From positions 186,001 through 250,000 of the forward strand of contig NZ_JAOVZR010000001.1 of NCBI RefSeq assembly GCF_026619415.1: a stretch of DNA of 64,000 bases, given 5' to 3'. Origin of the DNA: Hoeflea algicola (GTDB lineage: Bacteria; Pseudomonadota; Alphaproteobacteria; Rhizobiales; Rhizobiaceae). Positions 1-64,000 of the stretch are shown in pieces; position 1 is the stretch's first letter; every line of letters begins with the position of its first letter. The translations under genes and the position numbers were made by a program. The notes under the pieces are model-generated. The model did not search any database, was not told the origin of the DNA, and saw only the letters and a list, made by a program, of their open reading frames with translations.

Positions 1-369
1 CGCAACGCTGACCGCAAGTCCAACCTCTATACCGATGAGTCCCGCCTCTACACTGAGACTGGCAAGGAATACGCTACCCATAAGACAACGAAGCATTCCG
101 CCAAGGAGTACGTTCGTTATGAGGGCGATGCCGTGATCCACTCGAATACGATTGAAGGCGTCTTCTCAGTCTTCAAGCGCGGCATGATCGGTGTCTATCA
201 GCATTGCGGCGAAGCCCATCTGCACCGCTATCTGGCTGAGTTTGATTTCCGCTATAACCGCCGTACCGCCCTTAAGGTGTCGGACCGCGAACGCGCCGAC
301 ATGCTGTTAGAAGCCATTCGCGGCAAGCGCCTGACCTATCGGCGGATTGACGAAGCCCGTCACGCCTAA
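1..369 (+). CDS. IS1595-family (ISXO2-like) transposase, 3' part
   Basis: The reading frame is open from base 1 and ends at the stop at 367-369, so only the C-terminal 122 residues are in the window. The sequence NTIEGVFSVFKRG followed by an EFDFRYNRR block matches the C-terminal catalytic glutamate region of ISXO2-like DDE transposases of the IS1595 family. The 5' end of the element lies outside the window, so completeness, terminal repeats and target duplication cannot be judged. The gene marks the left end as a mobile-element neighbourhood. Family assignment is from recognised motifs. Confidence 0.85.
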   Translation, partial: RNADRKSNLYTDESRLYTETGKEYATHKTTKHSAKEYVRYEGDAVIHSNTIEGVFSVFKRGMIGVYQHCGEAHLHRYLAEFDFRYNRRTALKVSDRERADMLLEAIRGKRLTYRRIDEARHA

Positions 370-485
370 GCAGAAGGCTCGCAAAATTCTCGCGAAACGA
401 AAGAAGAACAAGCGCAAATTGTGAATTGCGGGGAGGACCGAGTTTCAACCCTTGCGTCACTCGCTCGACTCACTTCAACGTGGAA

Positions 486-515
486 GGCGGAGGTTCTTCA
501 CAACCTCCGCCTTTG
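486..515 (+). terminator. Rho-independent terminator-like hairpin
   Basis: A perfect 10-bp stem (GGCGGAGGTT at 486-495 with its complement at 502-511) encloses a 6-nt loop and is followed by TTTGTT. It lies about 115 bases after the transposase stop and could end that transcript. The rest of 370-617 shows no gene I can support. Confidence 0.6.
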
Positions 516-617
516 TTCAACCGAGCCATAGGACGGCCCGAATGATTACCAAGCAGACTTTGAATCCTCCCGTGATTCTCGTCAAGCGTCCTGTGGCCTC
601 ACACAGGAAACTTTGAA

Positions 618-897
618 ATGACAACTGACCACCAAGTAACTTGCATCACTCCAGACGGGGCTGATTCCGATCAAAGAATTGATGCGATAGGAGGTACAGC
701 CAGTGGGGGGCTGGAAACTCTTAATCGACCGCGCCATAGCTGGGATTGAATCTAGCGAATGGACTTTTTGGACTCTTGTTCAGGGGCAACGAGCTAACGT
801 CGTCGTTGCAAAGCGGGCGAATGGTCGAAAGTACCTGAAGACAACGGCGGACGGGTTTGAGCCAAACAACCTTTTGGCTCTCCCCCGCTGCCCTTGA
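618..897 (+). pseudogene. DUF3892-like small protein, frameshifted at a G run
   Basis: An ATG at 618 follows AGGAAA at good spacing and opens a frame reading MTTDHQVTCI...RIDAIGG. The family's continuation, WKLLIDRAIAGIE...KYLKTTADG...NNLLALPRCP, lies in the next frame and ends at 895-897. The switch falls at six Gs at 705-710. Five Gs would give one 92-residue protein with the usual DUF3892 pattern: an N-terminal CIxxD, a central GG...W, and a C-terminal YLKT.ADG...NLL.LP.C. DUF3892 proteins are small and of unknown function. Either the gene is a recent pseudogene or the run is miscalled. A GTG at 703 with an upstream AGGAGG-like sequence could also start the C-terminal part alone. Confidence 0.6.
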
Positions 898-1036
898 TCA
901 TTTCGAACGGAGATTGCACCCCGATCGGGTCAAGCGCCCAGCAAAGGGCTTGCTGGGCGGCGAGCATTTCACGGTCGGACGGGTCAGAGACGAGTGCTGA
1001 CCTAGCCCTATCAATCTCCCTTTGAATGAAACTCAT
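794..1036 (-). CDS. Small hypothetical protein, possibly with a read-through tail
   Basis: An 80-codon ORF whose first 50 residues (MSFIQREIDRARSALV... QQALCWALDP... SPFEMI) look like a small helical protein I associate with rhizobial accessory regions; no function is known to me. The C-terminal 30 residues are antisense to the DUF3892-like gene and look unnatural, so the true protein may be shorter or the end altered. It overlaps the upstream minus-strand ORF (1011-1160) by 26 bases, which suggests the two are translated together. Confidence 0.45.
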   Translation of the reverse strand: MSFIQREIDRARSALVSDPSDREMLAAQQALCWALDPIGVQSPFEMIKGSGGEPKGCLAQTRPPLSSGTFDHSPALQRRR

Positions 1037-1160
1037 TGGGCTTGTCCTTTGTGGGTTTCTTGTCTCCCTTCCCGGTCTTCGGATCGGGAGGGGTTTTCAA
1101 CAGGCGACGCAAAACCTCGTCGCCCTTTTCCTGGTCTTTGCTCATGGATGAATCCGACAT
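1011..1160 (-). CDS. Small charged hypothetical protein (49 aa)
   Basis: Starts at the ATG complementary to 1158-1160, preceded by an AAAGG-type ribosome site. The product is rich in lysine, aspartate and proline: MSDSSMSKDQEKGDEVL, then RRLLKTPPDP and a lysine-rich tail. Short proteins with an LKTPPxP core are common as unassigned ORFs in rhizobia; no function is known to me. It runs head-to-head into the HEPN-like gene, with the two 5' ends overlapping, and is followed by an overlapping second minus-strand ORF. Confidence 0.5.
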   Translation of the reverse strand: MSDSSMSKDQEKGDEVLRRLLKTPPDPKTGKGDKKPTKDKPNEFHSKGD

Positions 1161-1803
1161 GCCACAACCTTTGTCTAGGGTTTGCCCCAATGGATCATAC
1201 AGCATCGGCGCGACTGGTGAACCCACCCTATCTTCCCGGCCCGAACTTGCCGCGCTGGCCATGGAAGCGATAGCCTCATGGTCAAATGTGGAGGCCGAAC
1301 TCCTCAGCGCCTACATTCAGCTAATGGGGGGTAAGGACGATAGAGCCGCCGTGGCCTACCTGTCTCTTGAAACCCAAAGCGCCAAATCAAATAGCATCGC
1401 AGCTGTTGCAAAGACCTTCTTGGAGGAAACCGAAGTCAAGGTCCTGAATGCAATTTTACGTCTAGCAAAAACAAATCAGAAGCACCGTGATAAACTTGCT
1501 CACTGGGTTTGGGGCATCTGTTTCGAATTGCCAGATGACATACTTTTGGCGAACCCAAAAAACATGCACTCCGGGTACCCAGACCGCCGTGACGTTTTCG
1601 TTTACACCGCAAAAGACTTCAAAAAAATCATTGAGGGTAACAAGCGTCTCGCGGCCATGGCGGGATGTTTTATCAGCGTGGTGTCTCGCCCGCCTGATAT
1701 GCCAGAATCGTTTCAACCACTTGAGCTGCTATGTATGGCACCTGAGATTCGAGAAATCCTAAATCTTCCGGCTTCGCCAGACCAATCTCAGCCTTCAAAA
1801 TAG
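1144..1803 (+). CDS. Hypothetical helical protein with HEPN-like R-x4-H motif
   Basis: About 219 residues from ATG 1144; ATG 1159 is an alternative start, and neither has a strong ribosome site. Residues 33-125 are predicted helical (SRPELAALAMEAIASW, then EAELLSAYIQLMGG). They contain RDKLAHWVWG, with R115 and H120 forming an R-x4-H motif directly before a WG. HEPN domains use R-x4-6-H as a metal-independent RNase site, so a HEPN-type RNase or a catalytically dead relative is possible. This is an inference from one motif and helical context. Lower GC than the GTA genes suggests acquired DNA. No antitoxin partner is recognised, although small ORFs lie on both sides. Confidence 0.6.
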   Translation: MDESDMPQPLSRVCPNGSYSIGATGEPTLSSRPELAALAMEAIASWSNVEAELLSAYIQLMGGKDDRAAVAYLSLETQSAKSNSIAAVAKTFLEETEVKVLNAILRLAKTNQKHRDKLAHWVWGICFELPDDILLANPKNMHSGYPDRRDVFVYTAKDFKKIIEGNKRLAAMAGCFISVVSRPPDMPESFQPLELLCMAPEIREILNLPASPDQSQPSK

Positions 1804-1873
1804 CCGCCACGGCCATCTTCATTCCCTCAATTTTCTCAGCGCTTGTACCGGCCTGTCGCGAATCATCCTGCAT
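1673..1873 (-). CDS. Possible small hypothetical protein (66 aa)
   Basis: ATG complementary to 1871-1873 with AAGGTG five bases upstream. The 66-residue product is amphipathic and plausible (EKIEGMKMAVAAILKAEIG, then PEDLGFLESQVPYIA). It overlaps the last 131 bases of the plus-strand HEPN-like gene tail to tail. One of the two C-termini may be fortuitous. I recognise no family. It is included because ribosome site and residue composition both look real. Confidence 0.4.
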   Translation of the reverse strand: MQDDSRQAGTSAEKIEGMKMAVAAILKAEIGLAKPEDLGFLESQVPYIAAQVVETILAYQAGETPR

Positions 1874-2033
1874 TTTGCACCTTGGTACGTAAAGTATATA
1901 ATTGTGAAAATAATCCTTGACGGTGTGACGGTGCTCTGATAGGTTGATGTCATCGTCACGGATTTGCGCCGGGAACGGCGGTTGGGTCCGCCGGGTTTGG
2001 TGGACGTCGAGTGACAAGATTGATATGTGCGTC

Positions 2034-2066
2034 AAGCGCCTCTGGTTCGTCCGGGGCGCTTTTTTG
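2034..2066 (+). terminator. Rho-independent terminator
   Basis: AAGCGCC at 2034-2040 pairs with GGCGCTT at 2055-2061 across a 14-nt loop and runs into seven Ts (2060-2066). It isolates the GTA cluster from upstream transcription. No RNA gene is recognised directly before it. Confidence 0.7.
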
Positions 2067-2080
2067 TTGGCTGGTTTACA

Positions 2081-2180
2081 GCGCCGCGCATCCGATCGGA
2101 TGGGCAAAGGACGCCGTAACTCCGTGAAAGTGTGCATCGACGTTATCAGTTAACTGAATCCATATGAACGCGGCATGCAT
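2081..2180. repeat. RIME1-like 100-nt palindromic repeat, copy 1
   Basis: Aligns without gaps to 3091-3190, with 77 of 100 positions identical by my count. It contains a perfect 14-nt palindrome (CATCCGATCGGATG, 2089-2102), a conserved GCAAAGGACG core and a degraded 3' inverted repeat around 2143-2180. Size, double-palindrome layout and core resemble the rhizobial intergenic mosaic element RIME1; that identification is from memory. The copy ends 35 bases before GTA g1. Confidence 0.65.
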
Positions 2181-2215
2181 CAGGCCAGGATTGCAGGGAA
2201 TTTGAGAGGTTTGCC

Positions 2216-2848
2216 ATGATCGAGAGCTTTGCGGGTGTCGGGCCGAGCCGGTTGTCAGGTGCCAAGCCGATGGCGGCGGGCGAGGCGGTACTGATCGACC
2301 AGTTGATCGATCTGGTGCTGTCGCTCGAGCCGTTCGAGATCAAGCAGGGGGAGCCTTCGGGCGCACCCGGTTCGACTCGGACTGACGCCGTTGAGGACGG
2401 TGCTGAGATGGCGGGTAGGGGCGCCGGGCTGTCGTCGCGGAGTACCCGGGCGATGCTCAGGAGGATGCGCGCCGTGCTCGACCGCGAGGCGGCTCGGCTT
2501 GGCGACGACGGGCTCGAGGGCAAGGCGGCGGTGGACCAGGTGGCGCTGATCGCCCGGACGCTCGAAAAGATCGATCAGCTGGAACGGCTGATTGCCGAGG
2601 ATGAAGCGCGCGCCGCCGGCACGACCCTGTCGGGCGAGGAGCGCGAGCAACTCAGGCAGACCGTAAGGCAACTGATCCTCGCCGCCGCCGCGCGGATGGC
2701 GGCTGAGCAGGCAGGTAAGCGGGACGGGATGCAGACCGGTACCCAGGAGGCTGTGGCCGGGGAGAGCGAGATTGACTCTGACACGGACGAGCCTGCAGGG
2801 CAGAGCATTTCGGATAGCGCTGGGGATGAAGACGTTTGCAGTGGCTGA
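2216..2848 (+). CDS. GTA g1-like terminase small subunit
   Basis: A 210-residue protein directly before the large terminase gene. The central part (about residues 75-165) is helical and charged: STRAMLRRMRAVLDREAARL, then DQVALIARTLEKIDQLERLI and EEREQLRQTVRQLI. This is the pattern of the small terminase (TerS, g1) of Rhodobacter-type GTAs, which recognises DNA and feeds it to the packaging motor. It is longer than RcGTA g1 (about 107 residues); the extra length is a polar N-terminal region and an acidic tail. The call rests on position plus composition. ATG 2216 follows a GAGAGG ribosome site. Confidence 0.65.
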   Translation: MIESFAGVGPSRLSGAKPMAAGEAVLIDQLIDLVLSLEPFEIKQGEPSGAPGSTRTDAVEDGAEMAGRGAGLSSRSTRAMLRRMRAVLDREAARLGDDGLEGKAAVDQVALIARTLEKIDQLERLIAEDEARAAGTTLSGEEREQLRQTVRQLILAAAARMAAEQAGKRDGMQTGTQEAVAGESEIDSDTDEPAGQSISDSAGDEDVCSG

Positions 2849-3209
2849 TGGTAGGGTGCGACGCCACAACGGCGGTGTTGGTAGTTGTCGAACCGGTGCA
2901 GAAAGCGGACCCAGATGCGGCATCTGGCTGGCATCGCCCCCCGGGCGGAGTGGTCCCTCTTTGCCGGGCAGGTACGAAGGTGCTGGCCTTCGCAGGCCAC
3001 AACGTTGCTTCGCTTGTCCGGCTCAAGGCGGGATCTACGGAGGCTGGGGCGTGAGCGCCCCGAAGTCGGAAATCGGTCTCGGTCATTTAAGCGCCGCGTA
3101 TCCAATTGGATGCGCAAAGGACGTTGAAACTTCTTGAAATGATGCATGTACGTTGTCGCTCAAATGAGTCCATTTGAACGCGACATGCACTGGTGGCAGG
3201 AGCAGGCGC
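2849..3209. other. Gap between GTA g1 and g2 holding a second RIME1-like repeat
   Basis: No gene is supported in this 361-base stretch. It contains a short GC hairpin (3046-3061, six-base stem and four-base loop without a T run), the second copy of the 100-nt repeat, and at 3197-3202 the CAGGAG ribosome site of the terminase ORF. A gap this long inside an otherwise tightly packed GTA cluster is unusual. Confidence 0.5.
3091..3190. repeat. RIME1-like 100-nt palindromic repeat, copy 2
   Basis: Second copy of the element at 2081-2180, exactly 1010 bases downstream and in the same orientation. Its first palindrome (ATCCAATTGGAT, 3100-3111) and its second inverted repeat (TCGC-T-CAAATG, AGTC, CATTTG-AA-CGCGA, about 3155-3183) are better kept than in copy 1. 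It ends just before the ribosome site of the large terminase ORF, so a hairpin here would sit in that gene's leader. Confidence 0.65.
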
Positions 3210-5067
3210 ATGACGGTCCGGTCGATGGCGGCAGCGTTGCGAGGCGGCGTGTGGGGGAACCCCGTGTCAGACCGCGCCAGACTGGTTGGCAACCTGCTGC
3301 TCTGTACGACGCAGGCAAAGTTGAATGGATGCAACGCACGGCACAGCGCAGGGCCGGGCGACGCCCCCGAAATCTCGGAAGGCGCAAGTGGGCTGGAATT
3401 GCCAGATGCGCAATCAGACCTGGACAGGATCCGGAAGGGCGGTGTGCCCGACACGGCGCAGACGCCGGAAGACAATAGCAAACAGGAACGGCTTGATACG
3501 CCAGCACTGCAGGGGATCGGGGAAGGCTGTGTGCCGGAAGCGTCCGAAACACCGGAGGAGCTCGAAAGCGCGAGCGCGTTGGAGCGTCCAAGTGTGTCGG
3601 AACTATCGGAGCTAACCTGCGCAAAGCGGCAAGCTGACGACGGTAAGGTTGGATGGAATAACAACGTGATAGAGCGGATTGGTGACTCAATTTCGCAAGC
3701 TCCTGACCTGGTTGCCTCTGATCTGGGGACACTTGATCTGGATGGTAATATTCCGGGGGCGAATGATCCGCATGAGGCAGTCGACGCCGAAGCGCTGGTC
3801 GCGGCGCATGTGTTGCGGTTTGACGATCGGGCGTTGCGGGCTAATGCCGTGGACTGGCGGCTCTTGGCCCGGCCCGAGCAATTGCCGCCCGAGGGCGACT
3901 GGCGCACCTGGCTCTTGATGGGCGGGCGCGGCTCCGGAAAAACCCGCGCAGGCGCCGAATGGGTGCATGGACTGGCTTCGGGTCTGATGCCGGGGCTTTC
4001 GGGCGAGGGGCGCATCGCGCTGGTGGCGGAAAGCTTTGCCGATGCGCGCGAGGTGATGGTTGACGGCGTGTCGGGCATTCTGGGTGTGGCGCGGGCCGAG
4101 CGGCCAGCCTTTGAGGCGACCCGGCGGCGGTTGCTGTGGCCCTCGGGCGCGGTGGCGCAGATGTTCTCGTCGGAAGACCCCGAAAGCCTGCGCGGTCCGC
4201 AATTCGATCTCGCCTGGGCCGATGAACTGGGCAAATGGCGCCACGCCCGCGACACCTGGGACATGCTGCAATTTACGCTCCGGCTGGGGGCGCGGCCACG
4301 GCAACTGGTGACGACCACGCCACGGGCGACACCGTTGATGCTGGCGCTGGTCAAGGACACGGCCACGCGGGTTACGCGGATTCGCACCGAGGACAATCAG
4401 GCCAACCTCGCCAGCGGTTTTCTGGCGGCGATCTCGCGCTCGCTATGGCGGCACCCGGCTGGGGCGGCAGGAACTCGACGGCGAGTTGATCGCCGACCGC
4501 GAGGACGGGTTGTGGCGGCGCGACCAGATCGAGGCGCTGGTGCTGCGCAAGCATGGCCCGCTCAGCCGTATCGTGATTGCCGTCGACCCGCCGGCCAATG
4601 GCGCGGCCAGATATTCGTGTTGCGGGATTGTTGCCGCCGGATTGGAAGAAGGTGGCCGGGCAATGGTGCTGGCCGACGGCTCGGTGGAGGGGGCGAGCCC
4701 CACCCGCTGGGCGCAGGCCGTGGCGCGGCTCTACCGCCGGTTTGATGCCGATTGCGTTGTGGCCGAGATCAACCAGGGCGGCGACATGGTGACCAGTGTT
4801 TTGACGACCGTCGAGCCGACGCTGCCGGTCAAGACAGTGCGAGCGACGCGCGGCAAATATCTGCGCGCCGAACCGGTGGCAGCGCTTTACGAGCAGGGAC
4901 GGGTTGCCCATGCCGGGCATTTTGCGGCGCTCGAAGACCAGATGTGCGATTTCGGCCCCGACGGGTTATCGTCTGGCCGCTCGCCCGACCGGCTCGATGC
5001 GCTGGTGTGGGCGCTGACCGAGCTGATGCTGACGCGCCGAGGCGCGCCGCAGGTGCGGCATTTGTGA
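3210..5067 (+). pseudogene. GTA g2 large terminase (TerL), split by a frameshift
   Basis: ATP-driven DNA packaging motor and nuclease of the GTA. ATG 3210 has CAGGAG seven bases upstream. The Walker A motif GGRGSGKT is at 3921-3944 and the Walker B-like block FDLAWADEL near 4204-4230. The nuclease half (IVIAVDPPANG, VVAEINQGGDM, SPDRLDALVWAL) lies in a different frame ending at 5067. The frame changes between about 4431 and 4444: one extra base relative to the expected sequence (AIS then RYGGTRLGRQELDGEL). The site is not a homopolymer, so a real mutation is plausible. About 235 residues precede Walker A, far more than in RcGTA TerL; this extension is acidic and repetitive and may not all be translated. 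Confidence 0.85.
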
Positions 5068-5147
5068 GCGGTTGTGCGAATGATGTTGCCAATTGGCGCC
5101 GATCGGTGGATCACCGGGTTATTGCCAGAATTGACAGGAAGATGCCC

Positions 5148-5453
5148 ATGATCCGCCATATCGTGTTTTTCAGTGTGAGGAACCCCAAGGATCGCGACCG
5201 CGTCGAAAAGGGTCTGAACTTGCTGGCGCGAACACCGCATGCTCGGACTTTCGAGGTTGGCCGCAATATCGGCCACGATGCGATTTCCGAGCCGGTGGAT
5301 TTCGTTGTCTATGCCGAGTTTGACGATGAGGCAGCACTTTCAGCCTACAAGGCTGATCCGCTTTACCAGCACGCGATCGAGGTTGTCAGGCCACTGAGGG
5401 AATTGCGCATTGCCGCCGATTTCGTGAGCGGCGAGGGCGCCGCCCGGAACTGA
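5148..5453 (+). CDS. Dabb (stress-responsive A/B barrel) domain protein
   Basis: A 101-residue protein with the compact Dabb ferredoxin-like fold: N-terminal MIRHIVFFSVRN, central VDFVVYAEFDDEAAL, then YKADPLYQHAIEVVRPL. Dabb proteins are small dimeric alpha/beta barrels, some of them enzymes; no substrate can be given here. ATG 5148 is preferred over 5142 because AGGAA lies seven bases before it. It sits between terminase and portal, where the Rhodobacter GTA has no such gene, and is followed by a strong terminator. It is therefore probably a cellular gene within the cluster, not a virion part. Confidence 0.8.
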   Translation: MIRHIVFFSVRNPKDRDRVEKGLNLLARTPHARTFEVGRNIGHDAISEPVDFVVYAEFDDEAALSAYKADPLYQHAIEVVRPLRELRIAADFVSGEGAARN

Positions 5454-5510
5454 GACTGACGCCGGCGTTCAAAACCGCGCCGCCAGAGTGACCATCGTGA
5501 TGTGATTTTT

Positions 5511-5542
5511 GACCCCGCCCGGGTAGCCTCGGCGGGGTTTTT
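5511..5542 (+). terminator. Strong rho-independent terminator
   Basis: ACCCCGCC (5512-5519) pairs with GGCGGGGT (5531-5538) around an 11-nt loop and is followed by TTTT. It separates g1, g2 and the Dabb gene from the portal operon, so the structural genes from 5573 on probably need their own promoter or readthrough. Confidence 0.8.
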
Positions 5543-5572
5543 CGTTTCCGCAATCAGCAAAAGGGTGAGGAC

Positions 5573-6751
5573 ATGGCATTCGGACTGAGGCTTCCCTGGA
5601 CGCGGCGACAGCAACCGGCGCCGTCATCGGTGAAAAGCTGGGCCAGCGGGGCGATGGCGGCCCTTTCGGGTGAGGCCGGTGCGCGCTGGAGCGGTCGCAG
5701 CTACGCGGCGATTGCGCGCGAAGGCTTCATGCGCAACCCGGTCGCCCACCGCGCCACACGGATGATCGCCGAAGCCGCCGCCTCAGTGCCCTGGCTGGTA
5801 TTTGACGGTGGCCGCGAACAGGAGCGACACCCGGTGCTGGACCTGCTTAATCGTCCCTACCGGAACGGCGCCGGCGATGGCTTTTTCGAAACGCTCTACG
5901 GTCACCTGGTTCTCTCCGGCAATGCCTGGATCAACCCGGTGGGTACGGCTGACCGGATTGCCGGGCTGCAATTGCTCAGGCCCGACCGGATGCGGGTGAT
6001 CGCCGGGCCAGACGGATGGCCGGTGGCCTATGAGCATCAGGCGGGCGGCCGGCGCCAGCGCTTTCCGGCAACGCCGGAAGAGGGACCGGGGCTGCTCCAT
6101 CTCAAGCTGTTTCATCCGCTTGATGATCATCTGGGATTCGCGCCGCTAGAGGCGGCGATGATGGCGCTCGATCTGCACAATGCGGCAATGGGCTGGAACA
6201 AGGCGCTATTGGATAATTCAGCCCGGCCCTCGGGCGCGCTGGTCTACCAGCCCCGCGATGGCGGCAATTTGACCGACGAGCAGTACCAGCGGTTAAAGGC
6301 TGAACTCGAGAATGGTTATCAGGGCACCCGTCGCGCCGGACGGCCAATGCTGCTTGAGGGCGGGCTCGACTGGAAGGCGATGGGGCTGACGCCGCGCGAC
6401 ATGGATTTCATCGAGGCCCGCAATGGCGCGGCGCGTGATATCGCGCTGGCGCTGGGTGTTCCGCCGATGCTGTTGGGTATTCCCGGGGATCTCACCTACG
6501 CCAATTACCAGGAGGCCAACCGGGCTTTCTGCCGCCTTACGGTGCTGCCGCTGGTGGCGCGCACGGCGCAAGCCCTCACCACCTGGCTGCAGCCAATTCA
6601 TGGTTCGGGGCTGAAGGTTGATTACGACGCCGACCGCCTGCCGGGGCTTTCCGCCGAGCGCGACGCGCTGTGGCAACGAGTTGGCAACGCCGATTTCCTG
6701 ACTGACGAGGAAAAGCGGGAAGCCGTTGGATATCAACGTGTTGCAGGCTGA
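5573..6751 (+). CDS. GTA g3, HK97-family portal protein
   Basis: 392 residues with the HK97-type phage portal pattern: N-terminal YAAIAREGFMRNPVAHRA, then GNAWINPVG, HPLDDHLGFAPLEAAM, NAAMGWNKALLDN, RDIALALGVPPMLLGIPGD and TYANYQEANRAF. The portal forms a dodecameric ring at the capsid vertex through which DNA is packaged and where the neck attaches. Length is typical. ATG 5573 follows an AGGGTGAGG ribosome site. It is the first gene after a strong terminator and starts the tight run of head and tail genes. Confidence 0.93.
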   Translation: MAFGLRLPWTRRQQPAPSSVKSWASGAMAALSGEAGARWSGRSYAAIAREGFMRNPVAHRATRMIAEAAASVPWLVFDGGREQERHPVLDLLNRPYRNGAGDGFFETLYGHLVLSGNAWINPVGTADRIAGLQLLRPDRMRVIAGPDGWPVAYEHQAGGRRQRFPATPEEGPGLLHLKLFHPLDDHLGFAPLEAAMMALDLHNAAMGWNKALLDNSARPSGALVYQPRDGGNLTDEQYQRLKAELENGYQGTRRAGRPMLLEGGLDWKAMGLTPRDMDFIEARNGAARDIALALGVPPMLLGIPGDLTYANYQEANRAFCRLTVLPLVARTAQALTTWLQPIHGSGLKVDYDADRLPGLSAERDALWQRVGNADFLTDEEKREAVGYQRVAG

Positions 6752-6824
6752 AGCGGAATCACATCCGCAAGCTCCTGAATCAAACTGTGAACGGCAGATA
6801 GCTACCTGGCAAGGAGGGAATCGC

Positions 6825-7151
6825 ATGCAGGACATCGTTCCCGAACAATCGATGCTGACAGCCCGGATCATCGGCGCTGTCTGCGGCGCGCTGGTCTCGT
6901 TTGCCTACATGATGCCCAGGGGCGCGCGTGAGGCCGGAGCCCGCGCGGTTGCCGGCATTGTCTCCGGCCTGGTGTTCGGCGCGCCGGCCGGACTGGCGCT
7001 GGCCGAATGGATGGGCGTGAGCGCGATGCTGTTGCCTGGCGAGACCCTGCTGATGGGCTCGGCGGCGGCAAGCCTCGGCGCCTGGTGGGTGCTCGGTGCG
7101 TTGACCCGGATCGCCGATCGGGTCGGTCGCGGCCCCGGCGGGAAACAATAA
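6825..7151 (+). CDS. GTA g3.5-like membrane protein (DUF6107 type)
   Basis: 108 residues with an excellent AAGGAGGG ribosome site before ATG 6825. There are about three hydrophobic segments (ARIIGAVCGALVSFAYMM; AVAGIVSGLVFGAPAGLAL; LLMGSAAASLGAWWVLGAL). In alphaproteobacterial GTA clusters a small membrane protein of this type lies between portal and protease; its role is unknown. The call rests on position, size and membrane character. Confidence 0.75.
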   Translation: MQDIVPEQSMLTARIIGAVCGALVSFAYMMPRGAREAGARAVAGIVSGLVFGAPAGLALAEWMGVSAMLLPGETLLMGSAAASLGAWWVLGALTRIADRVGRGPGGKQ

Positions 7152-7225
7152 GCCCCGGTTTCATTCGGCGTAATCGGGCCCGATCTGGCCAGCGCAAGAA
7201 TTCTGACAACTTGAAGGACAAAGCC

Positions 7226-7930
7226 ATGAAAGCGGACTGGAGCGTATCCGGACGGCAGCACAAGCGTGTCGATCTGGCCCTGGAGGATGTCAGCGGCGAT
7301 GGCCGCTTTTCGGGCTATGCCAGCCTGTTCGGCGCGGTCGACCTTGGCCGCGACGTGATCGAACCGGGGGCTTTTGCCGCCTCGCTCAAACGCCGCGGGC
7401 CAGGCGATGTGCGCATGCTCTACCAGCACGACCCGGAGCAGCCGATCGGCCGCTGGCTGTCGATCCGCGAGGATGCGCGCGGGCTGCATGTCGAGGGCAG
7501 GCTGGCGCTCGGCGTGGCGCGTGCCCGCGAGGTCCATGAGCTTATGAAATCCGGCGCGCTCGACGGGCTGTCGATAGGTTTCCAGACGCTGCGCGCCCGC
7601 AACGAGGCCAAGGCTGGCGTACGCCGGATCTTGAGCGCCGATCTCTGGGAGATTTCAGTGGTGACATTTCCGATGCAGCCGGGCGCGCGGGTGACCGCGG
7701 TCAAGGCGGCCGGAATGCAGCCACCCACACGGCGCGAACTCGAACGCCGGCTCACGCGGGATGCGGGGCTGACGAGACGCCAGGCGCGCGGGCTGATTGC
7801 CCGCGGCTACGACGCACTTTCGGACAGGCAGGACGCTGGCCCGGAACATCTCAAACAGCTGGAGATACGGCTGCGCACCCTGTCCCGGACGTTGCGGCCA
7901 GCCGGCTCCAAACCTGAACCGAACTTTTGA
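7226..7930 (+). CDS. GTA g4, HK97-family prohead protease
   Basis: 234 residues, a serine protease of the U35/S78 herpesvirus-assemblin-like class that cuts the capsid protein's scaffold domain during maturation. GYASLFGAVDLGRDVIEPGAF, MLYQHDPEQPIGRW (catalytic H68) and LDGLSIGFQ (catalytic S116) are the family landmarks, followed by LWEISVVTFPMQP. The C-terminal third (TRRELERRLTRDAGLTRRQA) is a helical tail found in rhizobial GTA proteases. ATG 7226 is preferred over upstream in-frame codons because GAAGGA precedes it and homologs begin there. Confidence 0.92.
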   Translation: MKADWSVSGRQHKRVDLALEDVSGDGRFSGYASLFGAVDLGRDVIEPGAFAASLKRRGPGDVRMLYQHDPEQPIGRWLSIREDARGLHVEGRLALGVARAREVHELMKSGALDGLSIGFQTLRARNEAKAGVRRILSADLWEISVVTFPMQPGARVTAVKAAGMQPPTRRELERRLTRDAGLTRRQARGLIARGYDALSDRQDAGPEHLKQLEIRLRTLSRTLRPAGSKPEPNF

Positions 7931-7941
7931 AAGGACGACCG

Positions 7942-9183
7942 ATGAACATTCATTTGCAAATGCCCCGCGCTCCCGAAACCAAGAGCCTCGACGCCGATGT
8001 CGCCCAGGCGTTCGAGGAATTTCTCTCCACCTTCGAGGACTATCGGCAATCCAACGACCAGCGGCTGGCCGAGATCGAGCGCCGTGGCGGCGATATTCTG
8101 GCGGAGGAAAAGCTCGCCCGGATTGATACCGCGCTTGATGAGCAGAAACGCACCCTCGACCGCTTGCTGGTCAAGCGCGCCCGTCCCGATCTCGGCCGAG
8201 GTGATGGCCGGGAACCAAGCGCCGTGCGTCAGGCCTTCGAGGCCTATGTCCGGCGCGGCGACGAGGCCGGGCTGCGCCAGAGCGAGCGCAAGGCAATGCA
8301 GACCGGCAGCGATCCCGATGGCGGCTATCTCGTGCCTGATGAACTCGACAGCGAGATCGGCAGGCGGCTGTCGGAACTCTCGCCGATCCGCTCGATTGCC
8401 ACGGTGCGGCAGGTCTCGGGCGCGGTGCTGAAGAAACCCTTCGCGCTTGACGGCATGGCCACCGGATGGGTCGGCGAAACCGACGCCCGGCCGCAGACGG
8501 CAACGCCGCAACTGGCGGAGTTGCAGTTTCCGACCATGGAGCTTTATGCCATGCCTGCGGCGACCGCATCGCTGATCGACGACAGCGCGCTCGACATCGA
8601 GGAGTGGGTGGCTGCCGAAGTGGAAGCTGCCTTTGCCGAGCAGGAAGGGGCGGCCTTTGTCTCGGGCGACGGTGCCAACAAGCCGCGCGGTTTTCTCGAC
8701 TATCCCAGTGTTGACGATGACAGCTGGAGCTGGGGCAAGCTCGGCCATATCGCCACGGGTAGCGCCGGCGCTTTTGGCACCGATCCTTCCGACCGGTTGG
8801 TCGAACTGATCTATGCGCTGAAAGCAGGGCACCGGCAGAACGGCCGTTTCGTCATGAACCGCAAGACGCAGGCCCAGATCCGCAAGTTCAAGGATGCCGA
8901 CGGCAACTACCTGTGGATGCCACCGGCGGGCGCCGGCCAGTCGGCCTCGCTGATGGGCTTTTCCGTGGTCGAGGCAGAAGACATGCCCGACATCGCCGCC
9001 GACTCGGTGTCGATTGCGTTTGGAGATTTCCGTCGCGGTTACCTGGTGGTCGACCGGACCGGGGTGCGGGTGCTGCGGGATCCCTATTCGGCCAAGCCGT
9101 ATGTGCTGTTTTACACCACCAAGCGAGTCGGCGGCGGAGTGCAGAATTTCGAGGCGATCAAGCTTTTGAAATTTACTGCCTGA
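7942..9183 (+). CDS. GTA g5, HK97-family major capsid protein
   Basis: 413 residues. An N-terminal charged coiled-coil delta domain (about residues 15-80) is followed by the HK97 fold, beginning GSDPDGGYLVPDE and continuing with SPIRSIATVRQV, EEWVAAEVEAAFAEQEG, FVSGDGANKPRG, LMGFSVVEAEDMP and FGDFRRGYLVVDRTG. It forms the GTA capsid shell after cleavage by the g4 protease. ATG 7942 has AAAGGA upstream; a TTG at 7927 overlaps the protease stop and is less likely. A stable hairpin follows the gene. Confidence 0.95.
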   Translation: MNIHLQMPRAPETKSLDADVAQAFEEFLSTFEDYRQSNDQRLAEIERRGGDILAEEKLARIDTALDEQKRTLDRLLVKRARPDLGRGDGREPSAVRQAFEAYVRRGDEAGLRQSERKAMQTGSDPDGGYLVPDELDSEIGRRLSELSPIRSIATVRQVSGAVLKKPFALDGMATGWVGETDARPQTATPQLAELQFPTMELYAMPAATASLIDDSALDIEEWVAAEVEAAFAEQEGAAFVSGDGANKPRGFLDYPSVDDDSWSWGKLGHIATGSAGAFGTDPSDRLVELIYALKAGHRQNGRFVMNRKTQAQIRKFKDADGNYLWMPPAGAGQSASLMGFSVVEAEDMPDIAADSVSIAFGDFRRGYLVVDRTGVRVLRDPYSAKPYVLFYTTKRVGGGVQNFEAIKLLKFTA

Positions 9184-9210
9184 CGGGCACTCTGTTCCTC
9201 ACGAGCAAAA

Positions 9211-9233
9211 CCTCTCCCGGCATCCGGGGGAGG
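9211..9233 (+). promoter_or_regulatory. Intercistronic GC hairpin between g5 and g6
   Basis: A 10-bp stem (CCTCTCCCGG with CCGGGGGAGG, one G-T pair) closed by a 3-nt loop lies 28 bases after the capsid stop. No T run follows. It could stabilise or partly terminate the capsid message, giving more capsid than connector protein, or be a degenerate intergenic palindrome of the kind common in rhizobia. Confidence 0.5.
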
Positions 9234-9270
9234 GACTTGAACTCCAACGCACCTCACTCCGGAGATCACC

Positions 9271-9837
9271 ATGCCCCTGATCCAGACCGATCCGCCCTTA
9301 GCGGAGCCGGTGACGCTTGCCGATTTGAAGGCGCATCTGCGCATTGATTTAAGCGATGAGGACGCTTTGCTCGCCGATCTGATCCGCGTCGCCCGCGCCC
9401 ATCTCGAAGCCGTCACCGGTGTTGCGCTGATGAGCCAGGGTTTTCGTCTTCTGCTTGATGACTGGCCCTGCGGTGATGTGATTCAGTTGATGAGAACCCC
9501 GGTTCAAACCATTGATGCGATTCTGGTTTATGACGGCGACGGCGTGGCGCAGGATCTGCCGCTGACCGGCATGCTGCTCGATGGCACGGCGCGCCCGGCA
9601 CGGCTGGTGCTGAAGACCCGGCCAAGCCCGGCGCGGCCGATCAACGGCATCGAGATCGAGTTTACTGCGGGCTATGCCACAGCCAGCGACGTGCCGCCCG
9701 AACTGGTGCGGGCGATCCTGATGCACGCCGCCCATCTTTACGAATTTCGCGGTGCGGTGTCGCCGGAGATGCAGCCGGCGGCGGTGCCCGAAGGTTATCG
9801 CCGGTTGATCGCACCCTGCGTACGGAGGGCACTGTGA
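9271..9837 (+). CDS. GTA g6, head-tail connector protein
   Basis: 188 residues. N-terminal PVTLADLKAHLRIDLSDEDALL and ARAHLEAVTG match the gp6-like connector family (phiE125 gp8/HK97 gp6 type), and a C-terminal PPELVRAILMHAAHLYE follows, as in other alphaproteobacterial GTAs. In the RcGTA particle this protein sits on the portal and forms the adaptor ring to the tail. The end overlaps the start of the next gene by one base (TGATG), indicating coupled translation. Confidence 0.88.
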   Translation: MPLIQTDPPLAEPVTLADLKAHLRIDLSDEDALLADLIRVARAHLEAVTGVALMSQGFRLLLDDWPCGDVIQLMRTPVQTIDAILVYDGDGVAQDLPLTGMLLDGTARPARLVLKTRPSPARPINGIEIEFTAGYATASDVPPELVRAILMHAAHLYEFRGAVSPEMQPAAVPEGYRRLIAPCVRRAL

Positions 9838-10172
9838 TGCGGCTCACATTTGTTGACCCGGGGGAACTGAAGACGCGGCTGCGGCTGGAAACACCCGCCG
9901 AGGCGCCCGATGGCCAGGGCGGTGTCACCGAGGGCTGGAACGAAGTGGCAGAGCTGTGGGGGCGGGTGGAACCGTTGCGCGCCAAGCCGGGGGAAGAGGC
10001 AGGTGCATTGACGGCGCCGATCAGCCACCGCGTGACCGTGCGGTATCGCGCCGATATCCGCCACGCCATGCGCTTTGTCTCTGGCAATCGGCAGCTGTTG
10101 ATCCGGGCGCTGCGCGATCCGGACGAGCGCCGGCGCTACCTGGTCTGCGAATGTGAGGAGGCTGCACCATGA
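9837..10172 (+). CDS. GTA g7, head closure / head-tail joining protein
   Basis: 111 residues of the phage head-tail joining family (Phage_H_T_join): LKTRLRLETPAEAPDGQGG, a central GWNEVAELWGRVEPL and HRVTVRYRADI. In GTAs it forms the stopper ring between connector and tail. Starts at the ATG overlapping the g6 stop, with GGAGGG upstream, and its own end overlaps g8 by four bases (ATGA). Confidence 0.88.
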   Translation: MRLTFVDPGELKTRLRLETPAEAPDGQGGVTEGWNEVAELWGRVEPLRAKPGEEAGALTAPISHRVTVRYRADIRHAMRFVSGNRQLLIRALRDPDERRRYLVCECEEAAP

Positions 10173-10567
10173 GCGCCAATGCGCTGCAGAAGGCGGTGCT
10201 GGAACATCTCGCCGCCATGCCGGCGATTATTGCCATCACCGGTCCTGGGCGGATTTTTGATCGCCGGGTCACCCGCGCCGAACCGCCCTATCTGGTGTTT
10301 GGCGAGTCCACTGTGACGGATTTTTCAACCGGGGACGAGGCCGCCAGCGAGCATCGTTTCGACATCGAAGCCTGGACCAAGCACAACGGCCGCAAGCAGG
10401 CCGCCGAATTGGCCGACGCCGTCCGCGCGGCCCTTCACGAGGCCGATCTGGCGCTTGAAAGCGCGGTGCTGATCAATTTGCGTCACGAACGCACAGTCAG
10501 TCGCCGCGCGCCGCGCAGCGACCTGCATGTGGCCCGGATCCGGTTCCGGGCGGTGACCGAACCCTGA
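10169..10567 (+). CDS. GTA g8, tail terminator-like protein (DUF3168)
   Basis: 132 residues of the DUF3168 family: N-terminal ALQKAVLEHLA, PPYLVFGESTV, then FDIEAWTKHNGRKQAAELA and VRAALHEADLAL. DUF3168 proteins cap the tail tube at the neck. It shares ATGA with g7. The unit g6-g7-g8 is packed without gaps, whereas about 60 bases separate g8 from the tail tube gene. Confidence 0.88.
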   Translation: MSANALQKAVLEHLAAMPAIIAITGPGRIFDRRVTRAEPPYLVFGESTVTDFSTGDEAASEHRFDIEAWTKHNGRKQAAELADAVRAALHEADLALESAVLINLRHERTVSRRAPRSDLHVARIRFRAVTEP

Positions 10568-10629
10568 GGGTTGCCGAATCCACATCCGAACCAAGCGGAA
10601 CCCTCGCTTGACCATGAAAGGACCAAGAC

Positions 10630-11037
10630 ATGAGTGCTCAAAAGGGCAAGGACCTGCTCATCAAGATCGACGATGGCGGCGGGTTTGTCACCATCGCCGG
10701 CCTGCGCGCCAGACGGTTGGCGTTCAATGCCGAGAGTGTCGATATCACCGACGCCGAATCCGCCGGGCGCTGGCGCGAACTGCTGGGCGGGGCCGGGGTG
10801 CAGCGCGCCTCACTGTCGGGCGGCGGGTTGTTCAAGGATCAGGCCAGTGATGCGCTGACCAGGGCGGTGTTTTTCGCAAGCGAAATCCGTGACTGGCAAG
10901 TGGCGATACCGGACTTCGGTACCGTCAGCGGGCCGTTCCAGATCACGGCGCTTGAATATGCCGGTCGGCATGACGGTGAAATGACGTTTGAGATCGCGCT
11001 GGAATCGGCCGGTGCGCTGAGCTTTGCGGCCGCGTGA
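10630..11037 (+). CDS. GTA g9, major tail tube protein (TP901-1 family)
   Basis: 135 residues of the phage major tail protein 2 family: GKDLLIKIDDGGGFVTIAGL, SVDITDAESAGRWRELL, then ITALEYAGRHDGEMTFEIALES. It polymerises into the tail tube; the GTA tail needs few rings, matching the short tape measure downstream. It has the typical GTA length. ATG 10630 comes nine bases after an AAAGGA ribosome site. Confidence 0.92.
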   Translation: MSAQKGKDLLIKIDDGGGFVTIAGLRARRLAFNAESVDITDAESAGRWRELLGGAGVQRASLSGGGLFKDQASDALTRAVFFASEIRDWQVAIPDFGTVSGPFQITALEYAGRHDGEMTFEIALESAGALSFAAA

Positions 11038-11044
11038 GGCGAAG

Positions 11045-11473
11045 ATGGTGCGTATTCATCCCAACCGTCGCCGCGGCGAGATTGCCGCGTGCTTTGACGG
11101 TGAGAGCCGGCTCCTGTGCCTGACGCTGGGCGCGCTGGCCGAACTTGAAAGCGCCTTTGGCGTCGCCAATCTGGCGGAACTGGCCGAACGGTTTGAAAGC
11201 GGCCGGCTGTCGGCTGCCGATATTCTGCGTATCGTTGGCGCCGGCCTGCGTGGCGCCGGCAACCGCTTCAGCGACGCGGACGTAGCCGAAATGTCGGCCG
11301 AGGGCGGTGCGGCCGGGTTTGCCCGTATCGCCACCGAATTGCTGTGGACGACCTTTGGCGGGGACGAGATGGAGCCGCCCGACCTGGCCCGAGCAGACAC
11401 ACAAAAAACCGACAATTCCCATCGGGAGAGTGCGAAAAACCCTTCCGTGCCGCAGGCGGAGACGCGGTGGTGA
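11045..11473 (+). CDS. GTA g10, tail assembly protein (GTA-gp10 family)
   Basis: 142 residues: VRIHPNRRRGEIAACFDGE, CLTLGALAELESAFG, LAERFESGRLSAADILRIVG, then DADVAEMSAEGGAAGFARIA. This is the GTA-gp10 family, thought to be a tail tube-associated assembly chaperone. ATG 11045 is chosen because it follows the g9 stop closely and the homologous N-terminus is reached from it. The polar C-terminal tail overlaps the start of the next ORF in a GTGA arrangement. Confidence 0.85.
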   Translation: MVRIHPNRRRGEIAACFDGESRLLCLTLGALAELESAFGVANLAELAERFESGRLSAADILRIVGAGLRGAGNRFSDADVAEMSAEGGAAGFARIATELLWTTFGGDEMEPPDLARADTQKTDNSHRESAKNPSVPQAETRW

Positions 11474-11694
11474 AGACGGATCGGACGTTTTTCCCCTGGG
11501 CGTCTGTGATCCGCTTTGGCCTCGGCCGCCTGCGGCTTTCCCCGGAGACGTTCTGGCGGCTGAGCCTGCCGGAATTGGTAGCGCTGATCGGTTCGGAGGC
11601 GGGGCCTGGGCCCGCCACCCGGCAAAGCCTCAATGCGCTGATGGCGCAGTTTCCTGATGACAGAAGCACAAAGGAGCCAGGCCATGATGGATGA
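11470..11694 (+). CDS. GTA g10.1, tail assembly chaperone (Phage_TAC / DUF2376 type)
   Basis: 74 residues starting at a GTG that overlaps the g10 stop (GTGA). The core FPWASVIRFGLGRLRLSPETFW followed by LSLPELVALIG is the small rcc01693-like family, often missed in annotation because of its size. Such chaperones guide the tube subunits onto the tape measure. Its last codons overlap the start of the tape measure gene, consistent with coupling of g10, g10.1 and g11. Confidence 0.82.
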   Translation: MKTDRTFFPWASVIRFGLGRLRLSPETFWRLSLPELVALIGSEAGPGPATRQSLNALMAQFPDDRSTKEPGHDG

Positions 11695-12265
11695 ACCAAG
11701 CGTGAATGTGGATGTTGAACTGGACCTCAATGGCGCCGACCGGGCGCTCGATGAACTCAGGCAGAAGGCTGACAGTTTCGGCGGTGCGCTGTCCTCGGCG
11801 CTCAAGCAGGCGACCGTTGACGGCCGCAGTCTTGACGAGGTGCTGCGGGGGTTGGGCAACCGGATGGTCGGCATTGCGCTGGATGCAGGCATGAAGCCGC
11901 TCGAGCAGGTGGTGAGCAGCTCGATCGCCGGTCTGAGCAGCAATCTCGGCCGGTTGCTGCCGTTTGCCAAGGGTGGCGTGCCGGGGCGGATGACCGCCTT
12001 TGCCGATGGAGGTGTGGTTGGCGGCCCGTCCTATTTTTCCATGCCTGGTGGCGATACCGGGCTGATGGGGGAGGCCGGCGCCGAAGCGATCCTGCCGTTG
12101 CAGCGGGGGCCTGACGGCAGGCTTGGCGTGGCGTCGGGCAGCGCCGCGCCGGTGCAGGTCACCTTCAATGTGACCACGCCGGATGCGGCAAGCTTTGCCA
12201 AATCAGAAGCCCAGATCACCGCCATGCTGGCGCGCGCCGTTGGTCGCGGCCGGCGCGGGTTGTAA
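11684..12265 (+). CDS. GTA g11, tail tape measure protein
   Basis: 193 residues from ATG 11684, which has AAGGAG at good spacing; ATG 11657 lies deep inside g10.1 and is less likely. An N-terminal helical part (DRALDELRQKADSFGGALS) is followed by a glycine-rich segment (FAKGGVPGRMTAFADGGVV, then GEAGAEAILPLQRGPDG) typical of tape measure C-termini. The short length agrees with the short GTA tail. It sets tail length and may enter the recipient envelope. Confidence 0.88.
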   Translation: MMDEPSVNVDVELDLNGADRALDELRQKADSFGGALSSALKQATVDGRSLDEVLRGLGNRMVGIALDAGMKPLEQVVSSSIAGLSSNLGRLLPFAKGGVPGRMTAFADGGVVGGPSYFSMPGGDTGLMGEAGAEAILPLQRGPDGRLGVASGSAAPVQVTFNVTTPDAASFAKSEAQITAMLARAVGRGRRGL

Positions 12266-12280
12266 CCAAGGAGCAAGGTG

Positions 12281-12922
12281 ATGAGTGATGGATTTCACGA
12301 AGTCCGCCTGCCGTTGCGGCTTTCGCTGGGTGCCAGCGGCGGACCCGGGCGGCGCACCGAGATCGTGGCGCTATCGAATGGTGGTGAAACCCGTAATGCC
12401 CGCTGGGCCGATGCGCGAAGGCGCTACGATGTCGGTACCGGGCTTCGCGGACTGGATGATCTTTATGAGCTGACCGCATTTTTCGAAGCGCGGCGTGGCC
12501 AGCTTTACGGCTTTCGTTTCCGCGATCCCGTCGATCATACGTCGGCAGCCTACGGGCAGGCGGTGAGCGCCATCGACCAGGTGATCGGCAGTGGCGACGG
12601 AACCACCACGCTGTTTGAGCTGATCAAGACCTATAAAGATGCTGGTGGCGCTACCGCGCGGCGGATCGAAAAACCGGTCGAGGGCAGCGTTGTGGTGACA
12701 ATCGACGGGACGCCCCTGAACCCGGGCGCGTTCACTGTGGACCCGACGACGGGGCAGGTGTCGATCATGCCGGAGTTCACGCCAGCGCCGGGTGCAGAGG
12801 TGACCGCCGGCTATGAATTCGACATTCCGGTGCGTTTTGACACCGACAGGATCGAGATCAGCCTGGCTGCGTTCAAGGCTGGGTCGGTGCCCTCGGTTCC
12901 GCTGGTGGAGATCAGGCCATGA
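12281..12922 (+). CDS. GTA g12, distal tail protein (DUF2460)
   Basis: 213 residues of the DUF2460 family: FHEVRLPLRLSLGASGG, RNARWADARRRYDVG, ELTAFFEARRGQLYGFRFRD and a C-terminal DTDRIEISLAAFK. In the RcGTA particle g12 is the distal tail ring joining tube and baseplate. ATG 12281 follows GGAGCAAGG. It ends in an ATGA overlap with g13. Confidence 0.92.
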   Translation: MSDGFHEVRLPLRLSLGASGGPGRRTEIVALSNGGETRNARWADARRRYDVGTGLRGLDDLYELTAFFEARRGQLYGFRFRDPVDHTSAAYGQAVSAIDQVIGSGDGTTTLFELIKTYKDAGGATARRIEKPVEGSVVVTIDGTPLNPGAFTVDPTTGQVSIMPEFTPAPGAEVTAGYEFDIPVRFDTDRIEISLAAFKAGSVPSVPLVEIRP

Positions 12923-13809
12923 GAGACATTTCCGCGCGCCTTGCGGTGCATCTGGCCCAGACTGCCACCACGACCTGCCATGCCTGGCGGCTGACCCGTA
13001 CTGACGGGCTGGTGCTGGGCTTTACCGAGCACGACCATGATCTCGAATTCGACGGGACAGTGTTTTCGGCCGCGACCGGGTTTCGCGCCTCAGAGGTCGA
13101 AACCGGTCTTGGGCTGGAAGCCGACGCCGCCAATGTGGCCGGCGCCTTCTCGGCTGCTCAGATCAGTGCCGACGATCTGGCGCTTGGCCGCTATGATGGC
13201 GCACAGGTGGAGACCTTTCTGGTCAATTGGCAATGCCCGGCTGACTATTTGCTGCTTTCAACCCGGCAACTGGGCGAGGTGCGCAGCGCCGGGCCTGCCT
13301 TCAGCGTCGAACTGCGCAGCCTGGCGGCAAGGCTCGACCAGCCACGCGGGCGGCTTTATGGGCGGCGCTGCGATGCCGATCTGGGCGACAGCCGCTGCAC
13401 CGCCAACATTGCCGCGCCGCCGTTTACGATGGAAGCGACGATCGCCGAGGTGATCGACGAAATGACGATACTCGTGGCCGGGCTTGGCGATCGGCCCGCC
13501 GGCTGGTTCAGCCAGGGCCATCTCGCCTTCAAGTCTGGATTGCTTGCGGGGCTTTCCGCCGACGTCTCCGAGCACAAATTGGTGCCGGACGGGGCACGGC
13601 TCACCCTGTGGCAGCCGTTGGCGCGGATGCCAACGCTGGGCGATCAGATCACGGTCGTTGCCGGTTGTGACAAGTCGTTTGAAACCTGTGCAGCAAAATT
13701 TGCCAACACGCTCAATTATCAGGGTTTTCCCTACCTGCCCGGCAGCGATTTTGCCTATGGCTATGCCGATGGCGACACCGTCCATGACGGACGGCCGATT
13801 GTGCCATGA
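12919..13809 (+). CDS. GTA g13, baseplate hub protein (DUF2163), probable Fe-S protein
   Basis: 296 residues. The N-terminal part (CHAWRLTRTDGLVLGFTEHD) is DUF2163 and the C-terminal part is the phage BR0599 type, ending CDKSFETCAAKFAN then GFPYLPG. Cysteines 151, 160, 250 and 257 are arranged as in homologous hub proteins, where four cysteines bind an iron-sulfur cluster; that role is known from the family and not shown here. It forms the hub at the tail tip and shares ATGA with both neighbours (12919 and 13806). Confidence 0.92.
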   Translation: MRDISARLAVHLAQTATTTCHAWRLTRTDGLVLGFTEHDHDLEFDGTVFSAATGFRASEVETGLGLEADAANVAGAFSAAQISADDLALGRYDGAQVETFLVNWQCPADYLLLSTRQLGEVRSAGPAFSVELRSLAARLDQPRGRLYGRRCDADLGDSRCTANIAAPPFTMEATIAEVIDEMTILVAGLGDRPAGWFSQGHLAFKSGLLAGLSADVSEHKLVPDGARLTLWQPLARMPTLGDQITVVAGCDKSFETCAAKFANTLNYQGFPYLPGSDFAYGYADGDTVHDGRPIVP

Positions 13810-14249
13810 GCGAGGATGCTCAAGCCCGGCGGGTGGTGGCCGCGGCGCGCGGCTGGATCGGTACGCCCTACCGTCATCAGGCATCGCGCAAGGGCGTGGG
13901 CTGCGATTGCCTGGGCCTGGTGCGCGGCGTCTATGCCGAGATCACCGGCATGGCCACGGAGCAGCCCGGTGCCTACGCGCCTGACTGGGCCGAGCGCAGC
14001 GGCGCCGAGCGGTTGCTTGAGGCCGCCAACCGCCATTGCGGCGACCCGCTGCCGCTCTTGGCGGCATGGCCGGGCGACATTTTGGTGTTTCGCTGGCGCG
14101 ACGGCGTGGCTGCCAAGCATGCCGGCATTCTCTCGGGACCTGACCATTTCATCCATTCCTACGAGCCGGCGGGCGTCATCGAAAGCGCGCTGGTTGGCTC
14201 ATGGCGGCGGCGTGTCGCCGGTGTTTTCCGGATTCCCCGCAAGGGGTGA
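13806..14249 (+). CDS. GTA g14, NlpC/P60-family peptidoglycan hydrolase
   Basis: 147 residues of the NlpC/P60 cysteine peptidase fold. GWIGTPYRHQASRKGVGCDC places the catalytic cysteine at C35 in the DCLGLV block; H105 in AAKHAGIL is the likely catalytic histidine. In the GTA this enzyme sits in the tail tip and cuts recipient peptidoglycan during DNA entry. All key residues appear present. The start overlaps g13 by four bases. Confidence 0.92.
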   Translation: MSEDAQARRVVAAARGWIGTPYRHQASRKGVGCDCLGLVRGVYAEITGMATEQPGAYAPDWAERSGAERLLEAANRHCGDPLPLLAAWPGDILVFRWRDGVAAKHAGILSGPDHFIHSYEPAGVIESALVGSWRRRVAGVFRIPRKG

Positions 14250-14288
14250 TCCGCAGCCGCTTCAAGACCGAAAAAGCGAGATAATTTC

Positions 14289-17200
14289 ATGTCGACACTC
14301 TTGTTGCAGGTTGCCGGCGCAGCGCTAGGCAGTGCCTTCGGACCGGTCGGATCCGCCATCGGGTCGGCGATTGGCGCCACCATTGGCGGCATGCTCGACA
14401 CCAGCCTGATCAAGTCCACTCGCACCATTCATGGCCGCGGACTTACCGGCGCCCGCATTCCCGCCGCCGACGAGGGATCGCCGGTGCTCAGGGTGCCCGG
14501 CACCATGCGGATTGCCGGCACGCTGATCTGGGCGACGCGGTTTGAGGAAACCGTCACCCGCGAGCGTCAGGGTGGCAAGGGCCGTGGCCCCAAGGTAGAA
14601 AACTACGCCTATCATGCCAATTTTGCACTGGGATTGTGCGAAGGGCCAATCGCCTCGATCCGTCGAGTCTGGGCCGACGGCCGCGAACTCGATCTCGAGA
14701 CCCTGGAGATGCGGATCTACCGGGGCACGGCTCAGCAATTGCCCGATCCGCTGATCGAGGCCAAGCAGGGCGCGGGCCGGGCGCCGGCCTGGCGTGGGCT
14801 CGCCTATGTGGTGTTCGAGCGGCTGCCGCTTGATGATTTCGGCAATCGCATTCCCGCCTTCCAGTTCGAGGTGGTGCGGCCGGTGGGAAAGCTGGAAACG
14901 GCGATCGAGGCGGTGGCGCTGATTCCGGGCTCGACCGAGCACGGCTATGCGACGACGCCGGTGCGCGAAAGCCTGGGCGTCGGCGCGCAACGGCTGATCA
15001 ACCGCAACATGCGCCAGGCATCGACCGATTGGGCGCAGTCGATCGATGAGTTGCAGGCGCTGTGCCCCAATTTGAAATCGGTGGCGCTGGTTTCGGCCTG
15101 GTTCGGCGATGACCTGCGCGCCGATCGCTGCCGGTTCCGGCCTGGTGTCGAAGTGGCGGCACGGGCAGGCGAGACCCGTCCCTGGAAGGTCGGCGGGCTG
15201 AGCCGCGCCACCGCGCATCTGATCAGCCGCAATGACGGCGGCCCCGCCTATGGCGGAACCCCTGACGACAGCGCGGTGATCGAGGCGATCCGGGATCTCA
15301 AGGCGCGCGGGCTCGAAGTGGTGCTCTATCCCTTTGTGCTGATGGACATTGCAGCGGACAACGCGCTGCCCGACCCGTATGGTGGCATCGGCCAACCTGC
15401 CTATCCCTGGCGCGGACGGATGACGGCAGCGCCGGCGCCGCGCGAGCCCGGCAGCCCCAATGGCTCGGCGGCGATGCGAGACCACATCGATAGCCTGTGT
15501 AGTGAGACGAGTGCCGCCGATTTCGCGATTGCCGGCGGTATCGTGAGCTGGCTTGGCGGCGACGAGGGCTACCGGCGCTTCGTGCTGCACCATGCGGCAC
15601 TGGCTGAAGCTGCCGGCGGTGTTGACGGGTTCATCGTCGGCTCCGAAATGATCGGGCTGACGCGTTTGCGGGATGGAAGCGGCGGGTTTCCCTTTGTCGA
15701 TCAATTGATCGGGCTGGCAACCGAGGTCCGGGCGATGCTGGGAGGGGAGACCAGGCTGACCTATGCAGCCGACTGGAGCGAATATTCAGGCTATCGACCC
15801 GCTGATGGCAGTGGCGATGTGATCTTCAACCTCGATCCGCTGTGGGCGCATCCGGCGATTGGTGCTGTCGGCATCGACAATTACATGCCGCTTAGTGACT
15901 GGCGCGACAGCGATCTCACTGCGGGCAACCCCGATGGCGCCCGCCATGCCAATGATGCTGCCGCCATGGAAGCGGTGATTGCCGGCGGCGAGGGATTTGA
16001 CTGGTACTATCAGGACGAGGCCGGGCGTAATGCCCGCGAGCGCCTGCCGATCAGCGACGGACTGGCGGGCAAGCATTGGCTCTACCGGGTCAAGGATCTG
16101 CGCGGCTGGTGGGAAAACCAGCATTTCGACCGCATCGGCGGCAGTGACGCCTCGACGCCCAGTGCCTGGGTTCCCGAATCAAAGCCGTTCTGGTTCACCG
16201 AACTTGGCTGTCGGGCGGTCGACAAGGGCGCGGGGCAACCCAATCTGTTTCCGGACCCGAAGTCCTCGGAAGCAGCCCTGCCATGGTTTTCCAATGGTGG
16301 CCGCGACGACCTTTCCCAGCGCAGCTTTCTTGAAGCCCATCTGGCGCATTGGGCGGGGTCGGACAATGCCGATGGCATGGTTGATCCCCGTCATATCCAT
16401 CTGTGGAGCTGGGATGCGCGGCCGTTTCCGGCGTTTCCGCTGTCGCGCGAAGTCTGGTCGGATGGCGACAATTGGCGCACCGGTCACTGGCTCAATGGCA
16501 GGCTCGGGACGGTGGCGCTCAAGGACCTGATCGCCGCCCTCCTGATTGAGGCCGAGTTTGACGCGTTTGATGTCGATCGGGTGGATGGAATGATCACCGG
16601 GCATGTGCTGTCGAGCCCGCTGTCGCCGCGCGCCGCACTGGAGCCATTGATGGAGGCATTTGCCATCGATGTGCGGGAAGGGCCGACGGGGCTGGAGTTT
16701 TCCTCGAGCTTGCGCATAGGCACTGCGGCGCGCGGGGTTGATGTTGTCGCCGAAACCGACGAGGGGCCGCTGTTTGAGGAAATCCGCGGCGAAATCAGCG
16801 AATTTGCCAATGAGGCGGTTCTGCAGTTTGTCGATCCGCTGGCCGATCACGCCCCCGCCTCGGCACGATCGCGCAGGCTTGAAGGCGAGCCGCTGCGCCA
16901 GCGTGACCTGCAGCTGAGCATTGCAATCGATCCGGGGCTTGCGCGCATGACTGCCGATCGCTGGCTGCACGATCACCGGATGCAGCGCCGGCGGTTGCGG
17001 TTTGCGCTGCCGCCGCAAGCGGTCGCACTTCAGCCCGGCGATACGATCCGTCTGTTGCCCGACACGGCGCCGCGTGGCCTGTTCCGCGTCACCCGTATCG
17101 AGGACGGTGATCTGCGTCGGATCGAGGCGGTGTCGCATGCAGGGGCAGCGACTGCGGCGGCGGTGGAAAGCTTGCAGGACCGTGCGGCGGACGACGCCAA

Positions 17201-18137
17201 CGCCTTTTTTGCCCCCGAAATTGTCTTTCTCGACCTGCCGGTACTCTCCGGAACGGAGGTAACGGCTTGGGCGCGGGCAGCCGGCCTGTCGCGGCCATGG
17301 CGCCGGGTGGCGCTGTCGAGTTCGGTGGAAGAAGAGGGCTATCGGCTGCGCGCGACGCTGGATGCGCCAGCCCGGATCGGGCAACTGGCAACGCCGTTGC
17401 TGCCGGGGTTTGCGGAGGGGAGACTCGATCGGAGCAGGGCAGTGGAGGTCGATCTGGCTTTTAGCGGACTGGCAACGGTGAGCCGACTGGCGCTTCTCAA
17501 CGGTGCCAATGCGGCTGCGGTGCGCTCGGTCACAGGTATCTGGGAAGTGCTGCAATTCGAGGTCGCCGAGGAAATCTCGTCCGACCGCTGGCGGCTCGAA
17601 AATCTGTTGCGCGGGCAGGCCGGAACCGACGATGCCATGCGTGCCGGCGCGGAGGCCGACGCCACTTTCGTGTTGCTCGATACCGCGGTCAGGCCGCTGG
17701 GCCTGTTGCCGGAGGAAGCGGGGCGCGATCTCAACTGGATTGCCGAACCTGCCGGTGCTGCCGCCCGTGGCGCGACGCCGCAGCTGTTTGCCGGCGGTGA
17801 GCGCGCGTTGATTCCGCTGTCGCCGGTGCATCTGAGGGCCTGCCGTCAGCCCGGTGGCGTGCTGTTTGACTGGATCCGGCGCGGCAGGATCGGCGCCGAC
17901 AACTGGACGCCTGCCGAAATTGCCAATGATGAGAACAGCGAGCGCTACCGGGTGGAACTGCTTGAGGCAGGGGCAGTGCTGCGCAGCATCGAGGTGGATA
18001 GCGCGCAATGGTTCTATCCCGATGCCGACGAACTCACCGATTTCGGCGCACCGCAGACCGAATTGACGCTGCGGGTGGCCCAGGCAGGCAAGTTCCTGCC
18101 TTGGGGCGTGGCCCGGACCGCCACGGTCCGACCTTGA
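14289..18137 (+). CDS. GTA g15, large host-interaction tail protein ('megatron')
   Basis: 1282 residues, the largest protein in the cluster and full length for the family. It begins with glycine/alanine-rich hydrophobic helices (residues 5-37), then ARIPAADEGSPVLRVPGTMR. The GTA TIM-barrel domain spans roughly residues 430-760 (FIVGSEMIGLTRLRD; TYAADWSEYSGYRP; DGMVDPRHIHLWSWDARPFP), followed by Phage-tail_3-type baseplate modules. It forms the central tail fibre/baseplate and is thought to contact the recipient and pierce the outer membrane. No frameshift is seen across 3.8 kb. This argues against long decay of the cluster. Confidence 0.93.
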   Translation: MSTLLLQVAGAALGSAFGPVGSAIGSAIGATIGGMLDTSLIKSTRTIHGRGLTGARIPAADEGSPVLRVPGTMRIAGTLIWATRFEETVTRERQGGKGRGPKVENYAYHANFALGLCEGPIASIRRVWADGRELDLETLEMRIYRGTAQQLPDPLIEAKQGAGRAPAWRGLAYVVFERLPLDDFGNRIPAFQFEVVRPVGKLETAIEAVALIPGSTEHGYATTPVRESLGVGAQRLINRNMRQASTDWAQSIDELQALCPNLKSVALVSAWFGDDLRADRCRFRPGVEVAARAGETRPWKVGGLSRATAHLISRNDGGPAYGGTPDDSAVIEAIRDLKARGLEVVLYPFVLMDIAADNALPDPYGGIGQPAYPWRGRMTAAPAPREPGSPNGSAAMRDHIDSLCSETSAADFAIAGGIVSWLGGDEGYRRFVLHHAALAEAAGGVDGFIVGSEMIGLTRLRDGSGGFPFVDQLIGLATEVRAMLGGETRLTYAADWSEYSGYRPADGSGDVIFNLDPLWAHPAIGAVGIDNYMPLSDWRDSDLTAGNPDGARHANDAAAMEAVIAGGEGFDWYYQDEAGRNARERLPISDGLAGKHWLYRVKDLRGWWENQHFDRIGGSDASTPSAWVPESKPFWFTELGCRAVDKGAGQPNLFPDPKSSEAALPWFSNGGRDDLSQRSFLEAHLAHWAGSDNADGMVDPRHIHLWSWDARPFPAFPLSREVWSDGDNWRTGHWLNGRLGTVALKDLIAALLIEAEFDAFDVDRVDGMITGHVLSSPLSPRAALEPLMEAFAIDVREGPTGLEFSSSLRIGTAARGVDVVAETDEGPLFEEIRGEISEFANEAVLQFVDPLADHAPASARSRRLEGEPLRQRDLQLSIAIDPGLARMTADRWLHDHRMQRRRLRFALPPQAVALQPGDTIRLLPDTAPRGLFRVTRIEDGDLRRIEAVSHAGAATAAAVESLQDRAADDANAFFAPEIVFLDLPVLSGTEVTAWARAAGLSRPWRRVALSSSVEEEGYRLRATLDAPARIGQLATPLLPGFAEGRLDRSRAVEVDLAFSGLATVSRLALLNGANAAAVRSVTGIWEVLQFEVAEEISSDRWRLENLLRGQAGTDDAMRAGAEADATFVLLDTAVRPLGLLPEEAGRDLNWIAEPAGAAARGATPQLFAGGERALIPLSPVHLRACRQPGGVLFDWIRRGRIGADNWTPAEIANDENSERYRVELLEAGAVLRSIEVDSAQWFYPDADELTDFGAPQTELTLRVAQAGKFLPWGVARTATVRP

Positions 18138-18166
18138 AATTTCAACAACATGAAAGGATATGTGTG

Positions 18167-18373
18167 ATGTCAGAGACAAAACCCTGGTGGCAATCACGAA
18201 CCTTGTGGGGCGCCATTGTAACGCTCGGCTCAGCGGCGCTCGGGCTTGCCGGTATGGAATTCGGCGCCGGCGACCGTGAAGCCCTGATCGAATTGTTGAC
18301 CTCGTTGGGGGCGGCGGTCGGCGGTCTCATCGCCGTGGCTGGCCGGATTTCCGCCAAACATCGGATCGGCTAA
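18167..18373 (+). CDS. Small two-helix membrane protein, holin-like
   Basis: 68 residues with AAAGGA eight bases before ATG 18167. Polar N-terminus (MSETKPWWQSRTLWG), then two hydrophobic segments at about residues 14-30 and 44-60 separated by an acidic linker, and a short basic C-terminus. Proteins of this build accompany prophage and GTA clusters and are often annotated as putative holins. It lies 29 bases after g15 on the same strand, so a role in particle release is possible but unproven. Confidence 0.6.
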   Translation: MSETKPWWQSRTLWGAIVTLGSAALGLAGMEFGAGDREALIELLTSLGAAVGGLIAVAGRISAKHRIG

Positions 18374-18476
18374 GGTGTAATCCGTGAACCGCCCGCCTGA
18401 TCCATTCATTTGCGGTTCAGGCGGGATATTGTATCAATCGCCTCAAGTACAAACACGAACCGCTTTAGGGCTGATC

Positions 18477-18770
18477 ATGATCGCGAATATTCTCAGTGTT
18501 GGTTTAATTGTCGCGCAGGCCGCCATGGCAACGCCGCTGGCAGCCGATATGCGTGCGCCTGTCGGCACTGCTCCTGACGGAACCGCCATCGTGCGCGTGG
18601 CGGCGGATTGTTCGGGCGCCGCCGCGCAGGTGGTGGGCCAGACCGGCGGGCAATTGCTGTCCGCCTCGGCCAAGACGCAAGGCGGCAAGGTGGTCTGCGT
18701 GATCACCGTGCTGGTGCCCGGCAGCGGCTCGGAGCGTCCCAAGAAGGTTACGGTGTCGGTCCCCCAGTAA
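18477..18770 (+). CDS. Small secreted protein upstream of feuP, FeuN-like
   Basis: 97 residues from ATG 18477 (AGGG at seven bases). An N-terminal hydrophobic stretch (MIANILSVGLIVAQAAMA) looks like a signal peptide. The mature part is QTGGQLLSASAKTQGGKV, then VCVITVLVPG and a basic RPKKVTVSVPQ end, with two cysteines. In Sinorhizobium a small periplasmic protein, FeuN, is encoded just upstream of feuP and inhibits the kinase FeuQ. Position, size and export signal fit FeuN; I could not compare sequences. Confidence 0.6.
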   Translation: MIANILSVGLIVAQAAMATPLAADMRAPVGTAPDGTAIVRVAADCSGAAAQVVGQTGGQLLSASAKTQGGKVVCVITVLVPGSGSERPKKVTVSVPQ

Positions 18771-18910
18771 GTCAGATGCGAACGGTCCGCGCACCTTCCG
18801 GTGCAGCGGATAGGCTTGGGCACAATGCGCGAGTCGGTGCATTATGCCGGACGCCACCGCGAGAGCGGTTTTGGCAGGCCAATTAGGCAATAAAGCGGGA
18901 GCAAGTTCAG

Positions 18911-19597
18911 GTGCGCATTCTAATCGTTGAGGATGACAAGGATCTCAATCGCCAGCTTGCCGAGGCGCTGGAGGAGCAGGCCTATGTGGTCGACCGCGCC
19001 CATGACGGCGAGGAAGGCCATTTTCTTGGCGATACCGAGCCGTATGACGCGGTGATCCTCGATATCGGCTTGCCGGAAATGGACGGCGTGACGGTGCTGG
19101 AAAAATGGCGCGCTGACGGCCGGATAATGCCGGTGCTGATTCTGACCGCTCGCGATCGCTGGAGCGACAAGGTTGCCGGCATCGATGCGGGGGCCGACGA
19201 CTACGTCACCAAACCGTTTCATGTCGAGGAAGTGCTGGCGCGAATCCGCGCCTTGATCCGCCGCGCTTCGGGGCACGCCAGTTCCGAAATCGCCTGCGGT
19301 TCGGTGCGGCTCGACACCAAGGCCTCCAAGGCGAGTGTCGACGGGGTGACGCTGAAGCTCACCAGCCATGAGTTCCGGCTGCTTTCCTATCTCATGCACC
19401 ACATGGGCGAGGTGGTGTCGCGCACCGAACTGGTCGAACACATGTACGATCAGGATTTCGACCGCGATTCCAACACCATCGAAGTGTTTGTCGGGCGTCT
19501 GCGCAAGAAGATCGGCGTTGAGCTGATCGAGACGGTGCGCGGGCTCGGCTACCGCATGACACCGCCCGAGGGGGCAGGTACGGGCAAGACCGGATGA
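18911..19597 (+). CDS. feuP: OmpR-family response regulator FeuP
   Basis: 228 residues starting at GTG 18911. Receiver domain at 1-118 with the acidic pocket at ED8-D9, phosphoacceptor D51 (AVILDIGLPEMDG) and K101 (YVTKPFH). The winged-helix DNA-binding domain follows from about 125 (LTSHEFRLLSYLMHHMGEVV, SNTIEVFVGRLRKKIG, TVRGLGYRM). FeuP with FeuQ regulates high-affinity iron uptake in Rhizobium leguminosarum and cyclic glucan export and osmotic adaptation in Sinorhizobium. In R. leguminosarum feuPQ adjoin cycHJKL, as here, which supports the symbol. Its stop overlaps feuQ by four bases. Confidence 0.85.
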   Translation: MRILIVEDDKDLNRQLAEALEEQAYVVDRAHDGEEGHFLGDTEPYDAVILDIGLPEMDGVTVLEKWRADGRIMPVLILTARDRWSDKVAGIDAGADDYVTKPFHVEEVLARIRALIRRASGHASSEIACGSVRLDTKASKASVDGVTLKLTSHEFRLLSYLMHHMGEVVSRTELVEHMYDQDFDRDSNTIEVFVGRLRKKIGVELIETVRGLGYRMTPPEGAGTGKTG

Positions 19598-20974
19598 AGC
19601 GTGGATCACTTACCGCGCGCGTCTTGCTGTTTGCCTCGATCTGGGTGGCTGTCGCCCTTGTTGTTATTGCCATTGTCATTTCCCAACTGTACCGCTCAGG
19701 CAGCGAGCGCGCCTTTGGCGATCTGCTGCGGGCGCACCTCAACAGCGTCATCAATGCGGTGTCGATCGATTCAGCCGGCCATCTTTCGGGCCGTCCGCAA
19801 CTGGGAGATCTGGTGTTTGATCAACCCGGCAGCGGCTGGGTCTGGCTGGTCGAACCGCTGGGCGGCGTCAGCAGTCCGCGTTTGGCCTCGATCTCGATCG
19901 GTGATGAGACGCTGCAATCACCGCCGATTGCCAAGGTTCCCTTCGATAGCCGCTATTTGCGCTTCTATGTGACTACCGACAGTTTCGGCAATCAGCTCGA
20001 GGTGGTCGAAACCGAGGTCGAACTGGACAATCAGGGGGCGCCGCACGGTTTAGGGTGGCGGCCAATCGTGACGTGCTTGAAGCGGAAATCGCTGCGTTTT
20101 CAACCAATCTTTATCTGGCGCTGGCCCTGTTCGGGATCGGCAGCCTGCTGATCAATGCGGTGGCGATCCTCTACGGCCTCAGGCCGCTTGATGGCGCGCG
20201 CCAGGCGTTGGGGCGGATCAGGGCAGGCGAGGCGGACCGGCTCAACGGTTCATTCCCGAGGAAATCGCGCCGCTGGCGGGCGAGATCAATGCGCTGATCG
20301 ACGCCAATCACCGGGTGATCGAGCGCGCCCGCATGCAGGTAGGCAATCTGGCGCATTCGCTCAAAACGCCGATTGCCGTGCTTCTCAATGAATCGCGCGA
20401 TATGATGCCGGCGCATGCCAAGCTGGTGCGCGCCCAGGCCGAAACCATGCAGGCGCAGGTTCAGACTTATCTCGACCGCGCCCGCATCGCCGCCCAGCGC
20501 GGCAGTGTACTGGCGCGAACCGAAGCGGCCCCGGTCATCGAGCGATTGGTGCGGGTGATGGCCAAGCTCAACCGCGACCTCAGTTTCTCCACCGATATTG
20601 AACCGCGCGAGGCCGTGCTTGCCATGGAGACCCAGGATCTGGAAGAAGCACTCGGTAACCTGGTGGAAAACGCCGCCAAATTTGCCCGCACCAATGTTGT
20701 CGTCCGGCTGCGTCCGGTGCCGGTATCGGAAGGGCAGGCGGCAATGTTCAGGATCGATATCGACGATGACGGTCCGGGGCTCGACGAGACGCAAATGAGC
20801 GAGGCGGTCAAGCGCGGGCGCAGGCTTGACGAAACCAAGCCCGGCACCGGCCTTGGCCTGTCTATCGTTGACGAGATTGCCGCCGAATACAAGGGCAGTT
20901 TCACGCTGGCGAGCACCGCATCGGGCGGGCTGTCGGCGCGGCTGACATTGCCTGGGTTAAAACTGGATAATTGA
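19594..20974 (+). pseudogene. feuQ: Sensor histidine kinase FeuQ, two apparent frameshifts
   Basis: Membrane kinase partner of FeuP. N-terminal TM segment (VLLFASIWVAVALVVIAIVI), a periplasmic sensor of about 130 residues, a second TM (LALALFGIGSLLINAVAILYG), HAMP, the H-box around QVGNLAHSLKTPIAVLLNES, then N, G1 and G2 boxes (EALGNLVENAAKFA, DDDGPGLDE, GTGLGLSIVDEI). The frame shifts at a five-G run, 20034-20038 (six Gs restore QGGAARFRVAANRD), and again at 20253-20257 (one more T or C restores SFPEEIAPLAGEI). Both look like one missing base in a homopolymer, and coding is clean on either side. A miscalled intact gene is therefore at least as likely as a true pseudogene. Confidence 0.8.
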
Positions 20975-21157
20975 GTGCATGACACCAAAGTGACTGAAAT
21001 TGCGCCGATTTCCGTAGGGCGTTGAGGTAACATGAAATAGGTGAACGCAAGCGCGGCAGATCGACGACGTCACAATGCGGCCACAGCAAGGCGGCAATAA
21101 GATCAAGCGCGGCTACGATCGGCAGAAATGCCGCGCAAGGACAAGGATGATGACGGC

Positions 21158-21607
21158 ATGGCCTATTCAGTGACGAGACTGGCAAAGTTTGCCTGTATTG
21201 CTGCGCTTTCCGCGGTGGTTGCGGGCTGTATCAGCGCCAATGGTCCCAAGCCGCTGGCATTTGCATCGATCACCCGTCCCGCAGTTGCCAGCAGCGATAC
21301 CATTCTGGGGGCGCTCAACGACGGCATTCTGCCGCAAAGCGCCGTCAACGGTCTGTCGAAGCCTGAAAAGCTACGGGCGCTGGAAGCCGAGTACCAGGCG
21401 CTTGAAAAGACCCCGTTGGGCCAGAAGGTCGCTTGGGCAAGCCCGGTCGGCGGTGCATCGGGCGAGGTGACGGCGGGCACACCCTATCAGGTCGGCCAGC
21501 AGAATTGCCGCCAGTACACCCACACCGCCACCATCAGGGGCGCGCCGGTGACCGGTCAGGGGGCGGCTTGCCGCAACCCCGATGGCAGCTGGACGCCGCT
21601 CAGTTGA
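21158..21607 (+). CDS. Outer-membrane lipoprotein, RT0821/17-kDa surface antigen-like
   Basis: 149 residues from ATG 21158; an in-frame ATG at 21128 would add a charged leader. A lipoprotein signal is clear (AKFACIAALSAVVAGC, lipobox VAGC). The C-terminal domain SGEVTAGTPYQVGQQNCRQY followed by THTATIRGAPVTGQGAACRN matches the rickettsial 17-kDa/RT0821-type surface protein domain common in rhizobia. Function is unknown; probably an envelope structural lipoprotein. It stands alone between feuQ and the cytochrome maturation genes. Confidence 0.78.
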   Translation: MAYSVTRLAKFACIAALSAVVAGCISANGPKPLAFASITRPAVASSDTILGALNDGILPQSAVNGLSKPEKLRALEAEYQALEKTPLGQKVAWASPVGGASGEVTAGTPYQVGQQNCRQYTHTATIRGAPVTGQGAACRNPDGSWTPLS

Positions 21608-21750
21608 GCATCACCTGTTGATGCCCGCGACCGGGCGATGAACTCGGTGAGTGCCAATGAGGCCGGTTACGAACGCGACCAAACGCCCCATTGTTGTGCA
21701 GAGCGCCGTTTGCTGTTGGAAATTGAACCATGCTCGGATATTGAAGCCAC

Positions 21751-23343
21751 ATGTTATTTTGGGTAATTGCAGCCGTCATGACCGCCGTTGCGACTCTGGT
21801 TCTGTTGGGACCATTGGCGCGATCTCGTTCGCAATCGTCGGACGTGCCGGAACTCCATGACGTGGAAGTCTATCGTGACCAATTGGCCGAGGTTGACCGC
21901 GATCTCGCCGGCGGCCTCGTCGAACCGGCGCAGGCGGAGGTCGCGCGCACCGAAATCTCGCGCAGACTGCTGGCCGCAGCGCGCAAGAGCGATGCTGCCG
22001 AAGCCGGCGTTGGCCGCCACAACAACCGTGGTCTGCGCCGTGCGGCGATCATTGTTGTCGCCCTGTTCATGCCGTTGGCGGCTCTCACCGTCTATCTGGA
22101 ACTCGGACGGCCTGACCTGCCGCAATTGCCGTTGGCCGCGCGCCTCCAGGCCGATCCCGAAAATGTCGACATCGCCATGCTGGTCAGCCGCGCCGAGCAG
22201 CATCTGGCCACCAACCCCGATGATGGCAGGGGCTGGGAAGTGCTCGGTCCGATTTATCTCAGGACCGGACAGTTCGCGGAATCAGTCACTGCGTTCCGCA
22301 AGGCGGTCGCCCTCCTCGGGCCATCGGCGGGCCGGTTGTCCAATCTCGGTGAAGCCCTGTATTCGCAGGCCGGAGGCATTGTCACCGAAGAAGCGGGGCT
22401 AGCTTTCCAGACCGCTCGCGAGCTTGATCCCAACGATCCCAAGCCGCAGTTCTTTCTGGCACTGGGTTTGTCACAATCGGGCAAGCGCGAGGCGGCGTTG
22501 TCGGCCTTTTCCGCCATGGCCGAGAGCGCACCGGCCGAAGCGCCATGGCTTCCCGCCGTGCGCACTCATATTGCCGAGTTGCAGGCGGGCTCCGGCCTGG
22601 TTCCCGGCCCGTTGTCTGGTGCGGGATCGACGCCGCGTGGACCATCGGCTGCCGATGTTGTCGCCGCCCAGGACATGAGCCCGCAAGAGCGCCAGGAGAT
22701 GATTGGCACGATGATCAGCGGGCTGGAATCCCGGCTTGGCGAAAATCCCGATAACATTGAAGGCTGGCTGCGGCTGGTGCGGTCGCTTGTCGTGATCGGC
22801 GAAGAGGCCCGGGCGCAGACCGCGCTCGATCGCGCATTTGCCGTGTTTGCCACTCCAGGCGCTGACAATCAGCGGTTGGTCGCCATTGCCGATGAACTTG
22901 ATCTGGTTGCCACGGCCACGCTCGGCGGCGTGCCGATGGCGCCGGCCAAGCCGGCCTTGCAGTCCGCTCCGGGTAAACCGGCCGCGGCGATCAAGACGCC
23001 GTTTATTCTGCCGGGGGTCAATCCGGATACGGTCAACGGCGCTGCGCCGGGCGGGCCTAGCCAGGCCGATATTGCCGCCGCCGACAGCATGCCGGTCGAG
23101 GACCGCATGGCAATGATCCGCGGCATGGTGGAATCGCTCGATTCCAAGCTCAACGAAAACCCGGACAATATGGAAGGCTGGCTGCGGCTGGTGCGCTCCT
23201 ACGCGGTGCTTGGCGATCCCGGCGCCGCGGGCGCGGCGTTGCAAAAGGCATCGCTGACATTCCCCGGAGACAGCGAAGGTGGCCGGGCACTGGCCGAACT
23301 CGCCACTGAACTGGGTCTCAATATTGCGATGGAAAGCCGATGA
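21751..23343 (+). CDS. ccmI: Cytochrome c maturation protein CcmI (CycH) with duplicated module
   Basis: 530 residues. The N-terminal part is a membrane anchor (LFWVIAAVMTAVATLVLLGP) with the CcmI segment DVEVYRDQLAEVDRDLAGG, then a second TM (AAIIVVALFMPLAALTVYLEL) and a periplasmic TPR region (DDGRGWEVLGPIYLRTGQ). CcmI presents apocytochrome c to the haem lyase CcmFH. Family members are usually around 370-400 residues. The extra length is explained by two copies of one module (DNA 22636-22854 and 23050-23262), each starting GPSxAD and sharing ENPDN(I/M)EGWLRLVRS. First gene of the ccmI-E-F-H operon; overlaps ccmE by four bases. Confidence 0.93.
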   Translation: MLFWVIAAVMTAVATLVLLGPLARSRSQSSDVPELHDVEVYRDQLAEVDRDLAGGLVEPAQAEVARTEISRRLLAAARKSDAAEAGVGRHNNRGLRRAAIIVVALFMPLAALTVYLELGRPDLPQLPLAARLQADPENVDIAMLVSRAEQHLATNPDDGRGWEVLGPIYLRTGQFAESVTAFRKAVALLGPSAGRLSNLGEALYSQAGGIVTEEAGLAFQTARELDPNDPKPQFFLALGLSQSGKREAALSAFSAMAESAPAEAPWLPAVRTHIAELQAGSGLVPGPLSGAGSTPRGPSAADVVAAQDMSPQERQEMIGTMISGLESRLGENPDNIEGWLRLVRSLVVIGEEARAQTALDRAFAVFATPGADNQRLVAIADELDLVATATLGGVPMAPAKPALQSAPGKPAAAIKTPFILPGVNPDTVNGAAPGGPSQADIAAADSMPVEDRMAMIRGMVESLDSKLNENPDNMEGWLRLVRSYAVLGDPGAAGAALQKASLTFPGDSEGGRALAELATELGLNIAMESR

Positions 23344-23819
23344 ACCGCAAGCAGAAGAGATTGATTATCATTGCCGCAGGTGCGGTATTTCTGGTGGGCG
23401 CGGCCGCACTGGTAACCTCGGCGCTGCGCGAGCAGATCGTGTTTTTCAATTCGCCCACCGACGTGCTGGCGCAACCGCTGGCGCCGGGCACGCGGGTGCG
23501 GCTAGGCGGACTTGTCGAGGAAGGCTCGGTAGAGCGCGGCGAGAATTCAACGGTAACCTTTGCCGTCACCGATACCAACGCATCGGTGAAGGTGCACTAT
23601 GTCGGTATTCTCCCCGACCTGTTCCGCGAGGGGCAGGGAGTGGTGACAGAAGGAACGTTCTCGCCCGAGCTGGGCATCTTCGAAGCCGACATGGTGCTGG
23701 CCAAGCATGACGAGAATTACATGCCCAAGGAAGTTGCAGACGCACTCAAGGCACAGGGCGTCTGGCAGGAAGGCGACCCGACGCCGGGCGTCGGGGATCA
23801 ACCCACATCCGGCAATTGA
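23340..23819 (+). CDS. ccmE: Cytochrome c haem chaperone CcmE (CycJ)
   Basis: 159 residues, normal length. An N-terminal signal-anchor (RLIIIAAGAVFLVGAAAL) is followed by the periplasmic OB-fold (PGTRVRLGGLVEEGSVERG, TFAVTDTNASVKVHY). H123 in the block LAKHDENYMPKEV is the residue that binds haem covalently, with Y127 nearby as in known CcmE proteins. It carries haem from the CcmABCD exporter to CcmF/CcmH. Translationally coupled to ccmI by ATGA. Confidence 0.95.
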   Translation: MNRKQKRLIIIAAGAVFLVGAAALVTSALREQIVFFNSPTDVLAQPLAPGTRVRLGGLVEEGSVERGENSTVTFAVTDTNASVKVHYVGILPDLFREGQGVVTEGTFSPELGIFEADMVLAKHDENYMPKEVADALKAQGVWQEGDPTPGVGDQPTSGN

Positions 23820-23855
23820 GCGTCACTGACGCCGCTGCGGCAAAGGAGAAAAGCC

Positions 23856-25838
23856 ATGATAACCGAGATCGGCCATTTCGCACTTGTTCTTGCCCTGGCG
23901 ACGTCGGTGGTCCAGTCGCTGGTGCCGCTGATCGGTGCGCGCCGCAGGGATGCAAGCCTGATGGCCGTTGGCCCAAAGGCGGCGCTGACCACGCTGATGC
24001 TGGTGGCGATCTCCTATGTGGCGCTCACCAATGCCTATGTGACATCGGATTTTTCGGTCCAGAATGTCATCGAGAACTCGCATTCGCTCAAGCCGATGCT
24101 CTACAAGATCACCGGCGTGTGGGGCAATCACGAAGGCTCGATGTTGCTGTGGCTGCTGATTCTGGCGCTGTTTTCGGGGCTGGTGGCGGTGTTTGGCCGC
24201 AACCTGCCTGATACGCTCAAAGCCAATGTGCTTTCGGTTCAGGCCTGGATCACCGTGGCGTTTCTGCTGTTCGTGCTGCTGACTTCGAACCCGTTCGCGC
24301 GGGTTGATCTGCCGCCGATAGAAGGCAATGACCTCAACCCGATCCTTCAGGATGTTGGGCTGGCGATCCACCCGCCGTTGCTCTATCTCGGCTATGTCGG
24401 CTTCTCGATCTCCTTTGCCTTTGCCATCGCCGCGCTGATCGAGGGTCGCATCGATGCGGCCTGGGCGCGCTGGGTCCGGCCCTGGACATTGGCGGCGTGG
24501 GTCTTCCTGACCGCGGGCATCGCCATGGGCAGCTACTGGGCCTATTATGAGCTTGGCTGGGGTGGCTGGTGGTTCTGGGATCCGGTGGAAAACTCCTCCT
24601 TCATGCCCTGGCTGGTCGGCACCGCGCTGCTGCATTCGGCGCTGGTGATGGAAAAGCGTGAAGCGCTGAAGATCTGGACCGTACTGCTGGCGATCCTGAC
24701 GTTTTCGTTTTCGCTGCTGGGCGCGTTCCTGGTCCGTTCGGGCGTGCTGACCTCGGTGCATTCCTTTGCTTCCGATCCGGTTCGCGGCGTATTCATCCTA
24801 CTTATTCTGGTGGTATTTATTGGCGGCGCCCTGGCGCTGTTCGGCCTGCGCGCCGGCTCTTTGAAGGCGGGCGGCATTTTTGCTCCGATATCGCGCGAAG
24901 GGGCGCTGGTGCTCAACAACCTGTTTTTGACAACGGCGGCTGCCACCGTTTTGATCGGCACGCTTTACCCGCTGTTGCTGGAAGCCACGACCGGAACCAA
25001 GATTTCAGTCGGCCCGCCGTTCTTCAACCTGACGTTTGGTCCGCTGATGGTGCCGCTGCTGCTGGCGGTGCCATTCGGGCCGCTGTTGGCGTGGAAGCGT
25101 GCCGACTTGGCAGGTGCTGCGCAACGACTCTATTTCGCCGCCGGCATTGCGCTGCTGGTGGGCCTCGGCATGGTCTTCCTGCGCACGGGTGCACCGGTGC
25201 TGGCGGGGCTGGGCATTGCGCTTGGTGTCTTCCTGATCCTTGGTGCTTTCACCGACCTGGCCTTGCGCTCGGGCGTTGGCCGGCTCAGCTCAGGCGTGGC
25301 CTGGGGCCGCCTGATCGGTCTGCCGCGCTCGGCCTTTGGCGCAGCCTTTGCGCATATGGGGCTTGGCGTTGCTGTCATCGGCATCGTTGCGGCCAGCACG
25401 ATGTCCACCGAATCGGTGGTCGCCATGAATCCCGGCGACACCGCGCAAGTGGCTGGCTATGAACTGCGGTTTGACGGTCTGCGCGAGATCGCCGGACCCA
25501 ATTACACTGCGCAACAGGGTGAGTTCACCGTGTTGCGTGGTGGCGTGGCCGTGGACAACATCAGCGCAGCGAAGCGGTTTTACCCGGCCCGCGGCATGCC
25601 CACTACCGAATCGGGAATCCTAACATTCGGCGCCAGCCAGCTTTACATCGCGCTTGGTGAACTCGACCCGAATGGTGGAATGGTGGTGCGGATCTGGTGG
25701 AAATCGCTGGTGACGCTGGTCTGGTTCGGCCCGATCCTGATGATGATTGGGGGGCTGTTCTCGCTTTCCGACCGGCGATTGCGCATCGGCGCTCCGAACC
25801 GTGCCCGTGCCAAGAAGACAGCCGGGGTAACGGCATGA
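23856..25838 (+). CDS. ccmF: Cytochrome c haem lyase subunit CcmF (CycK)
   Basis: 660 residues of a polytopic membrane protein with many TM segments. The WWD-type haem-handling motif is [19 protein letters not shown], preceded by [17 protein letters not shown]; conserved histidines occur in [10 protein letters not shown] and [10 protein letters not shown]. CcmF with CcmH joins haem to the CxxCH site of apocytochromes at the periplasmic face. Length is typical. The last bases overlap ccmH by four. Confidence 0.96.
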
Positions 25839-26323
25839 ACCTGCTGCGCCAGGCGCTGGCTCTATTGCTGCTGACAATTGCGTTGGCGTCGCCTTCATGG
25901 GCGGTCAATCCCGATGAAGTGCTCGACAATCCGGTGCTGGAGGCCCGCGCCCGAACGCTCTCGAAAGAGTTGCGGTGCATGGTTTGCCAGAACCAGTCGA
26001 TCGACGATTCCAATGCCGAACTGGCGCGTGATCTGCGGGTTCTGGTGCGTGATCGATTGGTGGCTGGTGACAGCGACGAGGCGGTGCTCGACTACGTCGT
26101 CTCGCGGTACGGTGAATTCGTACTGCTCAAGCCTCGGTTTACCCTGCAGACACTGATGTTGTGGGGCGGTCCGGCGCTAATCCTGCTGATTGGCGGCATC
26201 GCGATGCTGGTCCTCAGCCGAGGTCGATCGCGGGCGGCAAGCGCCACCGGCGCTGCCGGGCTCAGCGAGGCTGAACAAGTCGAGCTCGCGAAACTGTTGA
26301 CAGACCGTGATCAGCAAGCCTGA
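25835..26323 (+). CDS. ccmH: Cytochrome c thiol oxidoreductase CcmH (CycL)
   Basis: 162 residues: signal peptide ([21 protein letters not shown]), the CcmH domain with the redox motif [16 protein letters not shown] (CxxC), and a C-terminal TM anchor ([16 protein letters not shown]). It reduces apocytochrome cysteines and works with CcmF. ATG 25835 overlaps the ccmF stop (ATGA) and is supported by the signal peptide; longer upstream starts are not needed. Confidence 0.95.
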
Positions 26324-26358
26324 TAGAGAAGTCCTTTGATCAGACAAAGGGGCACGAT

Positions 26359-27588
26359 ATGACGGCACACACCATTCGCGCGGATTTCGAAGGCCATTCC
26401 GGCGCCAAGCTGGCGGCGCGGCTCGATCTGCCCGCCGGTGCGATTCGAGCCTGGGCTTTGTTTGCGCATTGTTTCACCTGTTCCAAGGACACGCTTGCCG
26501 CTCGCCGGATTTCCGGTGAACTGGCGCGCGCTGGCATTGCCGTGATGCGGTTCGATTTTACCGGCCTGGGTTCGAGCGATGGCGAATTCGCCTCCACCAA
26601 TTTTTCCTCCAATGTCGCCGACCTGCGCGCAGCCGCCGATTGGTTGGCCAAGCATTATGATGCGCCGGAAATTCTGGTTGGCCATTCGCTGGGTGGTGCC
26701 GCAGTGCTGGCGCTCGCTGGGAACTTGCCGTCGGTCAAGGCGGTGGTGACGCTTGGAGCACCGTCGGAAGCGAGCCATGTGATCCACAATTTCGGCAGCC
26801 GTGTCGATGAAATCGCCGCCAAGGGCGAAGCCGAGGTCAATCTCGGCGGACGTACCTTCACCATTCAGAACCAGTTCATCGAGGATCTCAACGCCACCAG
26901 CCTGGCCGAACGCATCGGTAGCATGAAAAAAGCGTTATTGGTGCTGCACGCCCCGCGCGACGCGGTGGTGGGCATCGACAATGCCGGCGCTATCTTCACC
27001 GCCGCCAAGCATCCCAAGAGCTTTGTCTCGCTTGATGGCGCCGATCATCTTCTCACCAACCCGGCGGACGCCAATTATGTTGCCGGGGTAATTGCTTCCT
27101 GGGCGGCGCGCTATCTGGCCAGCGAAGTCCCTCGGACTGCAAATGCACCCGTCGAGGATGTAGTGGTCGGCGAAACCGGGCAGGGCAAGTTTCAGGTTTC
27201 GGTTCAGGCCGGACCGCACCGGTTTCTGGCCGATGAACCGGCCGACGTCGGCGGCTCAGACACCGGGCCCACACCTTATGATTTGGTCGCCGCCGGGCTC
27301 GGCGCCTGCACGGCAATGACCCTGCGCATGTATGCCCGGTTCAAGAAGATCGACCTTGGTCTTGTCACCGTCACGGTGAGCCACAACAAGGTGCATGCTG
27401 CCGATTGCCTTGAGTGTAGCGAAAACGAACGCGCCAAAGGCGGCAAGATCGACCGTTTCGAACGGATGATCTCGATTGATGGCGGTGCGCCGGCGGAACT
27501 GGCGGACAAGATCATCGAGATCGCCAACAAATGTCCGGTCCACCGCACGCTCGAACATGGTGCAAAGGTCGTCACCCGCCTCGAATAA
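26359..27588 (+). CDS. Bifunctional alpha/beta hydrolase-OsmC fusion
   Basis: 409 residues. Residues 1-255 are an alpha/beta hydrolase with nucleophile S110 in VGHSLGGAA, an acid near HAPRDAVVG and the histidine in DGADHLL. Residues 265-409 are an OsmC-type peroxiredoxin domain with the two redox cysteines C317 (GLGACTAMTLRMYA) and C392 (NKCPVHRTLEHG). OsmC domains reduce organic hydroperoxides using thiols; the fused hydrolase may release the hydroperoxide from an ester such as a lipid, which is an inference. This fusion is known in other bacteria. It follows ccmH by 35 bases. Confidence 0.9.
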   Translation: MTAHTIRADFEGHSGAKLAARLDLPAGAIRAWALFAHCFTCSKDTLAARRISGELARAGIAVMRFDFTGLGSSDGEFASTNFSSNVADLRAAADWLAKHYDAPEILVGHSLGGAAVLALAGNLPSVKAVVTLGAPSEASHVIHNFGSRVDEIAAKGEAEVNLGGRTFTIQNQFIEDLNATSLAERIGSMKKALLVLHAPRDAVVGIDNAGAIFTAAKHPKSFVSLDGADHLLTNPADANYVAGVIASWAARYLASEVPRTANAPVEDVVVGETGQGKFQVSVQAGPHRFLADEPADVGGSDTGPTPYDLVAAGLGACTAMTLRMYARFKKIDLGLVTVTVSHNKVHAADCLECSENERAKGGKIDRFERMISIDGGAPAELADKIIEIANKCPVHRTLEHGAKVVTRLE

Positions 27589-27791
27589 CTGCTCCGGGCC
27601 AGAGTGTTGTGGGGTGGCTCGTGGCACTGACCGGCTTGACAGGGGGCGCTGTCGACAATTGGTGGCGCCCGGCTAACGGACGTCGTGCGCAGTTGCGCAG
27701 ATTATGGCACTGGCGCGGGGCAAACATTACAAAGGTTTAATGATCTGGAAAGCTTGTCGTAAGTGAAGGAGACCTATGTGTAACTGACAAG

Positions 27792-27806
27792 AGCCGAAAC
27801 TCGGCT
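27792..27806 (+). promoter_or_regulatory. Small hairpin in the degP leader
   Basis: AGCCGA at 27792-27797 pairs with TCGGCT at 27801-27806 around a 3-nt loop, 25 bases before the degP start and just ahead of the AAAGAGG ribosome site. It could modulate translation or be incidental. I could not place a convincing heat-shock promoter in 27589-27831. Confidence 0.35.
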
Positions 27807-27831
27807 TTGCAGATAACAAAGAGGTTGAGCC

Positions 27832-29397
27832 ATGTCGCAATCCCCCCGCAAGATTTCCAGGACCTTCCTGACCACCACAGCCATTGCCGGTATTGCCGCC
27901 GCGATGCTGGCTACCGGCGTTCCCGCGCCGACCGGCACTGCGCTCGCCGATGCGGTGCGCGTCGAAGCTCCTCAGGCCCCGAGCTTTGCCGATGTGGTTG
28001 AAGCGGTATCGCCGGCCGTGGTTTCCGTCCGGGTTCAGGCAAAGGTCAAGCAGGTTTCCGATGACAGTGCTTTCGGGTTTGATTTCAATGGCAAGGGTTT
28101 TGACGACCTGCCTGACGATCATCCGATGAAGCGGTTCTTCAAGGAATTCCGTCGTGGCTTCGGCGATGAACCGGGTGACGGAGACCGCCGTGCCGAGCGT
28201 GATCACCGCGGCCCCAAGGGCAAGAACCGTCCCGGACGTGTACGCCCGGTAAGCCAGGGTTCGGGCTTCTTCATCTCGGAAGACGGATTGTTGGTGACCA
28301 ATAATCATGTTGTTGAAGATGGCTCCGCGTTTACCGTTATCATGGATGACGGCACCGAACTTGATGCCAAGCTGATCGGCCGCGACAAGCGTACCGACCT
28401 TGCCGTGCTCAAGGTCGAGGATGCCCGCAAGTTCACCTATGTTGATTTTGCCGATGATTCAAAGATCCGCGTCGGTGAATGGGTGGTCGCAGTCGGTAAC
28501 CCGTTTGGCCTTGGTGGCACAGTCACCGCCGGCATCGTTTCGGCCCGAGGCCGTGACATCGGTGCAGGCCCTTATGATGACTTCATCCAGGTTGATGCCG
28601 CCGTCAACCGCGGCAATTCCGGTGGCCCGACTTTCAATCTCAACGGTGAGGTAATCGGTATCAACACCGCCATCTTCTCGCCGTCGGGTGGCAATGTCGG
28701 CATCGCCTTTGCAATTCCTGCCTCCACCGCCCGCGCAGTGGTCAATGATCTGATCAAGGACGGATCGGTCGAACGCGGCTGGCTTGGCGTGCAGATCCAG
28801 CCGGTCACTGACGATATCGCTGAATCACTCGGCCTGGCCGAAGCCAAGGGCGCACTGGTAACCCAGCCGCAGGATGGTGCACCCGCCGCCAAGGCAGGTA
28901 TCGAATCTGGCGATGTGGTGACCGCGGTCAATGGTGACGCGGTCAAGGATCCGCGCGAACTGGCCAAAAAAATCGCCGCGATGGATCCGGGCAAGAGCGT
29001 CGACATCACCATCTGGCGCAACGGCAAGTCCGAAAGTGTCAAGGTTGAACTGGGTGAACTGCCCACGGACATGGCGTCATTGTCGCCTGACGAGGACAAT
29101 GCACCTTCGGCCCCGCAGGCTGAGGCGACACTCGACAGCTTTGGCCTGACCGTGGTGCCGGCAGAAACCGGTGGCGGTCTGGTCATCACGTCGGTTGAGC
29201 CCGATAGCGTCGCCGACGAACGCGGACTTCGCGCCGGAGATCTTATTTTGGGCGTCAACAACCAGGATGTCTCCAAGGCCAGCGACATAGTGTCGATCAT
29301 CGATGCGGCTGCCAAGAATGGCCGCAAGGCAGCACTGTTCCATGTCGAAAATGACAACCGCTCGCGCTTCGTCGCGTTGCCGATCGAACAGGGCTGA
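27832..29397 (+). CDS. degP: Periplasmic serine protease DegP/HtrA (Do family)
   Basis: 521 residues: signal peptide with a long N-region (to about residue 39), trypsin-like domain with catalytic triad H159 (TNNHVVED), D189 (DKRTDLAVLKV) and S263 (NRGNSGGPTFN), then two PDZ domains (about 300-390 and 425-515). A charged insertion (GDGDRRAERDHRGPKGKNR) occupies the LA-loop region. It degrades or refolds damaged envelope proteins. A degP gene lies beside the cycHJKL genes in Sinorhizobium too, so the order is conserved. The ribosome site AAAGAGG precedes ATG 27832. Confidence 0.95.
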   Translation: MSQSPRKISRTFLTTTAIAGIAAAMLATGVPAPTGTALADAVRVEAPQAPSFADVVEAVSPAVVSVRVQAKVKQVSDDSAFGFDFNGKGFDDLPDDHPMKRFFKEFRRGFGDEPGDGDRRAERDHRGPKGKNRPGRVRPVSQGSGFFISEDGLLVTNNHVVEDGSAFTVIMDDGTELDAKLIGRDKRTDLAVLKVEDARKFTYVDFADDSKIRVGEWVVAVGNPFGLGGTVTAGIVSARGRDIGAGPYDDFIQVDAAVNRGNSGGPTFNLNGEVIGINTAIFSPSGGNVGIAFAIPASTARAVVNDLIKDGSVERGWLGVQIQPVTDDIAESLGLAEAKGALVTQPQDGAPAAKAGIESGDVVTAVNGDAVKDPRELAKKIAAMDPGKSVDITIWRNGKSESVKVELGELPTDMASLSPDEDNAPSAPQAEATLDSFGLTVVPAETGGGLVITSVEPDSVADERGLRAGDLILGVNNQDVSKASDIVSIIDAAAKNGRKAALFHVENDNRSRFVALPIEQG

Positions 29398-29405
29398 TGT
29401 CCCCC

Positions 29406-29441
29406 CGGCTTTCGGTGACGCATTGCGCGCACCGAAAGCCG
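29406..29441 (+). terminator. Hairpin after degP
   Basis: CGGCTTTCGGT at 29406-29416 is the exact complement of 29431-29441, a stem of at least 11 bp around a 14-nt loop, beginning eight bases after the degP stop. No T run follows. It may protect the degP message end or act as an imperfect terminator before the next operon. Confidence 0.5.
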
Positions 29442-29603
29442 ACACGCGGCGGGCTGCCCCCTATTGGCCCGCCGCGCCTGTCATTTTCCGCACGATATTT
29501 CCCCACGCCTTCTCGCCAGGCGATGCCCGCGCCTTTCGGTCGACAGCCTTGATCCCCAGGCGCCGAGCTTGCGGCTGGCGCGGCAGTCGCTAGGATCATT
29601 CTC

Positions 29604-30279
29604 ATGAAGATTCTCATCATCGAAGACGATCTGGAAACGGCGGCCTATCTCTCCAAGGCATTCCGCGAGGCGGGGATCACCATCGATCACGCGAGCGATG
29701 GTGAGTCCGGTTTTTTCTCGCGTCGGAAAACGATTACGACGTGCTCGTGGTCGACCGCATGCTGCCCAAGCGCGACGGTCTTTCGATTATCAGTGAACTG
29801 CGCAGCAAGGGCGACGACACGCCAGCGTTGATTCTGTCCGCACTCGGCCAGGTGGATGACCGGGTTACCGGCCTGCGCGCCGGCGGCGACGACTATCTCA
29901 CCAAGCCTTATGCCTTTTCCGAACTGCTCGCCCGGGTCGAAATTCTTGGCCGCCGCAAGGGCGGACGCGACCAGGAAACCGTCTACCGGGTGGGGGATCT
30001 CGAGCTTGACCGTTTGAGCCACGAGGTGCGCCGCGCCGGCCAGCAAATTCCGCTGCAGCCGCGCGAATACCGGTTGCTCGAGTATCTGATGAAAAACGCA
30101 GGGCAGGTGGTCACCCGCACCATGTTGCTCGAGCATGTCTGGGATTATCATTTCGACCCGCAGACCAATGTCATCGACGTGCATATTTCCCGTTTGAGAT
30201 CAAAAATCGAAAAAGATTTTGACGAATCGCTGCTCAGAACCGTGCGCGGCGCCGGGTACATGATGAAAGCCGGGGGTGA
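29604..30279 (+). pseudogene. OmpR-family response regulator, apparent frameshift and lost stop
   Basis: Receiver domain (KILIIEDDLETAAYLSKAF; VVDRMLPKRDGLSI with the phosphoacceptor D; YLTKPYAFSELLAR) and winged-helix effector (LQPREYRLLEYLMKNAGQVV; NVIDVHISRLRSKIEKDF; VRGAGYMMKAG). The frame changes at six Ts, 29711-29716; seven would restore FFLASENDYDVLVVD. At the 3' end the frame runs without a stop into the kinase. A sixth G in the run 30272-30276 would create TGA and end the protein at MMKAGG. Both changes fit missing homopolymer bases. It probably forms a two-component pair with the next gene; targets are unknown. Confidence 0.8.
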
Positions 30280-30286
30280 TGGTTCG

Positions 30287-31690
30287 ATGATCCGTCTGCG
30301 CGCCATGCTCAGCACCACTGCGGTGCAGCTTTCGGCGCTTTACCTCGGCCTGTTCGCGCTCTGCGCGGTGGCGCTGGTGTTTTACGTTACCTCGATCTCG
30401 GTCGGCATGCAGCACGAGCGGATCCAGGCGGTAATCGGCAGCGAACTGCGCATTATTGGCGGCGCCTACCGCTCCAACGGCATCGCCGGACTGGTGCGTT
30501 CGATTGAGCGTCGCGCCCGCCAGCCCGGTGGCAATCTCTACGCAATCGCTTCACCAACCGGCGAACTGATTGCCGGCAACATTGCCGCCATTGCCCCGGG
30601 AGTGCTTGACGCCGAGGGCTGGACGGCATCGCCGTTTCGCTACGAGCGGCTTGGGGATACTGCCAGCGACGACCACCAGGCGCTGGCCCAGGTGGTGTTT
30701 TTGCCCAACGGCATGAGGCTCATGGTGGGCCGCGACATCGGCGAACGTGAACAAGCGCGCGGATTGGTTCGCCAGGCGCTCGTCACCGCGCTGGCGATCA
30801 TGTTTGCCGGCGCACTGGGGATCTGGTTTTTTGTCGGCCGCCGCGCGCTCAAGCGCATCGATCACATGTCCGAAGCAAGCAAGAAAATTCTGGCCGGCGA
30901 TCTGTCGCAAAGGCTGCCGGTGAACGGGTCGGGCGATGAGTTTGACCGTCTGAGCCTTTCGCTCAACACCATGCTGGGCCGGATCGAACGGCTCAATGAA
31001 GGGCTGCGCCAGGTCTCCGACAACATTGCCCACGATCTCAAGACCCCGCTGACTAGGCTCAGAAACCGTGCCGAGGCAGCGCTTGCCAGCGATGGTGGGC
31101 CGGAAGCCCAGCAGCAGGCGCTCGAACAGATGATAGCCGACAGTGACCAGTTGATCCGCACCTTCAATGCATTGCTGATGATCAGCCGGGTGGAGGCCGG
31201 ATCTTCCACCGCGCGGATGAGCCAGGTGGATCTGTCGGGCCTGGCATCTGACGCCGCCGAACTTTACGAGCCGGTGGCCGAAGAAGAGGGGATCAGCCTG
31301 ACCTCGGATATCGCATCGGGGCTGACGATTTCCGGCAACCGCGAATTGCTGGCACAGGCTTTGTCGAACCTGATCGACAACGCCATCAAGTATGTGGGTG
31401 ATGGCGATGCTCCAACCATCAACATCAGGCTGGCGCGGGAAAAGGGAATGCTGCGGCTTTCGGTGATCGACAATGGTCCCGGGATCCCCGCCGACCGCCG
31501 TGAGGATGTGGTCAAGCGCTTTGTGCGGCTCGATGAAAGCCGTTCAAAACCAGGCACCGGACTTGGATTGAGCCTTGTCCAGGCGGTGGCCGCGCTGCAT
31601 GGTGGGTCATTGGAACTCACTGACGCAACGCCCGGTGCCGAGATCAACCCCGGCCTGGCCGCGACCATGGCCTTGCCAGGGAAAACATGA
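30287..31690 (+). CDS. Membrane sensor histidine kinase, partner of the preceding regulator
   Basis: 467 residues from ATG 30287. TM1 (VQLSALYLGLFALCAVALVFYV), a periplasmic sensor of about 125 residues, TM2 (ALVTALAIMFAGALGIWFFVG), HAMP (SEASKKILAGDLSQRLPV), H-box (VSDNIAHDLKTPLTRLRNR), N-box (ALSNLIDNAIKYVG), G1 (VIDNGPGIPADRR) and G2 (GTGLGLSLVQAV). As read, it is fused in frame behind the regulator, an unlikely order for a hybrid kinase and explained by one missing G. It ends with an ATGA overlap into glnE. Confidence 0.85.
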   Translation: MIRLRAMLSTTAVQLSALYLGLFALCAVALVFYVTSISVGMQHERIQAVIGSELRIIGGAYRSNGIAGLVRSIERRARQPGGNLYAIASPTGELIAGNIAAIAPGVLDAEGWTASPFRYERLGDTASDDHQALAQVVFLPNGMRLMVGRDIGEREQARGLVRQALVTALAIMFAGALGIWFFVGRRALKRIDHMSEASKKILAGDLSQRLPVNGSGDEFDRLSLSLNTMLGRIERLNEGLRQVSDNIAHDLKTPLTRLRNRAEAALASDGGPEAQQQALEQMIADSDQLIRTFNALLMISRVEAGSSTARMSQVDLSGLASDAAELYEPVAEEEGISLTSDIASGLTISGNRELLAQALSNLIDNAIKYVGDGDAPTINIRLAREKGMLRLSVIDNGPGIPADRREDVVKRFVRLDESRSKPGTGLGLSLVQAVAALHGGSLELTDATPGAEINPGLAATMALPGKT

Positions 31691-34600
31691 CCGAACCGCA
31701 AGCCCAAGACCGACACCAGGACAGCGCTCAGGACCGATTGATCGATCTCGCCGAAAGCCCGATCCGGGCGCAATCGGCCACTGCCGCCAAATCCGTGGCT
31801 GCCGATCTCAAATCGCTGGGCGCCGAACATCCCGCGATTGCCGAGTTGCTTGCCGCTAATGGTGCCGCGCGCGAGTTTGTGCTGGCGGCCTTGGCTCTGT
31901 CGCCCTATCTGCGCGAACTCGCGCTTGCCGACCCGCAAACACTGAGCCTGGCGCTGACCCAACCCGCGGCGGAACTTGTCTCCGAAACCATTGCCGGCGC
32001 CAGGGACTGCTGGCGCAACAGCGACGGAAGGCTGGCCAGCGAATCCGAACTGATGCGCGATTTGCGCCGCGCCAAGCGTCGGGTTGCGTTCACATTGGCG
32101 CTCAATGATCTGGCGCGGCTGATCGATTGCCGCATGACCACCTTGTCGCTGAGCATGCTTGCGGATGCGGCGCTGGGGGCTGCGTTCGACCACCTGCTGC
32201 GCGGCGCTCACAATTCTGGCAAGCTCAAGCTTCCGGACCCGGATCGCCCCAGCACCGATTCTGGCCTGATCGTGCTCGGCATGGGCAAGCATGGTGCCGG
32301 TGAGCTCAACTATTCCTCCGATATCGATATTGTCATCTTCTTCGATCCGGATGCCGGAATCGTCGTCGACCGCGAAGAGGCAACCGACACTTTTGCCCGC
32401 CTTGTCCGGCGGCTCGTGCGAATCATGCAGGAGCGCACCGGCGACGGTTACGTCTTCCGCACCGACCTGCGGCTGCGGCCTGATCCGGGTTCGACGCCGC
32501 TGGCGTTCCCGATGGAAGCGGCGCTCAATTACTATGAAAGCCGCGGCCAGAACTGGGAGCGTGCAGCCTTCATCAAGGCCCGTGCCGTGGCAGGCGACCA
32601 GTCCGCCGGCGAACGGTTCCTGGACGAACTTGTGCCGTTCGTGTTTCGCAAATATCTCGATTTTGCCGCCATTTCCGACATTCATTCGATCAAGCGGCAG
32701 ATCCACGCCCATCGCGGCTTTGGCGACATTGCGGTCAAGGGCCATAATGTCAAACTCGGCCGTGGCGGCATTCGCGAAATCGAGTTTTTTGTCCAGACCC
32801 AGCAGCTGATCGCTGGCGGCCGCATGCCCAAGCTCAGACGCCGCCGCACCGACGAGATGCTGGTGGCGCTGGCCCGCGCCCGGTGGATCGACACAGTCAC
32901 CGCACGCACGCTGGCCGAAAGCTATTGGTACCTGCGCGACGTCGAACATCGCATCCAGATGGTGCATGATGAGCAGAGCCATACTTTGCCTGAAACCGAG
33001 GCTGAACTTGCCCGCATTGCGCTGATGATGGGTGAGGCTGATACCGCGGCATTCGGCCAGACCTATGTCGCGGTCCTCAAGCGCGTCGAGGAATGCTACG
33101 CGGCGCTGTTCGAGAAGGAGGCGGGGCTGTCGGGGGCGGTCGGCAATCTGGTGTTTACAGGCGAGGATGACGACCCCGGCACGCTCAAGACGCTGGCTGA
33201 ACTGGGGTTTGAACGTCCTGCCGACATCGCCCGCACCATCCGCACCTGGCATTATGGCCGCTATCGTGCCACGCAATCGGTCGAGGCGCGCGAGCGGCTG
33301 ACCGAACTGACACCTGAACTACTCAGGGTGTTCGGCGCCACCAAGCGCGCCGACGAGGCGCTGCTGCGGTTTGACGCCTTCATCGCCGGGCTGCCGGCGG
33401 GCATTCAGTTGTTCTCGCTGATCGGCAGTAATCCGGCGCTGATGTCGCTGATGGTGACGATTATGGCGTCGGCGCCGCGGTTGGCCGAGGTAATCGCCCG
33501 CAAACCGCATGTGTTTGACGGCATGCTCGATCCGGGGTTGATGGCGGAACTGCCAACCCGGGACTATCTGGCAGAGCGGTTGGAAGCGTTCCTGCAAGGC
33601 GCCAGCGTTTATGAGGACATTCTCGATCGACTCAGAATCGTTGCGCTCGAACAGAAATTCCTGATCGGGGTGCGGCTGCTGACCGGAGCGATTACACCGG
33701 AGCGGGCTGCACGCGCCTTTTCCCACCTGGCCGATCTGATCATTGGAGCGGCGCTTGATGCTGTCCACCAGGGCATGGAGGAAGCCCATGGCCGTGTGCC
33801 CGGCGGCCGTGCCGCGGTGATCGGCATGGGCAAGCTCGGCAGCCGTGAACTGACGGCCGGCTCCGACATCGACATCATCCTGCTCTATGACCACGATCCG
33901 GATGCCGATGAATCCGACGGCCCCAAGCCGCTTGATCCTGTGCGCTATTACACCCGTCTGACACAGCGGCTGGTGGCCGCGCTTTCGGCGCCGACCGCGG
34001 AGGGCATTCTTTATGAGGTGGACCTCAGGCTGCGGCCTTCGGGCAACAAGGGCCCTGTGGCGACCTCGATCCGCGCCTTTGCCAAATATCAGGCCGAGGA
34101 GGCATGGACCTGGGAGCACATGGCGCTCACCCGCGCGCGCACGGTGGCTGGCGAGACCAGTCTGTGCGACCAGGCGCGGGCGCTGATCGACGAGGCGCTG
34201 GCGCGACCGCGCGAGGAGCGCAAGCTCAAGTCGGATCTTGTTGAAATGCGCGAACTGATCGAGCAGGAAAAACCACCACGCGATATCTGGGACGTCAAGC
34301 TGATTCCCGGCGGGTTGATCGACATCGAGTTCATCGCCCAATATCTCTCTTTGCACGCGCGCGCCAGCGGCTGGCTGCCTGACGATCAGGCCGGCAATGA
34401 GGTCGTTGCCGCTGTCGATCCCGCCACCGGGCAGGCAGCCCCCAGACCTGATCCCGGCGAGTGCACCGGCACTGACATAACTCTAAAGACTCTTGGGCCG
34501 CAGGCACTTGGGCAGGAAACAACCGAAGATCTACGCCGGGCGTTGGCGTTATGGAGCGGCCATGCACAGATCGTGCGGTTGTGCACAGAGGGCGCGTTTG

Positions 34601-34737
34601 CACCCAGCGAAGCACCTGCCGGCCTGATCGAGCTCGTCACCCGAACCGGCGAGGCGCCGGATATTGCCAGCCTGGAGGCCGATTTCAAGACCACTTCCAA
34701 ACGCGTGCGTGCTTTGTTCAGGAAGATCACCGGATAG
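31687..34737 (+). CDS. glnE: Glutamine synthetase adenylyltransferase/deadenylylase GlnE
   Basis: 1016 residues with two nucleotidyltransferase halves. The N-terminal deadenylylase half has LIVLGMGKHGAGELNYSSDI followed by DIVIFFD; the C-terminal adenylylase half has VIGMGKLGSRELTAGSDIDI followed by ILLYD. Each is followed by a helical GlnD-UR-type domain with an R-hydrophobic-R-P block (DLRLRPDPG and DLRLRPSGN). It switches glutamine synthetase off and on by AMP transfer, controlled by PII. Length and motifs are complete. Overlaps the upstream kinase by four bases, so it probably belongs to the same transcript. Confidence 0.96.
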   Translation: MTEPQAQDRHQDSAQDRLIDLAESPIRAQSATAAKSVAADLKSLGAEHPAIAELLAANGAAREFVLAALALSPYLRELALADPQTLSLALTQPAAELVSETIAGARDCWRNSDGRLASESELMRDLRRAKRRVAFTLALNDLARLIDCRMTTLSLSMLADAALGAAFDHLLRGAHNSGKLKLPDPDRPSTDSGLIVLGMGKHGAGELNYSSDIDIVIFFDPDAGIVVDREEATDTFARLVRRLVRIMQERTGDGYVFRTDLRLRPDPGSTPLAFPMEAALNYYESRGQNWERAAFIKARAVAGDQSAGERFLDELVPFVFRKYLDFAAISDIHSIKRQIHAHRGFGDIAVKGHNVKLGRGGIREIEFFVQTQQLIAGGRMPKLRRRRTDEMLVALARARWIDTVTARTLAESYWYLRDVEHRIQMVHDEQSHTLPETEAELARIALMMGEADTAAFGQTYVAVLKRVEECYAALFEKEAGLSGAVGNLVFTGEDDDPGTLKTLAELGFERPADIARTIRTWHYGRYRATQSVEARERLTELTPELLRVFGATKRADEALLRFDAFIAGLPAGIQLFSLIGSNPALMSLMVTIMASAPRLAEVIARKPHVFDGMLDPGLMAELPTRDYLAERLEAFLQGASVYEDILDRLRIVALEQKFLIGVRLLTGAITPERAARAFSHLADLIIGAALDAVHQGMEEAHGRVPGGRAAVIGMGKLGSRELTAGSDIDIILLYDHDPDADESDGPKPLDPVRYYTRLTQRLVAALSAPTAEGILYEVDLRLRPSGNKGPVATSIRAFAKYQAEEAWTWEHMALTRARTVAGETSLCDQARALIDEALARPREERKLKSDLVEMRELIEQEKPPRDIWDVKLIPGGLIDIEFIAQYLSLHARASGWLPDDQAGNEVVAAVDPATGQAAPRPDPGECTGTDITLKTLGPQALGQETTEDLRRALALWSGHAQIVRLCTEGAFAPSEAPAGLIELVTRTGEAPDIASLEADFKTTSKRVRALFRKITG

Positions 34738-35023
34738 TAGCCGCGTCAGGCGTTGCACCGAGTTCTCGGCCATTCGCGGCCCGGCCGGTCATGCCGGGCC
34801 CTGCAGGGGCTGGGTTCGCGTTTGGCGGGCGTCGGATTCGACGTCCGCGTCCTTGTCTTGCTGATGTTTCCGTGCGAATCCGTGATCCTGTTATATGAAG
34901 GAATCGCGTAAAGCGGATCTGGTTTTTGGTTGGGCATCGTGGCATCAAACAGTGAAGTGCGCGGTGGCGACAAGATCGGGGAGTGACAGTGCTCAATTGC
35001 CTGCACCAGCCATCGGAGCTGAC

Positions 35024-35422
35024 ATGAACAAGAAGATCGTCGTGATTGATGACGACCAGTTTGACATTTCCATGCTGCGGCGCGGATTGGAGGCTGCTGA
35101 GATCGAGATCGACGTGGTCTCTGTCATCGATAGTCGCAGCGCAGTGCGCGTGATTCGAGACGAAAATCCCGATCTTGCCGTTGTTGACCTCAGCATGCCG
35201 CACCCGAACGGCTTTGTCGTACTGGCCGAAGTTCGCGCGGATGTTCATATTTCGCATATTAAGGCGCTGATTCTGTCTGGTTCGACCAGCGTTCATGACG
35301 AGCGGAAGGCTCATCAGCTTGGCGCGAACTGGTACAGGGTCAAGCCTGAAACACTCCACGGCTATCGCTTGTTGGCTGCAGAAATAAGTGAGTTTGCCGC
35401 CGCCGCACCGCGCCTGGAATAG
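35024..35422 (+). CDS. Single-domain response regulator
   Basis: 132 residues from ATG 35024, with GGAG six bases upstream. A stand-alone receiver: IVVIDDDQFDISML acidic pocket, phosphoacceptor D55 (LAVVDLSMPHPNGF), the conserved S/T in LILSGSTS and K107-P108 (WYRVKPETL). No output domain. It ends 27 bases before the convergent end of the PAS kinase gene, its likely partner. Such receivers act through protein contacts or as phosphate sinks. Confidence 0.85.
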   Translation: MNKKIVVIDDDQFDISMLRRGLEAAEIEIDVVSVIDSRSAVRVIRDENPDLAVVDLSMPHPNGFVVLAEVRADVHISHIKALILSGSTSVHDERKAHQLGANWYRVKPETLHGYRLLAAEISEFAAAAPRLE

Positions 35423-35449
35423 ATCGGCCGTTCTGGCTTGGCGTCTTGC

Positions 35450-36538
35450 CTACGAAGCGTCCGGACTGATCAGCAGCCGGGCATTGGCGGTCCAGCAAAT
35501 GGTGGCACCGGGGTGGAGTTTCGGTTCGCCAATCCAAAGATGACCGCCCCGTGAGGCAACCAGTCGCGCGACCGTCGACAGGCCGAAACCTCTTTTATTA
35601 TTGGAAGCCAGATCCTTGATCTGCTCTAGCGCGGTTTTGGGGTCAGCAAAGCCCGGACCGTCGTCGGAAACACGTATCTCAACCAGTTCGTCGCTTTCCT
35701 TCGATCGCTCCACTTCGATCTCCACTCTGGATGTTGCGTGCTTGAGCGCATTGTCCATCAGGTTGCGCAAGACCAGTTGCAAGGCCACAGGTTCTGTCTT
35801 GAGCGTCAGTGCCGGGTAGCTCACTTCGAAACGTGACATTGGATCGAGCAATGCCATCAGATCGGCACACAGATGCGCGAAATCGACTTCGCTGGTGTTG
35901 TCGGTCTCATCGATGAACGATTGCGCATGCAGTAGCACCTCGTCGACCTTCTCAAGGGCGCGAGCAGCCACATCCTTGATCATCGTCAGCAGTTCCTTTT
36001 TGCCGTCTCCCTGATCGATGAAGCCGTCTTCTGCTATTTCGGTGACCAGACGGATCTGTCTGAGCGGACCGCGCAGGTCATGGGCCGCCAGACCGGTAAA
36101 GGCGCTGACCTTCTCACTCAGTTTCTGCATTTCGACCAGCGACTCGAGGGCTTCGAACTGGCGGTGCTTGTATTCGGTGATATTTTCCGCCAGGCCGACG
36201 ATGCCTATCACCCGGTCTTCGTGGTCGAACAGCGGGGACAGTGTTGTCAGCCACCAGATTTCGCCGGTTTCAAAGCCGAGCACCTCTTCATATTTATGGG
36301 CCGCTCGAAGCTCTACGCATCTGGCGTAGTTCGCCGTCACGGTGTCGGCAAACCGTTTTGGCAGCACGTCGTAGACGTTCTGGGCCTTGAGTTGATTGTT
36401 GCTCATGCCGATAGCCGAGGCGAGAAGCGCGTTGACACCCCGGAAAATGAAACTGCCATCCGTTTCGACGTCAAGGATGAAGGCCGGCACCTGCAAATGA
36501 TCCATCAATTGCTCGAATTGCAGTCTGATGTCGGTCAT
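35450..36538 (-). CDS. Cytoplasmic PAS-domain sensor histidine kinase
   Basis: 362 residues without TM segments. PAS/PAC sensor at about 8-130 (LQVPAFILDVETDGSFIFRG; VLGFETGEIWWLTTLSPLFD; DRVIGIVGLAENITEYK), H-box FTGLAAHDLRGPLRQIRLV, N-box LVLRNLMDNALKHA, G1 VSDDGPGFAD and G2 NNKRGFGLSTVARLVA. It ends convergently with one single-domain receiver and faces a second one divergently across 257 bases. The three probably form one phosphorelay. The signal is unknown. Confidence 0.88.
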   Translation of the reverse strand: MTDIRLQFEQLMDHLQVPAFILDVETDGSFIFRGVNALLASAIGMSNNQLKAQNVYDVLPKRFADTVTANYARCVELRAAHKYEEVLGFETGEIWWLTTLSPLFDHEDRVIGIVGLAENITEYKHRQFEALESLVEMQKLSEKVSAFTGLAAHDLRGPLRQIRLVTEIAEDGFIDQGDGKKELLTMIKDVAARALEKVDEVLLHAQSFIDETDNTSEVDFAHLCADLMALLDPMSRFEVSYPALTLKTEPVALQLVLRNLMDNALKHATSRVEIEVERSKESDELVEIRVSDDGPGFADPKTALEQIKDLASNNKRGFGLSTVARLVASRGGHLWIGEPKLHPGATICWTANARLLISPDAS

Positions 36539-36795
36539 GGGTCCTCATTTCGGATCCTGGTGGACAAGTCTTGCGGAGAAGATCCAAGTATCAATTAATA
36601 CAACGGTCATGGGTTATTCGAAAGGGTGGGGAATTGCTCAATGATAGTTATACGGACAAATTCATCAATCGGTTCACACAAGTTTCGAGCAAGTCGGTAC
36701 TGACATGTTGCTCACCATCGGAGCCGTGTGGGCCCGACTCAGGTAACCGCGTGTTCGAATAAGCCAGCGCGCTGACAGAGCATGCAGGGGGTTCC

Positions 36796-37155
36796 ATGAA
36801 AAGTGTTTTGCTGATCGACGACGATCCCGTCCAGCACAAGATTCTGTCGTTTTTTCTCAAATCGAGTTTCGGTGAAGATTCCGATTTCACGTCTGCGTTC
36901 GATCTCGAAGAAGCGATCGATCATCTTGAGCAGCAGTCTTTTGACGTGATCTTTCTCGACAACCGTCTGGCTCCCTACAAGGACTACACCCATACCATCG
37001 ACAGGATCAAAGCTGTCAGCCGCGACAGCTTGATCTATCTGATTTCGGCCGCGCGCGACCACGAAAAATTCGGTGACTACCAAACGCGCGGCATTCTCGG
37101 TGTGATTGACAAGTTCGAGCTTCGAGAATCGATTTCCAACGGCCTGCTGAGTTAA
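36796..37155 (+). CDS. Single-domain response regulator (divergent)
   Basis: 119-residue receiver: SVLLIDDDPVQHKILSFFL, phosphoacceptor D55 in VIFLDNRLAPYKDY, IYLISAARDHEKF and K106 in VIDKFELRE. The usual proline after the lysine is replaced by phenylalanine and the loop after D55 is unusual, so its output surface probably differs from typical CheY proteins. The GGGGGTT before ATG 36796 is a moderate ribosome site. It is divergent from the PAS kinase and probably partnered with it. Confidence 0.85.
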   Translation: MKSVLLIDDDPVQHKILSFFLKSSFGEDSDFTSAFDLEEAIDHLEQQSFDVIFLDNRLAPYKDYTHTIDRIKAVSRDSLIYLISAARDHEKFGDYQTRGILGVIDKFELRESISNGLLS

Positions 37156-37424
37156 ACTACGATCTGGATTGCGCTTCGCGCAGTCAGCGCTGCCCAGTGA
37201 TAACGCTCGGTGCTGCGAATGGGTGGTGATGCTTGACCCGCCAACCGGTTCCGATCCTGGGATAGCGCGGCAAGCGGGCAGTGCTCCGCAATCGCAATTG
37301 CGACAGTGGTCTGCCGTATGTCAAATTTGATGCACAATGCAGGTCTATGAATCTTCTGTCTTATCGACGGTGTGATCGGCAAACCCGATGACGCTGGTTT
37401 ACATATACTGACAAGGAAAAAAGC

Positions 37425-38594
37425 ATGTCCGACCAGTCCTGCACCGCCCCGCGCCATGAGCACTCCGTACCGTGGTTCTGGCCGATGGCCGCCGCCATCG
37501 AAATGGAACAGGCGGGCATGAAGCTGTTTCGTGACAATCTTCGCTTTGTGGCCGAAGCAGAGAAGATACAATCCCCGCAGCCGCCGGAATGGGCCTCTGA
37601 AAACCGGATCGCGCTGGAACTGGATACGATGCGGATTCGCGATTTTTCCACCGGCGACAGCGATACGCTGCCGGTGATCATCGACGCCCCCTATGCCGGT
37701 CATTCCGCCACCATAGCTGACTATGCCAAGGGGCAGAGCCTGGTCGAAACCCTGATGCAATCGGGATTGTCACGGGTGTTGGTCACCGACTGGAAAGCGG
37801 CCACCGAGGCGATGAGTGATTATGATATCGATACCTATCTGGCCGATCTCGACCGGGCCGTCGATCACCTCGGCGGTCGGGTCGCGCTTGTCGGCCTGTG
37901 CCAGGGTGGCTGGCTGTCGGCGATGTATGCCTGCCGATTCCCAGGCAAGGTCGCGTCACTGGTGCTGGCTGGGGCGCCGATTGACACCGATGCCGGCGAC
38001 GGCCCGATCAAGAAACTGGCGCATGCCATGCCGCTCAGCCTCTATCAGGAGATGGTTGCGGCTGGACATGGCCGGATGCTCGGAAAATACATGCTGGCGG
38101 GGTGGAAGAACATGCATCCGGGTGAGCAGTATCTGGGCAAGTTCCTCGATCTCTATGCCCATATCGAAAGCCGAAGCTATATCAACCGCACCGAACGGTT
38201 CGAGCGCTGGTACGAAAATCCACTCGACCTGCCGGGTGTCTATTATCTTCAGGCTATCGAGCTTCTGTTCAAGCAGAATCGCTTTGCAAAGGGGGAATTC
38301 ACCGGACTTGGCCGCAAGCTCAATTTGAAGGACGTGACATGCCCTGCTTATCTGCTGGCGGGAGCGGAGGACGACATCACCACGCGGGAACAGGTGTTTG
38401 CTGCTGCCGATCTCTTGGGCACGCCGCAGACCGACATTGTCAAGCAACTGGTGCCTGGTGGCCATATCGGCTTGTTCATGGGATCGCGCACGCTCAAGGA
38501 CGTGTGGCCCGGCATCGCTGAGTGGATTCTCACCAAGGGGGAACGGACCACCACAGCGGCGAATGAGGGCCAGCACAGAGGAGCAGCGAACTGA
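37425..38594 (+). CDS. Alpha/beta hydrolase of the PhaC/PhaZ type with cysteine nucleophile
   Basis: 389 residues with AAGGA before ATG 37425. The nucleophile elbow VALVGLCQGGW carries C159 where lipases have serine, as in PHA synthases and intracellular PHB depolymerases. The flanks DYDIDTYLADLDRAVDHLGG and CPAYLLAGAEDDITT (acid) with VPGGHIGLF (histidine) complete a Cys-Asp-His triad. It is shorter than class I PhaC (about 590). I infer a role in polyhydroxyalkanoate metabolism, more likely thiolysis or depolymerisation than synthesis. It overlaps the following gene by one base (TGATG). Confidence 0.75.
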   Translation: MSDQSCTAPRHEHSVPWFWPMAAAIEMEQAGMKLFRDNLRFVAEAEKIQSPQPPEWASENRIALELDTMRIRDFSTGDSDTLPVIIDAPYAGHSATIADYAKGQSLVETLMQSGLSRVLVTDWKAATEAMSDYDIDTYLADLDRAVDHLGGRVALVGLCQGGWLSAMYACRFPGKVASLVLAGAPIDTDAGDGPIKKLAHAMPLSLYQEMVAAGHGRMLGKYMLAGWKNMHPGEQYLGKFLDLYAHIESRSYINRTERFERWYENPLDLPGVYYLQAIELLFKQNRFAKGEFTGLGRKLNLKDVTCPAYLLAGAEDDITTREQVFAAADLLGTPQTDIVKQLVPGGHIGLFMGSRTLKDVWPGIAEWILTKGERTTTAANEGQHRGAAN

Positions 38595-38962
38595 TGATTG
38601 CGGTTCTTGAAGGCTATCCCGATGACGTGCTGGCGGTTTCGTTTAGCGGCACGGTGACGGCCAGCGATTATGAAACCGTGCTGGTTCCGGAGACCCGCTG
38701 GCGCGTCGACCAACATGGCACCATCCGCCTGCTTTGCCAGATGGGTCCGGAATTTGAAGCGATGGCGCCTGGTGCTATGTGGTCAGATACCAAGCTCGGC
38801 CTGTCGCGCTGGTCGGATTTCGAACGGCTGGCTTTTGTCAGCGACGTCGGCTGGTTGCGCGATGCGATCATGATCTTTGCGCCGGTCCTGCACTATCCAG
38901 TGCGCACATTTGCCAATGCCGAGTTTGCGCAAGCCCGCGCCTGGGTGCTGGAAGGCAAGTAG
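38594..38962 (+). CDS. SpoIIAA-like (STAS-fold) protein
   Basis: 122 residues with the SpoIIAA-like pattern: VLEGYPDDVLAVSFSGTVTA, DYETVLVPETRW, KLGLSRWSDFERLAFVSDVG and a C-terminal PVRTFANAEFAQARAWVLEG. These small STAS-related proteins are thought to bind lipid or protein partners; the exact role is unknown. ATG 38594 shares a base with the upstream stop and has GAGGAG eight bases before, so it is co-translated with the PhaC/PhaZ-like hydrolase. Confidence 0.8.
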   Translation: MIAVLEGYPDDVLAVSFSGTVTASDYETVLVPETRWRVDQHGTIRLLCQMGPEFEAMAPGAMWSDTKLGLSRWSDFERLAFVSDVGWLRDAIMIFAPVLHYPVRTFANAEFAQARAWVLEGK

Positions 38963-39176
38963 CCTTTCATCACGCTGGCCTCACGGATGGAGCTGCACGC
39001 GCCAGGTTTTTGGGGCAAAAACCCGGCATCCAACTAGGTGCCTGAGGGGGCAGAGACAAGTGTGTCAATTCGGCTCATGCGTCAATTCTCGCCTATCAGG
39101 TTTATGCAAAATTTAATTCTGCCTTACGATAACCGTCCCAACAAGAAACACATCCAGAATGGGTTGGGCCAGTACT

Positions 39177-40997
39177 ATGATGAGCAATTTCAGGATATCG
39201 ACGAGACTTTACGTGCTTGTCGGTCTAGCCTTGGCGGTGTTCACCACCGCAGCAGTTTACAAGCTTTACGATTCCCACGATTCGATGGTGACCGAGCGCA
39301 AGGCCAAGCTGAGCGCGCTCAATGAGAATGTCACCACCATGCTAGAGCATTTTTATGCCATGGAAACCTCCGGCGAGTTGACCCGCGAAGAGGCCCAAAC
39401 CCGCGCGCTCGATGCGGTTCGGCCGATCCGCTATGAGGGCAACGGTTATTTCTGGATCAACAACATGGCCAATTTCATGGTCATGCATCCGATCAAGCCC
39501 GAACTCGAGGGCACCGATCTGGCTGGTTTCAAAGACCCGACCGGCAAGTATTTCTTCCGCGAATTCATCAAGGTGGTCAAGGCCGACGGCCAGGGCTTCG
39601 TCGACTACTACTGGCCCAAGCCGGGCAACGAGGAGCCGGTACTGAAATACTCCCACGTGGCCGGATTTGCGCCTTGGGGTTGGGTGATCGGCACCGGTGT
39701 TTATGGCGATGACCTGGCCGCGATGTTTCGCGACAATGCCATCAACACCGCGATCATCCTGGGCCTGGGCGCGCTGGCGATCATCCTGTTTTCGGTCGCC
39801 ATCGTCCGCAGCGTCGTCACCCCGATCGAGCGGCTGAACGCGACGATGAATGCGATTGCGCAGGAAGATGTCAGCGGCGAAGTGCCCGAAACCGAACGCA
39901 AGGACGAGGTGGGTGAAATGGCTGCCGCGGTTCTGGTGTTGCGTGACAGTGTCCGTGAGCGTCTGCAATTGAAAGAGCGCGAAGTCGAACAGCAGCAGCA
40001 TCTCGACAGCGAGCGTGGTGAAAGTGAACGGCGCCAACAACAGATCAACCAGACCCAAAGCGACGTCATGCACACGCTGGGCTCGGCGCTGGAGCGCCTG
40101 GCCGGTGGTGACCTGACCGTCAACATTGGCGAGATCGCGCCGGAGTACGCCAAGCTGCGCGATGACTTCAACAATGCGGTGATGTCGCTCGCCGATGTGA
40201 TCGCCACGATTGCGCAGTCGACCGATGTCGTCAACGCCAGCGCCGACGGCATTTCCGAGGCCGCCAATAATCTGTCGATGCGGACCGAACAGCAGGCGGC
40301 GTCGCTGGAAGAAACCGCCGCAGCACTCGACGAGATCACCTCGACGGTGCGCAGTTCTTCCGAGCGGGCCAATGAGGCCAATCGGGTGGTCGAAGAGACC
40401 CGCCAGAGCACTGACAAATCAGGCCAGATCGTCAACAGTGCGATAACCGCGATGACCCGGATCAAGGATGAATCCGACCGGATCGGCAAGATCATCGGCG
40501 TGATCGACGAGATCGCCTTCCAGACCAACCTGCTGGCGCTCAACGCCGGTGTCGAGGCGGCGCGTGCCGGCGAGGCGGGCAGGGGCTTTGCCGTGGTCGC
40601 CCAGGAAGTGCGCGAACTGGCCCAGCGTTCGGCCACCGCGGCGCGTGAGATCAAGGAGCTGATCAGCAGTTCGGCCACCGAGGTCCAGTCCGGCGTGGCG
40701 TTGGTGAAGTCGACAGGCGAGGCGCTTGCTGAAATCGAAGCCTTCGTCAATCAGGTCAATGACCAGGTCAATTCGATCGCCACCGCTGCCCGCGAACAGG
40801 CCAGCGCCCTGGCCGAGGTCAACACCGCCATCAATCAGATGGACCAGATGACCCAGCAGAACGCGGCAATGGTTGAAGAAACCAGCGCGGCAAGCCAGAC
40901 GCTGAGCCAGGAAAGTGCACAGCTGCACGGAATGTTGCGCAATTTCCGCCTGCCGCAGGACACTGCTGGTCACAAGGTTTCGGCCCGCGCCGCCTGA
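39177..40997 (+). CDS. Methyl-accepting chemotaxis protein with a single Cache domain
   Basis: 606 residues from ATG 39177 (39159 and 39180 are alternatives). TM1 near residues 10-30 ([20 protein letters not shown]), a periplasmic sCache_2 domain ([43 protein letters not shown]), TM2 ([19 protein letters not shown]), HAMP, and the signalling domain with the hairpin tip [20 protein letters not shown]. Methylation helices flank it ([17 protein letters not shown]). It senses small molecules, perhaps carboxylates, and signals to CheA/CheW. No che genes are in the window. Confidence 0.93.
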
Positions 40998-41021
40998 GCA
41001 CAAAACTGACACCCCGCTTTC

Positions 41022-41056
41022 AAAGCCGGCGCCGGATCCCCTCCGGCGCCGGCTTT
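41022..41056. terminator. Bidirectional rho-independent terminator
   Basis: A perfect 15-bp stem (41022-41036 with 41042-41056, starting AAAGCCGGC and ending GCCGGCTTT) with a 5-nt TCCCC loop lies between two convergent genes, the chemoreceptor and cytochrome b561. A and T residues at the stem ends allow it to work both ways. Confidence 0.85.
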
Positions 41057-41060
41057 GTGT

Positions 41061-41600
41061 TCAGGACCGACCGAAACCGATCCGCCTGAGGGTGGCATCC
41101 TTTTTGATGTAATGGTGGAAGAATGCTGCACCCGCATGGCCGACAAGCAGTGCCAGCAACACCTTGGCGCCAATGCCGTGCGGGATACGTGGCGCAAAAT
41201 CGGCAAAATCGGGCAGCGGACCGGGCGCGCCGCCAAACAGGATATTGCCGGCTCCCGACAGCACAAACAGGCTGATGCCGCTTGCCGCCATCACCAGGAT
41301 CAGCAGATAGAGCAGGATGTGGACCGCCTTGGCGAGCCGTTCTTGCCATGCCGGGTCACCGCCGAGCGGGGGTGGGCGAGTATCAATTCGCCACCACCAG
41401 AACAGCCTTACCAGCGTCAGCAGCAACACGGTAACCCCCATCGGCGCATGGACGGTCAAAACGCTGGCCTTGATCGCAGGTTCTGTGGCGTTATCAGCCA
41501 CGGTGCCGGAAACCAGCAGCGCAATAATCAGCAGCGCGGTGAGCCAGTGCAGCCCGGCAGCGACGTTGCCGTAGGCGGTGGGGGAGCTTTTGATGGCCAT
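41061..41600 (-). CDS. Cytochrome b561 family membrane protein
   Basis: 179 residues from the ATG complementary to 41598-41600, preceded by AAAGGA at good spacing. Four TM helices carry candidate haem-ligand histidines: GLHWLTALLIIALLVSG, LTVHAPMGVTVLLLTLVR, KAVHILLYLLILVMAASG and VLLALLVGHAGAAFFHHY. This is the bacterial cytochrome b561 (YodB/CybB) family, di-haem proteins that move electrons between quinol and acceptors in the inner membrane. It is transcribed divergently from the MarR gene, which may control it. Confidence 0.88.
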   Translation of the reverse strand: MAIKSSPTAYGNVAAGLHWLTALLIIALLVSGTVADNATEPAIKASVLTVHAPMGVTVLLLTLVRLFWWWRIDTRPPPLGGDPAWQERLAKAVHILLYLLILVMAASGISLFVLSGAGNILFGGAPGPLPDFADFAPRIPHGIGAKVLLALLVGHAGAAFFHHYIKKDATLRRIGFGRS

Positions 41601-41855
41601 CGTCATATCCTTTCAGTTGGCGGGCTGCGTCAATCGCAACAGGAGCCTTATGGCGGTGGCCCTTGTCGGCCGTTTCACCTGTGCTGTTGGCGCGCTTGGC
41701 GCTCCAGTTTGCGGCCGAGTTGGCGCAAGCCATCTCTGGCAAACAGGCTGCAAAGATCGTCAGCATCTGTTACCTCGTGCACGAATGCCGGGCCCGGGCG
41801 GGCGCCTGCATCGCGAACCCGGCTTGCATTTATCGCCGAGAATGAATACACTTTA

Positions 41856-41873
41856 CATGGAAATATTTACATG
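41856..41873. promoter_or_regulatory. 18-bp palindrome over the MarR gene start, probable operator
   Basis: CATGGAAATATTTACATG is a palindrome except for one mismatched pair and overlaps the start codon at 41871. MarR dimers bind 16-20 bp palindromes at their own promoters, so it is a likely autoregulatory site. The sequence also gives a direct repeat TTTACATGG at 41852 and 41866. Confidence 0.55.
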
Positions 41874-42326
41874 GCAACTAAAAAACCGCTGGCCCGTCCC
41901 CGATCACTGGGGCAAGTCCTGACCTTCGCAACTTCGGCGACGGCAGCGATGTGCCACGAGATGCTGGCCGAGCACGATCTGACGCTAGCGCATTGGGTGA
42001 TCCTGTCAGCGCTCTGGCGGCAGGATGGCATGCTGATCAGCGAGATCGGTGATTACACCGGCAACAACGCGCCGGCGACTTCGCGCATCATCGACCGAAT
42101 GGAGGAGCGGGGGCTGGTTGTTCGAAAACCGTCCGTTGACGACAAGCGCGTGGTCCGCGTCCATCTCACGGAACTTGGCCGCAGCCTTGATCATCTCAGC
42201 GATTTTCATGACCGGGTGAATGCGCGCTTGCTCAGCGGCATTAGCGACGAAGACGCCGCCCAGCTTTTCGAACTGCTCAAGCGGGTTGATAAAAACGCGC
42301 GGTTCGGATCGACCGACACTGACTGA
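41871..42326 (+). CDS. MarR-family transcriptional regulator
   Basis: 151 residues from ATG 41871. Winged helix in the middle: LTLAHWVILSALWRQDGMLI, EIGDYTGNNAPATSRIIDR (recognition helix), MEERGLVVRKPSVDDKRVVR (wing with the typical D-x-R), then dimerisation helices. MarR proteins repress operons and release on ligand or oxidant binding; there are no cysteines in the DNA-binding part, and one at C23. It lies 270 bases from the divergent cytochrome b561 gene. Confidence 0.9.
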   Translation: MATKKPLARPRSLGQVLTFATSATAAMCHEMLAEHDLTLAHWVILSALWRQDGMLISEIGDYTGNNAPATSRIIDRMEERGLVVRKPSVDDKRVVRVHLTELGRSLDHLSDFHDRVNARLLSGISDEDAAQLFELLKRVDKNARFGSTDTD

Positions 42327-42355
42327 AACTGCTTATGCTCGACTGGTGTCGCTGT

Positions 42356-44734
42356 TCAGGCCGCGGCGCTTTTATCCTCAGTGGCCTTAATTTCGGTCTC
42401 GACGGTCATTGATTGTGGACAATCGATCGGCACTCGTACACTGACAATCGTCCCTACGCCCTCGGTCGAGCGAACTTTCATCGCTCCGCCATGCAGTTCG
42501 GCCAGACTGCGCGAGATCGCGAGTCCCAGACCGGAACCGCCGGTGGATTTGGAAAACTGGTTCTGCACCTGTTCGAACGGTTGGCCAATCCGGCGTAGCA
42601 CACCCTTGGGGATGCCGATGCCCGTATCCTCGATGGTCAGCGTTACAGCGCAGGAGGTCTTGCGGGCGCGCACCAGAATGCGGCCACCCGGTTCGGTGAA
42701 CTTGACCGCGTTGGACAACAGGTTGAGCAGGATCTGCTTCATGGCCCGGCGGTCGGCGTGCAGCGACAATAGGGGCGAGATTCGTGGCTGCACCTCGATG
42801 CCCTTCTTCTCCGCCTGAATCGCCACCAGCCGCATGGTTTCCTCCAGCAGCAGCGCCAGATCGACATCTTCGCGATCGATCTGCATCTGCCCGGCCTCGA
42901 TCTTGGCCATATCGAGAATGTCGTTGATGACGCTCAACAAGTGAATGCCGGAGCCGTGGATGTCGTCGGCGTATTCGGCGTATTTTTCCGATCCGAGAGG
43001 ACCGAACATCCGCGCCTGCAGCACTTCGGAGAAGCCGATGATGGCATTCAGCGGGGTTCTCAGCTCATGGCTCATATTGGCCAGGAATTCCGACTTGGCC
43101 CGACTGGCGGCCTCGGCGCGTTCGGTCTCGATCTGGTAATCACGGTTGAGTTCGGATAGTTCGGCGGCCTTGCGGTTAAGCTCGGCCTGGGACGAGGTGA
43201 GATCGCCGATTGTTGCCATCAGCCGTTTTTCACTGTCGCGCAACCGCTCCTGGTTGCGTTTGAGCGGGGTAATGTCGGTGCCCACCGAAACCTGGCCGCC
43301 GTCGCGGGTCTTGCGTTCGTTAATTTGCAGCCAGCGGCCGTCGGCAAGCTGTACTTCGAAGCTCTGCGCGCCGCCCTGGGCGCAGGGCACTGCCAGCCGT
43401 CGTGCCACCACTGGTCGGGTCGCGGCACTTTCCACCACCGTGCGCGGCGTGCCGGGCGCGAGGATGTCGTCTGGCAGGCCGTGGATTTCCTGATAGTGCT
43501 TGTTCCACAACACCAGCCGGTCGCTGCTGTCCCACAACACAAAGGCTTCAGAGGTGCTTTCGATCGCATCGAACAGCCGCTGATCGGCCTCTGCGGAGTG
43601 CTGCTGCAACCGATGCTGCTCGGTCACGTCCATGGCAATGCCGATCAGATGGGTCTGTCCCGAGGTCGGGTCCACCACCTGCGCTCTTGTCCGCATCCAC
43701 ACATAGTGCCCGTTGGCGTGGCGCATGCGGAACAGGTGATCGACCTGCTTGAGATCGCCGCTGGCCACTTTCTGCGCGACTTCGTAAAGATCGCCGTCGT
43801 CGGGGTGGATCAGCTGAGAGGCTTCGCCGAACGAGATCACGCTGTCGCGTGGCGGCAGCCCGAGGATCTCGTACATTGAGCGCGACCAGTAGAGCCGGCC
43901 GCGCGCCATGTCCCAGTCCCACAGGCCACAGCGCCCGCGTGACAGCGCCATGTCGACCCGCCGGTGGCTTTCGAGATAGATGTCATCGGCCTCCTGGGCA
44001 CGCCCGGCCTGGCTGAAATAGGCATAGAGGATGACCAGCAGAATGGAGGAGGTGGCGATGAACAGGGTGACATTGACCGATATCGCCTGCCGCCAGGCCT
44101 CGTTCATGTCCGAGATCGGGGTCAGCGACAGCACCGCGCCCACGCCGTCGGGAAGCCGCGTCAAGGCGGCGAGATTCTGGTCGCCGTCAAATTCGATCGC
44201 CTGAACGCCGGCGCGATTACCGAACAGCCACAGCGGCGAGGCTTCGGGCATCAGGCTCGACGCTGAGCGGCCGACCAGATGACGCCCGCCGGCAGTGGCG
44301 GCGAACACCCGGTTGTGGGCGTCAAGCACCAGCAGGGAACGTCCTTCATTCTCGGAAATCGAATCCAGTGCCCGGTTGAGCCGTGCTTCCGTTTCCCAAC
44401 GCAATCCTTCGCGCACCGGGGTCAGGTCGACCGACAGCGCCGCGCTCGCTGCCACGGCCGAAAGCGCCGTCAACTGCTCGGCAGCGGTCTGCAGTCGCTC
44501 TCGGCCCTCATTGATATTGATGTAGCGCGCTGCGGCCACCACCACCAGAAAGGCGATGATGAGCACGGGAATGAGGCGTTTGAGAAAAGGCTCGGCGCCA
44601 ATCAGGCGATCATAGGCGGGCTGCGCGAACAGTTTCGCATGCCCCGAAAGCGCTCGTCCCGACGCCCGTTTCGCGTCTGGTTTTTGAGCATGAATCGACC
44701 CTTCGGCCGCAGGTGTAGTCTGCGCGTCCGCCAT
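42356..44734 (-). CDS. pleC: PleC/PdhS-family PAS sensor histidine kinase
   Basis: 792 residues from the ATG complementary to 44732-44734 (an upstream ATG would add 13). TM1 about 53-69 and TM2 about 219-241 flank a periplasmic sensor. Two PAS domains (about 262-375 and 385-495) are followed by the H-box LANMSHELRTPLNAIIGFSE with H556. The block after the H-box (FGPLGSEKYAEYADDIHGSG then HLLSVINDILDMAKIEAGQ) is characteristic of the PleC/DivJ/PdhS family that acts on DivK. In Sinorhizobium pleC lies near glnE and the cyc genes. PleC sets phosphorylation of DivK and so CtrA activity and polarity. The symbol is by family signature and synteny. Confidence 0.75.
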   Translation of the reverse strand: MADAQTTPAAEGSIHAQKPDAKRASGRALSGHAKLFAQPAYDRLIGAEPFLKRLIPVLIIAFLVVVAAARYININEGRERLQTAAEQLTALSAVAASAALSVDLTPVREGLRWETEARLNRALDSISENEGRSLLVLDAHNRVFAATAGGRHLVGRSASSLMPEASPLWLFGNRAGVQAIEFDGDQNLAALTRLPDGVGAVLSLTPISDMNEAWRQAISVNVTLFIATSSILLVILYAYFSQAGRAQEADDIYLESHRRVDMALSRGRCGLWDWDMARGRLYWSRSMYEILGLPPRDSVISFGEASQLIHPDDGDLYEVAQKVASGDLKQVDHLFRMRHANGHYVWMRTRAQVVDPTSGQTHLIGIAMDVTEQHRLQQHSAEADQRLFDAIESTSEAFVLWDSSDRLVLWNKHYQEIHGLPDDILAPGTPRTVVESAATRPVVARRLAVPCAQGGAQSFEVQLADGRWLQINERKTRDGGQVSVGTDITPLKRNQERLRDSEKRLMATIGDLTSSQAELNRKAAELSELNRDYQIETERAEAASRAKSEFLANMSHELRTPLNAIIGFSEVLQARMFGPLGSEKYAEYADDIHGSGIHLLSVINDILDMAKIEAGQMQIDREDVDLALLLEETMRLVAIQAEKKGIEVQPRISPLLSLHADRRAMKQILLNLLSNAVKFTEPGGRILVRARKTSCAVTLTIEDTGIGIPKGVLRRIGQPFEQVQNQFSKSTGGSGLGLAISRSLAELHGGAMKVRSTEGVGTIVSVRVPIDCPQSMTVETEIKATEDKSAAA

Positions 44735-45022
44735 GATTTGTATCTGTCCCCGTTGGGATTCGGACAACCGCATCTCCGAATCTGACCTAATGAATCAAAG
44801 GTGATTCGGCTTGTCCAGTCCTAAAAGCAAGGATCTGTTAACGAGTTGATTTAATGGCGAATTTGTTAGAATCGAGTCGCAACTGTTTCGGATCCGGACA
44901 CCGCTTGCAGCGCCGTTTCGGCAAATCCGCCGCGGCTGAACTCTGGCACGGTCGGCTGCGGCCGCCCCGGGACGGGAGCCAGCCGCAGCTAGGGCAAGGA
45001 TCGAATGGGCGCCGAGCCAGCT

Positions 45023-47665
45023 TCAGCCTGGCAACATGCGATCGACAATGTCGCTGACATCGGCTGACAGCGCTCCGGCTTCACGGATCGAGACAAGTGC
45101 AAGACGGGCATGTTCCTGCCTGCCGGATTCCAGTGACTGCCACGATCGCAGCGCGGTCAGTAGTCGCGCGGCAAGTTGCGGGTTGCGCTTGTCGATGGCA
45201 ATCACCTCGCGCGCCAGCAGTCGGTAACCGGCGCCATCGGCACGGTTGAAACCGGTGGGATTGCCCGCCGAGAACGCACCGACGAGGGCGCGCATGCGGT
45301 TGGGGTTGGTACGATCAAAGTCCGGTCCGGCGAGCAGGTGCTCGACCCGGTCGTAGCTCTTTGCGCCCGGCGCCATGGCCTGGATCGTGTGCCATTTATC
45401 AAGGGCGAGCGGGTTGTCGGCAAAACGCGCTCTGAAGCTTTCCAGAGCTTCCCGGGTTTCTTCCGCGCTGGCAAACTGGTACACCAGCAGCTGCAGCGCC
45501 TGTGCCATCATGGTCATGTTGTCGGCTGCATCGAACGCCTTCTTGAGCCTATCCGGCCAGCCTTCGGCGATCGACGCATAGGCCATTGCGGTAGCCGCAA
45601 GCGCCCGTTTGCCCGCATCCTCTGCATCCGGGCTGTAGGGGCCCGTTGGCGCGCTGTCAGCCAACGCAGCAAAGGTTTCAAGACCCGCATGCGCGACTTC
45701 CTTCATCACCGCCTCGCGGGCCGCATGGATCGCGTCGGGATCGATATTGCCGCCGATTTCACGGGCAATGTCGCTTTCTGACGGCAGTGTCAGCGTCTGG
45801 GCGCGGAAGGCTGGCTCCAGGCTTTCGTCTGCTGCCGTGGCGATCAGGATTTCAGCAAGCTCGGCGACAGACGGCAGTTTGCGGTCGTCGCGGCTAAGCC
45901 GTGCTGCGCTGATGAGGCTTCGGGTCGCATGGTCGTTGATTGCCTGCCAGCGGGCCACGCCGTCGCTGTCGTGGCGGGCGATATGCGCGAGATCCGCGAT
46001 GCTTTGCTCCATGGCAATGTTGACCGGGGCGGAAAACCCGCGGTTGATCGACAGCACCGGCCGCTCGGGCACACCGGCAAAACGAAAGGTCTGCTTGCGT
46101 TTTGTCAGGTGAAACACGCCGTTCCCGGCCTCGCCACCGTGGGGTTGCCCTTCGAATTCACGGCCATCGGGCAGGATCAGCCCATAGGCCAGCGGAATAT
46201 GCATCAGTGCCTTGCGTGACTGTCCGGGCGTCGGCGCCAGCGATTGCTCGAGCGTCACGCTGAAGGTCTTGCCGGCTTCGTTCCAGTCGGTCGACACGGT
46301 GACCAGCGGTGTGCCGGCCTGGCTGTACCAGAGCGCGAACTGTGTCAGGTCACGGCCGCTGGCGTCTGTGAAACAGGCGAGAAAATCCTCAATCGTCGAG
46401 GCGTCGCCATCATGCCGTTCGAAATACAGATCCATACCTTTGCGAAAGTCTTCCGCGCCCAGAATGGTGCGGATCATGCGCACCACTTCAGAGCCTTTTT
46501 CATAGACGGTTGCTGTGTAGAAATTGTTGATTTCACGATATTTTTGCGGGCGCACCGGATGCGCGAGCGGCCCTGCATCCTCGGGAAACTGATGCGCCTT
46601 GAGCAGCCGGATTTCGGCAATGCGCTTGACCGGTGCCGAGCGTTGATCGGCCGAGAACGTGTGATCGCGATAGACCGTCAGCCCTTCTTTCAGGCAGAGC
46701 TGGAACCAGTCGCGGCAGGTGATGCGGTTACCGGTCCAGTTGTGAAAATATTCATGTGCGATAATCGCCTCGATATTGGCGTAATCAGCGTCGGTCGCGG
46801 TTTCCGGGTCAGCCAGCACATACTTGTCGTTGAAGACATTCAGGCCCTTGTTCTCCATCGCCCCCATGTTGAAATCCGACACAGCGACGATCTGGAAGAT
46901 ATCGAGATCATACTCCCGGCCATAGACTTCTTCGTCCCATTTCATCGAGCGCTTGAGCGCGTCCATCGCATAGGCAGCACGCGCTTCCTTGCCGTGTTCG
47001 ACATAGATTTTCAGCGCCACATCGCGGCCGCTCATGGTGGTGAAGCTGTCTTCGATCATGCCGAGATCGCCGCCAACCAGCGCGAAAAGATAGGAAGGTT
47101 TGGGGTGCGGATCGAACCACGCGGCGAAATGGCGGCCTTCGTCATAGTCGCCGCCGCCGAGGAAATTGCCATTCGACAACAACAGCTTGGCATCATCTTT
47201 GCGGGCAATGACAGTTACGGTGTAGACCGCAAGTACATCCGGCCGGTCATAGAAATAGGTGATGCGGCGAAACCCTTCGGCTTCACATTGCGTGCAATAG
47301 ACCCCGCTGGAGCGGTATAGCCCCATCAGCGTGGTGTTTGTCTCAGGCGAGATTGTGGTGGAGACGGTGATTTCGAACGGGCCGCTTTCGGGCAGGGCGC
47401 GGATGGTCAGGCTGTCGGGTGTTACCGCGTAACCGGCGGGATCGATGTCATTGCCATCAAGCTGCAAACCGTCGAGTGTCAATTCGTCGCCATCGAGCAC
47501 CAGCGCTGCATCCGCCGCCACGCCTTCGCGGCGATGCAGGATCATCCGCGAGACCACCTTGGTCGCCGCCGGGTCCAATTCGAAGGTAAGATCGATCCGT
47601 TCTACAACAAAATCCGTGGGTCTATAGTCACCGAGCTTGAATATCTGTCCCGATTCAGTCCGCAT
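45023..47665 (-). CDS. pepN: Aminopeptidase N (M1 family)
   Basis: 880 residues, standard for bacterial PepN. The exopeptidase motif MGAMENKGLN (GAMEN at 268-272) and the zinc motif HEYFH (H304, E305, H308), with a downstream glutamate in CLKEGLTVYRDH, give a complete M1 active site. The C-terminal helical region matches the E. coli-type PepN (DUF3458). It removes N-terminal residues from peptides in the cytosol. An inverted repeat lies immediately upstream. Confidence 0.95.
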   Translation of the reverse strand: MRTESGQIFKLGDYRPTDFVVERIDLTFELDPAATKVVSRMILHRREGVAADAALVLDGDELTLDGLQLDGNDIDPAGYAVTPDSLTIRALPESGPFEITVSTTISPETNTTLMGLYRSSGVYCTQCEAEGFRRITYFYDRPDVLAVYTVTVIARKDDAKLLLSNGNFLGGGDYDEGRHFAAWFDPHPKPSYLFALVGGDLGMIEDSFTTMSGRDVALKIYVEHGKEARAAYAMDALKRSMKWDEEVYGREYDLDIFQIVAVSDFNMGAMENKGLNVFNDKYVLADPETATDADYANIEAIIAHEYFHNWTGNRITCRDWFQLCLKEGLTVYRDHTFSADQRSAPVKRIAEIRLLKAHQFPEDAGPLAHPVRPQKYREINNFYTATVYEKGSEVVRMIRTILGAEDFRKGMDLYFERHDGDASTIEDFLACFTDASGRDLTQFALWYSQAGTPLVTVSTDWNEAGKTFSVTLEQSLAPTPGQSRKALMHIPLAYGLILPDGREFEGQPHGGEAGNGVFHLTKRKQTFRFAGVPERPVLSINRGFSAPVNIAMEQSIADLAHIARHDSDGVARWQAINDHATRSLISAARLSRDDRKLPSVAELAEILIATAADESLEPAFRAQTLTLPSESDIAREIGGNIDPDAIHAAREAVMKEVAHAGLETFAALADSAPTGPYSPDAEDAGKRALAATAMAYASIAEGWPDRLKKAFDAADNMTMMAQALQLLVYQFASAEETREALESFRARFADNPLALDKWHTIQAMAPGAKSYDRVEHLLAGPDFDRTNPNRMRALVGAFSAGNPTGFNRADGAGYRLLAREVIAIDKRNPQLAARLLTALRSWQSLESGRQEHARLALVSIREAGALSADVSDIVDRMLPG

Positions 47666-47671
47666 ATTATG

Positions 47672-47698
47672 TGTCCCGCAATATTCAATATTGGGACA
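47672..47698. promoter_or_regulatory. Inverted repeat directly upstream of pepN
   Basis: TGTCCC (47672-47677) and AATATT (47680-47685) are mirrored by AATATT (47687-47692) and GGGACA (47693-47698), with two extra bases in the left arm. The element starts seven bases before the pepN start codon, so it would lie in the leader or over the promoter. It could be an operator or a leader hairpin; no known regulator site is recognised. Confidence 0.5.
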
Positions 47699-47951
47699 GA
47701 CGCTATCATGGAGGATACTGAGAAGGCGTTAAAATGCCTGGCGCCTTCGGGGGTGAGTGCTTTTTCACCAAAATCGATACAAAATTGCAAATTTGGCGCG
47801 TTTTGCCGCCTGATTGGCCCATCGCATCCCCTGTGCCGAAAATGGACGCCAGTTTCTCTTCCCCGCTTGTCTCGACAAATCGTCCGAGCACGATAAGTAT
47901 ACGGACGAGCCGGGCTTGTGCCCGAAAATAGAGCTTTCATCAGGAAATGCC

Positions 47952-50249
47952 ATGAACATCGCCACGCCCAAATTCGGAGTCGGCGCATCTGCGTTGCGCA
48001 AGGAAGACCCAAAGCTGATTCGCGGCGAGGGCGCCTTTACCGATGACATCACCGCCGAAGGTGAACTGCGCGGGTTCGTGCTGCGCTCGGCCTATGCGGC
48101 GGCGCACTTCAGCTTCAACGATCTCGACGCCGCCCGCTCGGCTGATGGCGTGCATCTGGTGCTGACTGCCCAGGACGTGGCCCATCTCGGCCCGGTGATC
48201 TGCCAGACGACACTCAAGCAGCCCGATGGAACCCGCCACGCGCTCAAGCACACGCCGCTTCTGTGCGACGGCGAGGTACGCCACGTCGGCGATGCAGTGG
48301 CCTTCATTGTCGCCGACACGCTGGAGCAGGCGCGCGATGCGTCCGAATTGATCGACATTGATTGGAAATTCAGCGATGCTCATGTCGATCTTGCCACAGC
48401 ACTGGATGAGGGTCGTCCGCTGGTCTGGCCCGATCTGGGCACCAATCAGGCGTTCCTCTACCGGGTCGGCGATGCCGAGGCGACCGAGACGGCTATCGCC
48501 AGTGCCGATCATGTGACGACCGTCCATTTCGTTAATAACCGGCTGGTTTCCAACTATATGGAACCGCGCGCCTGTCTCGCCGAATGGGATGATGAGGCCG
48601 GAAAATTCACGCTGACGCTCGGCTCGCAGGGCGTTCACGCCATTCGCCGCACGCTCGCCAAGGATGTGTTCGGCATGGACCTCGACGCCTTCCGGGTTGT
48701 CACCCGCGATGTTGGCGGCGGCTTTGGCACCAAATCGTTCAATTACCGCGAATACCCGCTGGCGCTGGAAAGCGCGCGCCAGCTCGGCCGCCCGGTCAAA
48801 TGGGTCTGCGACCGTACCGAGCATTTCCTTTCCGACGCCCATGGCCGTGATCACCTCGTGACCGCCTCGCTGGCGCTCGACAAGTATGCGCGCATCACCG
48901 GCCTGAAAATTGATATTCTCGCCAATATGGGTGGCTATCTGAGCCAGTTCGGCCCCTATGTGCCAACTTTTGGCGGCTCGATGGCGACCGGTGTCTACGA
49001 CATCGCCAATCTCGATTTCAAGCTACGCGGGGTCTACACCCACACCACGCCCGTCGACGCCTATCGCGGCGCCGGGCGCCCCGAAGCGGCGTTCCTGATC
49101 GAGCGGCTGATCGATGCCACCGCGCGCGAAATCGGCATGCCGGTGGCTGAGCTGCGCCGGCGCAATTTCATCCGGCCCGAGCAGATGCCCTATATGACCC
49201 AGGGCGGGCGCAACTACGATGTCGGCGAATTTGATGGCCACATGACCCGGGCGCTGGAAAAGGCGGGCGCGGCAAGCTTTCCCGAACGGGCCGCCGAGGC
49301 TGTTTCGCGCGGCAAGCTGCGCGGCTTTGGCACAGCTGTCTATATCGAGGCATGCGCCTTTGCAGGTTCCGAACCTGCGAGGCTGACGCTCGATGCGGAT
49401 GGCGGCGTGACCCTTTATATCGGCACCCAGACCAACGGCCAGGGCCATGCCACGGCCTACAGTCAGTTCGTCGCCGACAAGATCGGCATTGATTTCGACA
49501 GGATTACCGTGCGTCAGGGCGATACCAACGAACTTGCCAAGGGCGGCGGCACCGGCGGTTCGAGATCGATCCCGCTCGGCGGCGTCTCGGTCAACCGCGC
49601 CTCCGAAGTGCTGGCCGACAAGATCAGAAAGCTGGCCGCCGATGAACTCGAAGCCTCAGCCGCCGACATCGAACTTGTCGACGGTTCGGCTCGGATTGTC
49701 GGCACCGACCGGGTGCTCAGCTTCGCCGAAATTGCCCTTGCGGCCAAGTCCGACGAAGACCGCACCGGTGAGGCAGACATTGTCCAGGACGAGGCGACCT
49801 ATCCCAACGGCACCCATATCTGCGAGGTCGAGATCGATCCGGAGACCGGTCATGTGGAGATTGTCGCCTATACCATCGTCGACGATTTCGGCGTGACCGT
49901 GAACCCGGTGCTGCTTCTGGGTCAGGTGCATGGCGGCGTCATGCAGGGTATCGGCCAGTGCCTGAGCGAGGGTGTTGTCTATTCCGAGGACGGACAATTG
50001 CTGACTGCGAGCTTCATGGACTATGCCATGCCGCGCGCCGACAGCGTGCCGTATTTTGATTTCGAGACCCGCAATGTGCCCTCGACCACCAACGCCATGG
50101 GCATCAAGGGGGCGGGCGAGGCCGGCACCATTGGCGCCTGTCCGGCGGTGGCCAACGCGCTGGTCGATGCGCTCGACCGGGCCCGCGGCGTGCGCCACAT
50201 CGACATGCCGGCGACGCCGCTACGGGTCTGGGAGGCGCTCAACAGCTAG
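47952..50249 (+). CDS. Molybdenum hydroxylase large subunit, form II CoxL-like
   Basis: 765 residues with AGGAAA seven bases before ATG 47952. The xanthine dehydrogenase/CO dehydrogenase large-subunit fold is clear: FGVGASALRKEDPKLIRGEG, RDVGGGFGTKSFNYREYPLA, VDAYRGAGRPEAAFLIERL, TQTNGQGHATAYSQFVADK and GIKGAGEAGTIGACPAVANA. The AYRGAGR loop marks the form II class, not true CO dehydrogenase (AYRCSFR). The active-site glutamate in GAGEAGTIG is present. No FAD or iron-sulfur subunit is next to it, so partners must lie elsewhere. Substrate unknown, probably an aldehyde or purine-like compound. Confidence 0.9.
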   Translation: MNIATPKFGVGASALRKEDPKLIRGEGAFTDDITAEGELRGFVLRSAYAAAHFSFNDLDAARSADGVHLVLTAQDVAHLGPVICQTTLKQPDGTRHALKHTPLLCDGEVRHVGDAVAFIVADTLEQARDASELIDIDWKFSDAHVDLATALDEGRPLVWPDLGTNQAFLYRVGDAEATETAIASADHVTTVHFVNNRLVSNYMEPRACLAEWDDEAGKFTLTLGSQGVHAIRRTLAKDVFGMDLDAFRVVTRDVGGGFGTKSFNYREYPLALESARQLGRPVKWVCDRTEHFLSDAHGRDHLVTASLALDKYARITGLKIDILANMGGYLSQFGPYVPTFGGSMATGVYDIANLDFKLRGVYTHTTPVDAYRGAGRPEAAFLIERLIDATAREIGMPVAELRRRNFIRPEQMPYMTQGGRNYDVGEFDGHMTRALEKAGAASFPERAAEAVSRGKLRGFGTAVYIEACAFAGSEPARLTLDADGGVTLYIGTQTNGQGHATAYSQFVADKIGIDFDRITVRQGDTNELAKGGGTGGSRSIPLGGVSVNRASEVLADKIRKLAADELEASAADIELVDGSARIVGTDRVLSFAEIALAAKSDEDRTGEADIVQDEATYPNGTHICEVEIDPETGHVEIVAYTIVDDFGVTVNPVLLLGQVHGGVMQGIGQCLSEGVVYSEDGQLLTASFMDYAMPRADSVPYFDFETRNVPSTTNAMGIKGAGEAGTIGACPAVANALVDALDRARGVRHIDMPATPLRVWEALNS

Positions 50250-50450
50250 GCCAGCGATTGCCGGCGGACAGCGGTCCATCAGCGAAGTACGTACCGATCA
50301 TCAGCTATATTGATCGGACGCAGGCACGCGGAGCGGCTATGGTCGGGCGGCCCGGCAATCTGGTTTACTCCGACCCATCCGCCACATTGCCGTTGCGGCG
50401 AAATGTACGGTGCGTGTTTCTTCTCACGGCCCGGATAAAAAGGAAATCAG

Positions 50451-51446
50451 GTGAGCGAAACCAGCCCGATTGAAACCGAGACCAGCGCTGCGCCGGCAAC
50501 GGCCCTGCCGACCCCGGCACAGAACGTGTCGCCGATGGTAGGAATCGGACTAAAGGTGGTTTCGGTTTGCGTTTTCGTCAGCATGTCGACCTTTATCAAG
50601 GCTGGCGGTGAGGGCCTGCCCGCAGGCCAGATCGTGTTCTTCCGCTCGGCCTTCGCCATCGTTCCGATACTGGTCTATCTGGCTCTGCGCGGACAGCTGG
50701 ATGGTGCGTGGCGCACGGCCAACCCGATGTCGCATGTAATGCGCGGTCTGGTCGGCGTTATGGCGATGGGGTTCGGGTTTTATGGCCTGATGCACCTGCC
50801 ATTGCCCGACGCGATTGCCATTGGCTACGCCATGCCGCTGATTGCCGTGGTGTTCGCCGCCGTTTTCTTGCGCGAGACAGTGCGCATCTTCCGCTGGTCG
50901 GCTGTGGCCGTTGGTCTTGGCGGGGTGATGATCATCTCCTGGCCGCGGCTGAGCCTGTTCAGCGACGGTTTCGGTTCCGGCGAAGCGCTGGGCGCGGTTG
51001 CGGTTCTGATTTCCGCCTCCCTCGGCGCCACCGCCATGATCCTGGTGCGCAGGCTGGTGCTGACCGAACGGACACCGACGATCGTGCTCTATTTCTCGCT
51101 CACCGCCACGGTTCTGTCGCTGGCGACGATTCCCTTTGGCTGGGTCGTGCCGGACTGGCAGACACTGGTGCTGATGGCGCTGGCCGGATTTTGCGGCGGT
51201 CTCGGGCAGATATTGCTGACCCAGAGCTACCGGCATGCGGATGTGTCGACGATTGCGCCGTTTGAATACACCTCGATCATTCTGGGTATCGTCATCGGCT
51301 ATTTCGTGTTTGGTGACGTGCCGACCTGGACCATGCTGACCGGCACCGCGATTGTCGTCAGCGCCGGCCTGTTTGTCATCCTGCGCGAGCACAAGCTGGG
51401 GCTTGAGCGCCGGGCGCAGCGCCGGCTTGTGACCCCGCAGGGGTAG
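50451..51446 (+). CDS. EamA/DMT-family transporter
   Basis: 331 residues starting at GTG 50451 (AAGGAAA upstream). Ten predicted TM helices in two EamA repeats: VVSVCVFVSMSTFIKAGGEG, PAGQIVFFRSAFAIVPILVY and MRGLVGVMAMGFGFYGLMHL in the first half, with FEYTSIILGIVIGYFVFGD in the second. An export or exchange role for small metabolites is usual for the family; the substrate is unknown. It stands alone. Confidence 0.9.
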   Translation: MSETSPIETETSAAPATALPTPAQNVSPMVGIGLKVVSVCVFVSMSTFIKAGGEGLPAGQIVFFRSAFAIVPILVYLALRGQLDGAWRTANPMSHVMRGLVGVMAMGFGFYGLMHLPLPDAIAIGYAMPLIAVVFAAVFLRETVRIFRWSAVAVGLGGVMIISWPRLSLFSDGFGSGEALGAVAVLISASLGATAMILVRRLVLTERTPTIVLYFSLTATVLSLATIPFGWVVPDWQTLVLMALAGFCGGLGQILLTQSYRHADVSTIAPFEYTSIILGIVIGYFVFGDVPTWTMLTGTAIVVSAGLFVILREHKLGLERRAQRRLVTPQG

Positions 51447-51662
51447 TTAAGCCAGGCATCATGCAATGGCCGCTTTGTGGCGCTTGGCACACGCAAGGTA
51501 GATCTGGCCGGAATCTCAGTATTATCTCCTGATATAGGCTAATTGACACTGGTCAAGGCGATGCTTCCCGACATTTGCTCCAATAGGTGCATTGAAACGG
51601 CGCGCCATGCTTGCGCCGTCGATCAAGCCCAGTTCTGGGACTGATCCTGAAGGGAGCAAGAG

Positions 51663-52076
51663 ATGTATTCAAAAATCATGGTACCGGTCGATCTCACTCA
51701 CGCTGTTCAGCTCGAAAAAGCGTTGACCACTGCTGCAGATCTGGCAAAAATCTACAATTCATCGGTGACAATTGTTGGCGTGGTGGGCGCAGAGCCGGGG
51801 CCGGTGTCGCATAATCCGAAGGAATTCGCGGCCAAGCTCGATGCCTTTGCCTCCGATCAGTCGGTCAAGCACGGCGTGACATTCGCGGCGTTGGCCATGA
51901 CCTCGCACGATCCGGCAGTCGATCTCGATATTCGACTCAAGCAGGCGGCGGAAGAACTCGGCGCTGATCTGGTGGTCATGGCCTCGCATGTGCCCGGCTT
52001 TCTCGACCATTTCTTCTCGTCTAAGGCCGGCTACTTGGCCTCTCATGTCAATATATCCGTGTTCATCGTCAGATAA
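51663..52076 (+). CDS. Universal stress protein (UspA fold)
   Basis: 137 residues: YSKIMVPVDLTHAVQLEKAL, VTIVGVVGAEPG and the C-terminal GADLVVMASHVPGFLDHFFS then ISVFIVR show the UspA fold. The usual ATP-binding G-x2-G-x9-G(S/T) is poorly kept, so it may be a non-ATP-binding type. GGGAGCAAGAG precedes ATG 51663. No operon partner; a hairpin follows. Confidence 0.88.
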   Translation: MYSKIMVPVDLTHAVQLEKALTTAADLAKIYNSSVTIVGVVGAEPGPVSHNPKEFAAKLDAFASDQSVKHGVTFAALAMTSHDPAVDLDIRLKQAAEELGADLVVMASHVPGFLDHFFSSKAGYLASHVNISVFIVR

Positions 52077-52092
52077 CCCACTTCAAGACCGT

Positions 52093-52116
52093 GCAGGCAC
52101 CGGGTTCTGTGCCTGC
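52093..52116 (+). terminator. Hairpin after the UspA gene
   Basis: GCAGGCAC (52093-52100) pairs exactly with GTGCCTGC (52109-52116) around an 8-nt loop, 17 bases after the UspA stop and before the convergent MFS gene. No T run, so terminator function is uncertain. Confidence 0.45.
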
Positions 52117-52179
52117 TGGGTCGGCTGCGCGGGAAACGGCCCGGTGCCCCGCCATGGATTGCGGCAGGGAGCGGGCTGG

Positions 52180-53481
52180 TTACAGCGTGCGCGATGTCTC
52201 GTCGGCTTCCGTTTCTTCGGGTTCTTCCTCCGGATCGTCGCCATAGGCAGGGTCGGAACGCGGGTCGAGTTCGGCGGTCTGCGGGGTCTGTTCGCGCATT
52301 GGCGCCATCATCAGGAAGTCCGAGCGGGTCTCTTCGGAAGGCTGCTCGCGGCGGCTGATGCGCCAGGCGGCATGGCCGCTATAGGTGGCAAAGCAGATCG
52401 CCATGGCCGCAAACAGCGCGTACGGGCCAAGCCAGTCCATCGCCAGACCGATGATGATTGGCCCGATCATGGTGGCCACGCCATAAATGATCATCAGGCC
52501 GCTCGATACCTCGACGAATTCATCGGCCTCGGCATGGTCATTGGCATGCGCCACGTTGAGCGAATAGATCGGAAACAGCACGGTGCCCAGTACCAGCATC
52601 AGGGCGAAGAACATCATCCGGTTTTCGACGCCGAACATCGCGGTCATCCCGCAGGTTACAACACCGACGATGCCGGCAAAAATCATCACCTTGCGACGGT
52701 CCATCCGGTCCGATGCACGGCCAAGCGGGTACTGGAAAATCGCGCCGCCGATCATCGCCACCGCCAGCATCGAGGCGCCTTCGGTCGTCGTGAGGCCCAG
52801 TTGCGAGGCATAGACCGGCCCGAGGCCATTCCACCCGCTGGCGATCAGACCGGCCAGCAGCGTGCCGATGACGGCCGCCGGCGAGCGCCGGTAGAGAGCC
52901 GGCACATCGAATTTTACCTGGGTCAATGGTTGCGGCGACTGTGCGCTCGACAGTGCCGTCGGCATGATCGCCAGCGAGCAGATCAGCGCGCAGACCATGA
53001 ACAACGTCGGCCCCAGCACGTCGCCGAATGGCACGACATACTGTCCAAGCATGATCGCCGACATGGTCACCATCATGTAGACCGAAAACAGCGCGCCGCG
53101 GTTTTCATTGCTGACCTTCTCGTTGAGCCAGCTTTCGATGATCATGTAACCGCCGGCGATGGAGAAGCCAGCCAGCGCCCGGATCAGCACCCAGGCCATC
53201 GGATGGACCAGCAGCGAATGCAACAGAAACGACATCGCCATCATCGTCGTCAGCACGCCGAACACGCGCACATGGCCGACGCGCAGCACCAGCCGCGGCG
53301 TGATGATGCAGCTTGCGGTGAACGCAATCGCATAGCCGGTGGCAATCAGTGAAATGGCGAAGGTTGACCAGCCTTCTTCCACCGCTCTGATCGGGATCAG
53401 ATAACCTGACAGTCCTACGGCTGCGAGCATGAAAAACGTTGAAAGCAGCAGCGACGCCACCGATCGTACGGATTGGATCAT
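52180..53481 (-). CDS. MFS transporter (YcaD-like)
   Basis: 433 residues from the ATG complementary to 53479-53481, which has AGGAA upstream; a TTG at 53499 is less likely. Twelve TM helices: VASLLLSTFFMLAAVGLSGY, ALAGFSIAGGYMIIESWLNE and SVYMMVTMSAIMLGQYVVPF resemble the YcaD/YfkF subgroup, whose ESWLN block is seen here. The C-terminal 65 residues are acidic and disordered (DPAYGDDPEEEPEETEADET). Substrate unknown. Confidence 0.88.
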   Translation of the reverse strand: MIQSVRSVASLLLSTFFMLAAVGLSGYLIPIRAVEEGWSTFAISLIATGYAIAFTASCIITPRLVLRVGHVRVFGVLTTMMAMSFLLHSLLVHPMAWVLIRALAGFSIAGGYMIIESWLNEKVSNENRGALFSVYMMVTMSAIMLGQYVVPFGDVLGPTLFMVCALICSLAIMPTALSSAQSPQPLTQVKFDVPALYRRSPAAVIGTLLAGLIASGWNGLGPVYASQLGLTTTEGASMLAVAMIGGAIFQYPLGRASDRMDRRKVMIFAGIVGVVTCGMTAMFGVENRMMFFALMLVLGTVLFPIYSLNVAHANDHAEADEFVEVSSGLMIIYGVATMIGPIIIGLAMDWLGPYALFAAMAICFATYSGHAAWRISRREQPSEETRSDFLMMAPMREQTPQTAELDPRSDPAYGDDPEEEPEETEADETSRTL

Positions 53482-53662
53482 GGCGGCTATTCCTGCCAAC
53501 AGAAAGCGGCCTTGCCTTTCTCCTGTGTGTCATCTGGAGAAGACAAGACCTGATTGCACTGGGTTCTTTGGGGATCATGCCATGGCGGATTGCGACGGGA
53601 ATGCCCGATTGCGACCTAACGAAAATATTTCCGGTGAGGTGGGGAGTTGGTACGGCGGCGGG

Positions 53663-54571
53663 TCAGCCTGTCGCCAGCGCCTCCAGCCGTTCCTGCAGCG
53701 ACAGCAGATCAGCCCAGACGAACCGTTTTTGCGCCGGGTTGCGCAACAGATAGGCCGGGTGCAGCGTCGGCAGCGCCGGGATTGGCGCATCACCGGCCAG
53801 ATAGTCCATCCAGTTGCCACGGATCGACAAAATCCCCTTGTCGGTGCCCAGCAGTGACTTGCTTGCCACATTGCCGAGCATGACGACGATTTTGGGCGCA
53901 GCCAGCGCCACATGGCGCTCGATGAAGGGGCGACAGAGTTCGATCTCGTGCGGGGCAGGGGTACGGTTGCCGGGCGGCCGCCAGGGAATCATGTTGGTGA
54001 TATAGGCACTGTCGCGGTCAAGCCCGATGGCGGCCAGCATGCGGTCGAGCATCTGCCCGGCGCGGCCAACGAACGGCGCGCCCTGCAGGTCCTCATCGCG
54101 TCCCGGTGCTTCGCCGATAAACATCACCGGTGCTTCCGGGTTGCCGTCCGCAAACACCAGCGATTTGGCGCTATGGCGCAGATTGCAGCCGGTAAAGCCG
54201 TCGAGTGCTGCGCGCAGTTCTGCAATTGAGTTGGCGCCAGCGGCCAGCGCGCGGGCATGCTCGAACGCGGCCGCTCCTGGAACCGTCAACTGCGAGGCTT
54301 GCGGGTCCGGGGCAAGCGGTTGCGGGGCGGGTTTGCGGCTTGCGCTCGGCGCAGGCTGTGTTGCCGGGGATGAAGACGTTTGGCCCGGTGTCGTGGTCGC
54401 GCCGGCGTTGGGCTGCGGCTGCGGACGGCCGCGGGCCTGATGCGCCTCGGCAGTTTGCACGAACCGGTCGATCGGCGTGTCTTCGCACAGCTCTCCGACG
54501 CCGCTGTCGGCGTAGAAGTGCAGAAGTGCGGCCCATCCCGCCGGGTCCATTTCATGTGCCATGCTTGCCAT
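53663..54571 (-). CDS. Uracil-DNA glycosylase, family 4 type
   Basis: 302 residues. A variable, proline/glutamine-rich linker (about 45-90) joins an N-terminal segment to the glycosylase domain: [20 protein letters not shown] (motif 1), [36 protein letters not shown] and [17 protein letters not shown] (motif 2). Family 4 enzymes bind a 4Fe-4S cluster through four cysteines; some are visible (C in FTGCNLR and ELCRPF), but the second N-terminal cysteine is not obvious. It removes uracil from DNA. Confidence 0.92.
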
Positions 54572-54672
54572 CGCCCGATTCTATCTGATGGGCCATGCAG
54601 TGGGAAGGGGCGTAATCGACCCGGTCCACCGTGCTGTGCGTCTTCAGGTTCACGTCGCTTGCATATTCCTAC

Positions 54673-54684
54673 ATTCCATGGAAT
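54673..54684. promoter_or_regulatory. Perfect 12-bp palindrome before the ArsR gene, probable operator
   Basis: ATTCCATGGAAT is fully palindromic and lies six bases before the ArsR start codon, set in an AT-rich stretch (GCATATTCCTAC...AATAAAAG) unlike the surrounding GC-rich DNA. ArsR dimers bind short AT-rich palindromes at their own promoters, so autoregulation is likely. The next gene would be controlled with it. Confidence 0.6.
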
Positions 54685-54690
54685 AAAAGA

Positions 54691-55020
54691 ATGACGGACA
54701 CTCAAGTTGCCGTCAAGGTTCTCTCTGTTCTGGCCCATGAAGGCCGCGTTTTACTGCTTCAAACACTGGTGCAGGCCGGTGAAAAGGGCGCATCTGTCGG
54801 CGCATTGGCCGAGGCAATCGGGCAAAACCTCAAAACCGTCTCCGCGCAGTTGCAACTGATGGCCGATGCCGGGCTGGTGCGCGCCCGCCGCGAGGGAAAG
54901 CAGATGATCTATTGTGCGCAATACGACACACTTGGCGCGCTGTTTTCCTTCATCATGCATGATTGCTGTGGCGGTCACGAAGACCTGCGCCGCACCGTGC
55001 TGCGGGTGTGCAAATGCTGA
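54691..55020 (+). CDS. ArsR/SmtB-family regulator with cysteine-rich C-terminus
   Basis: 109 residues from ATG 54691. Winged helix: VKVLSVLAHEGRVLLLQTLV, GALAEAIGQNLKTVSAQLQL (recognition helix), ADAGLVRARREGKQMIYC. Five cysteines all lie in the C-terminal third: C75, the pair C92-C93 with H96 in HDCCGGHED, and C107/C109 in the final VCKC. The classical ArsR metal site (CxCxxC in the recognition helix) is absent. A C-terminal site for arsenite, a soft metal or a thiol-reactive compound is therefore inferred. It overlaps the following gene by seven bases, so the two are expressed together. Confidence 0.85.
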   Translation: MTDTQVAVKVLSVLAHEGRVLLLQTLVQAGEKGASVGALAEAIGQNLKTVSAQLQLMADAGLVRARREGKQMIYCAQYDTLGALFSFIMHDCCGGHEDLRRTVLRVCKC

Positions 55021-56285
55021 CCCCGGCTTCAAACGCCAATTGCTGCGCGACAACGGCCGTCGCCGAGATCAACCGCTCCTGCCATTGCCTGCCGTTTGAT
55101 GCTGCCGTCCGTCGGGATCGGGTGTCATCCGGCAGTCACAATCCGCGGCTGCCAGGCCTGCTCGCGGATCGGCCCGGGCTCTATGCCGGCACGGCAGTGT
55201 TCCTTGCCCGCGACCACTACCTGCAGATGGCCCAATTGGTGGAGGCAGTTGCCCACAGCACGGAAACCAACTCTTATGAGGTAGCCATTCACGCACGTGA
55301 TCCAGGTATCGACCTGACGTGCCAGCAGGAAAGCCAGGGCCTGTTGATGGGTTTTGATTTTCATGTCTCGGCCGATGGGCCGCGGCTGATCGAAATCAAC
55401 ACCAATGCCGGCGCGGCCTTCCTCGCCAAGCAATTTGCCGAGCCAGGGTCATCCTGTTTGCCTGTCGGAACAAACCGTCCGGATTTTACCGAGTCCCGGC
55501 TCGACGATTTGCTGGTGTCGATGTTCTTGGACGAATGGAACACTCTGCGACGGGGCGAACAACTTGGTACGCTCGCCATTGTCGATGAGAATCCCGAAAA
55601 CCAGTATCTCTACCCCGATATGCTGCTTGCCGCCGAACTGCTCAATTCGCGTGGTATTCGCACGCTGATTGTCGACCCATCGGCGCTTACCTATCGCGAC
55701 GGCGCATTGCGCCATGACGGTGAAACCATCGATATGGTCTATAACCGGCTCACCGACTTCAAACTCGAAGCCGACAGCAGCCGGGCGCTGCAACAGGCAT
55801 ATCTGGAGGACGGGGCGGTGATCTCGCCGTCGCCGCGCCACCATGCGCTCTATGCCGACAAGCGCAATCTCGTGCTGCTCGGTGGCGCTGATGGTACGCC
55901 TGGAGCGGTGGAGGCCGATCTCCGCGTCATGATTCCGCTGACGCAAACGGTTGGCCTGATCGATCCGGCAGCTGCCTGGAAGGCGCGCAAGTCCAAGTTT
56001 TTCAAACCCGCGGGCGGCTTTGGCAGTCGGGCTGCCTATCGTGGAGACAAGCTGACGACGGGTGTCTGGAAGACCATTCTGAACGGGGATTATGTTGCCC
56101 AGCAATATGTTGCGCCCGCCGATCGTGGTTTGCTGGTGGATGGGGTTCCGGTGCGGCTCAAATTCGATATCCGGCTCTACGCCTATGCCGGCAAGCCGTT
56201 GTTCCCGGTGGCGCGGATGTACTCGGGGCAGACCACGAATTTCCGTACGTCCGGCGGCGGTCTGGCTCCGGTGATCCTGGTTTGA
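55014..56285 (+). CDS. ATP-grasp-like protein with cysteine-rich N-terminus, function unknown
   Basis: 423 residues from ATG 55014, inside the ArsR stop region. The N-terminus carries C10-C11 and C23-H-C25 (NANCCATTAVAE, then SCHCLPFD). The body has features of a glutathione synthetase- or circularly permuted ATP-grasp enzyme: GLLMGFDFHVSADGPRLIEI followed by NTNAGAAF, TIDMVYNRLTDFKLE, SKFFKPAGGFGSRAAYRGDK (glycine-rich ATP loop) and VRLKFDIRLYAYAG. ATP-grasp enzymes ligate a carboxylate to an amine or thiol. The substrate is unknown; pairing with a cysteine-rich ArsR suggests metal(loid) or thiol-stress physiology. A terminator follows on the opposite strand. Confidence 0.7.
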   Translation: MLTPASNANCCATTAVAEINRSCHCLPFDAAVRRDRVSSGSHNPRLPGLLADRPGLYAGTAVFLARDHYLQMAQLVEAVAHSTETNSYEVAIHARDPGIDLTCQQESQGLLMGFDFHVSADGPRLIEINTNAGAAFLAKQFAEPGSSCLPVGTNRPDFTESRLDDLLVSMFLDEWNTLRRGEQLGTLAIVDENPENQYLYPDMLLAAELLNSRGIRTLIVDPSALTYRDGALRHDGETIDMVYNRLTDFKLEADSSRALQQAYLEDGAVISPSPRHHALYADKRNLVLLGGADGTPGAVEADLRVMIPLTQTVGLIDPAAAWKARKSKFFKPAGGFGSRAAYRGDKLTTGVWKTILNGDYVAQQYVAPADRGLLVDGVPVRLKFDIRLYAYAGKPLFPVARMYSGQTTNFRTSGGGLAPVILV

Positions 56286-56304
56286 TGCCTGCGATCAGGA
56301 AATG

Positions 56305-56336
56305 AAAAACCGCCCGGAACGAGGTCCCGGGCGGTT
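56305..56336 (-). terminator. Rho-independent terminator of the ribosomal operon
   Basis: AACCGCCCGG (56308-56317) pairs with CCGGGCGGTT (56327-56336). Read on the minus strand the stem is followed by TTTTT (complement of 56305-56309), the standard form, 27 bases after the rplI stop. It may also help end the convergent ATP-grasp-like transcript. Confidence 0.85.
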
Positions 56337-56362
56337 GATGTGTGCGATCAGATGGCCTGATG

Positions 56363-56983
56363 TCAGGCGTTGTATTCGTTCTCGCCGGCGCCTTCATTGC
56401 CTTCGCCGTCTTCGTCGTCATTGTAGTCCGGATCGTTGGCAGCAGCTTCTTCTGCTTCCGCAACGGCTTCCTCATCAATGCCATAGATGGCATCGGCGGA
56501 GGAAAGATCCTCACCCTTGAACTGACGCTCGGCTTCATCAGCGGAACGGGCAACGTTGAAGGTCACTTCGACATTGACTTCGGCATGCAGCGCCAGCGGC
56601 ACGGTGTGCAGGCCGATGGTTTTTACCGGGTTGTTCATGTCGACCTGGCTACGGCCGATGGTGAAGCCGTTGTCGGCGAGAACGGCGATCACGTCGCGGG
56701 CAGCGACTGAACCGTAAAGCTGACCGGTTTCGCCGGCCGAACGGACGACCACGAAGGTCTTGCCGTTGAGCTTTTCGGCGATCTGCTCGGCTTCCGTCTT
56801 GCGCTCGAGGTTACGGGCTTCCAGCACCGTGCGCTCGGCTTCAAAACGGGTCTTGTTGGCGGCGTTGGCGCGCAGCGCCTTGCCCTGCGGCAGCAGGAAG
56901 TTGCGTGCGTAGCCGTCGCGAACCTTTACAGTGTCGCCCATCTGGCCGAGCTTGGCGATGCGTTCAAGAAGAATGACGTCCAT
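56363..56983 (-). CDS. rplI: 50S ribosomal protein L9 (bL9)
   Basis: 206 residues: the N-terminal rRNA-binding domain [20 protein letters not shown] and [16 protein letters not shown] is followed by the long connecting helix and the C-terminal domain ([19 protein letters not shown]). It is longer than E. coli L9 (about 149) owing to an acidic tail of about 45 residues ([18 protein letters not shown]...), common in rhizobial L9. AAGGA precedes the start. Last gene of the rpsF-rpsR-DUF2232-rplI operon. Confidence 0.97.
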
Positions 56984-57015
56984 TGTGGTGTCCTTTCAAG
57001 GAGTTGTTCAGGGTG

Positions 57016-57984
57016 TCAGGGGTTGGAATCGGGGCCGGGACCGGGGCCGCCGGTCACCGTCAGTGTGCGGGCAGTGTCGAACAGCCCGAGAAACAGAAAG
57101 AAGCCGAGCGGCAGCGTGAACACCACCGTCGAAAGATAGGCCATCCACAACAGCAGGCCACGCGCCGGCTTGCCGCGTGTACGCTTGTGAGCGATGGCGA
57201 AACCGGCTGCCACGAAGCCGATGCCGAAAGCCCCGATAATGGTCCAGCCGACCAGGGCGGCAACACCGGGCACAAAACTCAGCACAACGCCGGCGCCAAG
57301 TCCGACTGCGCCCATGGACGGCATCCGCAACTGTGTAGGAAGATCGTCCTTCGGTCGCCGTGAACGACCCGACAGGCGCACGATTGCAGAGGCGACATAC
57401 CAGCCGGCGAGCAGGATCAGCACCCAGATCGCCGCCTGGATGGCGGGGAGGGCAAACAGGAAGAACCGTTTCATCTCGGCAATGCCGGTTGCGGTAGGCT
57501 GGTATTCGGCGTTGTTCAACTTCAGTGCTTCGACAAACATGTCGACCAGTTCGCCGATGAAATCCTCGCCATAACCCATCGCCAGGCCGACAGCGAACAG
57601 GCCTGTGCAGACCACGGACGAAATGCTCAAGAGGATGTCTGACAGCGGATACCAGGCGACCGCGCCCTCGGGCCCGCCAAGTTCCTCGGCCGGTCGGCCG
57701 AGATTGGACAGATGTGCGATCCAGGCGGCTGGCGCCAACGTCGTGACGGCGGTCACCAGCGCAGCCTCCGGCGTGGTGGCAAGGCCGACAATGGCCATCG
57801 CCGTAGCAACCGCGACAATCGAGGCGAGGTTGGACCAGCCCAGTCCGGCAATCAGGATCGGCAGCGCTGCAGTGGCGAACATCAGAAAGGAAAGACCGGA
57901 AGTGTAGCCGGCGCTGACAAGCAGAAGCGCGGCGGATACGCCGGCGAGCAGGCCCACAAGGAGCGATGTGCTTTGCTGTGTCAT
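57016..57984 (-). CDS. DUF2232 membrane protein
   Basis: 322 residues from the ATG complementary to 57982-57984 (AGGACAG upstream). About eight TM helices: LLVGLLAGVSAALLLVSAGY, LMFATAALPILIAGLGWSNL, AVGLAMGYGEDFIGELVDMF, LFALPAIQAAIWVLILLAGW and others. DUF2232 proteins lie between rpsR and rplI in many Hyphomicrobiales; they are YybS-like integral membrane proteins without proven function. Confidence 0.88.
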   Translation of the reverse strand: MTQQSTSLLVGLLAGVSAALLLVSAGYTSGLSFLMFATAALPILIAGLGWSNLASIVAVATAMAIVGLATTPEAALVTAVTTLAPAAWIAHLSNLGRPAEELGGPEGAVAWYPLSDILLSISSVVCTGLFAVGLAMGYGEDFIGELVDMFVEALKLNNAEYQPTATGIAEMKRFFLFALPAIQAAIWVLILLAGWYVASAIVRLSGRSRRPKDDLPTQLRMPSMGAVGLGAGVVLSFVPGVAALVGWTIIGAFGIGFVAAGFAIAHKRTRGKPARGLLLWMAYLSTVVFTLPLGFFLFLGLFDTARTLTVTGGPGPGPDSNP

Positions 57985-58097
57985 AAGTCGCTGTCCTGCG
58001 TTCAAGCAGTTAGAGGTCAGTCGCGACCGATTTCGCGCCTCAACCCCAACCCGGGAGAGTGTTGACCCAGACCCCGCGCCCGTTCGCGGGAAGGGAA

Positions 58098-58124
58098 CGG
58101 AACCCTGCGTTAGGCAGGGTTCCG
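58098..58124 (-). promoter_or_regulatory. Intercistronic hairpin between rpsR and DUF2232
   Basis: CGGAACCCTGC (58098-58108) and its exact complement at 58114-58124 form an 11-bp stem with a 5-nt loop nine bases after the rpsR stop. No T run. It may protect the rpsF-rpsR message or lower transcription into the membrane protein gene. Confidence 0.5.
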
Positions 58125-58132
58125 AAAAGGTC

Positions 58133-58381
58133 CTACTTCAGCACGTAAGGCAGCAGGCCGAGGAAACGTGCACGCTTGATCGCCCGGGCGAGTTCGCGCT
58201 GCTTCTTCTGGCTCACGGCAGTGATGCGTGAAGGAACAATCTTGCCGCGCTCGGAAATGTAGCGCTGCAGCAGACGTACGTCCTTGTAATCGATCCGCGG
58301 TGCATTGGCGCCCGAGAACGGGCAGGTCTTGCGACGGCGGTGGAACGGACGGCGTGTCGGGATCTGGTTGATGTCGACCAT
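58133..58381 (-). CDS. rpsR: 30S ribosomal protein S18 (bS18)
   Basis: 82 residues, standard length: [40 protein letters not shown] and [20 protein letters not shown] are the S18 signature blocks. AGGAGAA precedes the ATG. It binds S6 in the 30S platform, and its gene lies 11 bases downstream of rpsF. Confidence 0.98.
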
Positions 58382-58392
58382 TGTCTGTTCTC

Positions 58393-58812
58393 CTATTCGC
58401 GGTCTTCGCGCGGACGGCGCGGGCCACGATCGCCGCGGTCACCGCGATCGCCTCGGTCACGGTCGCCGCCACGCGGGCGGTCGTCACGTTCGCGCTTCTG
58501 AAGCATGGCCGACGGGCCTTCTTCATGAGCAGCAACCGAGACGGTCATGAAGCGAAGAATGTCTTCGTTGAAGCGCATCTGACGCTCCATTTCCTTCACG
58601 GCATCCGACGGTGCGTCGATGTCCATCAGCGCGTAATGCGCCTTGCGGTTCTTGTTGATACGGTAAGTAAGGGACTTCAGCCCCCAGTGTTCAATACGCC
58701 CGACTTTGCCGCCGTTTGCCTCGATCACACCCTTGTACTGGTCCACAAGGGCTTCGACCTGCTGGCTGGAAACATCCTGTCGGGCAAGGAGTACATGTTC
58801 ATATAGAGCCAT
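58393..58812 (-). CDS. rpsF: 30S ribosomal protein S6 (bS6)
   Basis: 139 residues: [40 protein letters not shown] and [13 protein letters not shown] define S6. The C-terminal tail is a long charged low-complexity run of Arg, Asp and Gly ([20 protein letters not shown]), a tail type common in alphaproteobacteria. First gene of the operon, with a leader of about 200 bases. Confidence 0.97.
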
Positions 58813-59390
58813 GATTGACTTGCCTTTCTTGCATTTTACATCACCCGGGTCCGGCGCTAAGCCCCAGCGACTTGTCCTGTCGGCGGTAAGCCGGGCAAGA
58901 AAGACGTGGTATCGAGACGGTCGTGAGCGGAGACACGGGAGGCCGGAGCGCTTTTGCCCCTAGGACCCTTTGACAAGGATCGCACCCTCCGTTCAGCCAC
59001 CAGCCAGATGACCGGGTGTTCGAACAAGGGGGCTTATACGCGGTTTTTGCTGCATTGCAAGACCAAAGCCCCCAGTCGGGACAAAGGCGGGCCACAAACC
59101 GAATTGTCGGGCCGGCCGTCATGATATCTGCCCCTGCCTCTGCAAGGCGGGGGTAAAAGCGTGTTGTTTCCTGCTCCACCATAGCAGGCAGGCGTCGGGG
59201 TTTTCAGATAAATACAAACCTACATAGTTTTCAGTCTGCATTTTTACCCTGAATTCGTACGGGTAACTACTATATGGCCAGCTTAACCCCGGATTCATTG
59301 GAAGCTGAACAGTATGCATTCAAAATCTTGCGCTGGAATTGCCGTCCGGCGGCGAAATTGGTCTGATTGTTGAAACAGAAGGAAACGCTT
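58813..59390. other. Intergenic region between divergent rpsF and the molybdopterin-fold gene
   Basis: No gene is supported in this 578-base stretch. It holds the probable rpsF promoter (59033-59060, minus strand) with a leader of about 200 bases. There is also an inverted repeat TTACCC-N11-GGGTAA at 59244-59266, about 125 bases before the plus-strand gene, of unknown meaning. The leader may hold the S6:S18 autoregulatory structure known for rpsF in other bacteria; I could not verify its fold. Confidence 0.45.
59033..59060 (-). promoter_or_regulatory. Sigma-70-type promoter for rpsF operon
   Basis: On the minus strand TTGCAA (59055-59060) and TATAAG (59033-59038) are separated by 16 bases, close to the housekeeping consensus. 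Predicted start is near 59026, giving a leader of about 210 bases to rpsF. Confidence 0.5.
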
Positions 59391-59879
59391 ATGTCTTTAT
59401 TCCTGAAGGCCCTGCTTGTCGGCGCGACACTCATGCTTGGTGGCATCTCTGCCCAGGCCGCAGATTCTGACAAGGTGGTGCTGACTGTCTCCGGAAAAGT
59501 GACCAACGGCGAAGCGGTGGACTTTACGGTCGCCGAACTCGAAGCGCTTGGCACGTCGACCATCACCACCACTTCGCCCTGGGAAACTGATCCAGTTACT
59601 TTTGAAGGCGTGCCAATTGCGGCGTTGCTGCTGGCCGTGGGAGCGACCGGTGACGCTGCGGCCGTTGTGGCACTCAACAAATACCGCACCGAGATACCTG
59701 TCTCTGATTTCACCGATCATGGCGTCATCCTTGCAAGCAAGAAAAATGGTGAGCGTATGCCGATCAGCGACAAGGGGCCGCTGTTAGTCGTCTATCCCTT
59801 CGACGACAAGCCCGAATTGAACACGGAAATCTATCATTCGCGGTCTGCCTGGCAGGTTCGCGGCATCATCATCGAATAG
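59391..59879 (+). CDS. Periplasmic molybdopterin-dependent oxidoreductase-fold protein
   Basis: 162 residues from ATG 59391 (AAGGAAA upstream). Signal peptide FLKALLVGATLMLGGISAQA. The mature domain VLTVSGKVTNGEAVDFTVAE, LEALGTSTITTTSPW, VTFEGVPIAALLLAVGATG, GERMPISDKGPLLVVYPFDD and SRSAWQVRGIIIE matches short proteins related to the sulfite oxidase molybdopterin fold. It lacks the usual cofactor-binding cysteine, so it is more likely a sensor or binding protein than an enzyme. It is 26 bases upstream of a GGDEF-EAL gene. Confidence 0.75.
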   Translation: MSLFLKALLVGATLMLGGISAQAADSDKVVLTVSGKVTNGEAVDFTVAELEALGTSTITTTSPWETDPVTFEGVPIAALLLAVGATGDAAAVVALNKYRTEIPVSDFTDHGVILASKKNGERMPISDKGPLLVVYPFDDKPELNTEIYHSRSAWQVRGIIIE

Positions 59880-59905
59880 TTCGAGTTCAAAAGACCATCC
59901 CATTC

Positions 59906-61888
59906 ATGCGGCTTCCCAAAACCACATTCAACCTGATCGCGATTGTCAGCCTTGTCGCCCTCGGCGCCATTGGCTGGATTCATGCAGGTCTCGTGGCCGA
60001 ATCCGAGGAGTCCGTCGCCCGCTCAGCCCGCTATGACGTGACATGGACGGGTTCGGCGGGGCGGATGGAAATTCTGGAACTGCAAAAGTGGGTGTCCGAC
60101 TATATCGCTAGCGGCAGTGCGGATGACGCTGCCCAGGTAGAGCTGTACAGCCAGATCGTCGAAGGTCGGTTGAACAACTGGAACGCGGGCAAATTTGGTG
60201 AGTATATCGATCAATCGCCCGAACGCCGCGCCACGTTCAACCAGATCCGGGCTGAATTTGGCGAAGCGGTCACAGAATTTGCCAATCTTGACGACCCGCA
60301 GGTTCAACAACGCATCGTCAGAAAACTCGCGAAGATCGCTCCGGTCATCCATCGTATTGGCGCTGACGCTCACACCAACACAATGATGGTCAATGGCGCA
60401 ATTCGCACGCAACTGGCCGAAGAGCAACGTGTGCAGAAATACCTGTCCTTCGGACTGATTGGTGTCGGCGCATTGCTATTGCTGGTGATGATGTATCAGA
60501 ACAGATCGCTCGAACGCGCCCATCGCGCGGCCCGCGAAGCTGCGACGGAATTCTCTGATCTTGCCCACCATGATGGCCTGACCGGTCTTCCCAACCGGCT
60601 CGCCTTCAAGCGCGACTTTGACGCAGCCATGGCCGCCAACGATGGCGAAAGCAATATGCTGGCGGTGTTTGCCGTCGACCTCGACGGCTTCAAGGCAGTC
60701 AATGATCTGCTCGGCCACGCCGCCGGCGATGAATTGCTGGTCACGGTTGCCAAGCGTCTCAGGCGGCTGGTCGCCGAGGCGGGTTTGGGCAATATCGTTT
60801 CCCGCTTTGGTGGAGATGAGTTCGTCGTGCTGTTGCAGGGCGAGGCTGCCTTTGATCGACATGAAGCCATTGCCGCAGAAATGCTGACTGAACTGAGCCA
60901 GCCCTACCTCATTCAGAACAGCACGGTAGCGATCGGCGCCACGATCGGTTTGGCGCTGCTTGACCGGGTCAGGGATTCGGCCTCCAATCCCTTGCTGGAC
61001 GCTGATCTGGCGCTCAGCAATGCCAAGGCACTTGGCAAGGGGATTGTGGTAACCTTCGATCCCTCCATGCGTAAGGATTTCGAAAGGCGTGGCCGCCTCG
61101 AAACCAATCTCAAACATGCACTCACCAATGGTGATATCTTCCCGTTTTACCAGCCGCAGATGGACATCAGGAACGGGCAACTGGTTGGCTTCGAGGCCCT
61201 GGCGCGCTGGAAGCATTCTGAACTGGGCTGGATCGGGCCGAACGAATTCATCCCGATCGCCGAAACATCGTCGCAGATTGTCGAACTGGGACGTTGTATT
61301 CTGACCACAGCATGCGTCGATGCGATGGCGTTTCCCGACAACATCAGGGTATCGGTCAATCTTTCGGTTGGCCAGATGTTGCGTGACGATGTCATCGGCA
61401 TGGTGACCGGCATCCTCGCCAGCACCGGTTTCCCGGCGCACCGACTGACGCTGGAAGTGACAGAATCGGTGATGATGTCAGAGCCGGAACTGGCCACCCG
61501 CATTCTCAACGGTCTCAAGGATCTCGGCATCTCGATTGCGCTGGATGATTTTGGAACCGGCTATTCGGCGCTGTCCTATCTCAGGCAGTTTGACTGGGAC
61601 GAACTGAAGATCGACAAGTCCTTCGTGGACGATCTTGGCGACGATCCGCGGGCGTTGTCGATTGTCGAATCGGTGGTTGATCTGGCCACGGAACTTGGCA
61701 TGAAGGTCGTGGCTGAAGGGGTCGAGACCGGCGCTCAGCACGAGATCCTGCGCAAAAGCGGCTGCCACATTGCACAAGGCTATCTGCTTGGTCGCCCGCA
61801 GCCGATTGATCAGGTCCATCTGACCTTGCTCAAGTCCCTGGCCGAGAATGGGACTGACGTCGAAGCGAAAACCGCGGCCCGCAGCTAA
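59906..61888 (+). CDS. Membrane GGDEF-EAL cyclic-di-GMP protein
   Basis: 660 residues. TM1 (TTFNLIAIVSLVALGAIGWI), a periplasmic helical sensor of about 150 residues, TM2 (YLSFGLIGVGALLLLVMMYQ), a GGDEF domain with the intact motif SRFGGDEFVVLL, and an EAL domain with LVGFEALARWKH, VTESVMMSEPEL, DDFGTGYSALSYLRQFDWDE and KIDKSFVDDL. Both catalytic motifs look complete, so it may make or break c-di-GMP. The upstream periplasmic protein may deliver its signal, an inference from the conserved-looking pair. Confidence 0.93.
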   Translation: MRLPKTTFNLIAIVSLVALGAIGWIHAGLVAESEESVARSARYDVTWTGSAGRMEILELQKWVSDYIASGSADDAAQVELYSQIVEGRLNNWNAGKFGEYIDQSPERRATFNQIRAEFGEAVTEFANLDDPQVQQRIVRKLAKIAPVIHRIGADAHTNTMMVNGAIRTQLAEEQRVQKYLSFGLIGVGALLLLVMMYQNRSLERAHRAAREAATEFSDLAHHDGLTGLPNRLAFKRDFDAAMAANDGESNMLAVFAVDLDGFKAVNDLLGHAAGDELLVTVAKRLRRLVAEAGLGNIVSRFGGDEFVVLLQGEAAFDRHEAIAAEMLTELSQPYLIQNSTVAIGATIGLALLDRVRDSASNPLLDADLALSNAKALGKGIVVTFDPSMRKDFERRGRLETNLKHALTNGDIFPFYQPQMDIRNGQLVGFEALARWKHSELGWIGPNEFIPIAETSSQIVELGRCILTTACVDAMAFPDNIRVSVNLSVGQMLRDDVIGMVTGILASTGFPAHRLTLEVTESVMMSEPELATRILNGLKDLGISIALDDFGTGYSALSYLRQFDWDELKIDKSFVDDLGDDPRALSIVESVVDLATELGMKVVAEGVETGAQHEILRKSGCHIAQGYLLGRPQPIDQVHLTLLKSLAENGTDVEAKTAARS

Positions 61889-62027
61889 GGCCGGGCCGCT
61901 GCCGGAGATGCCGATACCATCGCTAAAATTGGAGCCGCTCTCGCTGACAGGGCCGCGAACGCTGAGCCGCCTGCGCACCGCAATCGCCGAAGTCGCTGGT
62001 GCATGGTTGTGATGTCGCTCCGGTGTC

Positions 62028-63308
62028 TTGCCAGAATCAGGTTTCGCGCAGACTGTACCGCCAGCAGAGATTTTCAGTTGCCTCATTTTCGCGGTAGCCA
62101 GCAAATTGATCCAGAACCGCCTTTCTCTTTCTGAATTTCCGCCGGCCCGCCCCGGTATCCATGCCTTTGCGACGCTGGCCGCCTGCGAAGCTGCAGCCCG
62201 TTCGACGCTGATATCGGTCTATCCGGTGTTGATGTACCGCGCGCTCGGCAATGCCGCGCGGGTCTCCGAAATCTACGTGCTTGTCGGTCTCACCAGCCTG
62301 GCCTTTGCCATGGGGGTGCCGCTGCTGGCGCGCTTCCTGCCGCGGCGCTGGCTTTACACGCTGGGCATCGTGATGATGATCTGCGGCAGCATCATCGGCG
62401 GCTTTCTGCCACTGCGGTTCGTGCCGTTTGCCGTCGCCGCCAACGCCGCCGGGCTGGTGATGTTGGCGATCTGTTTCAACGCTTATGTGATGGACTATGT
62501 CGAGCGCGCCTCGATGGGTCGCAACGAGAGTCGGCGGCTGCTCTACAGCGGCATCCCCTGGAGCGTCGGTCCTTTCCTGGGCGTGTTCCTGATGGACCTG
62601 CACCCGCAGATACCGTTTTTGATCTCGATCCTCGCCAGCCTGGTGATGCTGGCCTATTTCTGGCATCTGCGACTTGGCGACGGCAAGGCGATTACCAAGG
62701 CACGCAGGCCGCCGACCAATCCGCTGCGCTATGTGCCGCGCTTTTTCCGTCAGCCGACACTGGTGGCTGGCTGGTTCTTTGCCTGCCTGCGCTCGACCGG
62801 TTGGGCCGTCTATATTATTTATGTGCCGATTTTCGCGGTCAAATCAGGGCTGAGCGACCAGCTTGGCGGGCTGGCATTGTCGATCTCCAACGGTTTTTTG
62901 TTTCTTACCCCGCTGATGCTCGGGTTCCTGCAGAAAACCAGTGTGCGCAACGCCATCATCACCGGGTTTGCGGGCAGCGGAATCCTGTTTGTGATTGCAG
63001 CCCTGGCCTCGCCAGTGCCCTATGCGGCGCTTGCCATATTGCTGTCGGCGACATTGTTTCTGGTGCTGCTTGATGTCAGCGGCGGGCTGCCGTTCCTGCT
63101 CACCGTCAAGCCCTCCGAACGCACCGAGATGGCGGCGGTCTATGCCACCTACCGAGATGTCTCCGCGGTCAGCTCGCCGGCGCTCGCCCGGCTGGTGCTC
63201 GTATTCGTGCCGGTTCAGGGGGTGTTTGCGGCCACCGGCCTGGTACTGATTGGTTGCGCCTTCATCGCCCGGCGCACCCACCGCCGGCTTGGCGGGCGCA
63301 GGGTCTGA
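62028..63308 (+). CDS. MFS transporter
   Basis: Up to 426 residues. The start is unclear: TTG 62028 or TTG 62106, with no ATG before the first TM helix. Twelve TM helices follow: IYVLVGLTSLAFAMGVPLLA, TLGIVMMICGSIIGGFLPLR, WSVGPFLGVFLMDLHPQIPF, WAVYIIYVPIFAVKSGLSD and AVSSPALARLVLVFVPVQGV. The general MFS fold is clear; the subfamily and substrate are not. It stands alone between the c-di-GMP gene and the reductase. Confidence 0.82.
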   Translation: MPESGFAQTVPPAEIFSCLIFAVASKLIQNRLSLSEFPPARPGIHAFATLAACEAAARSTLISVYPVLMYRALGNAARVSEIYVLVGLTSLAFAMGVPLLARFLPRRWLYTLGIVMMICGSIIGGFLPLRFVPFAVAANAAGLVMLAICFNAYVMDYVERASMGRNESRRLLYSGIPWSVGPFLGVFLMDLHPQIPFLISILASLVMLAYFWHLRLGDGKAITKARRPPTNPLRYVPRFFRQPTLVAGWFFACLRSTGWAVYIIYVPIFAVKSGLSDQLGGLALSISNGFLFLTPLMLGFLQKTSVRNAIITGFAGSGILFVIAALASPVPYAALAILLSATLFLVLLDVSGGLPFLLTVKPSERTEMAAVYATYRDVSAVSSPALARLVLVFVPVQGVFAATGLVLIGCAFIARRTHRRLGGRRV

Positions 63309-63461
63309 AGCACCGCGCAAGCATCGGCCCACAAACCTATGAATTGACTCAGACATGGCACAAGGGATCCAGCATATTGTCAGCTGGAGGAGGGGCAGCA
63401 TCAACCTCGGGAAAGAAGCTGCCGCCGGCTCTTTTGCGTCAGGCCGGCGGCAGTCCTGATG

Positions 63462-64000
63462 TCAAATCGGCAGCGGATGGGCACGGCGGGCAGTGGCGAT
63501 GTCCGCAAGCACCGCATCCGACAGTTTTACATCCTTGGCGTCGATTGCGACTTTCAACTGATCCATGTTGGTCGCACCGATAATGGCCGAGGTCATAAAT
63601 GGCCGCGTCAGGCAGAAGGCGATCGCCATCTGCGCCGGATCGAGACCGTGTTTTTGGGCGACATCGAGATAGGCCTGGATTGCCGCTTCCGATTCCGGGC
63701 GCCAACGTCCGCCGAGATTTTCGACCCTTTCCCGGCGCGAGCCTTCGGGCAGCGCACCGCCCTGGTATTTGCCGGTCAGAATGCCGGCGGCAAGTGGCGA
63801 AAACGCCAGCAGACCGACATCCTCGTGGTGGGCGACTTCAGCCAGATCCGTATCGAACAACCGGCAGATCAGATTGTACTCATTCTGGATCGAGGCCACC
63901 CGCGGCAGGCCGTGTTGTTCGGCCAGTTGCACGAACTGCATGGTTCCCCAGGCGCTTTCATTGGACAGGCCAATGGCACGAATCTTGCCGGCCTTGACCG
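63462..64000 (-). CDS. Aldo/keto reductase, 3' part
   Basis: The gene runs off the right edge; 178 C-terminal codons plus two bases are present. KIRAIGLSNESAWGTMQF, QNEYNLICRLFDTDLAEVAH, VGLLAFSPLAAGILTGKYQG and SAIIGATNMDQLKVAIDAKD match NADPH-dependent aldo/keto reductases of the Tas/YghZ type. The catalytic Tyr/Lys/Asp/His residues lie upstream of the window. Substrate unknown. Confidence 0.93.
   Translation of the reverse strand, partial: VKAGKIRAIGLSNESAWGTMQFVQLAEQHGLPRVASIQNEYNLICRLFDTDLAEVAHHEDVGLLAFSPLAAGILTGKYQGGALPEGSRRERVENLGGRWRPESEAAIQAYLDVAQKHGLDPAQMAIAFCLTRPFMTSAIIGATNMDQLKVAIDAKDVKLSDAVLADIATARRAHPLPI

Follow-up and report, generated by a model that had tools for sequence, protein, structure and literature searches.

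ELCVCDL is the cysteine motif of type 1 (R773) ArsR repressors. According to one account (PMC11868830), the type 1 As(III) site of R773 consists of Cys32, Cys34 and Cys37 in the DNA-binding domain, and the metal site of AfArsR, the type 2 repressor of Acidithiobacillus ferrooxidans, is formed by Cys95, Cys96 and Cys102. The same account cites an AfArsR-like repressor of Shewanella putrefaciens (SpArsR) that is missing the third cysteine and is reported to respond to MAs(III) but not to As(III). PMC11212059 describes a peptide modeled on the AfArsR site whose affinity for Hg(II) greatly exceeds that for As(III). The described systems closest to the enzyme of this work are GshB (PF02951/PF02955) and the circularly permuted type 2 ATP-grasp proteins (PF14403/COG2308), and, for gene organization, ars operons of the arsR-arsC-acr3 or arsI-bearing kind. 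The initial annotation knew of no characterized system in which an ArsR is coupled to such an enzyme, and we found none in open-licence PMC, nor any paper there on the enzyme family. Matches there dealt with COG2308, with Pfam DUFs, with MysC-like enzymes of algae and with a Nitratiruptor table; in the latter (PMC10092412), NIS_RS04835, an ATP-grasp domain protein, stands among the genes differentially transcribed under cadmium and copper.

The window analyzed here is a stretch of 64,000 nucleotides from Hoeflea algicola. ORF analysis of the window gave the two genes of the cassette (Table 1), each opening with ATG, and their coordinates bear out the earlier remark that they overlap by exactly 7 bases. 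ORF listings run both genes further upstream to alternative starts; comparison with homologues supports the ATG starts. The cassette is flanked by udg, MFS and rplI genes (the rplI name is our own reading of its sequence), no metal gene was recognized beside it in the window, and its G+C content of 60.0% matches the 61.4% of the window. The view of this locus as a self-contained ArsR-enzyme unit is supported. A phage origin was considered and dropped, with no match in the phage collection.

Table 1. Features of the cassette and its flanks (positions of the window).
Feature	Position	Strand	Basis
Family-4 uracil-DNA glycosylase (udg), left flank of insertion site	53663..54571	-	TIGR00758, 198.7 bits vs cut-off 125.3
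Probable ArsR operator, 28-bp two-layer dyad ATTC-N4-ATTCCATGGAAT-N4-GAAT	54665..54692	.	Conservation; binding predicted
ArsR/SmtB repressor, 109 aa, AfArsR-like DCC motif and terminal CxC	54691..55020	+	Family scan, alignments
Circularly permuted ATP-grasp-like protein, 423 aa, N-terminal NxxCxC motif	55014..56285	+	Alignment (C23), hhalign
C23-x-C25 motif codons	55080..55088	+	C23 invariant, C25 in at least 90% of 75-row alignment
LIEINTNA codons (residues 125-132), E-x-N segment	55386..55409	+	E127, N129, N131 invariant; hhalign
Terminator-like hairpin, 13 pairs, between cassette and rplI, on rplI strand	56308..56336	-	Consensus scan
Ribosomal protein bL9 (rplI), right flank of insertion site	56363..56983	-	Adjoins udg in 10 empty sites

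The perfect 12-bp palindrome reported ahead of both genes is present at 54673-54684 (ATTCCATGGAAT), 7 to 18 bases 5' of the arsR ATG. By itself it is weak evidence, since the window holds 27 perfect palindromes of this length against about 16 expected in random sequence. The exact palindrome occurs once in the 5.18-Mb genome, and the attempt to derive a regulon from it was abandoned: ATTCCNTGGAAT was found at four genome sites, the exact palindrome at only one. When the upstream regions of six Hoeflea genomes were compared without gaps, 18 of 35 positions in the block around the palindrome were invariant vs. 3 of 71 further upstream. The palindrome core is perfect in four of the six (G003 and G007, loci L003 and L005, deviate), and outer half-sites RTTC and GAAT, four bases off the core, are kept in all six. 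This dyad, whose right end reaches two bases into the arsR start codon, is probably the ArsR operator. A consensus scan of the plus strand found no sigma-70-like promoter; this result and the position of the dyad over the arsR start suggest that the cassette transcript may be leaderless.

The ArsR protein passes the NCBIfam HTH_metalloreg (NF033788) cut-off with 60.3 bits vs. 55. It has five cysteines (C75, C92, C93, C107, and C109) and ends with DCCGGHEDLRRTVLRVCKC. Since no cysteine occurs in residues 1-74, the classical ELCVCDL site is absent and the type 1 (R773) Cys32/34/37 arrangement is lacking, as the initial annotation had it; the C-terminal cysteines that it pointed out are present as C92-C93 and C107-x-C109. 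Of the type 2 features, the C-terminal vicinal pair is found in C92-C93, invariant in 39 aligned rows, and a third cysteine soon after the pair (five residues between in AfArsR) is missing: AfArsR Cys102 aligns with L99, and C107 and C109 stand further on. A phmmer search of the PDB aligned the window ArsR through the CC with 6j05_A (entry named Transcriptional regulator ArsR), which we presume to come from A. ferrooxidans. We listed 58 ArsR rows, the window protein included: 25 of the Hoeflea type, all of which keep (D/E)CC and the terminal CxC, and 33 others, which are DCCGG/NCCGG repressors. Fourteen of these 33 were aligned with the Hoeflea type; all 14 have the CC, and by eye 13 of them have a third cysteine four to six residues past it that is absent from the Hoeflea type. 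On these alignments the window regulator falls within the arsenic-type AfArsR/DCCGG group as a variant and is not a wholly new sort. It shares with AfArsR the winged-helix ArsR fold and the vicinal cysteines in the C-terminal region, and differs in having L99 in place of the third ligand, a terminal C107-x-C109, and no ars genes after it. SpArsR resembles it in being AfArsR-like without the third cysteine, whereas no terminal CxC appears in the description of SpArsR from which the likeness is drawn (PMC11868830). Because the Shewanella MAs(III) sensor has no third cysteine and the AfArsR-site peptide prefers Hg(II), possible inducers are MAs(III), As(III) coordinated by C107/C109, and other soft ions. 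The earlier idea of a metal(loid)-responsive unit gains from the metal(loid) context of the relatives described below; its regulator groups, as a variant, with the arsenic-type repressors.

For the second gene, 7691 of 8000 scored candidates passed E 1e-3 in the family search, and the enzyme family is therefore large. A few of the relatives listed carry UniRef names of circularly permuted type 2 ATP-grasp proteins. In 75 aligned rows, C23, E127, N129, N131, K283, K331, D385, R387, and G414-G416 are invariant and C25 is kept in at least 90%. The enzyme begins with CC and CHC as first described (C10-C11 and C23-H24-C25). By eye, the CxC is kept in 23 of 23 full-length Hoeflea-type rows; the N-terminal CC, found in 18 of 23, is not strictly conserved even in this close group. 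More widely, the CxC pattern stands ahead of the E-x-N motif in 80 of 107 distinct family members and is missing in 27, including a short-form clade. Curated families recognize the enzyme at best remotely. No Pfam family exceeds its cut-off for the window enzyme, which has no match up to E 1 to CP_ATPgrasp_2 (PF14403; cut-off 32 bits). Weak matches among the 75 members are to ATP-grasp_3 (15 members), TTL (11), and CP_ATPgrasp_2 (4), the best E value being 0.00082 for an ATP-grasp family and 0.0032 for CP_ATPgrasp_2. PF14403 scored 15.3 bits with one rotated member, and in a genome scan 23.1 and 20 bits, both sub-cut-off, with two short-form members (G350 and G364). The GSH-S_ATP domain was absent among the matches of the 75 members in native order and of five put in GshB order. 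This rotation brought no gain in the Pfam scan, so the permutation claim rests on hhalign and on our reading of the motif order.

In hhalign comparisons the enzyme family aligned with GshB over 195 columns (score 40.2, 19 target sequences) and with CP_ATPgrasp_2 over 169 columns (score 45.9, 24 target sequences), and 12 block-shuffle controls reached at most 24.9 and 28.3, respectively; the similarity is thus beyond the shuffled controls, at probabilities of only 44 and 64%. A second hhalign alignment, weak alone (E 0.1), places the E-I-N segment, which is near the C-terminus of GshB, at the N-terminal side here. The PDB sequence search gave no match for the window enzyme and one at E 1.4 for the 75-row profile. 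The enzyme is likely a circularly permuted ATP-grasp protein: the earlier label of ATP-grasp-like enzyme agrees with the weak family matches and the profile-profile similarity, and no curated cut-off is passed. There is also no clear match to a known housekeeping ligase. With PF14403/COG2308 proteins, two true members of which are encoded elsewhere in G000, the family shares an E-x-N motif that precedes both N-domain and lid (seen by eye in a single PF14403 sequence), and it differs by its sub-cut-off scores, NxxCxC N-terminus, and metal-linked neighborhoods. With GshB it shares the hhalign similarity and a recognizable E-I-N segment, but the segment order is permuted and a GSH-S_ATP match is lacking; an ordinary GshB is also encoded in the genome of the window.

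These matches bear on what an ATP-grasp ligase might act upon. The enzyme could modify a protein under metal stress by adding an amino acid or short peptide, like tubulin-tyrosine-ligase-like or RimK-like ATP-grasp enzymes, and the sole Pfam match of the window enzyme up to E 1 is indeed to TTL (17.3 bits vs. cut-off 20.1), which 11 of the 75 members also match weakly. This TTL match spans only 40 residues, however, against the 195 and 169 columns aligned with GshB and CP_ATPgrasp_2; RimK-like rows gave no hhalign signal above the reversed control, and inspection by eye of the listed operon partners (90 candidate ORFs, many probably spurious) brought out no protein that recurs. We consider protein modification unlikely, and it is the main rival of a dedicated thiol or peptide product, the reading that we prefer.

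Within the genus, the enzyme gene was found in 7 of 18 genomes (G000, G002, G003, G007, G008, G011, and G017), the G008 gene being a fragment where its contig ends. All six holders with enough sequence have arsR immediately 5' of the enzyme gene and in the same orientation (L002 and L004, with identical contig coordinates, are counted as one locus). G003 has a second copy (L009) that is 40% identical, on another contig and without ArsR. In 10 of the 11 genomes without the gene udg is directly beside rplI, an empty site; in the remaining one (G005) the contig ends at udg. In a tree of the two left-hand neighbors, a single clade of nine rows (support 91, not starred) takes in the six holders that have a udg locus together with three non-holders, which makes three changes in all; the simplest reading is one gain followed by losses. 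In three orders the enzyme occurs at E 1e-60 in 20 of 150, 12 of 145, and 32 of 150 genomes. ArsR is directly upstream on the same strand in seven alphaproteobacteria of another order (G608, G1011, G1018, G1023, G1027, G1076, and G1096), that is, in 7 of 30 testable loci of an order in which 32 of 150 genomes have the enzyme (G1028 and G1063 gave no locus). All seven ArsRs have the CC motif, and in several lineages the arsR stop and the enzyme start overlap or abut. In G608 and G1011 the enzyme gene is followed by what we take, from sequence, to be DedA-like and glutathione-S-transferase-like genes. The suggestion that ArsR-enzyme adjacency might recur across genomes holds for these seven genomes beyond Hoeflea, but most relatives examined have no adjacent ArsR.

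Copper resistance is a commoner neighborhood of the relatives than an adjacent ArsR. Thirty-one plasmid records hold a relative, nearly always annotated as a hypothetical protein, and 23 of these neighborhoods were read, mostly one per genus. Explicit copper annotation (CueR, multicopper oxidase, CopB, CopC, copper nitrite reductase, etc.) is found in 16 of the 23, a mer cluster in one (pMR68), and no explicit copper label in six (L046, L047, L048, L060, L061, and L063). Since the copper markers were picked from plasmid islands, the plasmid set is no independent test; the genomic set is. The latter comprises 55 loci, none longer than 20 kb, drawn from 54 genomes (G583 contributes two), Hoeflea excluded, several of them shortened by contig ends, and 40 control regions from 26 of these genomes with long contigs. 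At strong thresholds copper markers occur in 18 of 55 neighborhoods vs. 0 of 40 controls (Fisher p 2e-5), or 16 vs. 0 without DUF305. Looser thresholds gave 22 of 55 vs. 1 of 40, four of the 22 (L162, L165, L175, and L176) being weak or unspecific; by eye the L165 match is probably a potassium-pump subunit.

Several single neighborhoods had features of their own. On pMR68 of Pseudomonas sp. K-62 (L042) the relative is preceded by mercury genes (one of the MerT family, merF, merA, and one of the alkylmercury lyase family), and a Tn3-family transposase gene follows some kb later. A phospholipase-D-family gene is near the enzyme gene in L046 (pSCD of Sulfuricella denitrificans), where ATP synthase genes follow directly, and in L043 (plasmid of Hoeflea sp. 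IMCC20628). In L140 and L148, from one genus, an OsmC-like gene (by eye) directly precedes the enzyme gene.

Relatives of the enzyme are also embedded in ars operons of the arsR-arsC-acr3 and arsI-bearing kinds, whereas the Hoeflea cassette has the regulator and enzyme only. The gene orders are arsR-enzyme-arsC in G1096, arsR-arsC-acr3-enzyme in G821 (acr3 over TIGR00832 with 368 bits vs. 282.8), and arsR-arsI-arsC-enzyme in G796 (ArsI/CadI at 78 bits, under the 116 cut-off; arsC from tblastn and by eye). In G776 the operon opens with an R773-type arsR (NF007528, 105 bits vs. 97) and closes with the enzyme gene; between them lie two arsC genes, one on either side of acr3 (identified by eye), and then a permease gene. 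The three ArsC proteins scanned match with E values of 5e-17 or lower but stay under the equivalog cut-offs. An ArsC-like match was found in 5 of 55 neighborhoods vs. 0 of 40 controls, a difference that by itself falls short of significance (p 0.07). In a tree of 107 rows the ars/ArsR and copper labels are both more clustered than shuffles; the former changes 7 times and the latter 18 times, of which at least 6 and at least 13, respectively, are forced by starred branches. The changes may be losses, and two long branches meet in this tree. We assigned its labels manually and transferred them from the wide loci to the short ones; the copper label includes L048 and L061, with merely suggestive annotation, and L102 and L139, judged weak, and L009 is labeled other though its wide locus, L043, is a copper plasmid. 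The soft-metal(loid) link of the enzyme family is well supported. These operons also weigh on a different view of the regulator, in which ArsR senses thiol or redox signals (disulfide, persulfide, or sulfite) through the vicinal cysteines and the enzyme serves redox or sulfur metabolism. Vicinal cysteines with a terminal CxC would fit disulfide sensing as well, and ArsR scores 43.6 bits against BigR, a sulfite-sensing repressor (cut-off 155). Yet the arsenic-type CC motif is carried by the nearest ArsR relatives and by the other enzyme-adjacent ArsRs, arsenic-type ArsRs head the enzyme-holding operons of G1096, G821, and G796, and the loci that we examined group the enzyme family with copper and arsenic genes, all of which makes redox sensing distinctly improbable.

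A short form of the enzyme, in many cases about 355-400 aa and without the N-terminal CxC, occurs mostly once per genome in several lineages (G349-G377 and related; loci L026-L040), the majority of them without a strong GshB match. By eye, no metal gene was recognized within 1.5 kb of it, and it adjoins an MFS-like transporter or SbcC-like ATPase in L028, L034, L036, L038, and L039. Among 40 genomes searched (G000 left out), strong GshB (E <=1e-45) was found in 4 of 22 family-positive vs. 15 of 17 family-negative genomes. Replacement of GshB by the family as a whole was rejected, as the short-form rows form one clade and the GshB contrast cannot be separated from lineage. With PF08886, the only GshA family covered, 2 of 31 genomes gave a GshA match. 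One of them, G349, encodes this glutamate-cysteine ligase at L294 (G349:C48:44504-45688) and has no strong GshB; because of this combination, something else may finish glutathione in G349, or the cell may stop at gamma-Glu-Cys. The short form, mostly once per genome and with no metal gene recognized close by, and the 37 of 55 neighborhoods without a copper marker at strong thresholds would also suit a ligase of general housekeeping function that is carried along with metal islands, plasmid-borne or genomic, its pairing with ArsR being incidental. We regard this as very doubtful in view of the patchy occurrence in the three orders, the ArsR stop/start overlap or abutment in several lineages and the position inside ars operons, and the excess of copper markers over controls.

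We propose, with a probability of about 50%, that the Hoeflea locus is a two-gene, self-repressing soft-metal(loid) cassette whose ATP-grasp ligase produces a metal-binding thiol or peptide or alters an existing one. The operon layout, the conservation, the repeated association with copper and arsenic clusters, and the remote ATP-grasp similarity are observed; the DNA binding, inducer, reaction, and product that we infer would be as follows. In the unstressed cell an ArsR dimer on the dyad over the arsR start would block both genes. Once inorganic or methylated trivalent arsenic, or a different soft ion (Cu(I), for example), had bound C92-C93 together with C107/C109, the loaded repressor would leave the DNA, and the ligase would be made. 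The permuted ATP-grasp ligase would then join a carboxylate to an amine or thiol, most likely building or modifying a metal(loid)-binding compound with a thiol group, either a small molecule or a peptide; the enzyme CxC probably binds the metal or the thiol substrate. Since relatives stand beside copper-handling genes as well as arsenate-reduction and arsenite-efflux genes, the enzyme may supply something that both need, a cytoplasmic thiol ligand or repair of a thiol target. A bolder version, which we hold only tentatively and think rather unlikely, is that the enzyme is a permuted counterpart of GshB in ars, cop, and mer clusters that makes a dedicated low-molecular-weight thiol or cysteine peptide to chelate As(III), Cu(I), and Hg(II), a bacterial parallel, driven by ATP, to phytochelatin synthesis, run in Hoeflea by its own arsenic-type repressor; in the short-form lineages the enzyme might even replace GshB. 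Much work has gone into copper and arsenic resistance clusters, yet a family of enzymes found repeatedly in both is annotated as hypothetical protein in nearly all of the plasmid records. If our proposal of a metal-binding thiol made or modified by the ligase is true, the family would add an enzymatic chelation branch to soft-metal defense, beside efflux, reduction, and methylation, and the Hoeflea two-gene cassette, with its own repressor and candidate operator, would be the smallest version seen here for testing it.
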